A stretch of 64,000 nucleotides of DNA from Selaginella tamariscina (Eukaryota; Streptophyta; Lycopodiopsida; Selaginellales; Selaginellaceae), in contig PUQB01000074.1 of NCBI GenBank assembly GCA_003024785.1, forward strand, positions 62,001 through 126,000. The letters run 5' to 3'. This document shows, piece by piece, positions 1 to 64,000 of the stretch (the stretch's first letter is position 1; each line of letters opens with the position of its first letter). The translations under genes were made by a program, and so were the position numbers. The notes under the pieces are model-generated. The model made no database searches. It was not told the DNA's origin and saw only the letters and a program-made list of their open reading frames with translations.

Positions 1-2
1 AG

Positions 3-236
3 AATATTCCTAAGGAGCTATACCTAGATCTAAGGAGAATTAAGGGCACACTATTATTGGAAGCCTTTCTTGGAGAGCAGCGTGTGGAGACTAGAGACAG
101 CTCGGGGAGGTCGGGTGGTATTGTGAGGGTCTCTAGATTGTACGTAGAGGTGCCTAACAATGAACTGCCAAATAAGATTCAAGAGTTATGGGAATGTGAG
201 ATTTACCAAGCTTTTTTATATAAATCAAATTTTTGA
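3..236 (+). CDS. Partial ORF at left edge, unknown product
   Basis: A reading frame is open from the window edge to a TGA at 234-236, giving 77 residues without a visible start. The composition is ordinary and charged (for example LYLDLRRIKG and PNNELPNKIQELWECE) and does not look like translated microsatellite. I do not recognise the family. It could be the C-terminal end of a gene or transposon protein lying mostly outside the window. The DNA after the stop quickly becomes AT-rich and non-coding. Confidence 0.35.
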   Translation, partial: NIPKELYLDLRRIKGTLLLEAFLGEQRVETRDSSGRSGGIVRVSRLYVEVPNNELPNKIQELWECEIYQAFLYKSNF

Positions 237-1317
237 ACTTCTAATTTATTCTGACAATTGCAAAGGTCTAGTTTGTCAATGGCGCATGAAGCATGGGGGA
301 TGAACAAGGTTTTTGTACCTTTCATTGCCCACATTGTAAAGAATGAATAAGAAAGAAGAAAACTTTGTTTATAAGTAATATAATAAACTATGCATTGTTG
401 GTACATTGGGATAACTTTCCAAAAGTAACATAGTACAAGTGGAAGTGATGTTCCAAAAGCAACTCTGCCACTAGTGTATGGTCCTAAGTAACAAATTCAT
501 TTAGGGACAATCTCTTTTGATATATTTGTGTATATAGCATTGGACGAGTTGGAAGAATTTTTTGGAGGGTGTAGAGATGGATTATGCTCTTGAACTTGTA
601 GAACATGATTTATGGCTTCCAATAAAACTAAGTTAAGACCATGGTGATAATTGTCATTGAAGACCATTATGCACAATGTGAACAAGCGAAAATATTAAGT
701 TGTGAGTTCTTTTTTTTTTCCCCTCACAAAGCATGTTTATTTTGTTGATATTGTATTATCAATTTTCATTTTACAAAACTCAATGTCATAGATGCATTGC
801 AGTTACAAAGGTGGGCAAAGTTGTATATACCACCAGAGAGTGAGCACACAATGGATGATTTTTTTTTTATGGTTTAGCCAAAGTGCATGATGCTAGATCT
901 ATCATTGCAATAGAAAATACTCAAAAAGAAACTAGTGTTCATAAACGATTAATGTTGTTACTATTGTTCCACTTGTATGAATATGTGTCATATTGTTGTC
1001 TTTTGACTTTTTTTTGACTATGCATTGAACATGTATACTCTTTTTTGTAGATTTTGCTTTATTACAATAATTGTCATTGATGTCATGCACTTGTCGGTTT
1101 TAAATCTTGCTAAGAAATACATTGAGAACTCCTTCAAGAAAATCTAAGACAACGACAAAAAAAATGTAACAACAAGGCAAATTGCATTAGTATTGAAAAT
1201 AAGAACTAATAAAATGCCTCAAGGATATGTATTAGATCACCCCTTCGATCTTTTGGGTTATTGGAAGGCCAAAGAACATCAAGTATTATGCAGTGGTACC
1301 ATTTGTATATGGCTGAT
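237..1317. other. AT-rich intergenic DNA, no convincing gene
   Basis: Mostly low-complexity AT-rich sequence. The short minus-strand reading frames at 203-406 and 497-685 show no recognisable motif. Around 1,213-1,290 on the plus strand one frame reads a phrase like DHPFDLLGYWKAKEH, which loosely resembles the W-W-K/E segment of hAT transposase dimerisation regions. It is too short to call. Confidence 0.4.
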
Positions 1318-1484
1318 GGCTTAGTTTTTATGAGCACTTCCATATTTGTAAACTAATGATAATAATAATGTTCATCTTCTATGATGTAATAAGAACATAT
1401 GGCTTAGTTTTTTATGAGCACTTCCATATTTGTAAACTAATGATAATAATAATGTTCATCTTCTATGATGTAATAAGAACATAT
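1318..1484. repeat. Tandem duplication, two units of about 83 bp
   Basis: Positions 1318-1400 and 1401-1484 are nearly identical, differing mainly by one extra T in a T run. Each unit starts with GGCTTAGTTTTT and ends with AAGAACATAT. There is no coding sense. The near identity points to a recent local duplication. Confidence 0.9.
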
Positions 1485-3205
1485 GGCTAGACAAAAGAAA
1501 TTGTAGAGCTAAATATTGAACTTTGCAACACCAGTGAACAAACAACAAAGGGCACACCCGTAACCATTAGTCCATGCCTTTAGACGAGGCCATATTTTGA
1601 TAATACTCTACAGTATGGTTTTATAAAATGTGATTCTTGACATTAATAACTCATGATAATGTTTTAAGGTATGGTTTTATCCTGATATGGAAATGGACTT
1701 AAAAAATGTGAAGTCTTTAGTAACTAACCACAAACAAATGAAGGACACATTTGCAAAAATCCACATAAGATATTCTTAAATAAATTTTAATTTTACAAGT
1801 TTTAACATAATATAATGTAAAACTTATTCTTCTAATATGCAAGAGTTAATAATGGTTGATGAGGACAACCTTTTACTTCAATATTGAATTAAAATGTTGT
1901 ATAAGCATTTTATTCGATTAAAATCTATTAACAAGAATATAATTCAATTTAAGTCTTGGCTTGGAATAATGCATGAACAAGGGAATAGGCTCATAAAAGG
2001 CATTAATTAGTAATCAAGAATTTTGAGGAATTCAAAAGTTTTATCCTATTTTAATAATTAAACTTGAGACATTGAGTTGTACAATTAGCAAGTTATATGC
2101 CATAAATTTATATGCTTGTAATGGCTCAATTTAAACAAGGAATGAATATGGCCATTCATAATTTCAATAACTTAGGTGAGTCTTATTTATGCTTTAAAAC
2201 ATGGCTAAAGGTGTGCTTTCTACATGCAAAGTCTACTATAGACAAATAAAATATGTTTTCTTAACTGAGTATAAAAGTTGTATGGTTGTTCTCTTTACAA
2301 CTTTATACAAAGAATTTTATTAGTGTTTATATTTTATACACATTTAAGAATAACACTCAAGATATAATTGCAATATTTCTATCCTCAGGCAGAGTTCCAA
2401 TGCGTCGTATTCTTAAATTCATTAAAGGTATTAGTGCTGTGCAAGAACTCAAGAGTTAATTAAGCATGAGCACATAAGAATGCAAACTCTTACCTAGTCA
2501 CATCCTATTTGACTTGATGTGTATCTTACATGTGAATAACATTATTCAAGAGGTATGCAAAGTCCCTACATAAATGAAAAGCTTTACATATAGAAAGTTC
2601 AACATAGCATTGAAGGTTATACCATCAGGTTTTCTTAACATTTATTGGAACCAGGTGGTCTTGGAGAGTGCACTTGCTAGTTTAATAGTGATGACATTGT
2701 TTAAATTAGAATTAGAGGAGCGATAGTGGGCAAGGCTAATAATGCTACTTAAAAAAAGCTACAATGTTTTAATTGAGAGAAGATGAATTGAAGGGGAACA
2801 TGTATTAAAAAAACCACCATAGTAACATAAACAAAAGAAGGTGTTTGCATGACTTCAACACTTACATCTCACGCTTCCAACACATTTAACAATTATAATA
2901 AGTATTAAATTGTTAATAAGTGAGCCCACATTTAGGATGTTTTAAAGAATTGAGTACCTTTACAAAAATTTAACATTTGTTTTTGCTTTTGATAAGTTTT
3001 AAAAATAATTCTTTTTATAATAGTCTTACATTTGACAAGAAATTACACATTTAATTACTTAAATAATTAAAACTTGATGTGATAATCAGTTTTTAAAATA
3101 ATTTCATTTAATAAGAGTATAACTTCAATCTTTTTATGTAAGATATTGATTATTAAATTTAATCATTAAAGTGCATTTAAAGTCTTAAAAATGTTACAAA
3201 TGAAA
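1485..3205. other. AT-rich intergenic DNA, nothing recognised
   Basis: I see no reading frame, splice pattern or strong repeat structure in this stretch. It is AT-rich with scattered short repeats. Confidence 0.5.
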
Positions 3206-3420
3206 GTTGTAAACTAAAATGAAAATGTCTATAGTCCCATTTTTTTAATATTAGCAATTTTAATTATTTAATTAGCATTTTTTAATATAAAAAATAATTT
3301 TTAAATAATATATGTTTAAAGAAAGAATATTTTTAAAATATATGTTTAAAATATTAATAATTAATACGTAAGTATTAATTAAAGATTTTTTTATATTCTC
3401 ATTTTCATGTTTCATTCTGA
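3206..3420. mobile_element. Degraded MITE-like element, copy 1
   Basis: The interior (about 3,231-3,400) is the reverse complement of the interior of the better-preserved element at 28,121-28,351, including the run of AT-rich words around ATTTTTTAATAT and ATATATGTTTAAAG. The end reading GTTGTAAACTAAAATG matches the terminal repeat of that copy, and the other end is degraded. It has no coding capacity. It is best read as a non-autonomous DNA element of about 0.2 kb present at least twice in this window. Confidence 0.55.
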
Positions 3421-4044
3421 TTTTATTATAATGTTCATACAAGTAAAAACTACATGTTTTGAAATCTTATCTTAAACGTTATCATGTTGTTAAAAAAGTT
3501 TAATTTGCACGATCTTATTATAATGAAAAGGCATTACCATGTTCACATTTTCATTAAACTCATTATAAATTTTAATATATTAACTGATTAAATTAAATAA
3601 TTATAAAAGCTTATTTATAAACATATCATACCAATTTGGATTAACAAATATGAACTCCAAATTTTATTATTAAAGTCGTCGATCTCATAAAAGCAACGTT
3701 TGTTAATAACAATTTTAATAAGTTTTGTTTATTCAATATAATCTTAAATAAGAGATTTTTTCCATGTTGAACATTAAAGTAAATTGAGAAATGTTTTTCT
3801 ATGTTTCCATTAATAGCTAATTTATTTATTTATTTATTGATAAAATACTAAAAAAATCTGACTAAATATTAAAGGTAGATCTAGTATGTTTACGAGTGTT
3901 CATAAGATAAAATTGTAATTCTTTTAGATATATATGTCACAAACCTATGCATCACACACACACACACATACATAAGCATAATTACACTTAGCAATACATA
4001 ATTTATTTATTATATTTTTTAAAATTATATTTGAACCATGAACT
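3421..4044. other. AT-rich intergenic DNA
   Basis: No gene seen. A short CA microsatellite lies near 3,954-3,968. Confidence 0.5.
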
Positions 4045-4130
4045 TAATGTGAGTTGGTGAACTATGGATCAGGTATCCAACGGTTATCCAAACAAGTAGA
4101 TCAAGGTTACGTGTTCGATTCATGGGGAGC
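4045..4130 (+). repeat. tRNA-like / possible SINE-head remnant
   Basis: The words GTGAGTTGGTGAAC near 4,050 and GGTTACGTGTTCGATTC near 4,104-4,120 resemble an internal RNA polymerase III A box and B box (T-loop GTTCGATTC). Their separation is about right for a tRNA-derived head. A full cloverleaf cannot be drawn, so this is not called as a tRNA gene. The likeliest reading is a decayed tRNA pseudogene or SINE head. Confidence 0.3.
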
Positions 4131-4879
4131 CTAAACAGGGTGCAGAGCGCGGCAATTGATGCATGTATATGTAATAACTAAAAAAATATATTATATACTG
4201 AGTTTCAGATATGTGTCAATAAATATTATATAAGAAATGTTATATATAATTGAAAAATGTATTTAATATTATATATTGAATATAGAATAAATTACGTGCT
4301 ATATATAGCTATTATGCAATAGATGTCTAGCCCCAACTGTAAAAGCCTGCAATATGGGGACCTCTTTACAGTCTGCGAATGCTTATTTTTTGGGTACATT
4401 TTTGGAGGTCATATGGGGAATTTCCAGAATGTCAATATCCCACTTGTACACATTATATTCGGGTAATCATCACAAACAGAAGTGTTTGTTTCTCGTTTCT
4501 TAACTTTTTATATTCAACCTGCAGTATATATGGTAAGTTTAACATATGAAATACACACATATATATTATACATCTAGATTTACACACACACACAATATGC
4601 AATGCACAAACCAGTTCTTTCACTTTCATATGTGTGCAGTGAATCTACTTTCTATCAGCTATGCGAGCACATGTCATTAATAAAGTTATATACAATAATG
4701 ACTCTGAGTATATACTATAATATACGTATAACAGATTGACATACACACGCGCACACACACATGTATAAATAATACTTATTATAATTGGTGTATGCTTTTT
4801 ATCACTATTTTTCATCCATAGTACGAGCGTTGACCACATTGATGTAACATGGAGGTACGACATATCTGTCCTTAAATTC

Positions 4880-4918
<39 letters not shown>

Positions 4919-5865
4919 TTTACTTGTATACATGTGGTTATTAGACATCCACATACACCTTTGCATTTATATATTACATATTTACATACACAATAACACT
5001 CGTTTTTCAATTTTCCATTGCATGGGCGAGGTGACTCTTCTACATATATTTACACATTACACACACACAACATATGTATATGAGGGGACATACACGTGAC
5101 CTTTAATACGGTATTTACATATTATATGTACCAACGTATAAATGTAACATTTGATATGTTACATGATACACACAACACACAATATATATATATATATGCT
5201 TGAAACAATGGTTCATTACCTTGGCAATGTTATCTGCATCTGCTTGTATAGGCATAGATATTACACTATATACATATACAATGTATATACATTAATATTA
5301 CCACACATGGATACACACATCACGATGTAATCCAAAATCATGTACTTTTTGTCTTGCATTCAGTGCACCGGCTAAGAAAAAGGGCGAAGAGTCATGCTTT
5401 TGAAAAGGGTTTCATATTCACAAGGTAGTAATAAATAATACATAAATTACTAATGTCATATCCGTTATATATATGGTATTATACACATCCGTAATATGTA
5501 CTTGTACACACATTTCTATACGTACATCGTACATAATGCATTTCGCACGTTATGTGTACAATGCTCCACTAAACACCTGCTTTTGACTGCATATCCGTTT
5601 ATATATGCAGTTTAATTTATATCGACTTTTGTTTTGTCTCTTACTAAATCCCTGTTTTCCTGCAAAACAGACATATATTATTATATGTAATACCACAGTA
5701 TAGTAGTATACTGTACTGACTTTGTAGAACTTTTTAAGTCTCTGCATTTATATATATATATATATATATGTTACATACATTAATAACTGGGATACATGGG
5801 CTGGTTCTGTCTGTAGCCTGCTGTGATTGCTTCATTTGAGTCATGAAGAAATCTAGTCCTTACTA
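4131..5865. other. Microsatellite-rich intergenic DNA upstream of the subtilase
   Basis: Contains many short CA/GT and TA runs, for example GT repeats around 4,886-4,913 and TA repeats near 5,750-5,769. Reading frames here (4,645-5,010, 4,890-5,099, 5,550-5,747) are translations of such repeats. No exon with family character was seen before 5,866. The promoter of the subtilase presumably lies near the right end. Confidence 0.5.
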
Positions 5866-9922
<4,057 letters not shown>

Positions 9923-10604
9923 GTATATTTACACATATATACGTATGTGTGTGTGTGTGATGTCGTCAGTTTTATTTAAATTCCTTACGTGTTGTTGTCT
10001 TTTTTTTCAGGACGACGCCATCTGGCTTGACTTAAAATGCAGAGTGACAAGTAAGATTTTGTCAATGTTTACAATTGGGTTCATTCTTCATGTTTTTATT
10101 TAATTTTATATAGTTCACCCAACACGTGTGTGTGTGCGTGTGTACATTTTTATCGTACGAGACAATACCGTTACATAACATATACAGTCGGATATACAGG
10201 GATACATGTATGTATATATGTTAATAGTACATAGACAACTATCTTACCTAAGTCAACAGATTACACCTAGAATGCAAGGTTTATTACAACTCTTAAATTC
10301 TGGATAAGCTTTCCAACTGTATCATATATACCACATGTTCATATACGTTTGAGAAACACAGCTTGCAGACAGTGACATGGTTATGTCGTAGTTGTCTTGA
10401 GGACTTTACAAACATACAATAATCCACGTCTCAAAGACGCTAAATAGGACACACACACCTACCACACACACATCTTGATAAGAATCTTTGTTTATTTAAT
10501 TAGCAATCTAACCGTAACAAAGTCATTATTCTACCGAATAAAGCAGGGTACTTATTTATCGTACACTTGAGGAGTTGGCGTTTGGGAGGAAGCTAGTACT
10601 AACG
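9923..10604. other. Spacer between convergent subtilase and peroxidase
   Basis: Holds the 3' regions of both genes. A possible last subtilase intron (GT at about 9,920, acceptor TTTTTTTCAG ending near 10,010) would add a few residues beyond 9,922. Otherwise only GT-rich and AT-rich spacer is seen. Confidence 0.45.
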
Positions 10605-11880
10605 TCACGAATTGTTAAACTTAGTACAATCCCTCCTAATCTCACCTTCCTTACCAGTTTTCACGCCTACAGTCCCAAGCTTTGTCATGGCAGCAGCAAA
10701 AGCATCGAAGAAAGCCTGTTGATCCTCTGCAAACTTGGTAACGATCGGTAGCGTGGTGTTATCCGAGTGAGCGTGGAGTCGGATACAAGGAGTCCCGCGT
10801 TCTGTAGCAGGTTCGTGTAGTATGCGTTATCGAATGTAAATGGTGTGCTGATATCAAAGGCTTGCACTGCTGCTGGGTCTCCCCCAGACCGGGGACACTG
10901 ATCCTGCAGTGTCTTTACGAAAGCTCGAGCTCAGTGTCGGGTCCGGTCCCGATGCTCCGTACAGCCTGTTTGTGAACTGGTGGCAGTGTGAGAACCAATT
11001 GTGTGTGCTCCTGTTATATATACATATACAGGTTTAGAACGTATGGAACAGGTTTCTCAGTTATGTAATGTACCTGATAAGACGACCATTTCAAATGGGG
11101 TAAGCCCAACGGCAGCAAAATTAGTAATAAGTTGTGAGGTATCCATGTTAGCGCCCGGCAAGCGACTGCCAACGCTGGAAGCTTTAGATATTAATCCATC
11201 TCTACGTCCCTTGAGAACTGTATAATCTGGGCCTCCACTCTGCATTAAGTACCATTTTATCATTACCATTTCAATTTACTTAGACTTATTCAAATGTTTC
11301 ACCTATATACTTCACGCACTTATACTCATCCAACGTCACACGCACGCACACGCACACCAACAACTTACAAAGACAACTGCATCTCGTGTAGCCATGGCAA
11401 GTACATCAGCACAAGAAACAACACCAGGACAAGCTTGTTCAACTGTCTGCTTAACCGTGTTAATCGCATCGAATGGGTTTTGGGGGAAATCCTTGTTATC
11501 TTCAGCGTCTCTCTCGGCCGCATTAGTCGATGTAGATGATAATAAAATGGAGCCATCACATCCCTAAACATATATATACAAACAACGCGATTAACTCTAA
11601 TCACAGACTGGATTACTAAAACGGATGCATGCAAAAAGCTTCTGTAAATTAGACTTACATCCACGAAACAGTCGTGTGCGAATAGACGAAGTGTAGCGAT
11701 TGGGACCACATTATTCTCCTTACACAGCCTCGTCATAGTACTGGTGATAATCGACTCTGCGTTCGGGCATGACTTGCTGTAGAAATTCTCCGTAAGCTGC
11801 TGCGCATACAGTGAATTCGCTTGTAATAGAAGAACCAACAGAGACAGAATACAGGAATTCCACATAGTTCTCATCAACAT
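10605..11880 (-). pseudogene. Class III secretory peroxidase, frameshifted
   Basis: Class III peroxidases are secreted haem enzymes acting on cell-wall phenolics. The N-terminus at 11,880 starts MLMRTMWNSC and has a hydrophobic signal peptide ending near SLYAQQ. The mature start ENFYSKSCPNAES is typical. The distal haem pocket reads RLFAHDCF, keeping Arg and His. A second exon (about 11,370-11,550) carries GCDGSILL and VVSCADVLAMATRDAVV. A third exon has PDYTVLKGRRDG and MVVLSG, although the usual proximal-His phrase VLSGAHTIG reads VLSGTLHN before the intron. The last exon has FDNAYYTNLL and ends KFNNS-stop at 10,605. Frameshifts occur near 10,785 and 10,925. Length would match the family (roughly 320 residues) if the frame were continuous. 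It lies tail to tail with the subtilase. Confidence 0.85.
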
Positions 11881-13190
11881 CACTTGGCTTTTCCCAAATT
11901 TTTGAACAGTAAAAGAATTTACAGATGAGACCCGGCTATACGTGTTAACCAGCACTTGCTGATGACGAAGGGACTTATTCAGAAGGAAATTTTCGTATAC
12001 TATTAAACATATAGCTTTCTTGCTCCCCTCGTTTTCTCCAGATGCCTAAGAAATGCCCATCAGCGTTGAACTTACTATATTCTTTATTAAGCTTAAGTAA
12101 ACTTAATATTAGTAAATACAGCTCATAGAAGTTTTTTTACTTGGTTACCATCCAACATACCGTAGAATATAATCATATTATACTACAATATATGGATTGT
12201 ACACTTTACAACTATCTTTCAAATATTAAGTTGAAGTGGAACACCTCAGGGTCAACACTGTACACTGACACGTGAAATTTTATCTAAGTACAAATTAATT
12301 ATATATGCATGGATTAAACTACAGTCATTATGAAAAAAACATGCACAGACTGCTATATTGAGAGGATTCTGTCTTATAATAAGATAGTATTCTATAATAA
12401 AAATAGAATATTACAAGGATATGTATATGAGAAAGATGAGTTTAGTTATAAATATAAAAATGTTAGATAGCGTCATTCTCCAGCTATATAGCTGCTAAAT
12501 TATTGGACTGTTCGTCATCGAAACATCATATAAGATGAGCTAGCAAGGCTAGTTGTCAACTATATCACGTGGTTTTAATCAAAGTTAATCTTAGGTTAGA
12601 TCATAGTTTAATTGTCTAACTAACCACTCTGATATAGACAGCATATGCCCATTTGTGTAATGATAAGGCGTAGTACGACGAATATCATGCTTCACTATAT
12701 ACATGCAAAAGCAAAAGTAGTTTAGTGGCTTCCAATCCAGACATACTTGAGTACAGCTTATGTAATCATATGAGGGATTTTCTGTTGTGTGTGTGTATGT
12801 GTGTGTGTGTGTGCGTGCGTGACACGCACACACATACACATGTATATGATTAATTAAAATATTGCAACTATGCCTGCGTGGTGAATGCGACTTTATCATA
12901 GCAAATGACTAAATAAACATATTTTTTCTTCCCCATTATCCACGCAACCATCCAAGCTATACGATCTGTTACGACATATTAAAGCAGCTCACCTACTGCA
13001 GATGCATATGCAGTACTCCAAATCCTTGTTGTCTTTGATTTGATGGCAACCAGGCAAAACTCAAAAATATATCGTCATTTACAAATGTTAAGAAGACAAC
13101 ACTATATAGATATAGACATAAATTCATAATAATGTAATTCACAACTTAACTTTTAATGTATTCAGACCAACCATACAACTAATTGTGTCA
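11881..13190. other. AT-rich intergenic DNA
   Basis: Lies between the 5' end of the peroxidase and the 3' end of the receptor kinase. It contains a GT/GC microsatellite around 12,784-12,842. No coding features were recognised; the frame at 12,591-12,899 is repeat-derived. Confidence 0.5.
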
Positions 13191-15412
13191 TCACAGTCTC
13201 TCAAACGAGAAGGGTGGCAGTGGCATACTCACGTCATCTTGATAGTCTTCTAACATTTTCACCACTCGGCTGATGCTCGGCCTCGAGCTTGCGTCTGGCT
13301 GAATGCACCACAAAGCGACTTTCAACATCCTCTCAAACTGAGCCCATTCAATGTTACCATGGAACTTGTTATCAGTAATCTCTTGTAAATCACCGCTTGC
13401 ACACCTTTGAAATACCACCATGGGGAGAGTCCTACAATCGGCTGCAGTTACCTCAGACACATCCTGTCCAGTAAGAAGCTCGAGCAGCACCATCCCATAG
13501 CTGTAAACATCTGCTTTGGCTGTAATCGCATAGCACTCCGGTGCTAGATATCCCCGTGTCCCGGGTATAGTCGTCACGCTAAGTCCTTCTTTATCTAGCA
13601 GCTAGTCGGATACTTTAGGGTTGATATCTTCATCTAGAAGTATATTTTGCGGTTTGATATCACAATGTAAGATGCAATATTATAAGTAAGTGATACCCCA
13701 ACTGCATATCTTGTCTTCCAATACCTGCTGACTTCAGAGAACTGTTGTCGAGGGATCCGTTGCTCATGTACTCGTAAACGAGCAATCTGTGACTGCCTTC
13801 TGCACAGTAACCCAAGAGCCTCACCATCCTAGCGTTGTCACTTCGGCCTTGAACTGCTTCTCGCCTTGAGCGGCCACCTCCAGGTTCTTCACTGCTACTA
13901 GTGTCTCCTTTGTACACACTCCTAAATCCACCCGAGCCGATCTTGTGACTAAAGTTGTGTGTAGCTTGCTGGAGCTGTTCATACGTAAATCTTGTTGCTC
14001 CTTGCTTTCGGTGTTGACCTTCTTCCAAATTTGATGCATGGATCGTCTCCAATGGAAACCGGCCCCAGCAGGCAAAACAACACAAACTCGGTAATTGCAA
14101 ACGAGGAAGCAACAACGTGACCTGGATTAGACAGGTAACCCTCTGTACTCGGCATTCTTAAGTACGGGAACTGGATCTCCATCCATAAATGTAACGAATG
14201 CACTCCCCAGAGTTTGATTCTTCTTCGCTCCTGAGACCTTGAGGAGAGAAATGGATGGCCTCTCTGGAGACTGCACACCATTGTACAACGTGTTGCCACC
14301 TTTGAGAATGCACTGCCCTGATCCGTCCAGCGTATAAACTGCAGCTAGACACTTGCAGTCCTTAAGGCACACATTTCTACAGTCTTCCAACGACATGAAC
14401 GAGCTATTCAGGGAGACGCTGTAGTCATTTCCCATGTACTAGGCGCGATTTACCTGAATGATTAGTGTCGCACGTCAATGGGGCATCACAGTGGCATCCT
14501 GCAGATTGATTATTTGGACTAAATCCTGGAGGGCACTTGCAAGTCTTCCTCGGCTCGTAGCTACACATAGCAAATGGCCCACATGTTCCATACACATCGC
14601 ACTCGTGTTCAAGCGCTTGCCACACGACTCTCCAAGACTTATCTTCAGCTGCTAGACTGTAGCTTCTTAGAGTATGTTCTCTAATGTGAGACTTCTTAAA
14701 ACGGTTAAATCCTTGTAATCAATTGGAAACCTATAAGACTTGTCATACTTCTGCCTGTTCCAGTGGCATCGTAAAACTCCAGAAGGCCATCCGCACCGAA
14801 CGTCAGCCTTGGTGAACTACTGTAGAGCCGTTCAAGCTCAGCTCCTTGTTCAGCATGCTCCAGTAAGACTCTCCAGTAGAGTACTCTGATAGTACAGCCC
14901 TACGCTGCTTTCGTTCATCTTGAGCACGTAATCTCCAGAAACCAGGCTTGTATTCCCTACCAGGTGTTGTCCTGGAACGAGCATGTCAGTGGGGGAGTGA
15001 AAGCTCTCCCAGACCCTGTTATTAGCACTGTCCAACAGAACGAAATTCCCATTCTCCAGCATGTCTGCTCCCGCAACGCAATCGCCACAAGACGGTTTTA
15101 GCTCCAGACCGGCCCCGGGCCGTCACCAGAACTAACCCAGCGCTCTCTAGTACAAGTTGAGCGTCCTTGTTTACATCTAGTGGCTTCCTCTTCACGTCAT
15201 CGCTCATGGCTTCCATATAACTATCTGGGCCGTAGCTCCATACCAATTGCAAGAGTGAACAAGTCACTCGCATTCGAGTTCGAAAAGCCAAACACAAATG
15301 TGCCTTGCTGCGAATCCAAGAGGCATCCACGGCCAGTTTATCTCCGAGCTGAATTTGCTGTGAGGATGAAACATATAAGACCAGAAATGTAAGAATGATG
15401 AATCTGAGCCAT
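13191..15412 (-). pseudogene. G-type lectin S-receptor-like Ser/Thr kinase, frameshifted
   Basis: This is a single-pass membrane receptor kinase. From 15,412 the protein starts MAQIHHSYISG with a signal peptide. A B-lectin domain follows, read across two frames (WDSQQGTFVFGF, LENGNFVLLDSANN, VWESFHSPTD). Next come an EGF-like part (CDVYGTCGPFAMC, CKCPPGF), a PAN-type Cys-rich part (LEDCRNVCLKDCKCLA), and a hydrophobic segment near 14,050-14,110. The kinase shows GSGGFRSVYKG, VAVKNLE (catalytic Lys, about 13,890), RLLGYC, a non-RD catalytic loop HCDIKPQNILLDE (about 13,630-13,668), GTRGYLAPE and RPSISRVVKML. It stops at 13,191. The Mg-binding DFG region near 13,600 is collapsed: after PKVSD a stop is read and the FGLAK part is missing. 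Several other one-base shifts occur. There appear to be few or no introns, as is common for this subfamily. Confidence 0.85.
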
Positions 15413-15896
15413 GTTGTGGCTCAGCCATTTTGATTACGAAGATTTTATAGAAGAAAGTGTTTGAGCTGATCACTTTGTATGCCAACTCAAACTCTCTCTT
15501 CTATAAAGTCTTCGTGCGTTTACTTTGTTTGAGATTATGCAAGTTTACCCGATGAGAAGCTTACGCCCTGTAGCAACGGAGACTAGCTTCCATTTTCGGA
15601 ATATTTGGAATGGATATCTTCACATGAATCGGGTATACCTATTATTAAATCATAATATTTTCTTACAATTTATAAAAGTCAAACCCACAACTTAATCTTT
15701 AGTTATATAAAATTAAAATTCTTAATTTCAAGTAGTAGATACACATACACATATATATCAATATATATATAGTCAAGCATGGAGTTTTCACAAAGATTGT
15801 CAAATTTTTATTATTTATTAATAAATATAATTAAAATTATGAAGTAGGAGTAACTTTGAATTGTTATGGGATATATTACTTTATAATATATTATTA
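15413..15896. other. Upstream region of the receptor kinase
   Basis: About 480 bp between the kinase start codon and the LTR of the Ty3/gypsy element. It should contain the kinase promoter, but no specific element can be assigned. The insertion edge is AT-rich. Confidence 0.4.
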
Positions 15897-16058
15897 TGTG
15901 AGAGATCAGAATATAGAAAATGTGTATATCCATTAGTTCAAGAACTTTAATTTATATAACAAGAGTGAATGGTGCATATTGAAACCAATCCGATGGGCTA
16001 TTAAAACTCACTACGCTAATAATAGTATGTGCATATGAGCCTACACATGGATCTTACA
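15897..16058 (-). repeat. 3' LTR of the Ty3/gypsy element
   Basis: 162 bp beginning TGTGAGAGATC and ending GGATCTTACA on the plus strand. It pairs with 20,565-20,725 through shared words such as CACTACGCTAATAATA and CACATGGATCTTACA. Substitutions and small indels between the two copies are frequent. Confidence 0.9.
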
Positions 16059-16077
16059 TCATCCCCTCCTCTTGAAG
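16059..16077 (-). other. Polypurine tract next to the 3' LTR
   Basis: On the element strand the bases just before the LTR read AAGAGGAGGGGATGA, a purine-rich tract in the correct position for plus-strand priming. Confidence 0.7.
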
Positions 16078-16089
16078 GATGTAAGTTGG

Positions 16090-17261
16090 TTAGGGTTCTC
16101 TGGTAAATGGGCTCGGATCTGGAGGAACATTAGGAGAAGGCATGGTGGATATGTAGGCGGCACAACTTGCACAAAACGCTTCAACCGTTGCACATGTACA
16201 ATCTCCGGAGGGTTGTTGAATGTCGTGCTTAACCTCATAAACTTGCGGCCCACTTGCCGTAGCACTCGATACGGTCCTTTCCACTGAAAGGAGACTCTTA
16301 ACTAAACCACGTACCGTAAGCTTGGGAAAAACAAACCAACACCAGTTCATCAACCTTGTACTCCGCAGGAGGACGATGATGCGAGTTGTAGCGTTGTTGT
16401 TGTCCTACTTGTACGCGGCCAAGTGTTCTACTGACTCCACGAACCAATGGAAGAATGCTCGTCAGATACCGATCCCACGACCTAGCATCAGCAGCTCGTG
16501 GTAACCAAAGGCAAACCCAACTCCGTTGGCAACACCGGGTCATGACCATACAAAGCTTATATGGGGAAGTACCAATGGAACTTTGAACTCCAGTGACATA
16601 AGCATATCGAGAGACGGCAGATAACCATCCCAATCTGAATGTTGAAAGTTCACATACTTTGCGATCATCCCTTGAAGGTTCTGACAGCCGTTCCACTAAA
16701 CCATCTGTCTGAGGATGATAAGCACTTGTGAAAGTGTGGCGTATCCCTAATCGAGATCAAAACATGAAATGCCTCAGCCATAAATGCGGACCATTATCCG
16801 AGAGAATTCGCTCCGGACAAGAATGCTGAAACACGACCCGATTCAAGGAGAAACTGACCAACAGCAGAAGCAGTCGCACTAGCAAGAGCACCAACTTCTA
16901 CCCAACGAGTTAGGTAATCAGAAGCAATAATAACGTACTCGTTACCAGCAGTTGACCGCGGAAAAGGTCCCATCAAATCAAATGCCACCAATTCAAACGG
17001 ACGAGAAACTGCAATTGACTCCAACCGTCCTTCCGAAGCACATGGGGGAGTATTGCGAGCTTGGCACCACACACAGCTACGCACATACCGAATCACATCT
17101 CCTCGCAACTCCGGCCAATAGAAAGATCTCGCAGCTTCTCCATCACCGACGATGTCCCATGTGCCCGCCAAGAATAGGAGAGTCATGGTAAGCATGGAGG
17201 AAGCGTGGAATGAAGATTGAAGGCACCACCAACCGCAAAGGATCATTGGATCAGTCCCCAC
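16090..17261 (-). pseudogene. Ty3/gypsy integrase region (broken frames)
   Basis: Integrates element cDNA. The zinc-binding part is read as FYWPELRGDV then VRSCVWCQ. The catalytic core has Asp in AFDLMGPFP, and the glutamate region reads YHPQTDGLVER near 16,690-16,720. A C-terminal part contains KVDELVLV, WKGPYRVL and EIVHVQRLKRFV, typical of the integrase tail. Frame changes between 16,300 and 16,800 split it into several pieces. No chromodomain follows. Confidence 0.85.
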
Positions 17262-19082
17262 AAAATAAAGAAGGTCATCCTGAACGATACTTGCGAATGT
17301 AAATGCCTGAAAGGCAAGTCATCAGCAAGTGATGCAGGATTCTCAAACCCATCACGAAGCCTTCGAATCCACGGCTCAACCTTTTGAGCTTCCCGAACCT
17401 CATCCAAAGACGGCAAATCTAACTCTGCATTCTGCGGACACTGAACGTCAAGCACAGCAACTGCTGATGGTACGGAATCTTCATCCAAAAAGTCCACTGA
17501 AGCTGGAACAACTGGTTCCTCTGGGGCAACAGAAGAGAGAGAAGGTGGAAGAGGAGCCCGAGAAAGAGCATCAGCATCAGCCATGGAACTCCCTGGACGA
17601 TGAACAACTTCAAAGTCGTAAATTTGAAGTTTCAAGGCCCACCGAGCAGTACGCCCAATCAAATTCTTCCGCTTCAACAACGAAGTGACTGCTGCATGAT
17701 CGCCTTCCAACAACGTCCGCGAACCATGCAAGTAGGCATGGAGCTTCTCAAAACCCCAAACTGCTGCTAGACACTCCTTTTCAGTGTGGAGTAATTCACC
17801 TCTGCTGGCTGCAATGTACGGCTGATGTACGCAATGGGATGTCGTTGGCCAGGAACACTTGTACTCTCCTGCATCAATACCCCCCGAGGCCGATGTCAGA
17901 AGCATCTACACGCAAGATGAAAGGACGGGTGTAATCCGGGTACGCCAAAACTGGAGGAGTCGTCAACAACTCTTTGAGATCTGCAAATGCCTGCTTGCAA
18001 TCCTTAGACCAAACAAAAGAAGTCATTGACGATTTCAACAACGCGCGCAACGGTGCAGTACGATCTGAAAGATGATCCACAAAACGACCCAGATATTGTA
18101 CCTTGCCAAGAAAGCGTTGCACATCATTCACACACTTTGGCGTAGGGAACTTCAAAACTGCAACTAGTTTGTCAGGATCGACTTGCAAACCTTCACGTGA
18201 AATGCGATAACCCAGATAAGTGGTGTCCTTTGATCCAAACACACACTTAGATGGCTTCAACTTCAAACCAACTTCCCGCAGCCGATCCAAAACCTTACGT
18301 ACATCACCGACATGCTCCTCCCACGTTCCATCCGAATGGATCAAAACATCATCGATGAAATCGGCAGTCACCTCCGGCATGTCGCAAAGAACCTCGTCCA
18401 TCATACGTTGGAAAGTTGCTGGAGCATTGCTCAAACCGAAAGGCATCACCAGGAACTCGTACAGGCCAAATGGTGTCCGAAAAGCAGTCTTGGGAATGTC
18501 CATGTCAGCCATCGGAACTTGCCAATATCCAGATGCGAGATCTAACTTGGTGAACCAACGGCTCCGCCCCAGTCGATCCAAAAGGTCTGCAGTATGAGGA
18601 AGTGGGTACACATCTGAGACGGTTACCTCATTTAACGGGCGATAGTCAATGCAGAATCGAACGCTCCCATCAGGCTTCGTCACAAGGTGAGGTTCGCACG
18701 CCCAAGGACTTCGAGACTTCCGGATAACACCCTTCTCCAACATCTCTTTGACATTCGCTCGTAAGATCTTGAGCTCCTTTGGTGACCGACGCCGAACAGG
18801 TACCTTGATTGGCCTAGCTTCTCCAGTTGGAATAGGGTGGCGTGTCGCAATCTTGGCCCCAGATGACAAGTCGAAGTTGAAAAGATCAGCATACTCCTTC
18901 TTGAGTTGATCAACAACTACAGCACGACGATCATCTGATGGATCCAAAGAAGGAAAGGAAGAGCATGAAGGGAAAATGGTTGGAAATAGGGGTGAGACAA
19001 AAGTGATGGAAGCAGAGGTGGAAGCAGATGGACGAAGTGGAATAGAAGTAAGAGGAATGGAAGAAAGACGAGGGAGAGTCAA
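17243..19082 (-). pseudogene. Ty3/gypsy reverse transcriptase and RNase H
   Basis: RT spans about 17,874-19,082: RSPWACEPHLVTKPDGS, FCIDYRPLNEVT, FTKLDLASGYWQ and the active site FIDDVLIHSD (the family usually has YIDD), then KCVFG and YLGYRIS. RNase H begins with FILRVDASDIGLGG and continues in another frame with HTEKECLAAVWGFEKLHAYLHG, then IYDFEVVHRPGSSMADADALSR. The frame break lies near 17,880. The catalytic Asp, Glu and Asp residues are present in the two pieces. Confidence 0.93.
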
Positions 19083-19368
19083 ACAAGGGGGAGACTTTCA
19101 AAGTCACACTTGGCATGATTGCGAGTTAACCAATCCATACCAAGAATAAGGTGAAAAGCTTGACTCGGCACCACCCGCAAAGATTGAAGCTCGAGCTCAC
19201 AATCATCCACACGAACAACAATGTCCACTTCATCCGCGAACAAGCATGAGTATGTCCGTTGCCGTACAGAATGAAGACTGGTTCTACCGCACGACGCAAA
19301 TGAAGGCTGCAACGTGTAGCAACAGATTGAGAAACAGAGGACAAACTTGAACCTGTATCCACCAACAC
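19079..19368 (-). pseudogene. Ty3/gypsy aspartic protease
   Basis: A retropepsin-like domain starting near LVDTGSSLSSVS, with the catalytic Asp in DTGSS (about 19,350-19,363), then HLILGMDWL. The reading frame shifts once near 19,255. It sits between gag and RT as expected. Confidence 0.85.
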
Positions 19369-19559
19369 TGAAAGGAAAACAGGACGTGGTGTGCGATTAA
19401 AACGAGCTTGAAAAGTGAAAACCGGATGATTTGGTGTAAGTGATACTCCCGAAAGAAAGATGGAGGGGTCACTAATTTATTCGCACGAGGACCCTCCTCT
19501 ACTCGTGCGATTCGTCGTTTCCCGGAAGATCCACGCATCACAACCTTCCACTGCAGCAG

Positions 19560-20432
19560 CACCAACCGGACGTTGTTGACGCCATGGCCTCCATCCTGGA
19601 AATGGGGGACGCCAATCGGGAAACCGTTGACAGCGCCGATACGTGTGTCCAACCTCATCACATGCCCAACAACGAACTGCACGTCCACGTCCTCGTCCAC
19701 GGGCCCACCTTGTGCTGGTACACGAGCGGCAACAGCCTCAACCTCCATCGGAGCAGGTCCATCCCCAACATGGAGTGGAACAAGAGCACGTGAAGGCGCA
19801 AGTGGGAGAGGTGACGACTCATATCGTTGTGCCAGCCTCAAAGCATCGTCAAGAGTCACTGGAGCTAGTGCATGCACAAGCCCCACAAGGTCTTGACGAA
19901 GTGCTGGCCACAACATACCTAACTTGATGCGTTCCGACATGTTAGGTTCTGCACGCAGCAAAAGGCTTCGAAAGCGAACACCAAACTGCATCACCGACTC
20001 AGATGGCTCCTGACGAATACGATGCAACTGCTGAAAAGCATCATCACAGTCGTCCGCATGCCCAAATGCACGTTTGAAGATCTCTGGAAGAATATTCCAA
20101 TCTCCACGAGTTGCAACGTCCAGACCATTGTACCACTGCAACGCCGTCCCTTGAAGACAAGTAGGAAACTCGCGCAAACACTGAGCACCGTCCCACGAAT
20201 GATATGTGGCAACCACAATGAAGTGGTCAAACCAATGGTACACATCATCTCCAGGATTTCCGCGAAAGAAATCCGGTCGGACACGGGGGTTTGCAACATG
20301 AGTAGGAGGAGTACCCTGGACTGTGAATGCTGCCATCAACTGAGAATGATTGTTCAGTTGCACACGCATGGCATCCAACAATTGCATGAGTAACTGCTCC
20401 ACAGACAAGGGATTTGCCTGTTGTGGATTCAT
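19560..20432 (-). pseudogene. Ty3/gypsy gag with CCHC zinc knuckle
   Basis: Starts at the ATG at 20,432 (MNPQQANPL). The capsid-like region includes WFDHFIVVA, LQGTALQWYNGL and SVMQFGVRFRSLL, typical of plant gag. The knuckle CWACDEVGHTYRRC (C-X2-C-X4-H-X4-C, about 19,631-19,673) is in a different frame from the N-terminal part, so at least one indel splits the protein. It packages element RNA. Confidence 0.88.
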
Positions 20433-20544
20433 GGACGAAGAAGAGACAAAATCCAAAGAAAGAATAATCTAACAATGGAAAAGCTAGACCTAAGAAGACA
20501 AGAAAAAAGACACAAATCCGAGCACTCCGTAGGGACAATTAGAG

Positions 20545-20564
20545 GTGCCCCTCACCTCCACCAA
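20545..20564 (-). other. Candidate primer-binding site
   Basis: Immediately inside the 5' LTR the element strand reads TTGGTGGAGGTGAGGGG. It begins with TGG, as tRNA-complementary sites do, one base after the LTR. I could not assign the tRNA. Confidence 0.4.
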
Positions 20565-20725
20565 TGTGAGAGCTTCGGAATATAGAAATGTGTATATCAT
20601 TAGTTCAGAAACCCTAACTTATATACAAGAGCGAATGGTCCAGATTGAATCCAATCTGACGGCTATCAAAATCCACTACGCTAATAATAATATGTGCACA
20701 TGCAGCCGTACACATGGATCTTACA
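20565..20725 (-). repeat. 5' LTR of the Ty3/gypsy element
   Basis: 161 bp, TGTGAGAGCTTC to GGATCTTACA on the plus strand, partner of 15,897-16,058. This is a very short LTR for a plant element. It should contain the promoter, but no TATA box stands out. Confidence 0.9.
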
Positions 20726-21671
20726 GAATCATATTGTTTTACAATTTATAAATAACTATATTTATCATAATGTATCACATATTATATATGTATCTTATAT
20801 AATTTAACATACATTTCAAATTAAACTTGAAATACAAATATAGAGAATATAGATGTGATGATTTAAACATAATGTTTTATAATTGTTAAATAACAAATTT
20901 CTTAATGTGTTATACAAAAGTGAAGATTATTGACCCACCACTATGTGTTTCGGATTTTATAAATGTTAATATTAATAATTATTAATTATTATATATTTTT
21001 CAAAATTATTAATAATAAATAATATTTTGGAATACTTTTTTGGAAAATGAAATTCCACATTAAAATATGTATTCAATAATATAGTTAAAATGAAGATTGA
21101 TTAACTAATCGAAATTGAAATAAAAATGTAGATACACACAAATTGACACAACTTTGGGAATATCTAAAACAAATGTAGCATGTATATATATAACTATACA
21201 CTATACATTTGTAATGTATTAGGAAAGAAATACATCGATCGTATGCACCCCTATATATATATAATATATATTATATATATATATATAATACACACACTAC
21301 AAATACATAATTTAATATAAAAATACAAAGGTAGGTACACAAACACACATACATACCGTGTTTGTGCGTGCGTGCGTGTGAGAGAGACAACACAATGAAG
21401 TATATAATATACATTGATCTACAATGTTTTCTAAATATATATAAATACTAAATGGAAGTAAACATGTTCTGAATACGAGAGAATTTGTTTATATTGAATT
21501 TAACTTAGGAAATAAAATATAAATACAAATATATATTTAATGATTTTAATTACTTAATAGACCTTAACATTGGGATAACATCTCTTTCATGAATATTAGC
21601 CGAATCAAAACATACATGATAAAATAATCATCATAATACTATATATTAATATATAGAAAACTATGTCTTCA
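20726..21671. other. AT-rich spacer downstream of KNOX
   Basis: TA-rich sequence with a palindromic TA stretch near 21,252-21,290 and a GTGCGTGC run near 21,364-21,380. No gene was recognised. Confidence 0.5.
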
Positions 21672-24600
21672 TCATGGTCCAGTGTTAGCATCGTTGCTAT
21701 GTGAACTCTGTCCCCCTAAAGGAGACATATCATCCGACGGCTTCCAGTGTCGCTTTCGCTGGTTAATAAACCAATTGTTAATCTGCTTCTGATCCAGTCC
21801 TGTTGATTCTGCAAGGCTAGCTTTCTCCGATTCCTATAATTATTTAATCAATTAATATCTATAATAGTATTGTTTATAATATAAATACATTTAATATGTG
21901 TAGCTGTATAACACACACACACAACACACACACACAAATATAAAACTGTATCATATTAGATACCTTATGATTTTAGCATTTAGTTATTTGACTATAATAT
22001 AAAACACCATTATAGTATTTAGTATACTACTTAAGTACTGCAACATTTGTGTATACTGTATATCATATGCATATATATACGTAGCTGAATATTAATGTGC
22101 ATATAGATAATACATTTAATTTGCTATTTAAAATCCTGTTAGCACTAATTATAAGTAATTAGTTAAGTGTATCCAGACAGTAGAAATATAAGCTTGTACA
22201 TAATTGATATACAAATTGTATAAACGTAATATTTACAAATTTAATCAGCTTTAAAAATGTGATAAATAAAATCAATTTATAAATTGTTTGAATATACATA
22301 TACTTGTTACTCAACTGTCTATATTACATATAATGCATAATACTATGAAAATTAAACTATGAAAATTAATATAGTTCTATACTATATTAATAATTTAATT
22401 AAATTATTAAATACGTACCGAAGGGTATGGCCATTTGTAATGAAGAGACCACCAATTAAGTAATTGCTGTCTTGAGTCCTTAGGGAGTTTACCTTTCTTC
22501 TTCTTCTTAAGAAACTCGTGTTTAAGGCTGCTAATATAACCACTGTATTTCTCATTAATTGCTCCTTAAGCTCTTTATCCTTAGCCATTGGATCAACCTC
22601 AATATCCGCCTCTGCGCTGCTATCCTCTTCGTCCGATGTGTAGTACCCTCGTTCCGGTCATCACTCTCAACTGCTAAAATATATATATACACACACGCAC
22701 ACACACACACATGTATGTGTACATATGCAACAAGTACTTATTAAACTAATAATGCTGTTACATTAGTCAAATCGATCGTACTGAGACAACAAACGATTGT
22801 ATTAAGTAAACTTAATTAATATAAACATACTTACTAAATACTAAATAATTATAATTAATTAATTAAAAACTAGCTAATCTAGTCAAATTGAAAAGCCCAA
22901 TGCACAAACACGAGAATATATATATAATATATTATATATATATATAAACACATATGTAGTACAATTATGGTCAACATAATACTAATTACAGCTACTGGGA
23001 CGGAGAATAATGGACAGTCAAACAATGTCAAACAGGTAAGAAGCATGCAATCTATCTTATCGCATTTAATATATAATTTTTATTAATGTTTATATGTATA
23101 TATAAATTACATACATACATATACGCATATATTGCGTATGCGTATATATGTGTGTGCATACACATAGATGAAAAAGACATACACACACCGTTAAGTTTTC
23201 CAAAGATTCCCACTAATCAAAGCCTCTCACGTGCAAATGCCGCCTTTATAGCGACAGGAACAAATCGCGTGGCCCTTGTCAACAAAAGCCACGACACGCC
23301 CGTACGCACATGCCAGCTCAGGCCGTCCGTACCTGCTGACGTGCCAGGTGACGCCATTGCAGTCCCCGCTGCCGACAGAGAAACGTCTATGACATGACGT
23401 GGACTACTCATCCCCCTTTTTCCCCTTATGACATGACGTTTCTGAGCTTCCCCGCGAATCTAGCCCCCTTGTCCTCGGGGTTTACGTAAACTAATCTTGT
23501 TTAACGTCACTAATCTTATAATTATCTAAATAACACTCATATACTAATACTGTACAGTATAGACAAACAAATACTATATACTATATATTATACTCCATTC
23601 CCTAGGCTTACAGGCTTTGAATTTAAAGCCATTCTTCTGCATACAGAGGTATACAGAAGATTACTTTTCCGGTTTTTCTGTCCATTGAAATCCTGATGTG
23701 TACATAATTGAATGTGTGTGTGTTGGTGTGTGTGTGTGTGCAGGTGTTCACTTTCAATACTAGGTTAAGTATATGAAAAATAATTGTTAAACTAGCACGG
23801 GCGATTTTTACATCTTCTAAAGGTCACTTTCCACTTCTTGTAAGTTTCAGGGGACAAAACATAGATCATATGTATATATATACAATAATATCTGTATATC
23901 TGCATATGCATATATAGATTACACACACGCACGCATGTATATGTACACATACACATACCTGAGGCAACGCTGGCTTAATGCCCTCGTTAGTTACACCCTG
24001 GAGTTGTTGTTCAAGCTTCTTACAGAATGCCACGGCTTCCTTGAACGTCTTCTTTATCTCCTTCTCGTATTTCATCAACATTGTATAGTATGAGATCTAC
24101 AATAGTTTAACACATGCAGTTAAAATATATATGATTTATTTGTAGATTAGTTACCATGAATTGATCAAGCTCGGGATTAACACCGATCCCGGTGGTAACT
24201 GCAGGTTGAAAGTCCTTAAAACTCGGATTATCTCGTCGATTTGTAAGACAACCTCCGGTGGTGCACCAACCTGTGAAAAAACTTCTCAATACAATACATA
24301 CGAAGTGTTGTGTGTGCGTGCGTGTGTGATGAATGTGTATGGTTTTAATATAAATCAGTTATTTTCTACTCTACAGCGCTCTTGAACAGCTCTCTCTCTC
24401 TCTCGTCATTGAAGACACCTGTAGACAACAAAACTAAGATGCACACACGCACACATAAAGACAAACTATATACAGATGCAGAGAGTTGCTGTTGTGTGAC
24501 TGTTTACATATGTAGGTACCTGGACTAATCAACACAGAAATATATACACATGAAGTTGATTTGGAGTTATATAGAACTTTACCTTCTATGAATCCACACA

Positions 24601-25008
24601 TTTATGTTATACAATTTCCATCATAAAAACACAGATAACAGACAGAAGCAGATATATACGCAGCTAGAATTACATATGAAACCTGCAGGCATATGTCTAT
24701 AGAACACACATACATACATGACACAGATAAACCCATGAAGAATTGACAGCATGCTCACCTTGGCAGTTCATATGAGCAGCAACAAGCTCAGGATAATGAG
24801 GATGAGAAAAATCGCAGCCTTAAGCATGTCATTGTCTGAGACAGACCCAATTAGCTCCGAAATCATATGCCACTTGTGGCAGCATGAACCCCACATTCGC
24901 CTCCGAGGAAGATTCCCCGTAACATTCTCTCAGATGCTCCAGCTGAGACGACAAATTCTTGCATAGATCTGCGGACTCCGGAGACATAGATCTATTACTC
25001 CTGTGCAT
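21672..25008 (-). CDS. KNOX1: Class I KNOX (TALE homeodomain) transcription factor
   Basis: KNOX1 proteins are nuclear regulators of shoot meristem identity that bind DNA through a three-residue-extended homeodomain. Five exons can be followed: 24,759-25,008 (start [15 protein letters not shown]1 part [16 protein letters not shown]), 24,155-24,270 (VGAPPEV to VNPELDQFM), 23,959-24,096 ([20 protein letters not shown]2), 22,419-22,673 (acidic linker, ELK domain DKELKEQL, homeodomain start with [13 protein letters not shown]) and 21,672-21,833 (helix 3 [16 protein letters not shown], stop). Intron positions match KNOX genes. The homeodomain form is class I. Single-base indels interrupt the family frame near 24,815-24,845, 24,215 and 22,550 (one A lost in an A run), so the copy is either slightly decayed or carries assembly errors. 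The intron between the KNOX2 and ELK exons contains a G+C-richer island. Confidence 0.88.
23190..23480. promoter_or_regulatory. G+C-richer island with TGACG motifs in the KNOX intron
   Basis: Inside the 1.3-kb intron separating the KNOX2 and ELK exons, about 290 bp stands out as rich in G and C against AT-rich DNA. It contains TGACG cores at 23,337, 23,349, 23,395 and 23,434, and the 13-base word TATGACATGACGT occurs twice (23,388 and 23,427). TGACG is the core bound by plant TGA-type bZIP factors. Introns at this position are known to carry regulatory sequence in KNOX1 genes. Function here is inferred. The short ORFs on both strands look fortuitous. Confidence 0.4.
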
Positions 25009-27194
25009 CCCATCCCTGCATGTTCTCTATGCTGTATATGTGCTCCTCCTTCACTGTATACACCCTCTTGCTCATACTCACTTCCCTGTTAAACGTGCAT
25101 ATGAGAGAGAGAGAGGGAGGGAGAGAGTTACCTCAGTTGTCTTACTTCCTTCGACAAGCTCCATATCTATCTATGAGACTTCCATGAGTTTAAGTGGGGT
25201 TTTAAGTGGAGAAATGATGCAAATCCTGCAACTCCCAAGGTAAATTTTTCACAGCTTTTTCCCAGAGTACCTGTATTTTATTTCTGCAATTTTAGAGATA
25301 TATATTTATATATTTCTGCCCCCAACTTGTATATGAAACAATCTATAAACCTCTAGATATACATGTCGTATTCTTTTACATGTAAACAGGCTTTATACAC
25401 CCGCAGGTTTGTGTGAAATGTCTAGATCTAACAAGGCCTATAAGCACCGTGTGTGAAGAAACTGCAGTTATAAGTGTGTGAAACTAGTGTGAAACTAATG
25501 TGAAACTCAAGAACGATATACAGATGAGTGTGTAGACAGACAGGAGGTCACTTACCATGAGAAAGTATTTGTTAAAGAGGGGAAAAAATAACAACCCCAT
25601 TCACACTTCTTAAATGAAGTCTTATTCTAAAGAATCCTTCCAAATCCATATATAATACATTAAATATCTCAAATTCAACACCACTTCCCATTTTAATATA
25701 TTATATATACAGTCCTCTGAATAATTAATTTATAAGAAAAACTATTATATTTATATAAACAGTTAGTTGTTTCTCGCAGAACTAACCATGGAAATCTCCA
25801 GTAATATGAGTGTATAAACATGTATAAATAATTAATTTAACTAAATAGCTTAATTAACTTGTTTATGCTAAAAAATTAACTCGTGTTAATATTAATATTA
25901 TGATTACAAGGTAGCAACCTCGGAGTGAATGAGATTGTGTGTGTGCAACTGTTGAGTGCAGATATCCTAGGTTAGCTACATAGGCATTTAGTAAGTGAGA
26001 CTCCCTATAAGAAATAATAAATTATAAATTAAAATTAAATTTAAACGAGTTTAACTTTAACTATTTCTTATTGATTTAACCATCATTAAAGAATCTAATT
26101 CTAAAAACGAAGAGACAAAAGTTATAAAATGTTTAAAAAATATGTAAAAATATTAAACATGTTTCTGAGTTTATCAACTCACACGCACTTTGCGTACGTA
26201 GATAGAGGGCCCAAATGCAAATGCCACCATGCACCGCATTTTCAGACTCCTGGATAACGACGTTAAAGTTTTTATTTGGTCCCACCGTTAGTTATTCACA
26301 CACGTATACACATATACATATGCATTGTACACACACACACACACACATATTAATATGTTCACTACATCGTGTTTTATATCAGTTTTGTTTATCATGAACT
26401 TACATACATATATGCATATATATATATACATACACACAATATACATAAATGTGTGTAGTATATAATACATTGTTTGTTACGTGTTTGTCTAGATTTAAGT
26501 AAATTAATCACAGACAAACGTATACTCAAAGTTAAGTTAAAGACACAGTTAACCTTGGCTCGACTTTTCATATACTTTATTTTTGTTATAAATACGTACG
26601 TGATTATTGCAATTGGACTTAAAGGCGAATGAGAACATGCGAGGAGAATCAAATCAGTATATGCAAATCCTATAATCACATGGTTTAAATAATTAAACTG
26701 CATTTAAAATAAACTATACAGTTTCTAAGGTTAAAAGAAAGGAATATATTAATAATATTAGACTTGTATCGTTAAACACAGTACAAACTTTCATGTTTTT
26801 GTTCCTTTCGATCGCGATTGATTTGAATATGATTAAGTTTGCGTAAGCATTTCTAAAACATGTTTCTTTCATGCACAACATTGTTTGAAATAAACTATTT
26901 ATATAATAATATATATATAAATATAATGCACACACACATATATAATACATACATCTGTTGAAAAAAGAATATATGTATAAGTTAAGATTTAGAAATTTGA
27001 TACTCTTATTCAAGCCTTTCACCAACCACTTGTTTGTGTGTGTGTGTGTGTTGTGTGTGAGTGAGAGAGAGAGAGAGAGAGAATATAGACATATTTACGT
27101 ATGTACGATGTTTAGACAAGCACAAACATACATATTATACATAATGCTTAATAATGCGCATTTCTAACCCATTCATATATATATATATATATAA

Positions 27195-27240
<46 letters not shown>

Positions 27241-27784
27241 ATATATATAATATATATATATATAATATATATATATAAAATTGTTATGAGTCAATAGAGT
27301 ATAAATGGAATGTGTCTGCATATAATACATTGATATAAACCGTGTGTATCCTTTGTTAGTGGACCACATTGTTTAATTGTTATGAACACGTACACAGATG
27401 TTAAATAAGATAATATATAAATAATTACATATAAGTATGAATGTTTTATTCAGACAATGATAGTAAATATATTAAAAAGTTTGAAATATGTTTTAAATAT
27501 CTTATAATTTAAAAATAATCAAGTTACTATATTATGATGTTATCAGTGTGTAATATGAATGATATAGACAGATGAATAAATCTTCCATATGTCCACTGCT
27601 TTATTGATAGTGACTTTTAGGATTGTTTGTTCTTTTATCATTTATTCTTTATTAATTTCAATTTATATCTTTGATTATTCTGTAACTTTTGAAACTGCTT
27701 TAAATATTAAAATTGTTATTAACAACCATAAATATTAATATTATCTTCAAGTTATTTAATTTAACTCATAATCTTAAAAGTGTT
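25009..27784. other. Upstream region of KNOX and AT-rich spacer
   Basis: The first few hundred bases upstream of 25,008 contain a GA microsatellite (about 25,105-25,128) and pyrimidine tracts that could belong to a 5' leader. Further right are CA and TA runs. The longest is a near-perfect TA palindrome at 27,176-27,275. No exon was recognised; ORFs at 26,288-27,369 are repeat translations. Confidence 0.5.
27176..27275. repeat. TA microsatellite with palindromic interruptions
   Basis: About 100 bp of nearly pure TA, interrupted by TAATAT and TATTATA words that keep it self-complementary. Expected to be prone to cruciform extrusion and to length errors in assembly. Confidence 0.9.
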
Positions 27785-28120
27785 TAGGAATATCAACCAT
27801 AGTTCTCCATTTGTAACTCCTTATTTATTAATTTAAAGACAATGTACACTAATATAACCTTTCACATACTCTGTGATAGGTTTGATTATTAATATTTAAG
27901 TAAAAATATTTCTTAACATTACATATTATATTTACATTTAATATTTCATAGTTTATTTTATTAAAACCTTACTAAATTTATTTGAATTTCACTCTATCAT
28001 CACATATCAATATTATATTACATGATAATTGAAATTGAAGTATTAGCATTCAATAATATTCTTTAAATAATTGAACATGAATGATTTAATTATTTAACGA
28101 ATTAACTTAGTATATGAATG

Positions 28121-28351
28121 TTGTAACTAAAATGGGAATGATATATGAAAATAGGAATATAAAAAAGAATAAAAATTAATACTTATGATTAATCATTAAT
28201 ATTTAAACATACATTTTAAAAAATATTCTTTCTTTAAACATATATTATTTTAAAAATATTTTCTTTATATTAAAAAATGTTAATTAAATAATTAAAATTA
28301 TTAATTATTAAGAAAATGGGACTAGTAACATTCTCATTTTAGTTATAACTA
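28121..28351. mobile_element. MITE-like element with about 21-bp terminal inverted repeats, copy 2
   Basis: The left end reads GTTGTAACTAAAATGGGAATG; the right end read on the other strand gives GTTATAACTAAAATGAGAATG. The interior is non-coding and AT-rich and matches 3,206-3,420 in reverse orientation. It is absent from the opposite arm of the inverted repeat, so it inserted after the arms were formed. Confidence 0.7.
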
Positions 28352-28679
28352 ATATGAATCCTAAATTATAAAACTTTACTTTAATATATTTTGGATTTCA
28401 TTTTAACTTAAATTAACGTTATAAAACATGTAAATCATCAAATTTTAATTTGATATTTTGTCAACTCTTAAAAATAGATGACATAGATTAAATAACTAGT
28501 GGTGTTAATGTAATAAGGAAGATGAAGACGTACATAATTATATATAATATACGAGGTTGTATGCAATGATTTTAATAAAAAAGAAGTTTTAAGTTATATA
28601 TTTCTTTACTGATATTGAAATAGTAAGGAGTTGTGCTAATACCTTTTATTGTCTCTTGATTAAGCACTAATGACTCTTC

Positions 28680-29150
28680 CTAGCATGGTGGATGGTAATG
28701 AGTACCACCTGACATAGCAAGCAACTTGGGATGCTCGTGATTGTAAGGCATTGACCACAATTGATCTAGCATTCGAACAAGAATTTGGGGACTTGATTGC
28801 TGTTGCCAAGCTAGCAAAGGACGACGGGGATGGCCTTATCCAATCCTTTGGTGGAGCAAGCACTGCCAATGAGAGCCTAAAACTATTCTTGGGCTTGAAG
28901 ATGTGAGATAATACTTAAGTTTGTCAACTGCCTAAAGGGGCTTATGCTGCAATTGGTCCAAGTGTAAGCAGACCCAATTGAAGGTGATCAAAAGGTTGTC
29001 TTTCTTAATGACTTACTTGAGGTGTATAGAGGAGTGAGAACCCCTCTTCTTAATTTGCCCAAAACAAGCTTTAAGGAAATAATCTATTACTATTGTTGTC
29101 TTCTCCTCCCATGTTCAAAAGAGAACCATGTTCCCAGTAGCAAATTGGAG
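28680..29150 (+). pseudogene. Ty1/copia gag fragment, plus orientation
   Basis: Translations give a typical copia gag pattern: WDARDCKALTTIDLAFEQE, AKLAKDDGDGLIQSFGG, TANESLKLFLGLKM, then after frame changes DLLEVYRGVRTPLLNLPK. These match the UBN2/gag family layout (W..D..AL..I, AK..WD.L, LKM, LLNSLP-like, Y..V...L). Stops and frameshifts make it non-functional. It forms the left arm and part of the loop of the inverted repeat. Confidence 0.7.
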
Positions 29151-29189
29151 GCTACAAGGCTCCTCATTCACACTCCTCTATATGCCTCC

Positions 29190-29560
29190 TCATTCTCACT
29201 CCTATATGCCCAAGCAAGCCATTTAGGAAGACAGTCTTTTGATCACTTCAGTTGAGTCTGCTTGCACTTGGACCTTTAGGCAGTTGACAAAATTAGGTAT
29301 TATCTCATTTCCACCATCTTCAAGCCAAAAAATTGTTGTTTCAGGTTCAATTGACTGGCAGTGCTTGCTCCACCAAAGGATTGGACAAGGCCATTCTAGA
29401 CATCCTTTGTTGGCTTGACAGAGGAATTAAGTTCCCAAACTTTGTCCCAATGCTAAACCATGCCTTACAATCACAAGCATCCAAGGCTTTTTGCTATGTC
29501 GGGTTGTACCCATTGCCATCCACCACGCTAGGAAGAAGCTTGATCAAGAGACAATTAAAA
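29190..29560 (-). pseudogene. Ty1/copia gag fragment, inverted copy
   Basis: Reverse complement of the gag segment at 28,680-29,030, visibly diverged from it. The plus-strand ORF at 29,333-29,590 and the minus-strand ORF at 28,660-28,869 resemble each other (for example ALQSQAS and LPSTTLGR) only because both are antisense translations of the two arms. Confidence 0.7.
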
Positions 29561-30199
29561 GTATTAACACAATTCCTCACTATTTCCTAAGCTTTGACAC
29601 CATGTAAAGAAATATAGAACTTAAAACTTCTTTCTTTATTAAGACAACTTCATTATATAATATATAATATATATATATAATAATATAATAAAGTAATCTG
29701 TAGTCTTCATCTTCCTTATTACATAACATCACTAGTTATTTCTAACCATCACCTACTTTTAACAATTGGATCACTGAAAACTAAATCTAAATATACTCAA
29801 ATTAAAATTTGATAATTTAGATATGTATATAGTGTTAATTAAGTTAAAAATAAAATCCAAATATATTAAAAATAAAGTTATATAATTTAGATGATACTAA
29901 GTCAATTTATTAAATAATTAAATCGTTCATAAGTTTAATGATTTAAATGATTACTATTTAATGCTAACTACTTCAAAATAATTATGGAATACTAAATGTA
30001 AAAAAGTGAAAAGAAAAATTCAATATAATATATAATGTTAAGAAATATCTTTACTTAAATATTAATAATCAAACCTATCACATGAATATGTGAAAGGTTA
30101 TATACATAGTGTATATTGTCTTGAATTAATAAATAAGAGTTATAGATCAAAAACTATTATTGAGATTCCTTGATCGGTAAGCTTACATGTCAACTACTC

Positions 30200-31020
30200 A
30201 TCATGCCATGGTGGCACCCATCCGACAATTGCTCCATAGGTTTAACTATGGCACAATCATTTAGGCATGCTCATGCCCATGCGATCTTCACTCTTGCATG
30301 GCAATCATAGTTGATGGTATTACCATCTAGCAAGGTCAAACATTGGAGTTTGTGCATGTGTGGTTGAGCAAGTTAGCCAAGAAGCCCTATCTAGAGGCTA
30401 CAAGTGAATTTGATGACTGCACCCCTTGAGTTGGCACTCATATGTGTTGAAGCAATTACTCTCATTTTATCATCGTGGTCTCATGGCAATATCAAAGGTC
30501 TTCTCATTTTTGGAGTTTAAGTAGCATGCAAAGTTCCAAATAGGAAAACTTCGTTGTATTTGCATGAACAATGGTGGTATGAGTGGAGCACTCGTCGATT
30601 TTGTGCAACACATGGGATTGTGCACCAATACTCTGCTCTTCCCAAAACGAGGTCGTTGAGCAATGAACAAGACACTAGAGAAGCATTTTGCAACATGCTC
30701 TTCTACAAGAGGATGCTCAAGATGTATTGGGGTGAGGCAGTGATCACTGCAGCATATATCTGAAATCGACTTCTCATGACAACAATTCAAGATATGACAT
30801 CCTGGACAAGTCATTGTCCAAGTGTAAACAAAAAGTACCTTTGGTGTGTGGCGTTCGCACATATTCCAAAGAAGTTGTAGAAGAAAGTGGACAAGCAGGC
30901 CATCAAGTGTGTGCTTCTAAGCTATGCTCCAACATCCAAGCATATAAGCTTTGCACTTGGACAACCATTCAGTGTCATGATTAGGACATAGTGTTCAATG
31001 AGGTTGAAGTTTATCGGGAG
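30200..31020 (+). pseudogene. Ty1/copia integrase fragment
   Basis: Plus-strand frames carry the C-terminal half of a copia integrase: FCATHGIVHQYSALP, then MLKMYWGEAVITAAYI followed by a stop and NRLL, then VAFAHIPKK and AIKCVLLSYAPTSK, ending near FNEVEVYRES. The order is that of copia integrase leading toward reverse transcriptase. Multiple stops show it is long dead. It lies downstream of the gag hairpin in the same orientation, so both probably come from one insertion. Confidence 0.75.
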
Positions 31021-31024
31021 TCAA

Positions 31025-32000
31025 TTTATGCAGTAGATGCCCAAATTGGGCATCTACGATCAAAACAAGTGACCAACTTTTGAATTAATGGATGAATGGT
31101 GATAATTAGTAGTGAAAATAACTTGTTCCATCTTAGTTGGAGGATGGTATGGTTCTGAAAGAAATGTGAAAAATAAAATGGAGTCACACAATAGTGGTAA
31201 TTTGAGTCGATAAGTTATTGAAGATGTTTGCTTAAGAATCAAAAAAGGACCTAATCGTTGGTATTTGCCCAAGGTCGCGTGGATGATCAATGAGTCGAAG
31301 AAGTCAAACCTTGTCACTTGGTTAAAACTATAATCCTAATTATCAAAATTGATCCGTTATACTCGTAGGCTTCTCAATACAGGCAAGGTGGTGGTGAATA
31401 TTTTAACGAATTGACTAGAGTTGTTTAACCTAATCATCTGTGTAGCATTCACTAGTAGGACCTCAGAAATTGAATAATGTGGATAAATACCTTAAGTGAC
31501 AAAAAATGGTGAGAGTCCTATAAACACATGTTTAGATTGTTGTATGCAAATTCAGAATTGTTCTCTCCGTTTAACCATCCGTTTAAGAATGATATGTAAT
31601 TGAAAGCTTCTCTTTAATATTAAGCAATTTAAGGAAAGCAAGTTAAAATTGAGACACAAATTGTGGACCTAAATCATTAATGACATTATTCAATAACTCA
31701 TGGAGACAAAAAATCTCTTTGTAAACCAAATCTACTACATTTGCACATGTGAAAGTTTTATAACTTGGTAAAAGGTTTACCATCTTTAAGAATATAAGAA
31801 CTACATCAAAACCATGAGAAAACAAGGAGATTTATAAGAAAATCCATAAATATGGATTTCATGATCGCTCAATAATCAGAAGAGGTTGGAGAAGATCGAT
31901 TGGGCATGTGTTACAGGATCATATTGGCATACCTTCAATTTGTGACTACTAGAAAAGTTGCTTCATCATCTTTCAAGTAACAAAATGTTTAGTCGTATGA
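31025..32000 (-). pseudogene. Ty3/gypsy integrase fragment
   Basis: Minus-strand frames read the gypsy integrase core (SHGFDVVLIFLKMVNLLP, EIFCLHELLNNVINDLGPQF) and, nearer 31,060-31,317, its C-terminal tail (KYQRLGPFLIL, ITYRLKLP, SEPYHPPT). Upstream at about 31,880 a GLLQPL-like phrase marks the region before the core. It is opposite in strand to the copia scrap and belongs to a different lineage from the 15.9-20.7 kb element. Degenerate. Confidence 0.7.
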
Positions 32001-33419
32001 GAGTCATGACAAACCTAGATAATTCAAATGCAAGATTCTCCTTCTAGTACATAGAGTTGGAATGATGGTATAATAGGTCATCACATAAGTGTACTTCACA
32101 TAGCTTATGTGTGCATTCGTCCTAAGGTGGTTGACCACATCTCGCGTAAAGTCTTCTTATGATTGGGCCACCTTTATTTGATGGTCAAGTTGTCATTAAG
32201 TGAAATTGGAAATTACAAATGCCATAACTTGAAAACAATTGGAATCAAGGACTTGCTTACCAAGTTACCAAGAACAAGTGCAAGCTAACCATGTTGTGAG
32301 CCTTACTATGGAGATGGCCTGATTAATGCATGATTGTGAAATTAAAACATGAAAGTGAATAGGCCTACATGTTTGACAATGATTAAAACTTGTGATGTTT
32401 GTCAATATTGTAGATTCTTGTGATGTCACTCCTTAAAGGAATCCAAGATTAATGATAACTCCTTATTGAAGATGTTGTAATTGATCTCTGTTAGTGTGAA
32501 TTTCTTATAAAACAATTATTTTTATTTAAAACATTTTCTCTAAAGAGATTTAAATATTAAATATGCTAAATGGTTTCCTTAAATGTAATAGAATTGTTAA
32601 ACTTAAAGCATAAGATGTGACTATTGATTTATACTTTTAATTTTAATGTGAGGCTTGAGCTAATTTTATTGTTTAGAACTTATAAATTTAGTTTTCTTAT
32701 TATAAAATAATAGAGTTAAAAAATTGGGAAGAAGTTAAACTAAATTAAAAAATAAATTCTAAAGTGTGGTGATTAAGGTGAACATTGTTATGATAAATTA
32801 AAAGGTCAAAATTAAACTCTTCATCAGAATTTAACAATTAAAAAATTAAAATATAACAAAAGAAACGATGTTGGTGACAATCCTTAAATTAAAAATTGTA
32901 ATGGTTAGTATGTACTTTAATAAATTTCTAGCATGAAAAATTTAAAATTTGCTATGAAGCTTTTTAATTCATGAAAGGAAATAAATAATATTTTTGATAA
33001 ACCTTACAATTTAAATTTAAATAATGTGTTTTAGATTTATTTAATTTCACGGAAAATTCTTATTCTTTATTATTTATTTGATTATTTGATTATTAAAATT
33101 GATTATAAAAGCATGTTTGTCTTTTAATTCAAATAAATAAATACATCATATATATATATTGATTTTGTTTTGCTTAAGACTTCACTGTATGTCACATGTG
33201 TATGATATACGTCTAAGTAACACACACACCACACACACACACACACACAAGCCAAAATTTAAAAACTTTAAACGGTATTTCAGGTTTTAAAAAAATAATT
33301 AGTATCATTTTGATATAATAAGAGTTGGTTATTAATAATAAATATAAAATTACATAAATATAACCATACATGTATTATTTCGGTTTTTTTTGTTTTGTAG
33401 CCAAATTAAGATATTCCAC
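32001..33419. other. Spacer between retroelement debris and MDH
   Basis: Probably degraded repeat up to about 32,500, then AT-rich DNA with a CA run near 33,222-33,249. No reading frames of interest. Confidence 0.45.
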
Positions 33420-33828
33420 GGCCATGATTAGTTCCACACTCAATAGAATGGGGGTTCCATTCCATTCCCCTACATTTCTTGTACCCTAATTCTGAGAGCG
33501 CACAAAACCTGTGGTCTTCTACACGCTGCGTGTTCTAGGCGCGGAAGGCAATCTACGTTGAATCTGCACTGTAAGTAGCTTGATCTGATAATCTCATTTC
33601 TAATTCTGAAAAATCACTAATAATCTCCACAATTCCTGTTTTTTCCACTAAAAAATGCTCTAAAATGTATGTTTTTACTCTTTCCGTTATAAATCTCATA
33701 GTTTTTTCCATTAAAAAACAATCACATATCCTCATTCTTTCCTGAGAAATGCTTTCTAATTTTGTGAAAATTTCATTGAAAATCCTCTAAAAATCTCTTA
33801 TTTTTTAAGGCGCTGTTCATCAATCGAC
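33420..33828 (+). promoter_or_regulatory. MDH 5' leader with probable leader intron
   Basis: A more G+C-balanced block begins near 33,420. A good donor (CACTGTAAGTAG, GT at 33,571) and an acceptor (TTTTTTAAG, ending 33,809) would remove a 239-bp intron from the 5' UTR, leaving GCGCTGTTCATCAATCGAC directly before the ATG. Leader introns are common in plant housekeeping genes. The transcription start cannot be fixed. Confidence 0.5.
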
Positions 33829-34242
33829 ATGGCAAAGCAACCTGTTCGTGTTTTGGTCACTGGTGCTGCAGGTAATCTCTAAAGCTCTGCTTTTTCAATA
33901 TTGACATATGCAAATAGTTTGACACCAGTGCATATAGTTTGACATTATAATTAATATTTATAAAATAGTAAAAAATATATAAATATAAAGAGGCACGCCT
34001 CAGCTACCACAACTACTCAAATCCTTAATTTACATATGTGAAGTTGTGGTCTACTCTCTTTTTACGTCACAAATATATGTGTGGACTTATTTTACACGTG
34101 AATTGCTTTTTCCGTTTTTTAATGCAAACATATTCAACATTGTATATATAACATAGGCATACATTATAACAAGTTACGGTCTTGTTAGCATTGTAATATC
34201 AACTGAAATTAAATGCTAAAGATAACATATACATATATACAT

Positions 34243-34327
<85 letters not shown>

Positions 34328-36103
34328 TATTTATTATTAATTTCAACCTTATATATATGTGTGTAAATATTATATTTAAAGTCTGTGGCTAAAAATGTAC
34401 AGGGCAAATCGGATATGCTCTGGTGCCAATGATTGCAAGGGGTGTGATGCTCGGTCCAGATCAGCCCGTTATCCTCCACATGCTGGATATTCCTCCTGCT
34501 GCTGAGGCTCTCAATGGTGTGAAAATGGAGCTTATTGATGCGGCTTTTCCCTTGCTTAAAGGTAAACTAGCTTTATTAGTACTAATCTCACTATTATATA
34601 TGTATGAGGTGTCTCTGGTGTATATATGTACATCTATCATATACATATCGTTTATACATCTTAATATAGTGCATTGTAAATAATACATTGATGACTACAC
34701 AGGAGTTGTTGCAACCACTGATGTGAAGGAGGCATGCAAAGATGTGAATGTTGCTGTGATGGTCGGAGGATTCCCTAGAAAAGAAGGGATGGAACGCAAG
34801 GATGTAATGTCCAAGAATGTATCTATTTACAAGTCTCAAGCTTCTGCTCTTGAGGAGTGTGCTGCTAAGGACGTCAAGGTATTATACTTTATATAAGATA
34901 ATGTGTATAAGTTCGCACACGCACACGCACACGCACACACAATAGTATTGAGCAATAAAATATGATTTCTGAACGACTGTTTGTCAGGTTCTGGTGGTTG
35001 CAAATCCTGCAAATACAAATGCTTTGATTCTGAAAGAGTTTGCTCCTTCGATTCCTGAGAAGAACATCACGTGTCTAACAAGGCTGGACCACAACAGGGT
35101 ACTGTATCATATATTATATAATATAATATGCTATCAACCTGTAACGCACATTGTACTAAATACTTTAGAAGTATAGTAGTATGATACCTATAATGTTTTA
35201 ATACTTACGTTATATCAAATGACGTATTTGATATAACAGGCTCTGGGTCAAGTTGCGGAGCGTACCGGTGTTCAAGTCTCTGACGTGAAGAATGTGATAA
35301 TTTGGGGAAACCACTCATCAACCCAGTACCCGGATGTTAACCATGCTGTGATTGTTACCGAGAAAGGAGAGAAACCCGTCCGTGAAGTGGTTAACGACGA
35401 TGAATGGTAGCGTGTGTGCACAATATCCATATATATTAAGTAATATATCATTACTAATTACTGTATTTAGGCTGAATGGAGCATTTATCACCACTGTTCA
35501 GCAACGTGGTGCGGCCATTATCAAGGCAAGGAAGCTCTCTAGTGCACTATCTGCAGCAAGTTCTGCATGCGATCACATTCGTGACTGGGTTCTTGGAACT
35601 CCAAAGGTGTGTGTGTATGTGTGTGTGAGAGAGAGAGAGAGAAAGAGAGACAGAGGATGGGAGGCAGGGAGTCACGTTATATGCATATTCACCACTATAA
35701 CTATGTAGGGAACATGGGTGTCAATGGGAGTGCTTTCTGACGGTTCATATAACGTTCCTAAAGGAGTCATTTACTCTTTCCCTGTCACTTGCTCTGGTGG
35801 AAAATGGTCGATTGTCCAAGGTACGCATAACTTTGAGTAAACTTTAAACTTTATGCCTCTGTGTGTGTGTGTGGGTGTGTTTAAGGGTGTGTGTATATTA
35901 TATATATACACATACATGTCTGTGTATCCAACCCTATGAATATGTACCTCATATCAAACTCTCGTGTTGGTTCTATATATATATGTTATTAATGTTTATG
36001 CTAATTAATAGGTTTACCGATTGATGAGCTGTCGAGAGCCAAGCTGGATGCGACTGCGAATGAGCTCGTTGAAGAGAAAGAGATGGCATATTCGTGCTTG
36101 TAA
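33829..36103 (+). CDS. MDH: Cytosolic NAD-dependent malate dehydrogenase
   Basis: Interconverts malate and oxaloacetate with NAD(H) in the cytosol. Eight exons join in frame: 33,829-33,871; 34,403-34,561; 34,703-34,878; 34,988-35,098; 35,240-35,406; 35,471-35,606; 35,709-35,820; 36,012-36,103. They give 331 residues, the usual length, all with GT-AG introns. The nucleotide-binding motif is VTGAAGQIGYAL, the mobile-loop arginines are in [13 protein letters not shown], the catalytic Asp/Arg region is TRLDHNRA, and the catalytic His is in [13 protein letters not shown]. There is no transit peptide, hence cytosolic. The protein ends EMAYSCL. This is the only large gene in the window with a fully open frame. 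A truncated copy of exons 5-8 lies at 43,602-44,359. Confidence 0.97.
34254..34325. repeat. TA microsatellite in MDH intron 1
   Basis: About 70 bp of alternating TA with one AATA interruption, preceded by a CA run. Self-complementary. Confidence 0.9.
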
Positions 36104-36480
36104 GTTTGCACAAGCACATTGAACCCTTCTTAAATATTTTAATAAACCTTAAATCTTAACTGTCTTTTATGTTTATTTTGATTTTCACTACATCCAATAA
36201 GATCCTACGTATGTAAAATAGCATATATTAAAAAAATTATATAATTCTTAATTTTAATCATATTATATGTGATGTTACGTGAAGTAGTTAGTATACGATT
36301 CTATAGTGATACGTTACCCACCCCGATCTGATAATCTTGATTATCTCACATAGTCAAAGTGGGATTTTATACACACACACTTGGGTATCAAAGTTTGAAA
36401 TTTTGGTCGTGACATCTGCTTTTTAAGACGCTATTAAATCTGAGAGACCTCAGTCCTCATTATTCAACAAGTAACAACTA
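36104..36480. repeat. Duplication-zone flank, copy A
   Basis: Sequence running into the X gene, with landmarks ATAGTGATACGTTACCC, CATAGTCAAAGTGGGATTTTA, CTTTTTAAGACGCTATTAAA and CCTCAGTCCTCATTATTCA. The same block appears inverted at 37,865-38,160 and at 47,660-47,885, and partly at 40,035-40,200. Confidence 0.85.
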
Positions 36481-36487
36481 AGTAAAA

Positions 36488-36565
36488 ATGATGACTTTCA
36501 AACTTGTTTTTGCAGCTATTGTTTTATTCTTTGTGTTCTCTCCTGTGACTGCTGGTATAGCGTGT

Positions 36566-36625
<60 letters not shown>

Positions 36626-37074
36626 GAGTATCGTTTGTTTGAACAGGACCATTTGACGACAGTATAAAAGCTCTCCAGGCAGTTTTAAACCAGGGTAGTA
36701 GCTTGACTCAAGTTCTAGCGGCTCAATCTGCCATTCAGCTTGTGAATACTACGGCCATCTCGCTTAAGTCGGTCGTGTTAGGAATATGTGAGTAAAACAT
36801 AATCAATTATTATTAGTATTATATATTAGTATGATATATCATATTTATATTTGAGTATTACATTGTTGCAGCACAAGTTGGCGATGCAATGAGAGTTGGA
36901 TTCATTAATCTCCTGTTGAATCTGCTGGATACTATTATATCAGTGGTCGCACTCTTGGCATCCTTACTCGCAGTTGCAGCAACACTTGGGCAGCCAATCG
37001 GCACTCTTTTCGTCGTACTTATAAACCTGCTCACCGCTGCTAATTCGCTCTTTGCTGCCCTTTCACTGCCTTGA
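36488..37074 (+). CDS. Small secreted or membrane protein X, copy 1 (unknown family)
   Basis: Three exons (36,488-36,554; 36,647-36,787; 36,872-37,074) join in frame. The protein has a clear signal peptide (MMTFKLVFAAIVLFFVF...SPVTAG), a mature start GPFDDSIKALQAVLNQG, an amphipathic middle (QSAIQLVNTTAISLKSVV) and two strongly hydrophobic stretches near the end (VVALLASLLAVAATL, LFVVLINLLTAANSL). It has no Cys in the mature part and ends SLP. I do not recognise the family. The gene lies 0.4 kb downstream of MDH and converges on the ML-domain gene. A second, inverted copy is at 47,066-47,658. Intron 1 contains a long CT microsatellite. Confidence 0.7.
36569..36624. repeat. CT microsatellite in X intron 1
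   Basis: About 45 bp of CT followed by a short TA run, directly before the splice acceptor. The inverted copy has the complementary TA/GA run at 47,514-47,575. Confidence 0.9.
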
Positions 37075-37135
37075 AAGTGAAAGTTTATACTATATATATA
37101 TAAGAAATAAATAAAAATAACTTAATATTATTGTT

Positions 37136-37139
<4 letters not shown>

Positions 37140-37172
<33 letters not shown>
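37140..37172. repeat. TC microsatellite between X and ML copy 1
   Basis: Pure TC run lying between the convergent 3' ends of the two genes. Confidence 0.9.
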
Positions 37173-37176
<4 letters not shown>

Positions 37177-37193
37177 TGAAGAAAATGTGCCTT

Positions 37194-37864
37194 TTACTGA
37201 TCTGAAACAGGAGGTACAATCTTAAAGTTTACATAAGCGCAAGTGAGAGTTCTGCGCTTTGAATCGTAAAGGTCCATTCTCACTTTGTATGATCCCTACA
37301 AAATATTAATGTCTTATACACATACGCGCACACACGCTATATGTGTGTGTGTACTTACTGCAGGTGTAACTCCAGGTAAGTTTTGAGAGCTCTTGATAAG
37401 AAAGTCTCCTGGTTGCACAGGGCAGCTTGTCTTGTCACATAGCTCGTGTTCCTCTGTGTGTATAGGGAAGGGGATATACGGTAGGTATATACGGAGATAT
37501 CCAGCTTGCCAGATGAAATAGAAGCATCTACGTATAACATTGTTAAAAACAACGTTCTTGTAGTGTGAAACAATATTATTAAAGATAATTATATATAAAA
37601 GTTATTTTCTACAAATTTGATATAAGAAATTTATATAAGATAATTATATAATTGTTACCTGTAGAAGCAGCAATCTGAAACTCTACATCGTTTCCACTGA
37701 CGGCAGGATCTGGAATGACTTTTGCATCTTCCACCTTGACTTTATAGGATGAGAACCTGAAATAGGAAGTTAAAAATTAAAAATTTAAATTAAAATTAAC
37801 AAATTAATTAAATAATTTCCTTAATTAAATAAATAACTGAATAAACTTACTGCATGATGACCAT
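37194..37864 (-). pseudogene. ML-domain lipid-recognition protein, copy 1 (5' truncated)
   Basis: ML (MD-2-related) proteins are small secreted proteins with an immunoglobulin-like fold that bind lipids. Exons at 37,669-37,757 (YKVKVEDAKVIPDPAVSGNDVEFQIAA read in pieces), about 37,363-37,530 (ISSGKLDISV, then family text HELCDKTSCPVQPGDFLI in a shifted frame) and 37,194-37,294 (GSYKVRMDLYD, ends VSDQ) match the family. Two faults: exon 1 is cut, with only 14 bases left at 37,851-37,864 before the sequence turns into the inverted X upstream flank, so start codon and signal peptide are gone; and a 2-base TA insertion near 37,490 shifts the frame. Confidence 0.85.
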
Positions 37865-38160
37865 GAATAATGAGGACTGAGGTTTCTCAGATTTAATAGC
37901 GTCTTAAAAAGCAGATAAATTTTCAAACTTTGATAGCCGAGTGTGTGTGTATAAAATCCCACTTTGACTATGTGTAATAAATTAGATAAACAATGGGGAG
38001 GTGGGTAACGTATCACTATAGAATCGTTACTAACTACTTCACGTAATATCACATATAATATGATTTAAATTTTAATTTATTTAAAATTAAGAATTATATA
38101 ATCTTTTTTATATAAATATATGTTATTTTACATATGTAGGATCTTATTGGATGTTAATAT
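37865..38160. repeat. Duplication-zone flank, copy B (inverted relative to A)
   Basis: Reverse complement of about 36,180-36,480. Together with copy A it brackets the X + ML copy 1 pair as an inverted repeat. The join to ML exon 1 at 37,864/37,865 is a duplication breakpoint. Confidence 0.85.
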
Positions 38161-39459
38161 AGACATGAATAATCTAATATATTAGATAGTTTAAATTTTA
38201 TTTTATTTTTATATTTAGTGCATTAATAATAAAATACTTTCTTACACTTTACATTTGGTTTACCTTACCGATTTTATTTATTTAATAATTACATAAAACT
38301 AATGATTCTTCACATTGTGCAAAATAAATTAATTAATTAATTATATAATTAAATATTTATGTATTAAATTGTTTATTGGGAACTTTATAAAACTTTTTGT
38401 TGAAGGTATTGGAGTATATTATATCTAAATTTTAATTTGTTTAAATAGGATTAATAATTACGGTTCGTTTGATTCAATAAGGTAAAGCATTTAAATGATT
38501 TCTATTTAAATCATAATTAATTAAGTTAACTATTTTAATGATTTACATGCTATAAATTAAAAAAGACTTTAAAGTTAATACATTTCATTTATATACATGA
38601 TTTATATATATAATTTTTTTTAAAAAAAACTTTCATGGTTAATGCATTTCATCTTATATAATTTCTTTTTAAATACATATTTTTTTTCTTAATTTTTAAT
38701 ATTTATTAATTAATCAAATTTTAATTAAGGCCCACTTTGCATTAGTGGGTGGTTATTTGGCCCTAGTAAATTAAAAAAATATCATATCATTAATAATAAC
38801 TATTACTGTGGTTTTATATTAGAGTGGTTAATTAAATTAAAATTAAATTACTAGTGAGCAATTTCTATTTAATTGTGGTTAATGGTTTTTTTTTAAAAAT
38901 TAATTAGGGTTTTTGATTGTGTGGGTATTCATACATTCAATATACACATGTTATAAAAGCAATGTATATTATTCTACATGTGTATTATATAACAATGTTT
39001 ATTATACAAAAGATATATTTATGTTCATAGGTGTGCACCATATTCATTACGTGTGTGTGTGGCCATATTGTACTATTATATAGCACCTACATAAAAGTGT
39101 ATGACAATTAAATTAAGATTCATATATATTTTAAAGATGATGCACATGTAATTGATATAATCAAATATATACATATAAAAAAATGCATATTATGTATGTA
39201 ACTATTTATGTGTGGGTGTGCGGTCTCTTTATATGCCATCTATTGTAAAGTTAAGAATAAATTACATGAGAGAGATAAAATTTTATAAATATATTAACAG
39301 TAGCATTTATTAATATACAAGTTAATGCATATTGTGCTCATATATATGATATAAAAGTATATGCATGTATTAATTATATCAAATGGTGCAATGATTCCTA
39401 TGTATATTAAATATTTAACTATAAACATAAATTATAATTTTTCAATCAAAGTCTGACAT

Positions 39460-39500
<41 letters not shown>

Positions 39501-40990
39501 AGTATCTCCAATTAAAATCCATTAAATATTCCTCACCTCTTGTAATATCGATGTTCTTGTTTTCAAACTCATTGTACACATCAAACAAATGCATTTGCAT
39601 ACATAAAACATATAAATACACACACATACATATATGTGTGTGTTTATATATGCATATATGTATGTATAAATATATGTATATATTATGTAGATATATATGT
39701 ATGTATATATGTGTACAATGTTATATAAACAACACATATTATTGGGACTTGGCAAAGCAAACTCTATTTTATTTTATGTATACTTTCTTATAAAGTTCAA
39801 TCCACCAAAGTACATAAGTTGATAAACGAAACCCACATGTAATGTTAAACTTCTTAACATCGTCAAGTTATTCATTTATATCTTTATAAAGTGATTATTT
39901 AGTGGTGTGTATAAAAATTAAATAATTACATAATATACTAAATTAATACTTATAAGACTAATTGTATGCTAGATTTGTACTACCATTATTTAATATAAGA
40001 ATATGACTTTTCTTTCTCCATGTATGTTTAACAAATTAAATAAACAAGATTATCAATCGGGCGTGGGTAACGTATCACTATACTCCACGTAACATCACAT
40101 ATAATATGATTTAAATTTTGAATTTATTTAAAATTAAGAATTATATAATATTTTTTATATAAATATATGCTATTTTACATATGTAAGATCTTATTGAATG
40201 TTAATATAGACATGAATAATCTAATATATCTTAAAGATATAATATAATTGGATAGTTTAAATTTTATTTTATTTTTACATTTAATACATTAATAATAAAA
40301 TACTTCTTCACACTTTGATTTTATTTATCTAATAATTACATAAAACTAAAGATTCTTAACATTGTGCAAATTAAATTAATTAATTATTATAATTATATAT
40401 TCATGTATTAAATTGTTTATTGGGAACTTTATAAAAGTTTTTGTTAAATATTTTATATCTAAATTTTAATTTGTTTAAACAGGATAATAATTTAGTTCAT
40501 TTGATTTAACAAGGTAAAGCATTTGATTTTTAAAAATGATTTCTATTTAAATCATAATTAATTAAGTTAACTATTTTACATGCTATAAATTAAAAAAGAC
40601 TTTAAGGTTAATACATTTCATTTATATACATGATTTTATATATATAATACTTTTTTAAAAATAAATTTAAAAAGACTTTCATGGTTAATGCATTTCATCT
40701 TATATAATTTCTTTTTAAATACATGTTTTTTTCCCTAGTTTTTAAGATTTATTAATTAATCAAATTTTAATTAAGGCCCAAGTTGCATTAGTGGGTGGTT
40801 ATTTCGCCCTAAAAATATCATATCATTAATAATAATTATCATTATGGTTTTACATGAGTGGTTAACTAAATTCAAAATTAATAGGTTTTTTTAAAATTAA
40901 TTAGGGTTTTTGGTTGCATGAGTATTATATTAAAAAAACAATGCATATTATTCTATATGTATTATATAACCATGTTTGTTATACAAAAGA
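38040..40990. repeat. Direct repeat pair of about 0.9 kb
   Basis: About 38,040-38,960 and 40,075-40,930 carry the same non-coding AT-rich text in the same order (for example GACATGAATAATCTAATAT, TTGTTTATTGGGAACTT, GCATTAGTGGGTGGTTATTT). Between them lies about 1.1 kb of microsatellite-rich DNA with a TA run at 39,464-39,498. No genes. Confidence 0.85.
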
Positions 40991-40999
40991 ATATAAACT

Positions 41000-41689
41000 A
41001 TGTTCATAGGCATGCACCATTTTCTATATAACTTTGATATGTTAAATTATGATCATGTTATTTTTGCTCAATGTGGTTTTATTATATACATTATTTTATT
41101 AATTGACGATGACTTTTTATGGTGTTATATTTTTTTAAATGGTTAATGATAATGATTTCATTAGATCCCTAATTATTATCATATTACAATTAAATAATAT
41201 CATGACTCTATTAGATTCACTAAAGTTTTCAATGTCATTTGATAAGAAATTATTTTTTAAACTTGTTAATATACATGTAATAAGGTTTATGAAAATGTTA
41301 AATGACACCATCACAAATATTTTAGAATATAATATATTTTCGTGTAATAATGATTGACATATCATTAATGACTGTTATATAACAAATTCTTAAATTTCTT
41401 TTCACACTATTAATAAGTGAGATTGAAATTCTGAGATTTTTAATTATTTTAATATTTTAAAGTTTAAATTGAAACAAACAACTTTAAATTAGATAATTAA
41501 ATTATAAAATGCAAAACGTTTAAATTTTGTACAGTTACATTTTTTAAAAAGTGTTGAGTCACTATTTCAATGCAATGTCATCGTAATGATAAATTACATA
41601 CTTTAAATGTAATGATTTAAATGTTTATTTTCAACCTTGAATTTATTAAATAATAATATAAACATAACATATTAAATATGTAATGTTTT
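41000..41689. other. AT-rich segment, present inverted at 47.9-48.3 kb
   Basis: Non-coding. The part around 41,080-41,400 (overlapping complementary ORFs of 72-76 residues without family character) reappears in reverse orientation at about 47,886-48,250. Confidence 0.7.
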
Positions 41690-43600
41690 TTAATATGTAT
41701 ATATATATTAATATATATATATATATATGCTATTTTACATGTGGAGGCACATTTGATAAAGTATTGGTTATCTTAGAGACGTGAATTATATATTAAAGAT
41801 ATAAGATAATTAGATAATTTAAATCATATTTTATTTTAAGTTTTTTTTTTAATAAATGATATATAAATAACAATATTACTTCACACTTGATAATTGGTTT
41901 GTTTTTGTCATTTTTTATTCATAACATTTTATAAACCTTAATGTTTATTTATATATAAGGTTTATATCATTATATGTTTATTATCATTTTATAACATTTT
42001 TATATCATTAATTACCTTTTATTTAAATTAAAGATTTTTTTAACAAATGATATATAAATAACAATATTATTTCAAACTTGATAATTGGTTTGCTTTTGTT
42101 ATTTTTTATTCATAAACATTCTATAAACCTTAATTTTATTTTTAGGTTTATATCGTTATATGTTTATTATCATTCATATATCATTAATATACCTAATTAT
42201 TAAAGATTGTGCAAAATAATTAATAAATAATAATATATTATAGTTAAATATTTGAATGTTTTCGAGACTTTATTAAAGATGTAGTTGAAATAATAAAAAA
42301 TGTACTAATATTTAAAAATTTAATATGTTTAGAGAGGATTAATAATTAGAGTTCACTTGATTCAACTAGGGAAAATTATTAATATTAAAAATGATTTTGC
42401 TAATTATGATTTAAAGTATAATTAATATTTAGTCACTAATAATTAATTATAAGAAGGTAATTTAAAAAAATATTATGTTCCAAAATTTAATTAAATATAA
42501 AAAACATTGTTATGCACTTAAAAGAGCATTTAGTTTGATAACAAAATTTAAAATGTTATTAATAAATTAAATATTAATTATTTATAAACTATGCTAATTA
42601 AAGTTATAACAAATGGTTAGTCTAATAAACATATAACATATCGAATGTGATTTTATTATATGATACATTTTTTAATTTAAATTATATTATTATTCTTATA
42701 TGTATAAGATAATGTCATACCACACTGCTTACAAAGAATATCACATCTCTTTAATTAAATAATTTATTAAAAAAGAAAAGTATTATATTATAATAACATT
42801 TCCTAAAAAAAAATAAATTAATTAATCTTAAGCATTTTATTAACGACTGACATGGATTTATCTCTTACCTTTTTATATTAAAACTAAAGAAATTTTGATA
42901 GAAGTATAATTTGCCTATTCTTTTATAATAATAACCTTTCTTTTATCCTTTCTTATAAGAATATGATTTAATTAAATAATTTAAGTTTTATTTTAATATA
43001 AATTTTCATTCATCATACATTTATCATATATCTTATATTTATAAAGTATAATTTATATTTATAAAATGTTACTCCATTTTACACTTTATTTAGGTTTTAA
43101 TTATATATTGTATATATGTGTCATGAATTTATTGTAACATGTTAAAGTTATTTACCAAATTTATTGTAATAAAAACTTTCATCATAAATAAAAAAACCTA
43201 TATAATTCAAATGTATTAAATGTTTTTACTTTCGATATAATCTATTTTATTTTTTAAACATTTTAAATAAAAATTAATAAATACTTATAAATTCTTATGT
43301 GTAAAAGACTTTTATAATGATAATGTAAAATTAAGTGATTTTTTAAATCTTTATCACTAATCTGTATAAATTGCACATTTAAAAATAATATGTAACTAAT
43401 TCATATACTTTGTTACAGGACTATGAAGTCTGACGTATTCAGCCATTTATTTATATATTAAAAATAATATTTTTATAATATCATACTTCTGTACATTAGA
43501 ACAAGATGATAAGAATGTCTATACATTTGGTAATAATAATCTTTTATATACATATGCACTAAAGATGTATTAAAGATGCTCTCCCTCTTGTGTGATAATA
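41690..43600. repeat. Left copy of a 2-kb direct repeat
   Basis: Non-coding AT-rich block matching 48,690-50,825. It ends with the shared words CTGACGTATTCAGCC, ATACTTCTGTACATTAG and GATGCTCTCCCTCTTGTG immediately before the truncated MDH copy. It also contains a short internal repeat (41,860-41,940 against 42,045-42,120). Confidence 0.88.
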
Positions 43601-43601
43601 A

Positions 43602-43889
43602 ACCACTCGTCAACCCAGTACCCGGATGTTAACCATGCTGTGATTGTTACCGAGAAAGGAGAGAAACCCGTCCGTGAAGTGGTTAACGACGATGAATGGT
43701 AGCGTGTGTGCACAATATCCATATATATTAAGTAATATATCATTACTAATTACTGTATTTAAATGGAGCATTTATCACCACTGTTCAGCAACGTGGTGCG
43801 GCCATTATCAAGGCAAGGAAGCTCTCTAGTGCACTATCTGCAGCAAGTTCTGCATGCGATCACATTCGTGACTGGGTTCTTGAAACTCC

Positions 43890-43944
<55 letters not shown>

Positions 43945-44359
43945 GATGGGAGGTCACGTTATATGTATATTCACCACTATAACTATGTAGGGAACATGGG
44001 TGTCAATGGGAGTGCTTTTGACGGTTCATATAACGTTCCTAAAGGAGTCATTTACTCTTTCCCTGTCACTTGCTCTGGTGGAAAATGGTCGATTGTCCAA
44101 GGTACATATGCGTGTGTGTATATATACATGTATGCATAACTTTGAGTAAAATTTAAACTTTATGCCGCTCTGTGTGTGTGTGTGTGTGTAGGGTGTGTAT
44201 ATATTATATATATACACATACATGTATGTGTATCCAACCCTATGTGTGAGTAGCCAATATGTACCTCATATCAAACTCTCGTGTTGGTTCTATATATTTT
44301 ATTGATGTTTATGCTAATTAATAGGTTTACCGATTGATGAGCTGTCGAGAGCCAAGCTA
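43602..44359 (+). pseudogene. Truncated MDH copy (exons 5-8, with introns)
   Basis: Almost the same as MDH positions 35,314 to 36,047, including the introns, so it arose by DNA duplication and not by retrotransposition. It starts inside exon 5 ([10 protein letters not shown] region) at a junction around the short shared word GTGATAAT. It keeps exon 6 ([11 protein letters not shown]) and exon 7 ([15 protein letters not shown], with one base lost near 44,019). It breaks off inside exon 8 after the codons for DELSRAKL. No start, no NAD-binding half and no C-terminus, so no enzyme. Confidence 0.95.
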
Positions 44360-44591
44360 TAATTTAATGATATTAAAATAATAAAGTAATAAGAATAATA
44401 ACGTTATTAAGTATTAAAATAATTTTCGCTCGTTCTAAATGCATTATTATAGACTATATCAATATCATAATGGATATATACATGTGTGTTATTTGGTTAT
44501 CTTCTTTCATTGTGTTTTTGACTCAAGTGTAAGTGTATGTGTATGTGTATGTGTGTGTGTGGAGGGGGGCACACACACACACACACACTTA

Positions 44592-46050
44592 TCATCCTTG
44601 TTCATATATATTTGCTGACATGACGTAACTCGAGGCCTGTATAGGATTCATTCTGATAACACGCTCCACAGTAACACACCCGCGTTTATACTTGTGACTC
44701 CTACAGGCAGCCAAGAAGCATCTCCAATCAAGTGAATCGGGAACAAAGGGCATATTCTCAATGAGATCCTCAGCATATTCCAGGTGACCAGTCCTCCCAA
44801 AGAGATCAAGCATGCAACTATAGTGCTGCTTACCATGCCTGAGATTGTAGTCTGTGACCATAGACACGAAGCAATCCATACCGACGTCGGTCTCACCACC
44901 GTGACTACACGCCACCAGGGCCGACAGGAAACACGTTTCGTCCGGCAGCTCGGTAAGTCTTAGATTGTAGAACATGTCTATAGCTCCTGAGAGTTACCAT
45001 GCCACGCCTTTACCGCTATCATCCAGGTCCATGTAACAACATCTCTCTCCGGCATATTCTCGAAGATACTAAAACACAGGCTTAGGTTCCCACTGTGCAT
45101 AACATATCAATAAACCCGTCCAGGATACCACACATCTCTCCGGGATTAAGCTAAACATGTTTAACGTCTCATTAATATACCCATTCTGGGCATATGCAGT
45201 TAACAGCACATTCCAGCTCCCAGGATTACGCTCTGGCATCTCATCGAACAGCTTCTTAGCGTCCTCTAACTGGTTATCTCCTACATACGCACTTACCATA
45301 GCACTACAGGTAATTAAGTTTCTTTCCGGCATTCTATTATATAGCTATAGATTTAATGCAATGCCTTCTTGGGCATATGCAGTAATCATCGCAGTCGTCG
45401 AGATAACGTTCTGTACAGGCATATTCTGGAAGATATGCTCGGCTTCGGAGAATAACAAGCTCCTGGTACATGAAGTAAGCATGGAGTTCCAGGAAACTAA
45501 GTTACCACAGGCATGGAAATGTATACGTTTCTAGCTTTTGGTTATGCCCATACTGGGCATATCCGGAGAGAAGTGTATTTCTCGAGACTATGTCATGCTC
45601 CGGCATTGAATCGTAGAAGGACTTCGCTTGGGAGATCTCTCCAGTTGATATGTAAGCTGATAACATAGAGTTTAGTGATACCATGTTTCTCTCTGGCATT
45701 CTTTTATATATAACCTTTGCCTCGTGCAGATGCCCGGTCCAGGCATAGCAGTGAGCATAGCACTCCAAGAGACTATATTACGGTACTGCATTTGGTCGAA
45801 CAGGCTCTTGTCGTTGGAGATGACCACTCTGTGCATACACATTGAGCGTGGTCGTGGAGGAAACCATGTCCCATTCCGGCATTGTATCTATAAGAAGTCT
45901 TGCGGACTGCAGATGCCCTTCTTGGCATATGCATCCAGGAGGTAGTTCCATGAGTCCACGTGTCGACAAGGCATCCTATCGAATGCAGCTTTTGCCTCGT
46001 TGATCTCCGTTAAGTATGTGCCTGTATAGAATCCCATCGTGTGGGATTAT
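44592..46050 (-). pseudogene. PLS-class pentatricopeptide repeat protein, frameshifted
   Basis: PPR proteins bind organellar RNA. From about 46,050 downward there are successive PPR motifs with phrases such as AFDRMPCRHVDSWN, LLIDTMPEWDMVSS, MPERNMVSLNSMLSAY, MPERNLITCSAMVSAY, LFDEMPERNPGSWNVLLTAY and IPERCVVSWTGLL. An E-type C-terminus follows (YSCMLDLFGRTGHLEYAEDL, ENMPFVPDSLDWRCFLAACR, NASSYVM-like) ending at 44,592. No DYW domain. At least four frame changes split it. No introns are evident, as usual for PPR genes. It sits between the truncated MDH copy and ML copy 2 and was not seen next to copy 1. Confidence 0.85.
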
Positions 46051-46252
46051 GGGATTCTGGAGAGTCATCTAGGCTTACAAACTTCAACTGCAAGGTATAT
46101 ATATAGAAGTATATTCTTAGAATTAGAGATTTAACATATATGTGTATTTAATGTATTATATATAATAATTAATTAATTATAAATATTAATGGGCTTTATT
46201 AAAATACGTAAACTATCTTTAAATTTAGGGTTATCCTAATTTGCGATACCTA

Positions 46253-46940
46253 ATGGCGAAGTTTGTACAGACTTTGTTCTGCGTTTTACTCTTCCTGTGT
46301 ACAGTTTCTGCAAGCTCATGGTCATCATGCAGTAAGTTTATTTATTTATTTATTTTAAAATAAATTAATTAATTAATTTTTTTATATTTTTTAATTTCAG
46401 GTTCTCATCCCTATAAAGTCAAGGTGGAATGCAAAAGTCATTCCAGATCCTGCCGTCAGTGGAAACGATGTAGAGTTTCAGATTGCTGCTTCTACAGGTA
46501 ACAATTATAATCTTATATAAATTTCTTATATCATATTTGTAGAAAATAGCTTTTTATAATTATCTTATTATAATTGTGAACTATAAGAACGTTGTTTTTA
46601 ACAATGTTATACGTAGATGCTTCTATTTCATCTGGCAAGCTGGATATCTCCGTATACCTACCGTATATCCCCTTCCCTATACACACAGAAGAACACGAGC
46701 TATGTGACAAGACAAGCTGCCCTGTGCAACCAGGAGACTTTCTTATCAAGAGCTCTCAAAACTTACCTGGAGTTACACCTGCAGTAAGTACACACACTGT
46801 GTATGTGCGTGTGTGTATAAGACATTAATATTTTGCAGGGATCATACAAAGTGAGAATGGACCTTTACGATTCAAAGCGCAGAACTCTCACTTGCGCTTA
46901 TGTCAACTTTAAGATTGTACCTCCTGTTTCAGATCAGTAA
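46253..46940 (+). pseudogene. ML-domain lipid-recognition protein, copy 2
   Basis: Has what copy 1 lacks: exon 1 (46,253-46,331) encoding a signal peptide, MAKFVQTLFCVLLFLC. Exon 2 (46,402-46,497) is damaged by an extra C near 46,411 and loss of two bases near 46,430, which together shift the frame. Exon 3 (46,617-46,782) is in frame with ISSGKLDISV, HELCDKTSCPVQPGDF and NLPGVTPA. Exon 4 (46,839-46,940) gives GSYKVRMDLYD and ends PPVSDQ. The family's conserved cysteines are mostly visible. Plant relatives bind phospholipids or sterols and are secreted or vacuolar. Inverted counterpart of 37,194-37,864. Confidence 0.85.
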
Positions 46941-47065
46941 AAGGCACATTTTCTTCACATCTTCTTGTGTGTGTGTGTGTGCGTGTGTGAGAGAGAGAGA
47001 GTTACCAATAATATTAAGTTATTTTATTTATTTCTTATATATATATATAGTATAAACCTTCACTT

Positions 47066-47508
47066 TCAAGGCAGTGAAAGGGCACCAGCGAGCGAATTAG
47101 CAGCGGTGAGCAGGTTTATAAGTACGACGAAAAGAGTGCCGATTGGCTGCCCAAGTGTTGCTGCAACTGCGAGTAAGGATGCCAAGAGTGCGACCACTGA
47201 TATAAATTCCAGCAGATTCAACAGGAGATTAGTGAATCCAACTCTCAGTGCATCGCCAACTTGTGCTGCAACAATGTAATACTCAAATATACATTAATAT
47301 ATAATTATTAATAATAATGAGATATTGTATTGATTATGTTTTACTCACATAATCCCAACACGACGGACTTAAGCGAGATGGCCGTAGTATTCACAAGCTG
47401 AATGGCAGATTGAGCCGCTAGAACTTGAGTCGAGCTATTACCCTGGTTTAAAACTGCCTGGAGAGCTTTTATACTGGCGTCAAATGGTCCTGTTCAAACA
47501 AACAATAC

Positions 47509-47541
<33 letters not shown>

Positions 47542-47658
47542 GAGAGAGAGAGAGAGAGAGAGAGAGAACACACGCAAGATACTCTATACCAGCAGTCACA
47601 GGAGAGAACACAAAAAGAATAAAACAAGGGCTGCAAAAACAAGCTTGAAAGTCATCAT
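47066..47658 (-). pseudogene. Small secreted protein X, copy 2
   Basis: Inverted duplicate of 36,488-37,074 with the same three-exon structure. Exon 1 has two extra T bases within the signal peptide codons (near 47,613), which brings an early stop. Exon 3 carries an in-frame 3-base deletion and substitutions such as SLAGALSLP for SLFAALSLP. Unless the T run is a sequencing artefact, this copy cannot make the protein. Confidence 0.75.
47514..47575. repeat. TA then GA microsatellite in X copy 2 intron 1
   Basis: Complementary counterpart of the CT/TA run at 36,569-36,624. Confidence 0.9.
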
Positions 47659-47659
47659 T

Positions 47660-48689
47660 TTTACTTAGTTGTTGCTTGTGGACTGAGGTTTCTCAGATTT
47701 AATAGCGCCTTAAAAAGCAGATGTCACGGCCAAATTTCAAACTTTGATAGCCAAGTGTGTGTGTATAAATCCCATTTGACTATGTGTAACAAATTAGATA
47801 AACAAGATTATCAAATCTGGGGTGCGTATACGTTAGCGCACTATAGAATCATATACTAACTACTTCACGTAACATCACATATTGTATATTTCAAGAATTA
47901 AAATTGTTTGCTTTAATTAAAATTTTAAAATTTAAAAGATAATTAAAAATTCAGAACTTCATTGTTCACAATAGTTATTAATGATATGCCAATCATTATT
48001 ACACAAGAATAAAAATTTATAAATATTTGTTACAATTTCATTTGACATTTTCATAAAACTTATTACATGTAATTTAACAAGTATAAAAATTAATCTCTTG
48101 TCAATAATAATATTCATGCAAATGTCAATTTTACTTCTTAATTATTATTAAATTTAACTAATTAATATCATGACAGTACTATTCAGAAAGACAATCGTTA
48201 TTATTATTACACCAACCTTATAAAATACTCATTATTAGAAACATATATCATTAATGAATAAAATAATGTATATAACAACATTACATTTGAGCAAAAATAA
48301 TAAGATTAAATTAAAGGAATATTAAAAACCAAGGACAACTTAAGGAATATTAAAAACCAAGGAAATGTATTTAATTTATATATATATATAAATCATGTAT
48401 ATAGATGAAATGCATTAACCATAAAAAGTCTTTTTAAATATGTATTTTAAAAAAAATTATATATATAAATCATGTGTATAGTTGAAATATATTAACCTTA
48501 AAAGTCTTTTTCAATTTATATCCTTTAAAGTCATAATAGTTAAGCTAATTAATTTGATTAAGGGAGGGGATAAACTAGCCTTTTTACGATCGATTAAATT
48601 GTAATTAGTAAAATCATTTTTAAAAATCAAATGTTTTATCTGTTGAATTGTAATTGTAATCTGTTTAAACAAATTAAATTTAGATATAA
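47660..48689. repeat. Duplication-zone flank, copy D, plus inverted copy of about 40.5-41.4 kb
   Basis: 47,660-47,885 repeats flank copy B in the same orientation (GACTGAGGTTTCTCAG, TTAATAGCGCCTTAAAAAG, CTTTGATAGCCAAG). From 47,886 the text becomes the reverse complement of about 41,400 down to 40,560, for example the duplicated ATGAAATGCATTAACC and ATTAACCTTAAAAGTC words near 48,407-48,505. No genes. Confidence 0.8.
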
Positions 48690-50825
48690 TATACTTAATG
48701 TTTTTTAATAAATGTATGTATGTACACATATGTTATTTACATCTATAGGCACACTTCATATATCATTGATTATCATAGAGACAAGAATTATATATTAAAG
48801 ATATAAGATAATTATATAGTTTAAATTTTGTCTTATTTAATGTTTTTAAAAATGATATATAAATAACAATATTACTTCACACTTGAATTGATTTGCTTTG
48901 TCATTTTTATTCATATAAGATGTTATACATTCTAACTTTAATGTTTATTTATATAACTAATTATTCTAAATTAGAGGAGACTTTTATATTTGAAAGTAAT
49001 AATAAAATGTATTAATATCTAAAATTTAATATGTTTAAAGAGAATTAATAATTAAAGTTCACTCGATTCAACTAAGGAAAATTATTAATATATAAAAATG
49101 ATTTTGTTAATTATGATTTCAAATATAATAATATTTAATCACTAATAATTATTTAAGAAGGTAATTTCAAAGAATTATGTTCAAAATTTAATTAAGTTCA
49201 AAAACATTATTATGCACTTAAAAAAGCAATTTGGTTTGATAACAAAAATTAAAATGTAATGTCTATAAGCTTTAATAAAATTAAATATAATCATTTATAA
49301 ATTATATTAATTAATATAACAATGGTTAATCCTATTTCAAATGTGATTTTATTATATGGCATAATTTTATAATTTAAATTACGTATTATTTACTTATAAT
49401 TATAAATAATATACATGCACATGAACACACGATATTACTTGTAAGAATATTATATTCTTTATTTAAATAATTTTTCTGCAACTTCCCTTAATTTATTGGC
49501 GTTTATTAAAAAGAAAAGATATTATTATTAATAATAATTTTTTTTAAAATAATTACTCTTAAACATCTTATTAATGACTAATATAGTTTTATTTTTACTT
49601 TTAGAATTATACTTATATAAAACAAAATTTTTTTTATAAAAGTATTTTTTTATTTCAATCCTATAATGGATTTGCCTATATTTTTTATAATAATAACACT
49701 TTTTTTTTATCCTTTCTTTCTAAGAATATGATTTAATTAAATAATTTAAATATAATCTTAATCTAAATTTTCATTTATTATACATTTCATATATTTTTAT
49801 TTATAAAGTATAATTTATATTTATAAAAATGTTACTTCATTTTTTACACTTTCTTTAAGTTTTAATTATATCTTGTATATATTGCTCATGAATTTTATTG
49901 TAACATGATTAAAGTTGTTTATTAAATTTATATATAAAGCATTTATTATTCAAAATAGAATTAAAAACTTCCATCCAAAAGAAAAACCTATACTTAAACA
50001 ATAATTCAAAGATTAAATTGTATTAGTATTCATTTTATTTTTTAAACATTTCAAATAAAAATTAATAAATAATTCTTATGTGTAAAAGACTTTTATAATG
50101 ATAATGTAAAATTAAGTGATTTTTTAAATCTTTATCACTAATATAATAAATTGCACATTTAAAATAATATGTAATTAATTCATTGTTCACTTCTCCTAAT
50201 CACATAATATATATATTGAATGAAAATTTGTGTGTATTATAATAATATTTCTCATACTAATATGCTTTTGAAAGTCTAATACATAAGCTTCTTAAATGTT
50301 TTCATGAATTTTTTTATTTTATTTTAATGTCTCCTCATAAAAATGTTTAAGTAAATATAAATTGAGGTTATTACTCTTTACTTCAAACATATTTCACATT
50401 TTATTTTATAACGATATATCCAAGTTACATCTTATTATATTTACTTCTCAAAACTTTGAGGTTCGTTATTTATTTCTAAAGTAATAATAATATCGTTAAT
50501 AATATAATCACTAATGAAATTATAAATTTCTAATAGAAAAAGTTATAGATTTTAATTATGATTATTGATTCTAATATATATTTAAAGGCAGATTATATTA
50601 ATCAAATTCATATACTTTGTTATAGGACTATGATGCCCTAACAAGTCTGACGTATTCAGCCATTTATTTATATATTAAAAATAATATTTTTAATAATATC
50701 ATACTTCTGTACATTAGAACAGTAGAGATTGATAAGAATGTTTTTTGTTATACATTTGGTAATAATAATCTTTTATACATATACACTAAGATGTATTAAA
50801 GATGCTCTCCCTCTTGTGTTTCAGT
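48690..50825. repeat. Right copy of the 2-kb direct repeat
   Basis: Matches 41,690-43,600 over its length. It contains about 420 bp (roughly 50,182-50,600) missing from the left copy; the missing stretch is bounded by AATTCAT on both sides, so the left copy probably lost it. It ends with GATGCTCTCCCTCTTGTG, after which the two copies diverge (MDH fragment on the left, unrelated DNA here). Confidence 0.85.
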
Positions 50826-51248
50826 ATAACCAGTTTATAATTTATAAAATGTCCATATGTAAATTTATTTAAATATATAGTGTATTTGTATATACATATA
50901 CTTACACACAGAGAAAAATACTATGATATCACATATATGTGTGGTCAGATAAGTTACATGATTTATACAAAACCTGTTTTATTGTTTGTATAGTAAATAT
51001 TCAAGTATATACAAGTGTATTGTCTATGAATAGATTAGCTAATTAATACATATATTTATATGTTAATTATGCACATATACACATATTATATTATAAGTAA
51101 TTAAGACATGTTATTACAAGATTAAAATGCTTATATATTTAAATATTTTTATATCGATTTCATCGGATAAAATACAATATCCATTACATAATAATAAAAT
51201 GTTATTATTATTACATGACAATTCTAGATATTATTATATGGCTTACCA

Positions 51249-51300
51249 TGTTTTAAAACTGCCTGGAGAGTCGTCAAATGGTGTCGTTCAAACGAACTGG
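51249..51300 (-). pseudogene. Scrap of X exon 2, third copy
   Basis: The words GTTTTAAAACTGCCTGGAGAG, GTCGTCAAATGGT and GTTCAAAC correspond to the 5' part of X exon 2 and its acceptor as seen at 47,447-47,510, with about 11 bp lost in the middle. It is followed by GA and TA/GA microsatellites as in the X intron. Confidence 0.65.
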
Positions 51301-51373
51301 AGAGAGAGAGAGAGTTCTTTAGAGATAATTATTAAACCAATCACACGAGCGCACACACACACACACAGTATGT

Positions 51374-51439
<66 letters not shown>

Positions 51440-52172
51440 AAATAGTAAATATTTAAATACATTTCAGTACAAAAACTATAGAAATTAAACGATTAAATAT
51501 TTAAATAAATGTCTCCATACCTTCAGTACAAAACCTTGCCATATGTTTTTCTTTTCAACGTAGTTTAATAATGCAATTTCCTACATTACATCACTGTTCA
51601 AACCTTAAGTTGGAAAGTTCTATACCATAGAAGTTGTCACGGTAATTTTGTGAAATATACATTGCTATTAACTTATTTACTAACGTGAAATTACTATCTA
51701 GATATATATGTGTGTGCGTGTGTGTGTATAAATGCTTGTTCGTATTACTGTCGTTGCAATATAAGCTTTTAACAATATTTTACTGTATTTTTGCAGTCTC
51801 TGTGCTGGGCTGTATTGTGTGTGTGCGTGCGGCCGTGTGTGGGGACCATAATTATTGTGTTCACACATGTATATATGTACGTAGCTATCATGTTTCAAAC
51901 ATGCAAGATTTCATGTATTTATTTATTTAGTACATACTTTAAACCTTAGTAACAGGTGAGTTTAACTAATGATATCAGTAATTAAACATTTTTTAATACA
52001 TGCACAATATATGTATGTTTTTACATAGTACCACAAGACTTTCACTAGTACCACGGTGACTATGACCACTGTACCCCGGTTACTGTACCAATCTCAGGCA
52101 ATCTGAACATATAGTAGTACGTTCATCTTATGACCACGCATGAGGGTTTCCATCTGAGCTGGCCAAATGTAG

Positions 52173-52217
<45 letters not shown>

Positions 52218-52989
52218 ACACACACACATGCAGCATCAGTCAAATTTGCTAAATTTAGTTGTATGTTCCATGAGTATTATACTACATCCTGGACGTTAAA
52301 TCGATGTTATTCTTATTAAATATCATCATATGCACGTACACGCAAACACCTATCATGCCCTAATAAATTATACTTAGTTCCATTAACGAAAGCAATATAA
52401 ATACTTGTATAAAGTAAGATGATATGGAAGTTCATATATGTATATATAGAATATCAGATCTTACAAGGTGGAGGGCAACTTGTAAAGACATGTATACGAT
52501 GGACATAAAGATGAGCACACATGCTACCAGTATCTAATATATGATAGTTTATTTGTCATATTTTTATATATAATCATAAATGCTCCATTGTTTTGTATAT
52601 AAGCATTTAATTAACGTCATATGAACGCTCTTCCATGTAATATGAAACGCACCAAACGCATGAGACAAAGATTGTACGTTTGTAGTCTGTAGTTTTTTGG
52701 AAATGGACCAAGCACTAGTGCAATAATAGAGTGATCGAAAGGTCTGTCTTAAGCATTGGATCTTGTTTATAAATTTAACTTGAATAAATTGAAGTTCCTT
52801 TTTAAATCATTAAGAATATTTCATAGCATATTTTTTGTGCTTCAGAAATAGGCACATTTTATTTGCCTTTGTACGTGCTCCATGAGTATACTGCAACCTG
52901 TCATATAAATGCATTTAAAGTTGTATGTCGTTTTGCGATACTATCCATATAACATGCTTAAAGAAGTTGAAAAGCCACAGGTGACTTGT
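51301..52989. other. Microsatellite-rich spacer upstream of bHLH
   Basis: Contains TA/GA runs (51,376-51,435) and CT/CA runs (52,172-52,230). No coding features were recognised; the ORFs at 51,685-51,930 are repeat-derived. The last few hundred bases should include the bHLH promoter. Confidence 0.5.
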
Positions 52990-53946
52990 ATGTCTGGTCC
53001 TCCTGCAATATCTGAACAGAATTCTCGCTGTTACAATGTTTGATGTCGAAGACTTCGAAGAATGGTTAGCTACATTCCCTTCATCCCAGGCTAATAATCT
53101 TGCCCTGTCACAAATTCCCTCGTCGATCCCTGCTGCACATCCTCAACGAGGATGAGGTCACTGCACTACAGAGCTTTCAGAATACATGTCCTCCCGCTGC
53201 AGATCCACTGATGCCTTCTTCAAGAGGCAAAGGAAAGAGAACAACTGTAACAAAACCAAACGAGAACCAGCTACAGGCAGGTAGAGTATCTGATGCTCGC
53301 GAGATTCACATTCACTCTGAGAGGGAACGAAGAAGGACTATGAACTGTCTCTTCTCACAACTTGCGTCTCTCCTGCCAGAGTTAACTCCTAAGGTACATG
53401 ATACATTACTGCAGTATAGCGATCGTTATTCTTCTGTACAGGCCGATAAATGTGCCATAGTCACAGAGATTATTACTACATACAAGCGCTGGAACAGATA
53501 TAAAGGAGCTTTCAGAAGAAAGAAGAGGCGATGAACATGGGTAAGAAGAACACAGTAACACACACTAACACGGAGTCTGTTTTGCCATTGAATGAACAAG
53601 AAATAACCCCGAAAGATATCAATCTGCAGTCAAGCCAGATTCCAAACGTGGTTCTTAGCATATGCAAGACGGACGTTTTCATCACTATGTGCAGCCTTAG
53701 AAGTTTTGGACATGTCCTCTCCAGAGCTCTTGCCATTATGGAGCAGCACAAGTTGATGATTTCAGATGTAAACATATCCAGCAATGAGTCTATGGCTTTT
53801 TACTACTTCCACCTGAAGGTTTGCATATGTCATCGCGCGCGCGCGTGTGTGACTAGCTCTATTTATATTTTCAGGCACTGGATGAGAAGATGCTACTGCA
53901 CAAAGATGCTTTGCAAACTCAACTGCAGAAATTGACCAGCATATAA
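52990..53946 (+). CDS. bHLH transcription factor with C-terminal ACT-like region, copy 1
   Basis: A nuclear DNA-binding dimer. The basic helix-loop-helix reads REIHIHSERERRRTMN, LFSQLASLLPELTPK, then after a 48-bp intron (53,394-53,441) ADKCAIVTEII. The basic region has the H-E-R pattern expected for E-box binding. An ACT-like region follows (NVVLSICKTDVFITM, FGHVLSRALAIMEQHKLMISDV, FYYFHLK), and a last exon ends QKLTSI at 53,946. The N-terminus reads FDVEDFEEWLATFPSS; the start may be the ATG at 52,990 or at 53,036. Frame changes near 53,145 and in helix 2 (53,480-53,520) split it into ORFs at 53,100-53,534 and 53,531-53,935, so a real protein needs one- or two-base corrections. Confidence 0.8.
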
Positions 53947-55422
53947 TCTCTTTGATATATGCATGAAAGTATGCATCTCTCTCTCTCTCTCATATCTATC
54001 TATCTATAAAGCTAATATGCATGCACATGGTTCCCAGTTCAGAGGTATATATACATATTTGTGATTACTCTTCATATGAGTCACACATGTATACACCTCT
54101 GATGTCACATATACATACAGAGAAGTGATCACATATATACACATATTGGTGACATAGCGACTTCCTTTGTGTGTGTGTGCTTCAAAAAAAAATCATGGAT
54201 TCTGTATATTTAGTAATTCCCTTACTCCGAAAAACATAAGTGTTTAACTATTAAATGTGAGCATTTTCACTAATTTTTTTATTTTTAAAAAATAAATGAA
54301 GTGCTACATTAACTCAGATTATTCTGGAAGTGATCTTCAAATAATTTTCATGTATTTGCATGTGTCAAAATTAAATTAAAAGATTGTATATAAATAACAT
54401 ATGCTTAACTTGATTTTAAATTTAGCCAAGTGTTAAGGGTTAATGTGAAAAGAAATCACTATCAACCCTTAAATACTAAGTTAAGGGTGCCCTTAAAGAC
54501 AAAAGTCATTTTAAACTTATTTTGTAATAATTAAGTTTTGGTAATTTTATATATTCTTTTTTACATATGTATAATATCCTGGAAGAAAAAAAGTACTATA
54601 TTAAGTAATTTAATTTAATTATCATGTGATTTTACTAAATATGTTGAATTAACACACACACAAACATACACGTTAGATATGTGTATGCTTTATATAAACA
54701 TGTGGTCTGCATGCTGCATACATTTACGCACATAGGCAAATGTTCAAAAATTCTTACATATATGTAACTTCAGGTTTGAAATAAAGTATATACTAGATTT
54801 CATATATATTTATTATGTTGTGCCTGGCTAAATGTCAACCATGCTTTATTTAAATAATTATTTCAACTGAGAACATGGGTGTTATTATTAAATATCAGAA
54901 TAAGCTTTTCCCTACTGCAAATCCTTACTGAGAGTGTACATATGTAAAGACATATGAATAGTCATAAGATGAACAGAGCCGGATAGGTAGGAGTAAAGCT
55001 GTCACGCACCCACGTGGTCGCAACCAATGTTAACCTCGCGGTACCTTACCTATGGTACCACCCGCAGTATATATGATAGCTATTTTTCACATTTTATATG
55101 TATTTGTCTTAACAACAAGGTTATGCTTAGTTAATTACTAGAAGATCTCATTAACGTACTTGTTAACACACATGCTTGCTAACACACACGTATAACGTTT
55201 CTCATGTAATACCAAAAAAACAGGCCTGGTAATGAGCCAGCAGGTGCCCAGACATTTACTAGTTATATGTCACTGTATATATGTATACGGAATTTCCAGT
55301 TGATGGAGAACAATTGGTGTAGACTGTTGTCCTTATTTTAAATATATCTCTTCGTGGTTTCATTATTTAGGGAATACGCACGATAATGTCCATATAAGTT
55401 GCAGTAGTGAATACTTCTTAGA
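53947..55422. other. Spacer between the tandem bHLH copies
   Basis: AT-rich, with short CT and CA runs. A short G+C-richer patch near 54,990-55,070 (words GGTACCTTACC and TATGGTACCACCC) has no coding sense. Confidence 0.5.
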
Positions 55423-56010
55423 ATGATACCGGTGACTTCTGTGTCTGATCCTATAACAGAACAAATATCTGCTACTGTAACGTTTGAGATTGAAGAGCTG
55501 GAAGAATGGTCAGCTACATTTCTTGCTGTGTCACGAATTCCCACTTCGATAAACTTGTGCATAATCCCGATGAGCATGTACATTGAAGAGCATCTGAAAT
55601 GCTGCAGATCCGCCACTGCCTTCTTCACGAGGCAAAAGAATTAGAACAACTACATTCAAGAACCAGGCAGAGGCAGGTAAAGTGTCTGATGATGCTCGCA
55701 AGATTCACATTCTGTCTGAGAGGGAGAGAAGAAGCACTATGAACTCTTTTCAAAACTCGCATCTCTCCTGCCAGAGTCATCTGCTAAGATTCTCTCTCTA
55801 CAACACACGCACAGGCGCAAATCGGATATCCAAACACATGGGATTCATTAAGTGATCTCATTCTTCTGTGCAGAGTGATAAATGTACCATAGTCACAGAG
55901 ATTGTTAGCTACATACAAGCACTGGAAAAACGAATTAAAGGAGCTTTCAAAGAAGCGAGAAGAGGTGATGAAGAACACGGAAATACACATTAAAACACTG
56001 CAGACATACA
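55423..56010 (+). pseudogene. bHLH copy 2, truncated tandem duplicate
   Basis: Parallels the first copy from its leader onward (GTGACTTCTGTGTCTGATCC against GTGACTTGTATGTCTGGTCC). The codon matching copy 1's ATG at 53,036 is ACG here. It keeps FEIEELEEWSATF, the basic region RKIHILSERERRSTMN, a helix with one base lost (near 55,748), an intron about 55,787-55,872, and a better-preserved helix 2 than copy 1 (SDKCTIVTEIVSYIQALEKRIKEL). It ends without the ACT-like region. Comparing the two copies shows which indels are recent. Confidence 0.8.
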
Positions 56011-58597
56011 CACATATCTCTTATGCATCCATAATATATGTATTATGGAGGTGATATAGATGGGTTCTCACACTGCAGACGCACACTTATGAGTTCTTCA
56101 GCCAAACAGAAAGTCATGGCTTCAGTGTGTGTGTGGCTGTGTGTTAGATGTGTTAAAAAGCATTTTATGTGGCATTTTTAAATGAGATGTGAATGTGAAA
56201 AATAAATAATAAACACACTGATTTCGTGATCAAAAGTTTTATTGCAAAGTTCTTTGTTGTAACCGCGATAATAAAATCAATCAAATCAAAAGATTTATTT
56301 CCTTGTTCATCAGCATTTCTTGTTCTACTGGTGCTCAATAACAAGGTCTTTGTTCTCGTATGAAAATGAAATGTATAGATCAATTCAAGAGAAACATTTG
56401 CGATGTAGCCTGGATGTATATGTTTGGAAATTCACGGTATTCATTGTTGTCCTAGAGTATTTCAATGTTAATTAAATGATATATTCTCATGTACTAATCA
56501 AATATTCTTAAATATATTGATAGTTTTTAACCATATGCCACATAAAAAATTTAGAAAAAAATATTTAAAACAGTGGTACATTGCAATACTTCCAATATCA
56601 ATTTTAAAGTCCATTTTGAGTGCATTAATTATATTTATTACGAATTTTTAATTTATGTAACCTCCAACTTATATCATTCCCAACTGTTCTCTGGTTCTCA
56701 GACTAAATAAGTAAATTAATAAATTAATTTTAAAAATTAAAAAATGTTTAATGTAAGGCAGTAATAGTAATAAATAATTTATAACTTGTACGTTAAGATA
56801 AGATAAGATAAAATAAGAATTATTTTTTTAACGTTTTCATTTTTATTAACATTAATGATAGTGTGAAAAATAAACTGGAAAGTGAATTCTTTCTACATTT
56901 TATCCCACATTATATAATGCTCAAGTATTTTTAAATATGTAAATATCCTAGCATAGAAAACATATACAAGCAATACACACACACACACACACACACACAC
57001 ACCACAACATATATATATATATATATATTCAATGAAATACATATACAAATCTTTATATCTATCAGAGTATGATATAGAATAATTATAAATGAACAGTTTT
57101 TATTAATAATCTAGATAACGTCGGATGATAGAATCATTAATTCTTATTTAATGTTTTTCATTGTGTATAAACATATAAAACATTAATAACTAATAATGAT
57201 ACCAGATAGATAAATAGGTATACTACTTCCACACATAACAATACGCAGGCATTTATTATTTGCATGCAGTACCAGGTTTAAAACAGTAGGAAGTGCCGGC
57301 TAATAAAAAGTTAATTTGGAAAATTTCAGTTTATTTAATATTACTTGAAATTTACTAATCAAATAAGAGAATATACTTTGAATATATCAACAATTCAATA
57401 CTGATTCCTCAACTTCCAGGTATAATTAAAAATTACTTATAATATATATTATTTATTGTACATTATATATTTTATAACGAAAAAATTATTATTGAACAAA
57501 TTGTTACTGACTTAAACAAGTATGAATTTTAAAGGTAAGATCAAAGTTTCAATATTCATAATTTGAAGATTGGCATAATTAATATTCAAAATAAATGTGT
57601 TGTAAGATTTATAAGTTACAAAGTAAATAAATAAATTTATTAAAGAATGAGTTATTAATATAAAAATAAATGTTATTAATGAATGTTTTCAAACATATAC
57701 TTACAAGTGATATTAAATGATTGGTATTTTTTTAAAAAGAATTTCCAATGTATATAGTGATATCTAAATTGTTTAGTGTGCTTATTTTATAAGAAAAAAA
57801 AAGGGAGTGATAATGTGTAAACACAAATCCATTGTAAAGTTTAAATAGAAAAAATGTATATATGCTTAAGATGTATAACAATGCTAAACATGTAATTTCT
57901 TATCTTTATATAACACTTTTAAAAAAAATGAACTTAAAATAAGATTAACAAAAGTTATAATGGGGTTTTATTGAGTTGTCATTTTTCTTATCCAATACAT
58001 AAGTCATCACAGTACATGTACATAGGTACACAAGTATCTTAGAGAGTGTTTAAGTTGAGTTTAAATTGTTTTTAATCAAAATAGTTAATGAATTTACAAC
58101 CATCAATGTTACAAAAATTATAATTATTTTTGTAAGATATTTGAATGAGAATAATATATAAAAATTATGATTATTTTTGTGAAATTTGAATAAGAATGAT
58201 GTAGTAAATGTATTTGGTAGCATTGTAAAGGTTGATATTACATATGCCTTTAATATTATAAATGTTATTTTAACATGGATTGATAAATCTAACTTAAATG
58301 TAAATTGCTGGATGGCATTTGGATTTGATGGTGTTTATTTTTATAAAACTATGTGAATGATGTTGTTACAAGGTTACACTTGTTTAATTTATTCATGACT
58401 AGTCTTTATTGTATAGCACACCATTATATTCAAGATGCATATAAGAGTGACAATTGTAAAGTTATTTTGAAGAAGTGAATAATATAGTTAATAAAGTTTT
58501 AAATTTTTCTATTAAAGTGTAAATAAACAAGATGTTTAAAGTACGAAGAAGTATGAGTGAAAGGAATATTAATAATAAGTTAACGCAATGTAATTGG
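56011..58597. other. AT-rich intergenic DNA
   Basis: No gene recognised. It contains a CA then TA microsatellite at 56,976-57,028 and many A/T runs. The composition changes sharply near 58,600 where the next cassette begins. Confidence 0.5.
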
Positions 58598-58800
58598 AGT
58601 GCCGCCATTTTGGAGGCTTAGGGCTAGGAGGCCTGGGCTTGAATATTCTAGAATATTTTAGATATTCTTTTGGTCGGCAGTATTGGCCTCAGTCGGCAAA
58701 AAAGAATTCTAGTAAAACTTTTGTATTTCTATCTTATTCTTTTTTATATTAGCTTAATTTATTACTCAATATACATCATAGCTAAAGTTTCTTCTTCATC

Positions 58801-60164
58801 TTAAGTAAAAGCTGCAGTTCTCGAACCACTAGCTAGGCTAGGACGTGGAGGTGTTTGAGTAGGTAATTCCTCGGATCTAATGTTCTCTGCGAGCTTGTTG
58901 TTTGCCAACCTAGAGAGTTCGAAACTCTTCTCGGTTCCTATAAATATTCCTTCCGAGCTCGACGGCAGCTAACAATGATGATCCGGTTCCGGAACCAATA
59001 TCCCAGACTAGGTCGCCAGGTCTACTGAGACGCTCGATCAAAAGCTGCATGAGTCGAACACTCTTCGGTTGAATCATCATCCTGCACAAACTTCCATTAG
59101 GATAAACAAAGCAAAGTACTTCCTTACCAAGCCTCCTGAAAACGGCGGTGTCGACGAGGATCGTGTTCGTCAACGCCAGAGGGTTTGGCCTCTTCGACTT
59201 CTTCTCAGAGCTTTGCAGCACCAAGAGAACTAACAAGTTATCCTGCCACATAGACCAAGTTAAACTTGAACTTGAATAGCTAGCTTACCTTAATTTTGTC
59301 ACGGTATCCCCAGCCTCGTGCACGGTAGACGCTGTAAGTCCCTGCAACCTCCAAGTTGATTACTGCAGCCGCCTGAATCACCCCGAACAGAAGGAGAACT
59401 CGCGAAGACGACCATGAAACCACTCGCTGCCAAGTGCATTCCACTGAACTGCAAGGCCTCCTCAAACTTCACCGGATCTAGCTGCACAATGTCCTTGTTG
59501 ATGCTAGCACCTCCATATACAAGCTCATTGGGCAAGTCGAGGATGATGAGGTTGAAGCCGTATTCACCTACCACTTCCTGGAACACCGTTTGTGACTCAG
59601 CCGTATGTAGTCTGTCAACCTGTTGTCGGAGCTTGGTGTACACCTCTGTCTGGGAAGCACCCGGCTCGAAGAAAGACCTGCTCATCTCCTCCATATCGCA
59701 CACAGCCAGGTCGTAGGATCCACGGGATGCAGCCAGGGTCGGGATGAAGGTCATCAGGTCGTCCTTGATGTCCAAACCAGCTACAAGTGGCTGCACCTCA
59801 TTGATTGTAAAGTCGATTGCCGGCGGAGGTGCTGTAGAAGAGCTTGGTCCCGCTCCCGATCCCTTTGCAGGTGTAGTTGTCTTCCGCACCGTCTTCTTCA
59901 TCTTGCTCTTCTTGATAGCCTCTACTTCGTCGGCTCCCAAACAATCGCTGGTAGATCATTGCCATGCACGTCGAATAGTGAGCTCTCCCAAGCTGGTGGC
60001 TGTTGCGACGGACAGTCGAGCCAGAATGGAACATGCTCCCGTTCGAACGGTGTTAGAGCTCCTCTGCTCTTCGACCACATGTGAGGCTCGCTTGTATGAT
60101 CTGTCCACAGCTTCATCGTCTGAGACGGTGCCATTTTCTTCGCCAGTATGAACCTGTAACACAA
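58801..60164 (-). pseudogene. Amino-type (N4/N6) DNA methyltransferase domain region
   Basis: C-terminal part of the cassette gene. A Lys-rich linker (KKSKMKKTVRKTT, GPSSSTAPPP; about 59,820-59,940) is followed by a Rossmann-type half: SYDLAVCDMEEM, then FNLIILDLPNELVYGG (about 59,515-59,560), where DLPN stands in the place of catalytic motif IV (D/N-P-P-Y/W), then ASGFMVVFASS. After an intron (about 59,235-59,286) come LMQLLIERLSRPGDLVWDIGSGTGSSLLAA (positions 58,960-59,050), the S-adenosylmethionine motif I with its lead-in, and in a shifted frame GIFIGTEKSFELSRL, ending at TAA 58,801. Motif IV before motif I is the beta-class order of bacterial and phage enzymes. Frameshifts occur near 58,945, 59,390 and 59,940. 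Substrate and activity are unknown; the variant motif IV may mean reduced or no catalysis. Confidence 0.6.
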
Positions 60165-61075
60165 AGTCAGACAGTAGCAATGCTGGAATGAAAGCTTACC
60201 TCCATATCATCCGACAGACTCCTCACGCTCCAGAAACTCATTCGGCTCCATCGAATAAGTGAACCGTATGCAGTCATGGAAGGGCTGAAAGACCAGGCAC
60301 TTGCTCCGAGTTCGCATCTCGTCAAACCAGCTCATGAAGTCGATATCCGTTCCAACTTCTTCACCATCCTCTCGCAACCCCTTAAGGATCTGAATGGCTT
60401 CCTCACAGCCTTCCAATATAAGTCCAAGGTGAACCACTTGATCCACTCTTTGTCCTGCATGCCTGGTAGCCCAAGTGTCTGTTGTTCTGCCTTGGATTCG
60501 AGACGAGTGAGCTTGTTCAAGTATCGGAGTCGCAGCATGTTTGAAATCTTCGCCTTTGACATCGTACAGCTTCTCAATGCCCATCCAGCGACACTGCTTA
60601 TGAGAGATGTTCGTCACCTTCTGGAACCACTCCTCCCCCAAGTCTGGGTCTATGATGGAGAGGAACTTGTGCATACGCTTGTCATGCTTCTTGTACACTA
60701 GCTGCTTCAGGTTAGCTCAAGCTGTGGATTGCCCTTAGCACTGGTGACTGCTCTGTCGAGATCATCGTCGATCTCGTTCTGCACATAGAATAAGTTAAAA
60801 ACTTCTTTCCTATCAATCAAATCGGAGGTTACCTTGAAAAGGATCTTTGCGCAGATCAGGTTTGGAAGAGGATGCCAAGCCGTCTTTCCTGTTGAACTCT
60901 CCTTCCACTTCCGCACCTCAAGACGATCAACCTCCGTGAGTGACTCGAGGATTTTCTGAGTTCCTTCGGTACTAGTGCAGACCGCCTTTACAGCGAGGAG
61001 AATATGTGGTAGCGTTGTTTCCACAGATGTTGCTGAAGATCTGTTCAATGAAACTGTAAGTCTAGACCTTAACAA
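60165..61075 (-). pseudogene. Middle region of the cassette gene, unknown fold
   Basis: Several exons in a run (60,207-60,698 and 60,707-61,075, with short introns such as about 60,155-60,200) link the ParB-like part to the methyltransferase part. Text includes ILLAVKAVCTSTEGTQ, EVRKWKESSTGKTAWHP, FLSIIDPDLGEEWFQKV and IDFMSWFDEMRTRSKCLVFQPFHDC. It is rich in charged and aromatic residues, compatible with a folded domain, but I do not recognise it. Splice sites (GTAAGC, TTACAG) look eukaryotic, so this is not bacterial contamination. Confidence 0.5.
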
Positions 61076-61084
61076 AAGAAAAGA

Positions 61085-61983
61085 AAATACTCACATGTTT
61101 ATCGATTGGAACATCGAAACCAGTTGAAGATTGTCGAGGTTCTCCGTGGAGATGAAACTCGATCGAACGTGAATAGCCCATCGCTGGTTGTCCTCTGCAT
61201 CCTCCCGGTAGAGCTTCTGCAAAGCCTGTAGCCTATGGTTCCCGTCAGCAGCTGAACTTCCGGTTTGAGAGCCTTGAAGCCCACTGTTTGTACTCCTTGA
61301 GTAAGAGCTTGCTCGAAAGACCGGTGCTGCTCGTACTGAACCGTGTCCTTCGACAGCTCCGATAGCTCCTCAGCAGTGAGTCGATCTCCGATGGACAGAA
61401 TGAACAAGGCCGTGTTGCGTAGATAACCAGCCTTCTTCAACGATGACACCAGCTGTCCAAGTCCCCTGGGTTCACTCGTCGAACCACCTCGTTCGAATGC
61501 ATTCTACAGATGGGCACATCAGGAGGATCACCAAGTCCCTTGACAGTAATTTTGTCGAGCAGGTTCGCTGAGCTCTCCAAATGCAGGCTAGCCGGTATGC
61601 TGTATAACTCCTTCGGCTCCTTATCGCTCTTCGCCTTCTTGCCTTTTGGATCAGCTTTCCCGCGGCTCTCTTTTTGCTGACTGCCTCCTCCAAGTCGTCC
61701 TCGCTAGCTTCAACTGCCTCTGTCATCTGCACTTGCTCGTTCAGGACTGCAACCTCAGCGGATGAAGGAGGCAACTGCGACGAGCTCTCCGGGAAATCTG
61801 TGATGGTTGATGGAGGCTGCTCCTGCTCAACTGGTACTACTTCAGACTGAGTCACTGGAGGATCCTCCTTTGCTACATTAGATGGTTCTCCTCTCTTTCC
61901 TCGCTTGTGCTTCGATATCCTCTTCTCTTCCCGTGGCTCTTCATCAGGCGCAGTCTCTAGTAGACGTTTTGAAGCTCTCACCA
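61085..61983 (-). pseudogene. ParB/sulfiredoxin-like domain with acidic-basic N-terminal tail
   Basis: Start at 61,983 (MVRASKRLLETAPDEEPREE). The first 120 or so residues are low-complexity, with a basic patch (SKHKRGKRG) and acidic stretches, suggesting a nuclear, DNA-associated protein. A one-base shift near 61,650 leads into KELYSIPASLHLES, then VPICRMHSNEVVRRVNPGDL, LVSSLKKAGYLRNTALFIL, and after VQLLTG a frame shift near 61,237 into HRLQALQKLYREDAED, then TENLDNLQLVSMFQSIN. This layout (entry strand, L..L..S....G......, G-x-H-R-L-x-A, then an N-rich helix) matches ParB/Srx domains (compare G-H-R-R-L-x-A). In ParB this domain binds CTP; in other members it is nuclease-like. The residue assignment is by eye. 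Confidence 0.5.
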
Positions 61984-62088
61984 TTTTGTAAACTCTGGAA
62001 AGCAAACACACAAGTCAATTGATTAGGAGACAAAATAAAATAAAAATCAAAGATGACTAACCTTGTGGCTGCCGACTCAAGCTAGATG

Positions 62089-62820
62089 GTGCCGACCCTC
62101 TCAGTCGGCACAGAGATGTAGAAGAAATCCTGCCGACTGAGATAGTTGGTGCCGACCCTCTCAGACGGCACTGAAGAGATAATGGTGCCGACTGAGCTAG
62201 GATGGTGCCGTCCCTCTCAGACGGCACAAATGGGAAGACCCATTAACTCTGAAAAAAGAAATACTTGAGCCGCAAAGCAAAAAATAAACAAATTCAAAAT
62301 ACCTTGTGGTTGCCGACTGAACCAGGATGGTGCCGTCACTCTCAGTCGGCACAAATGGGAAGACCCTTTATCTCTGGGATTCCGACACAAATGGGAACAC
62401 ATTAACTCTGAAAAAAAAAACATTGTGATAGGATACTTGAGCCGCAAAGAAAAAATAAACAAATCGAAAATACCTTGTGGCTGCCGACTGAACCAGGATG
62501 GTGCCGTCACTCTCAGTCGGCACAAATGGGAAGACCCTTTATCTCTGGGATTCGACACAAATGGGAAGACACATTAACTCTGAAAAAAAAAACATTGTGA
62601 TACGGATACTTGAGCCGCAAAGAAAAAAATAAACAAATTGAAAATACCTTGTGGCTGCCGACTGAACCAGGATGGTGCCGTCGCTCTCAGTCGGCACAAA
62701 TGGGAAGACCCTTTATCTCTGAAAAATAAATTATTTGAGCCGCAAATCATAAAATAAAGAAATTGCACATACCTTGTGGCCCCGACTGAGCAGGATGGTG
62801 CCGACAATCTAAATCGGCAC
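62089..62820. repeat. Array of seven 23-bp palindromes upstream of the cassette gene
   Basis: Each unit is an 8-base arm, a 7-base spacer (usually CCTCTCA or ACTCTCA) and the complementary arm. Positions: 62,089-62,111 (GTGCCGAC/GTCGGCAC, perfect), 62,149-62,171 (GTGCCGAC/GACGGCAC), 62,205-62,227 (GTGCCGTC/GACGGCAC, perfect again by paired change), 62,330-62,352, 62,501-62,523, 62,675-62,697 (all GTGCCGTC/GTCGGCAC) and 62,798-62,820 (GTGCCGAC/ATCGGCAC). From 62,290 on they lie in larger tandem units of about 120-175 bp that also contain CTTGTGG, TGCCGACTGA and AATGGGAAGACC. They may be protein-binding sites or form hairpins. The overlapping minus-strand ORFs (62,217-62,807) are repeat translations. 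Confidence 0.9.
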
Positions 62821-62830
62821 AGAAATCTCG

Positions 62831-63188
62831 ATTGATTTACTTGGGCGCACGAATCGACTCGAAATGGATGGCGCCGCTCCTCTCAAGCCCCTTGGAGGAG
62901 ATTTCAGAACTCAGATCTGAGATTGAAAAAACCCTAGCCGCAAGTCCTATCTACCAAAAAACCCTAAACAGTGAACCCTACGGAATAAATGTGACATTAA
63001 TATTTAGGGTTAATATTAAAATATGTGAATAATTGGTAAAGGTGAAGATATTTCAAATCATAAAAGGTAGTAATTAAATTAAATCGGTGATACTAGAGGA
63101 CAGCATTAAGAACACTGTGAGCTGGGCAGCGTAGAATTAATTATATACAAAAGTGTATTCACTTTATTATCAACGATTATAATTTTTT
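62831..63188. other. Right flank of the cassette
   Basis: A G+C-balanced patch (62,860-62,960) with a short frame MDGAAPLKPLGGDF, then several AACCCTA-like words (62,928-63,010), then AT-rich DNA. The minus-strand promoter of the cassette gene may lie here or in the palindrome array. No gene called. Confidence 0.4.
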
Positions 63189-63900
63189 TTGGCGAACGAG
63201 AGTGTGTTTAATCTTTTGCTTTGCTTTCCTAAACCACCGAGCTTTCTCCTTGCGTTGTCATGGCCAGAGTTACCTATGAATGAAGCATTGACAAAGATTT
63301 CCCAATCGATGAAGATGGAAATGCTTTTGTGTTTGAACATGATCTTCACTTTGCTTTCAACATTCCTTGTTGGTTCAGTATACATGTGTTCAATTGATGT
63401 CAGTTTCTGCGAGTTCTGGAGAGATGTGGAGTTGTTACCAGAAGGCAATGCATCAAACCAGTTTGTCTTTTTACACATTGTGCCCGGCAAAGGGCCCGTT
63501 GTTCAGGTTGCGGACAAAGGAGCGTGAGGAATCCATGCTGGTGTGTCTTCTAAGAGCAGACAAATGTAGATAGGGAAGGATCTCATTGGTTCGTCTGAAG
63601 TTAAACGAGTCTCTGAACTACGCAGATATACAATGGAAATGTCATTTACGAACTTCCCCCAAAGAAAGAAAGCACAGAGAAGTACTTGGGGATGAATCGC
63701 AAGGATGGCTGCTACCATTGGACACACCCGAGCACAACACACTGGCATGTTCCGGCGAGTCAGTCGAAGTTCATGTGTCGGACATCTCAAATGCATCAAT
63801 CCTACCTGCCCCTACTTGGCTTTTGAGAAAAAAGCAAATGAATGTCACTTCAAGGGTGCTGTGGAGAAGGCAAAGACAACTGAGACAGGCAAAGAATAGG
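63189..63900 (+). CDS. Possible gene fragment with Cys/His-rich stretch
   Basis: Plus-strand frames at 63,189-63,527 (112 residues) and 63,705-63,899 (64 residues) have non-repetitive composition. The second includes SSCVGHLKCINPTCPYLAFE then NECHFKGAV, in which Cys and His spacing (C-x4-C-x4-C, later C-x-H) could bind zinc. It resembles zinc-binding N-terminal parts of plant transposon proteins, but I cannot name a family. The intervening sequence (63,528-63,704) has no continuous frame, so there are introns or decay. Overlapping minus-strand ORFs at 63,170-63,490 and 63,503-63,799 are alternative readings. Confidence 0.3.
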
Positions 63901-64000
63901 CATGAAATGTAAGCATTGTGGAGAGGAGCATTTAGTGCACACTGTCCGGCAAAGTAATAGGCATGAAATGTAAGCATTGTGGAGAGGACCATTACTAGTG
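63895..64000 (+). repeat. 61-bp direct repeat at right edge containing a CxxC motif
   Basis: The words AATAGGCATGAAATG and TAAGCATTGTGGAGAGGA start at 63,895 and again at 63,956. One frame reads MKCKHCGEEH, a C-x2-C-x3-H pattern like a zinc knuckle, and the second unit repeats it in another frame because 61 is not a multiple of three. The unit continues past the window. Confidence 0.7.

Follow-up and report, generated by a model that had tools for sequence, protein, structure and literature searches.

A methyltransferase-like accessory gene of an abundant transposon in Selaginella tamariscina that probably acts on the element's own repeated sites

A six-exon gene inside a two-gene transposon

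The window, the whole stretch of 64,000 nucleotides of S. tamariscina DNA analysed here, carries an intron-bearing gene of six exons on the minus strand (61984-58782), with an exon model that was checked against other copies. Exon 1 (61095..61984) contains the start codon and a charged N-terminal region, followed at ~61523-61095 by a ParB-like region with a conserved DGNHR box, for which the ParB assignment is not significant. Exon 2 (60833..61040) comes from the gene model, and exon 3 (60200..60778) is a conserved region with no significant match in Pfam or PHROG profiles. Exon 4 (59289..60153) encodes the N-terminal half of a methyltransferase-like domain, including a motif IV that reads DLPN (59538-59527), and exon 5 (59128..59242) was paired with exon 5 of a second family, B. 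Exon 6 (58782..59081) holds what we take to be motif X and the SAM-binding motif I (DIGSGTGS, 59002-58982), and closes with the stop codon at 58784-58782, as read in intact copies. An earlier note, made from the letters alone, had proposed a gene with introns, all on one strand, at 58801-61983, which fits this coding part, and a basic, Lys-rich stretch, in line with the Lys/Arg-rich parts of the encoded protein. The frameshifts that it had noticed exist (~10 or more frame changes in the window copy), but many of them are probably assembly errors, because intact copies exist and the differences between copies are rich in indels. Scans for tRNAs and Rfam families over the whole window were empty.

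The gene lies within a transposon of 8,045 nt, the family A element, which spans 58597-66641 in extended window coordinates and thus ends ~2.6 kb beyond the window; 58597..64000 is the part inside it. These limits were set by the similarity edges of 19 other copies: 15 have their left edge no more than 10 nt from 58597, and 12 have their right edge no more than 20 nt from 66641. The element is bounded by a perfect 9-bp direct repeat, the target-site duplication ATGTAATTG, with its left copy at 58588..58596 and its right copy just beyond the right end, outside the window. Among ten copies with both ends mapped, the duplication, compared straight, was perfect in five and matched at 8 or more of 9 positions in seven, whereas flanks paired from different copies matched at 7 of 9 at most (n=90). 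The candidate terminal inverted repeats are imperfect (GAGTGCCGCC..GGAGGCTTGGG against GGGTCTCGGC..GGAGGCTCCGG). The mobile-element setting that the earlier note had suggested is thus mapped to its ends; these ends, the second gene and the site array described below are features beyond what that note had read.

A heat-shock-element-like sequence (GAATATTCTAGAA, plus strand, 58641..58653) is located subterminally. Such a sequence was found near one or both ends in all ten full copies scanned and was absent from the rest of those elements; the fraction of shuffled ends of one copy (L013) that contained it was 0.0016. The site scan also placed left subterminal half-sites (GTCGGCAG..., TCAGTCGGCA) at 58673..58698.

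The 5′ part of a divergent second gene occupies 63258..64000 on the plus strand and continues past the window end. We read in it, by eye, the motifs DHT(H/Y), SDE.GAIW, C..H and TTNN.EV. Its open homologue in a family B copy (L047) ends with a putative SWIM zinc finger that scores exactly at the cut-off (19.6 bits, cut-off 19.6), and the family A gene scores 15.9 bits with the same profile. No MULE profile match was obtained for the second gene in either family, and by its sequence it looks like a Mutator-type transposase. It is co-inherited with the methyltransferase-like gene (70.9% identity over 412 aa between A and B). The element is a Mutator-like DNA transposon with two genes and a 9-bp target duplication, in which the methyltransferase-like gene is the accessory one; many copies exist, in two or more families.

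A prokaryote- or phage-like enzyme inside a plant genome could also indicate that part of a large DNA virus has become endogenous, and reports of virus-derived regions exist for lycophytes and mosses. The target-site duplications disfavour this origin, which we regard as highly improbable; the sharp ends of the element, its two genes and its many copies argue against it as well, as does the lack of relatives in pattern scans of IMG/VR with the methyltransferase and ParB-like parts.

The methyltransferase-like half and the ParB-like part

Profile and pairwise comparisons show the C-terminal half of the protein to be homologous to bacterial beta-class amino-methyltransferases, as the earlier note had predicted. 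The Pfam N6_N4_Mtase profile (cut-off 26.7 bits) matched the unaltered exon 6 region of another copy (L022) at 38.4 bits (E 1.8e-9) and the spliced protein of a family B copy (L046) at 36.4 bits. The window's own piece scored 26.3 bits, slightly below the cut-off, and an X-joined model of the window copy 32.7 bits; the match spans only profile positions 165-220 of 221. The same X-joined model matched the phrog_67 profile at 3.1e-9. In single-pair BLASTP comparisons, this half could be aligned with the Curtobacterium plasmid enzyme WP_111232402.1 (2e-16) and with the phrog_67 protein of Caudoviricetes sp. vir524 (3e-10), whose motifs IV read DPPY and DPAY, respectively, where the plant protein has DLPN. 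The bacterial plasmid and phage beta-class DNA methyltransferases that we read are without an N-terminal part of the kind seen here. In tblastn searches against phages and plasmids, only the methyltransferase half was covered among the matches listed (20 of 167, 10 of 381 and 12 of 449 records).

Both families share the motif order DLPN ... QPKS.RLMQL.IERL.RPGDL.WDIGSGTGSS.LAA.ELGRN, with motifs I and X C-terminal of motif IV. The consensus of motif IV is (D/N/S)PP(Y/F/W). The plant sequence departs from it: DLPN was found in all 34 loci that could be read among 38 examined (these represent only two families and are not independent), and neither family has the first proline or the aromatic residue. 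The aspartate and the second proline are retained, as set by eye against DPPYGV of the Curtobacterium enzyme.

The protein could be a working N4-cytosine or N6-adenine methyltransferase that places a prokaryote-type mark on its own element, a reading that shares own-site binding with the one preferred below and differs from it in activity. The well-conserved SAM-binding motif and motif X, together with the two retained residues of motif IV, would fit such an enzyme, and the authors of PMC12477816, in the excerpts available, propose that proteins of this kind bind and epigenetically modify their own transposon. We consider it unlikely in view of the DLPN motif in every readable locus. Because motif IV reads DLPN and not (D/N/S)PP(Y/F/W), a SAM-binding, DNA-reading protein appears somewhat more likely than a fast methylase. 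The idea of a phage-type modification module put forward in the earlier note thus finds support in the prokaryote-type homology, but the working methylase that it implied does not.

The ParB/sulfiredoxin domain of that note did not emerge from profile searches on the correct frames. Exon 1 gave no ParB-type match in Pfam up to E 5 (L019, L020), nor did two exon 1 rows and the L046 protein up to E 10; PHROGs and PDB sequences, searched with exon 1 in the correct frame up to E 10, gave none either. Weak matches to ddrB-ParB (E 0.1, window piece), DndB (0.028) and DUF1015 (0.05, X-joined model) disappeared on the correct frames, and we rejected them because the X-joined model had crossed a wrong frame between QALTQ and DGNHR, as other copies showed. 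A control of ten shuffles produced two chance matches, neither of ParB type. A CCDC90-like match of the X-joined model (3.4e-4) vanished in the same way and was put down to a coil artefact.

Families A and B both retain VPICR..N..VRRVNP.DL..L..S.KKA.GYLRNT..FIL ... KF.CWDGNHRL..LQKLY, whose likeness to a GxxR-like nucleotide-binding box was judged by eye only. A scan of prokaryote genomes returned no relatives of this part, and three phage proteins from the tblastn list were without a ParB domain (Pfam up to E 0.01). ParB-CTPase folds fused to N6_N4 methyltransferases are described in phages in the accessible text of PMC12704722. The two parts of the plant protein stay together in one gene in both families, rather than proving to belong to separate, unrelated genes in better copies.

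Intact copies and constraint between two families

The methyltransferase-like gene is carried by two families, A (with the window copy) and B. The earlier note had named intact relatives in other parts of the genome as the real test, and such copies were found: two of family B (L046 and L047) encode the same 1,015-aa protein, with 0 of 1,015 residues differing. The copy numbers obtained are lower bounds. The methyltransferase exon query retrieved at least 150 copies, all at least 75% identical (150 scored of 1,390 candidates), and a family B exon 4 query at least 150, nearly all at 98% (150 scored of 1,105 candidates). PF01555 exceeded its cut-off in all 150 places scored (739 candidates); three further PF01555 places, considered as divergent families, turned out to be family A or B again.

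Comparison of the families over 660 codons gave a pN of 0.305 and a pS of 0.879 (saturated), a count that leaves out one 200-codon piece with <40% identity (pN 0.381, pS 0.817). These values show protein-level constraint between A and B, which are 57-60% identical in two aligned protein regions. Among the family A copies, singleton changes, counted by codon position in frames from an early, approximate gene model, are near neutral and C>T/G>A-rich, and 27 of 389 create stops against 3.5% expected. The fetched family A copies therefore appear to be decaying despite their gene.

Gene capture by Mutator-like elements is well established (Pack-MULEs), and the broken frame of the window copy would suit a captured passenger gene without function for the element. 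We find this very unlikely: the gene, its exon layout and the sites are kept in both families, pN is far below pS, and two young copies encode an identical intact protein.

The site array and its proposed role

Non-coding arrays of facing TGCCGACTG half-sites, ~31 nt apart, were found in both families. In the window copy, the non-coding leader array (62060..62840) contains 12 TGCCGACTGA sites (≤1 mismatch) as facing pairs ~31 nt apart, within repeated GT..AG exon-intron-like units, each 171-174 nt long. Of the 13 CTCAGTCGGCA matches in the 64-kb window, 12 fall inside the element (0.27 expected). In nine full copies of family A, all sites lie either in the leader array or in the terminal 300 nt, with 6 to 13 sites per array and zero to two per end, and in family B 26 of the 29 sites of L046 lie in the array and one in an exon. 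The spacing is regular, at 31-32 nt in 85 of 93 family A pairs of facing half-sites closer than 200 nt and at 30-31 nt in 4 of 5 pairs of another copy (L033). Genome-wide, 2,245 exact composite sites (TGCCGACTG-N22-CAGTCGGCA) were counted, and the reversed control pattern gave 0.

CpGs decayed about half as often in the array (27/1,115) as in the genes (415/8,514; Fisher p 1e-4, with sites and copies that are not independent), and quickly at the element ends (23/229). CHH sites showed no such protection, with 37/3,944 decayed in the array and 249/32,647 in the genes. Protection of CpGs in the array would hence be partial at best, and homogenisation of the array could be another cause of the fewer decayed CpGs.

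As the transposase is co-inherited with the methyltransferase-like gene, it may be the protein that binds the TGCCGACTG sites, or a host factor may do so; the methyltransferase-like protein would then serve elsewhere, for instance as a transposition cofactor. The sites that lie close to the ends, in addition to those of the array, and the parallel conservation of the transposase are consistent with this explanation, but the zero to two sites per end against 6-13 (family A) or 26 (L046) in the array look regulatory more than like end recognition, and we hold it to be rather unlikely.

We prefer the reading in which this gene of an abundant transposon, intact elsewhere in the genome, encodes a bacterial-style methyltransferase-like protein that probably acts on the element's own repeated sites. 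The 1,015-aa protein would enter the nucleus and bind, probably as a dimer, pairs of TGCCGACTG half-sites that face each other at a distance of about three helical turns; these half-sites take up the intergenic control region and recur near the ends. Occupied sites, possibly with SAM used to mark the DNA, would keep this region expressed and the element transposition-competent despite host silencing, a role modelled on the VANC proteins of Arabidopsis VANDAL elements. As a whole, an accessory protein that keeps its element active by binding the element's repeats has, in our estimate from sequence, a probability of about 0.5. A more far-reaching version is offered tentatively. The transposon would carry an epigenetic writer or reader of bacterial origin with a rebuilt active site. 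In the element's bidirectional control region, this protein would recognise arrays of a 40-bp composite site, in which two 9-bp half-sites face each other across three helical turns, and would in this way override host silencing; site and protein would have stayed matched while the array was rebuilt between the two families, and the system would have driven the expansion to very many copies.

If transposons bring their own DNA-modifying enzymes, plants could gain new epigenetic marks and anti-silencing tools from them. The likely binding site, the intact young copies and the two matched families make the role of ParB-methyltransferase accessory proteins testable, and the DLPN motif raises the question of whether a methyltransferase fold has been turned into a DNA reader.

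VANDALs are Mutator-like elements, and we know of no report of VANC as a methyltransferase homologue. According to the excerpts of PMC5735166 available, VANC is, like the protein described here, encoded by a transposon with short motifs in tandem repeats of its own non-coding parts, and these repeats are gained and lost while the motifs are kept; the likeness lies in the design of the site array alone. Transposable elements with DNA methyltransferase domains also include DIRS retrotransposons that carry Dam-like adenine methyltransferases and other retrotransposons that carry cytosine DNMTs (PMC5890265), but these are retroelements with other enzyme types, and site arrays are not mentioned in the portion of that article available. 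Bacterial-type amino-methyltransferases also occur in eukaryotic genomes as N4CMT of bdelloid rotifers and the Marchantia 4mC methyltransferase (PMC8885841). In the part of that source available, these are host enzymes not described as transposon-borne, N4CMT with a chromodomain and the Marchantia enzyme without extra domains.

The nearest description, in the excerpts of PMC12477816, is that of a ParB-like plus N4/N6 methyltransferase accessory gene in the Ectocarpus transposon Sola1-1_Ec32. The algal accessory proteins and the plant protein, likened by description only, share their layout (a large protein on the strand opposite the transposase), and the plant protein has methyltransferase homology but a ParB part that is not significant. 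The Ectocarpus element is a Sola1 transposon, whereas the element described here is Mutator-like, has a 9-bp target duplication and resides in a plant nuclear genome, with a ParB-like part below profile detection and DLPN as motif IV. ParB-methyltransferase accessory genes are thus already known from algal transposons (PMC12477816, as excerpted), and the plant element adds a variant.

The transposon and its two genes

Intact copies served as guide for reading the methyltransferase-like gene of the window, which runs on the minus strand from a start codon at 61984 to a stop codon at 58784-58782 and comprises six exons (61984-61095, 61040-60833, 60778-60200, 60153-59289, 59242-59128 and 59081-58782), the third being a conserved region without a significant match in Pfam or PHROGs; the introns between them are 46-54 nt long and have GT..AG borders. 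A second, transposase-like gene starts at 63258 and runs in the opposite direction past the window end.

We searched the genome assembly (300.7 Mb, 1,391 contigs) and sampled 20 copies of family A, the transposon family of the window copy, at 10 kb each, the window copy among them; identity to the latter was mostly 91-97% in the main alignments. In 15 of the 19 other copies the similarity starts no more than 10 nt from 58597, and in 12 it stops no more than 20 nt from 66641 in extended window coordinates, which gives an element of 8,045 nt here. Perfect 9-bp repeats flank five of the ten copies with both ends mapped. Flanks agree at 8/9 positions or better in seven of the ten when compared straight, where left flanks paired with another copy's right flank reached at most 7/9 (n = 90), and in nine when a 1-nt slip is allowed, a figure without control. 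These shared edges and duplications bear out the mobile-element setting that had been suggested from the sequence.

A 9-bp target duplication is a hallmark of Mutator-like elements. In L047, a copy of the divergent family B, the second gene has long open exons, motifs that look Mutator-transposase-like by eye (DHT(H/Y), SDE.GAIW, C..H and TTNN.EV) and a SWIM zinc finger at its end, scoring 19.6 bits at a cut-off of 19.6 (15.9 in family A). Because the MULE profile found no match in the second gene, membership of the Mutator-like superfamily is likely but not proven.

Heat-shock-element-like sequences (GAAnnTTCnnGAA or TTCnnGAAnnTTC) lie near one or both ends of all ten full family A copies scanned, for example at 58641-58653 and at 8766 in L013, and are restricted to these regions; no perfect form was found in L033, a family B locus. 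These sequences hint that heat or stress might induce the element. Pieces of other elements lie close to sampled copies (L025 9553-9989, L031 9248-9999, L026 142-444), which suggests clustered insertion.

Intact copies and frame breakage

Family B came to light with L033, the neighbour of one family A copy, whose version of the gene is 34-65% identical to that of family A across tblastn pieces, frame breaks included. In family B the gene is likewise split into six exons, here by introns 52-60 nt long, and the two families share 60% identity in the ParB-like region and 57% in the methyltransferase region. Family B is both abundant and young: of 1,105 candidates 150 were scored, and nearly all of these showed 98% identity to the query. 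L046 and L047, both near-complete, differ by 11 mismatches and 17 gap openings across 8,143 aligned nt, and encode proteins of 1,015 residues without a single difference, stop or frameshift, thus supplying the intact relatives that the earlier note had named as the real test. L046 is flanked by a perfect 9-bp duplication; L047 has no perfect 9-mer repeat in its flanks, which apparently differ by one G.

The frameshifts described for the window copy are present, at about ten or more, but much of this breakage is probably not true decay. The main alignments of L036 to ten other family B loci sum to 127 mismatches and 157 gap openings, an eleventh locus (L040; 32 mismatches, 15 gap openings) being left out because it aligned in two pieces. 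Such an excess of indels over substitutions between near-identical copies suggests assembly errors, which would account for much of the frame breakage in the window. Single-base indels are also frequent in family A, yet fewer than substitutions in most copies, and family A copies also undergo true decay: C>T or G>A accounts for 260 of 389 singleton changes, 123 of the 389 are synonymous (29.7% expected; near the neutral proportion) and 27 create stops (3.5% expected). Among shared changes, 54/141 are synonymous.

Elsewhere in the window, a Ty3/gypsy-type retrotransposon polyprotein (16301-20468, minus strand), named by eye from its translation, lies in several frames, with frame changes resembling those of the methyltransferase-like gene. 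A malate-dehydrogenase-like gene, also named by eye, occupies 34393-35705 and 43750-44136, one exon recurring almost unchanged, likely by local duplication.

A methyltransferase homologue with an altered motif IV

The proposed methyltransferase homology holds: the N6_N4_Mtase profile (cut-off 26.7 bits) scored 38.4 bits on the last exons in unaltered frame and 36.4 within the L046 protein, and all 150 genomic places scored, of 739 candidates, exceeded the cut-off. A Curtobacterium plasmid enzyme (tblastn 2e-7 in the plasmid collection) aligned with the plant protein over 193 positions at 27% identity (BLASTP E 2e-16, a single pair). The ParB/sulfiredoxin-like domain fared worse; both families retain a pattern that looks ParB-like (VPICR, VRRVNP.DL, GYLRNT..FIL and WDGNHRL), yet no profile or sequence library searched supported it on correct frames. 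Early weak ParB-type matches were not reproduced on these frames and were rejected.

Motifs I and X are intact. Motif IV reads DLPN in all 34 loci readable by pattern, of 38 examined (L033 and L034 overlap), and likewise in L049, which the pattern did not catch. Set opposite by eye, DPPYGV of the Curtobacterium enzyme corresponds to DLPNGT of the plant protein, a pairing outside the automatic alignments, as MAFFT placed its gap elsewhere and the BLASTP alignment begins after the motif. Between the families, pN was 0.305 and pS 0.879 over 660 codons, one 200-codon piece below 40% identity being excluded (pN 0.381, pS 0.817), which indicates a constrained protein in which DLPN is retained. This protein may still methylate DNA: its conserved SAM site and the self-modification proposed for algal relatives speak for such an activity, DLPN in motif IV against it.

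A composite site in the leader array and its possible reader

Twelve of the 13 CTCAGTCGGCA matches in the window, with one mismatch allowed, fall inside the element (0.27 expected per window). In nine full family A copies, TGCCGACTGA sites (one mismatch) number 6-13 in the leader array, the non-coding repeats between the two genes, and the others lie within 300 nt of the ends, with none elsewhere in the element; the left-end site is absent in L031 and L032, the right-end site in L017 and L031. L046 holds 26 of its 29 sites (9-nt core, one mismatch) in the array, one in an exon and two near the ends, and its 10-nt count of 24 compares with a mean of 0.45 and a maximum of 3 in 40 Markov-1 sequences.

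The array is designed differently in the two families, with exon-intron-like units of 171-174 nt in family A and 40-nt units with abutted palindromes in family B. In the window, the leader at 62060-62960 repeats exon-intron-like units (CACAAG/GTATTTT ... TTTCAG/AG), which looks like tandem duplication of a 5' untranslated exon along with the sites. The half-site itself and the spacing of facing half-sites are nevertheless common to both arrays, the spacing being 31-32 nt in 85 of 93 family A pairs closer than 200 nt and 30-31 nt in four of five L033 pairs, about three turns of DNA. Exact TGCCGACTG-N20..23-CAGTCGGCA occurs 2,245 times in the genome and its reversed control never, a pattern count that does not imply membership of every site in such an element. 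The composite looks like a dimer site, retained while the surrounding array was rebuilt. That the transposase, and not the methyltransferase-like protein, reads these sites is a serious rival.

CpGs have decayed about half as often in the array (27/1,115) as in the genes (415/8,514; p 1e-4, copies not being independent), as expected if the array were less methylated, with repeat homogenisation as an alternative cause. The element ends behave in the opposite way (23/229), and CHH sites in the array are not protected (37/3,944 vs 249/32,647 in genes).

ParB-methyltransferase accessory genes are on record for algal transposons, among them one of Ectocarpus (PMC12477816), so this kind of gene is known; the accessible portions of the open-access literature yielded no example from vascular plants or from Mutator-like elements. 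Within that literature, the plant nuclear genome, the element with a 9-bp duplication, the composite site and its conservation, the recent copies that are still intact and the change in motif IV are new. As we read it, the protein would do a job similar to that of VANC of the Arabidopsis VANDAL elements (PMC5735166), starting from a methyltransferase ancestor.
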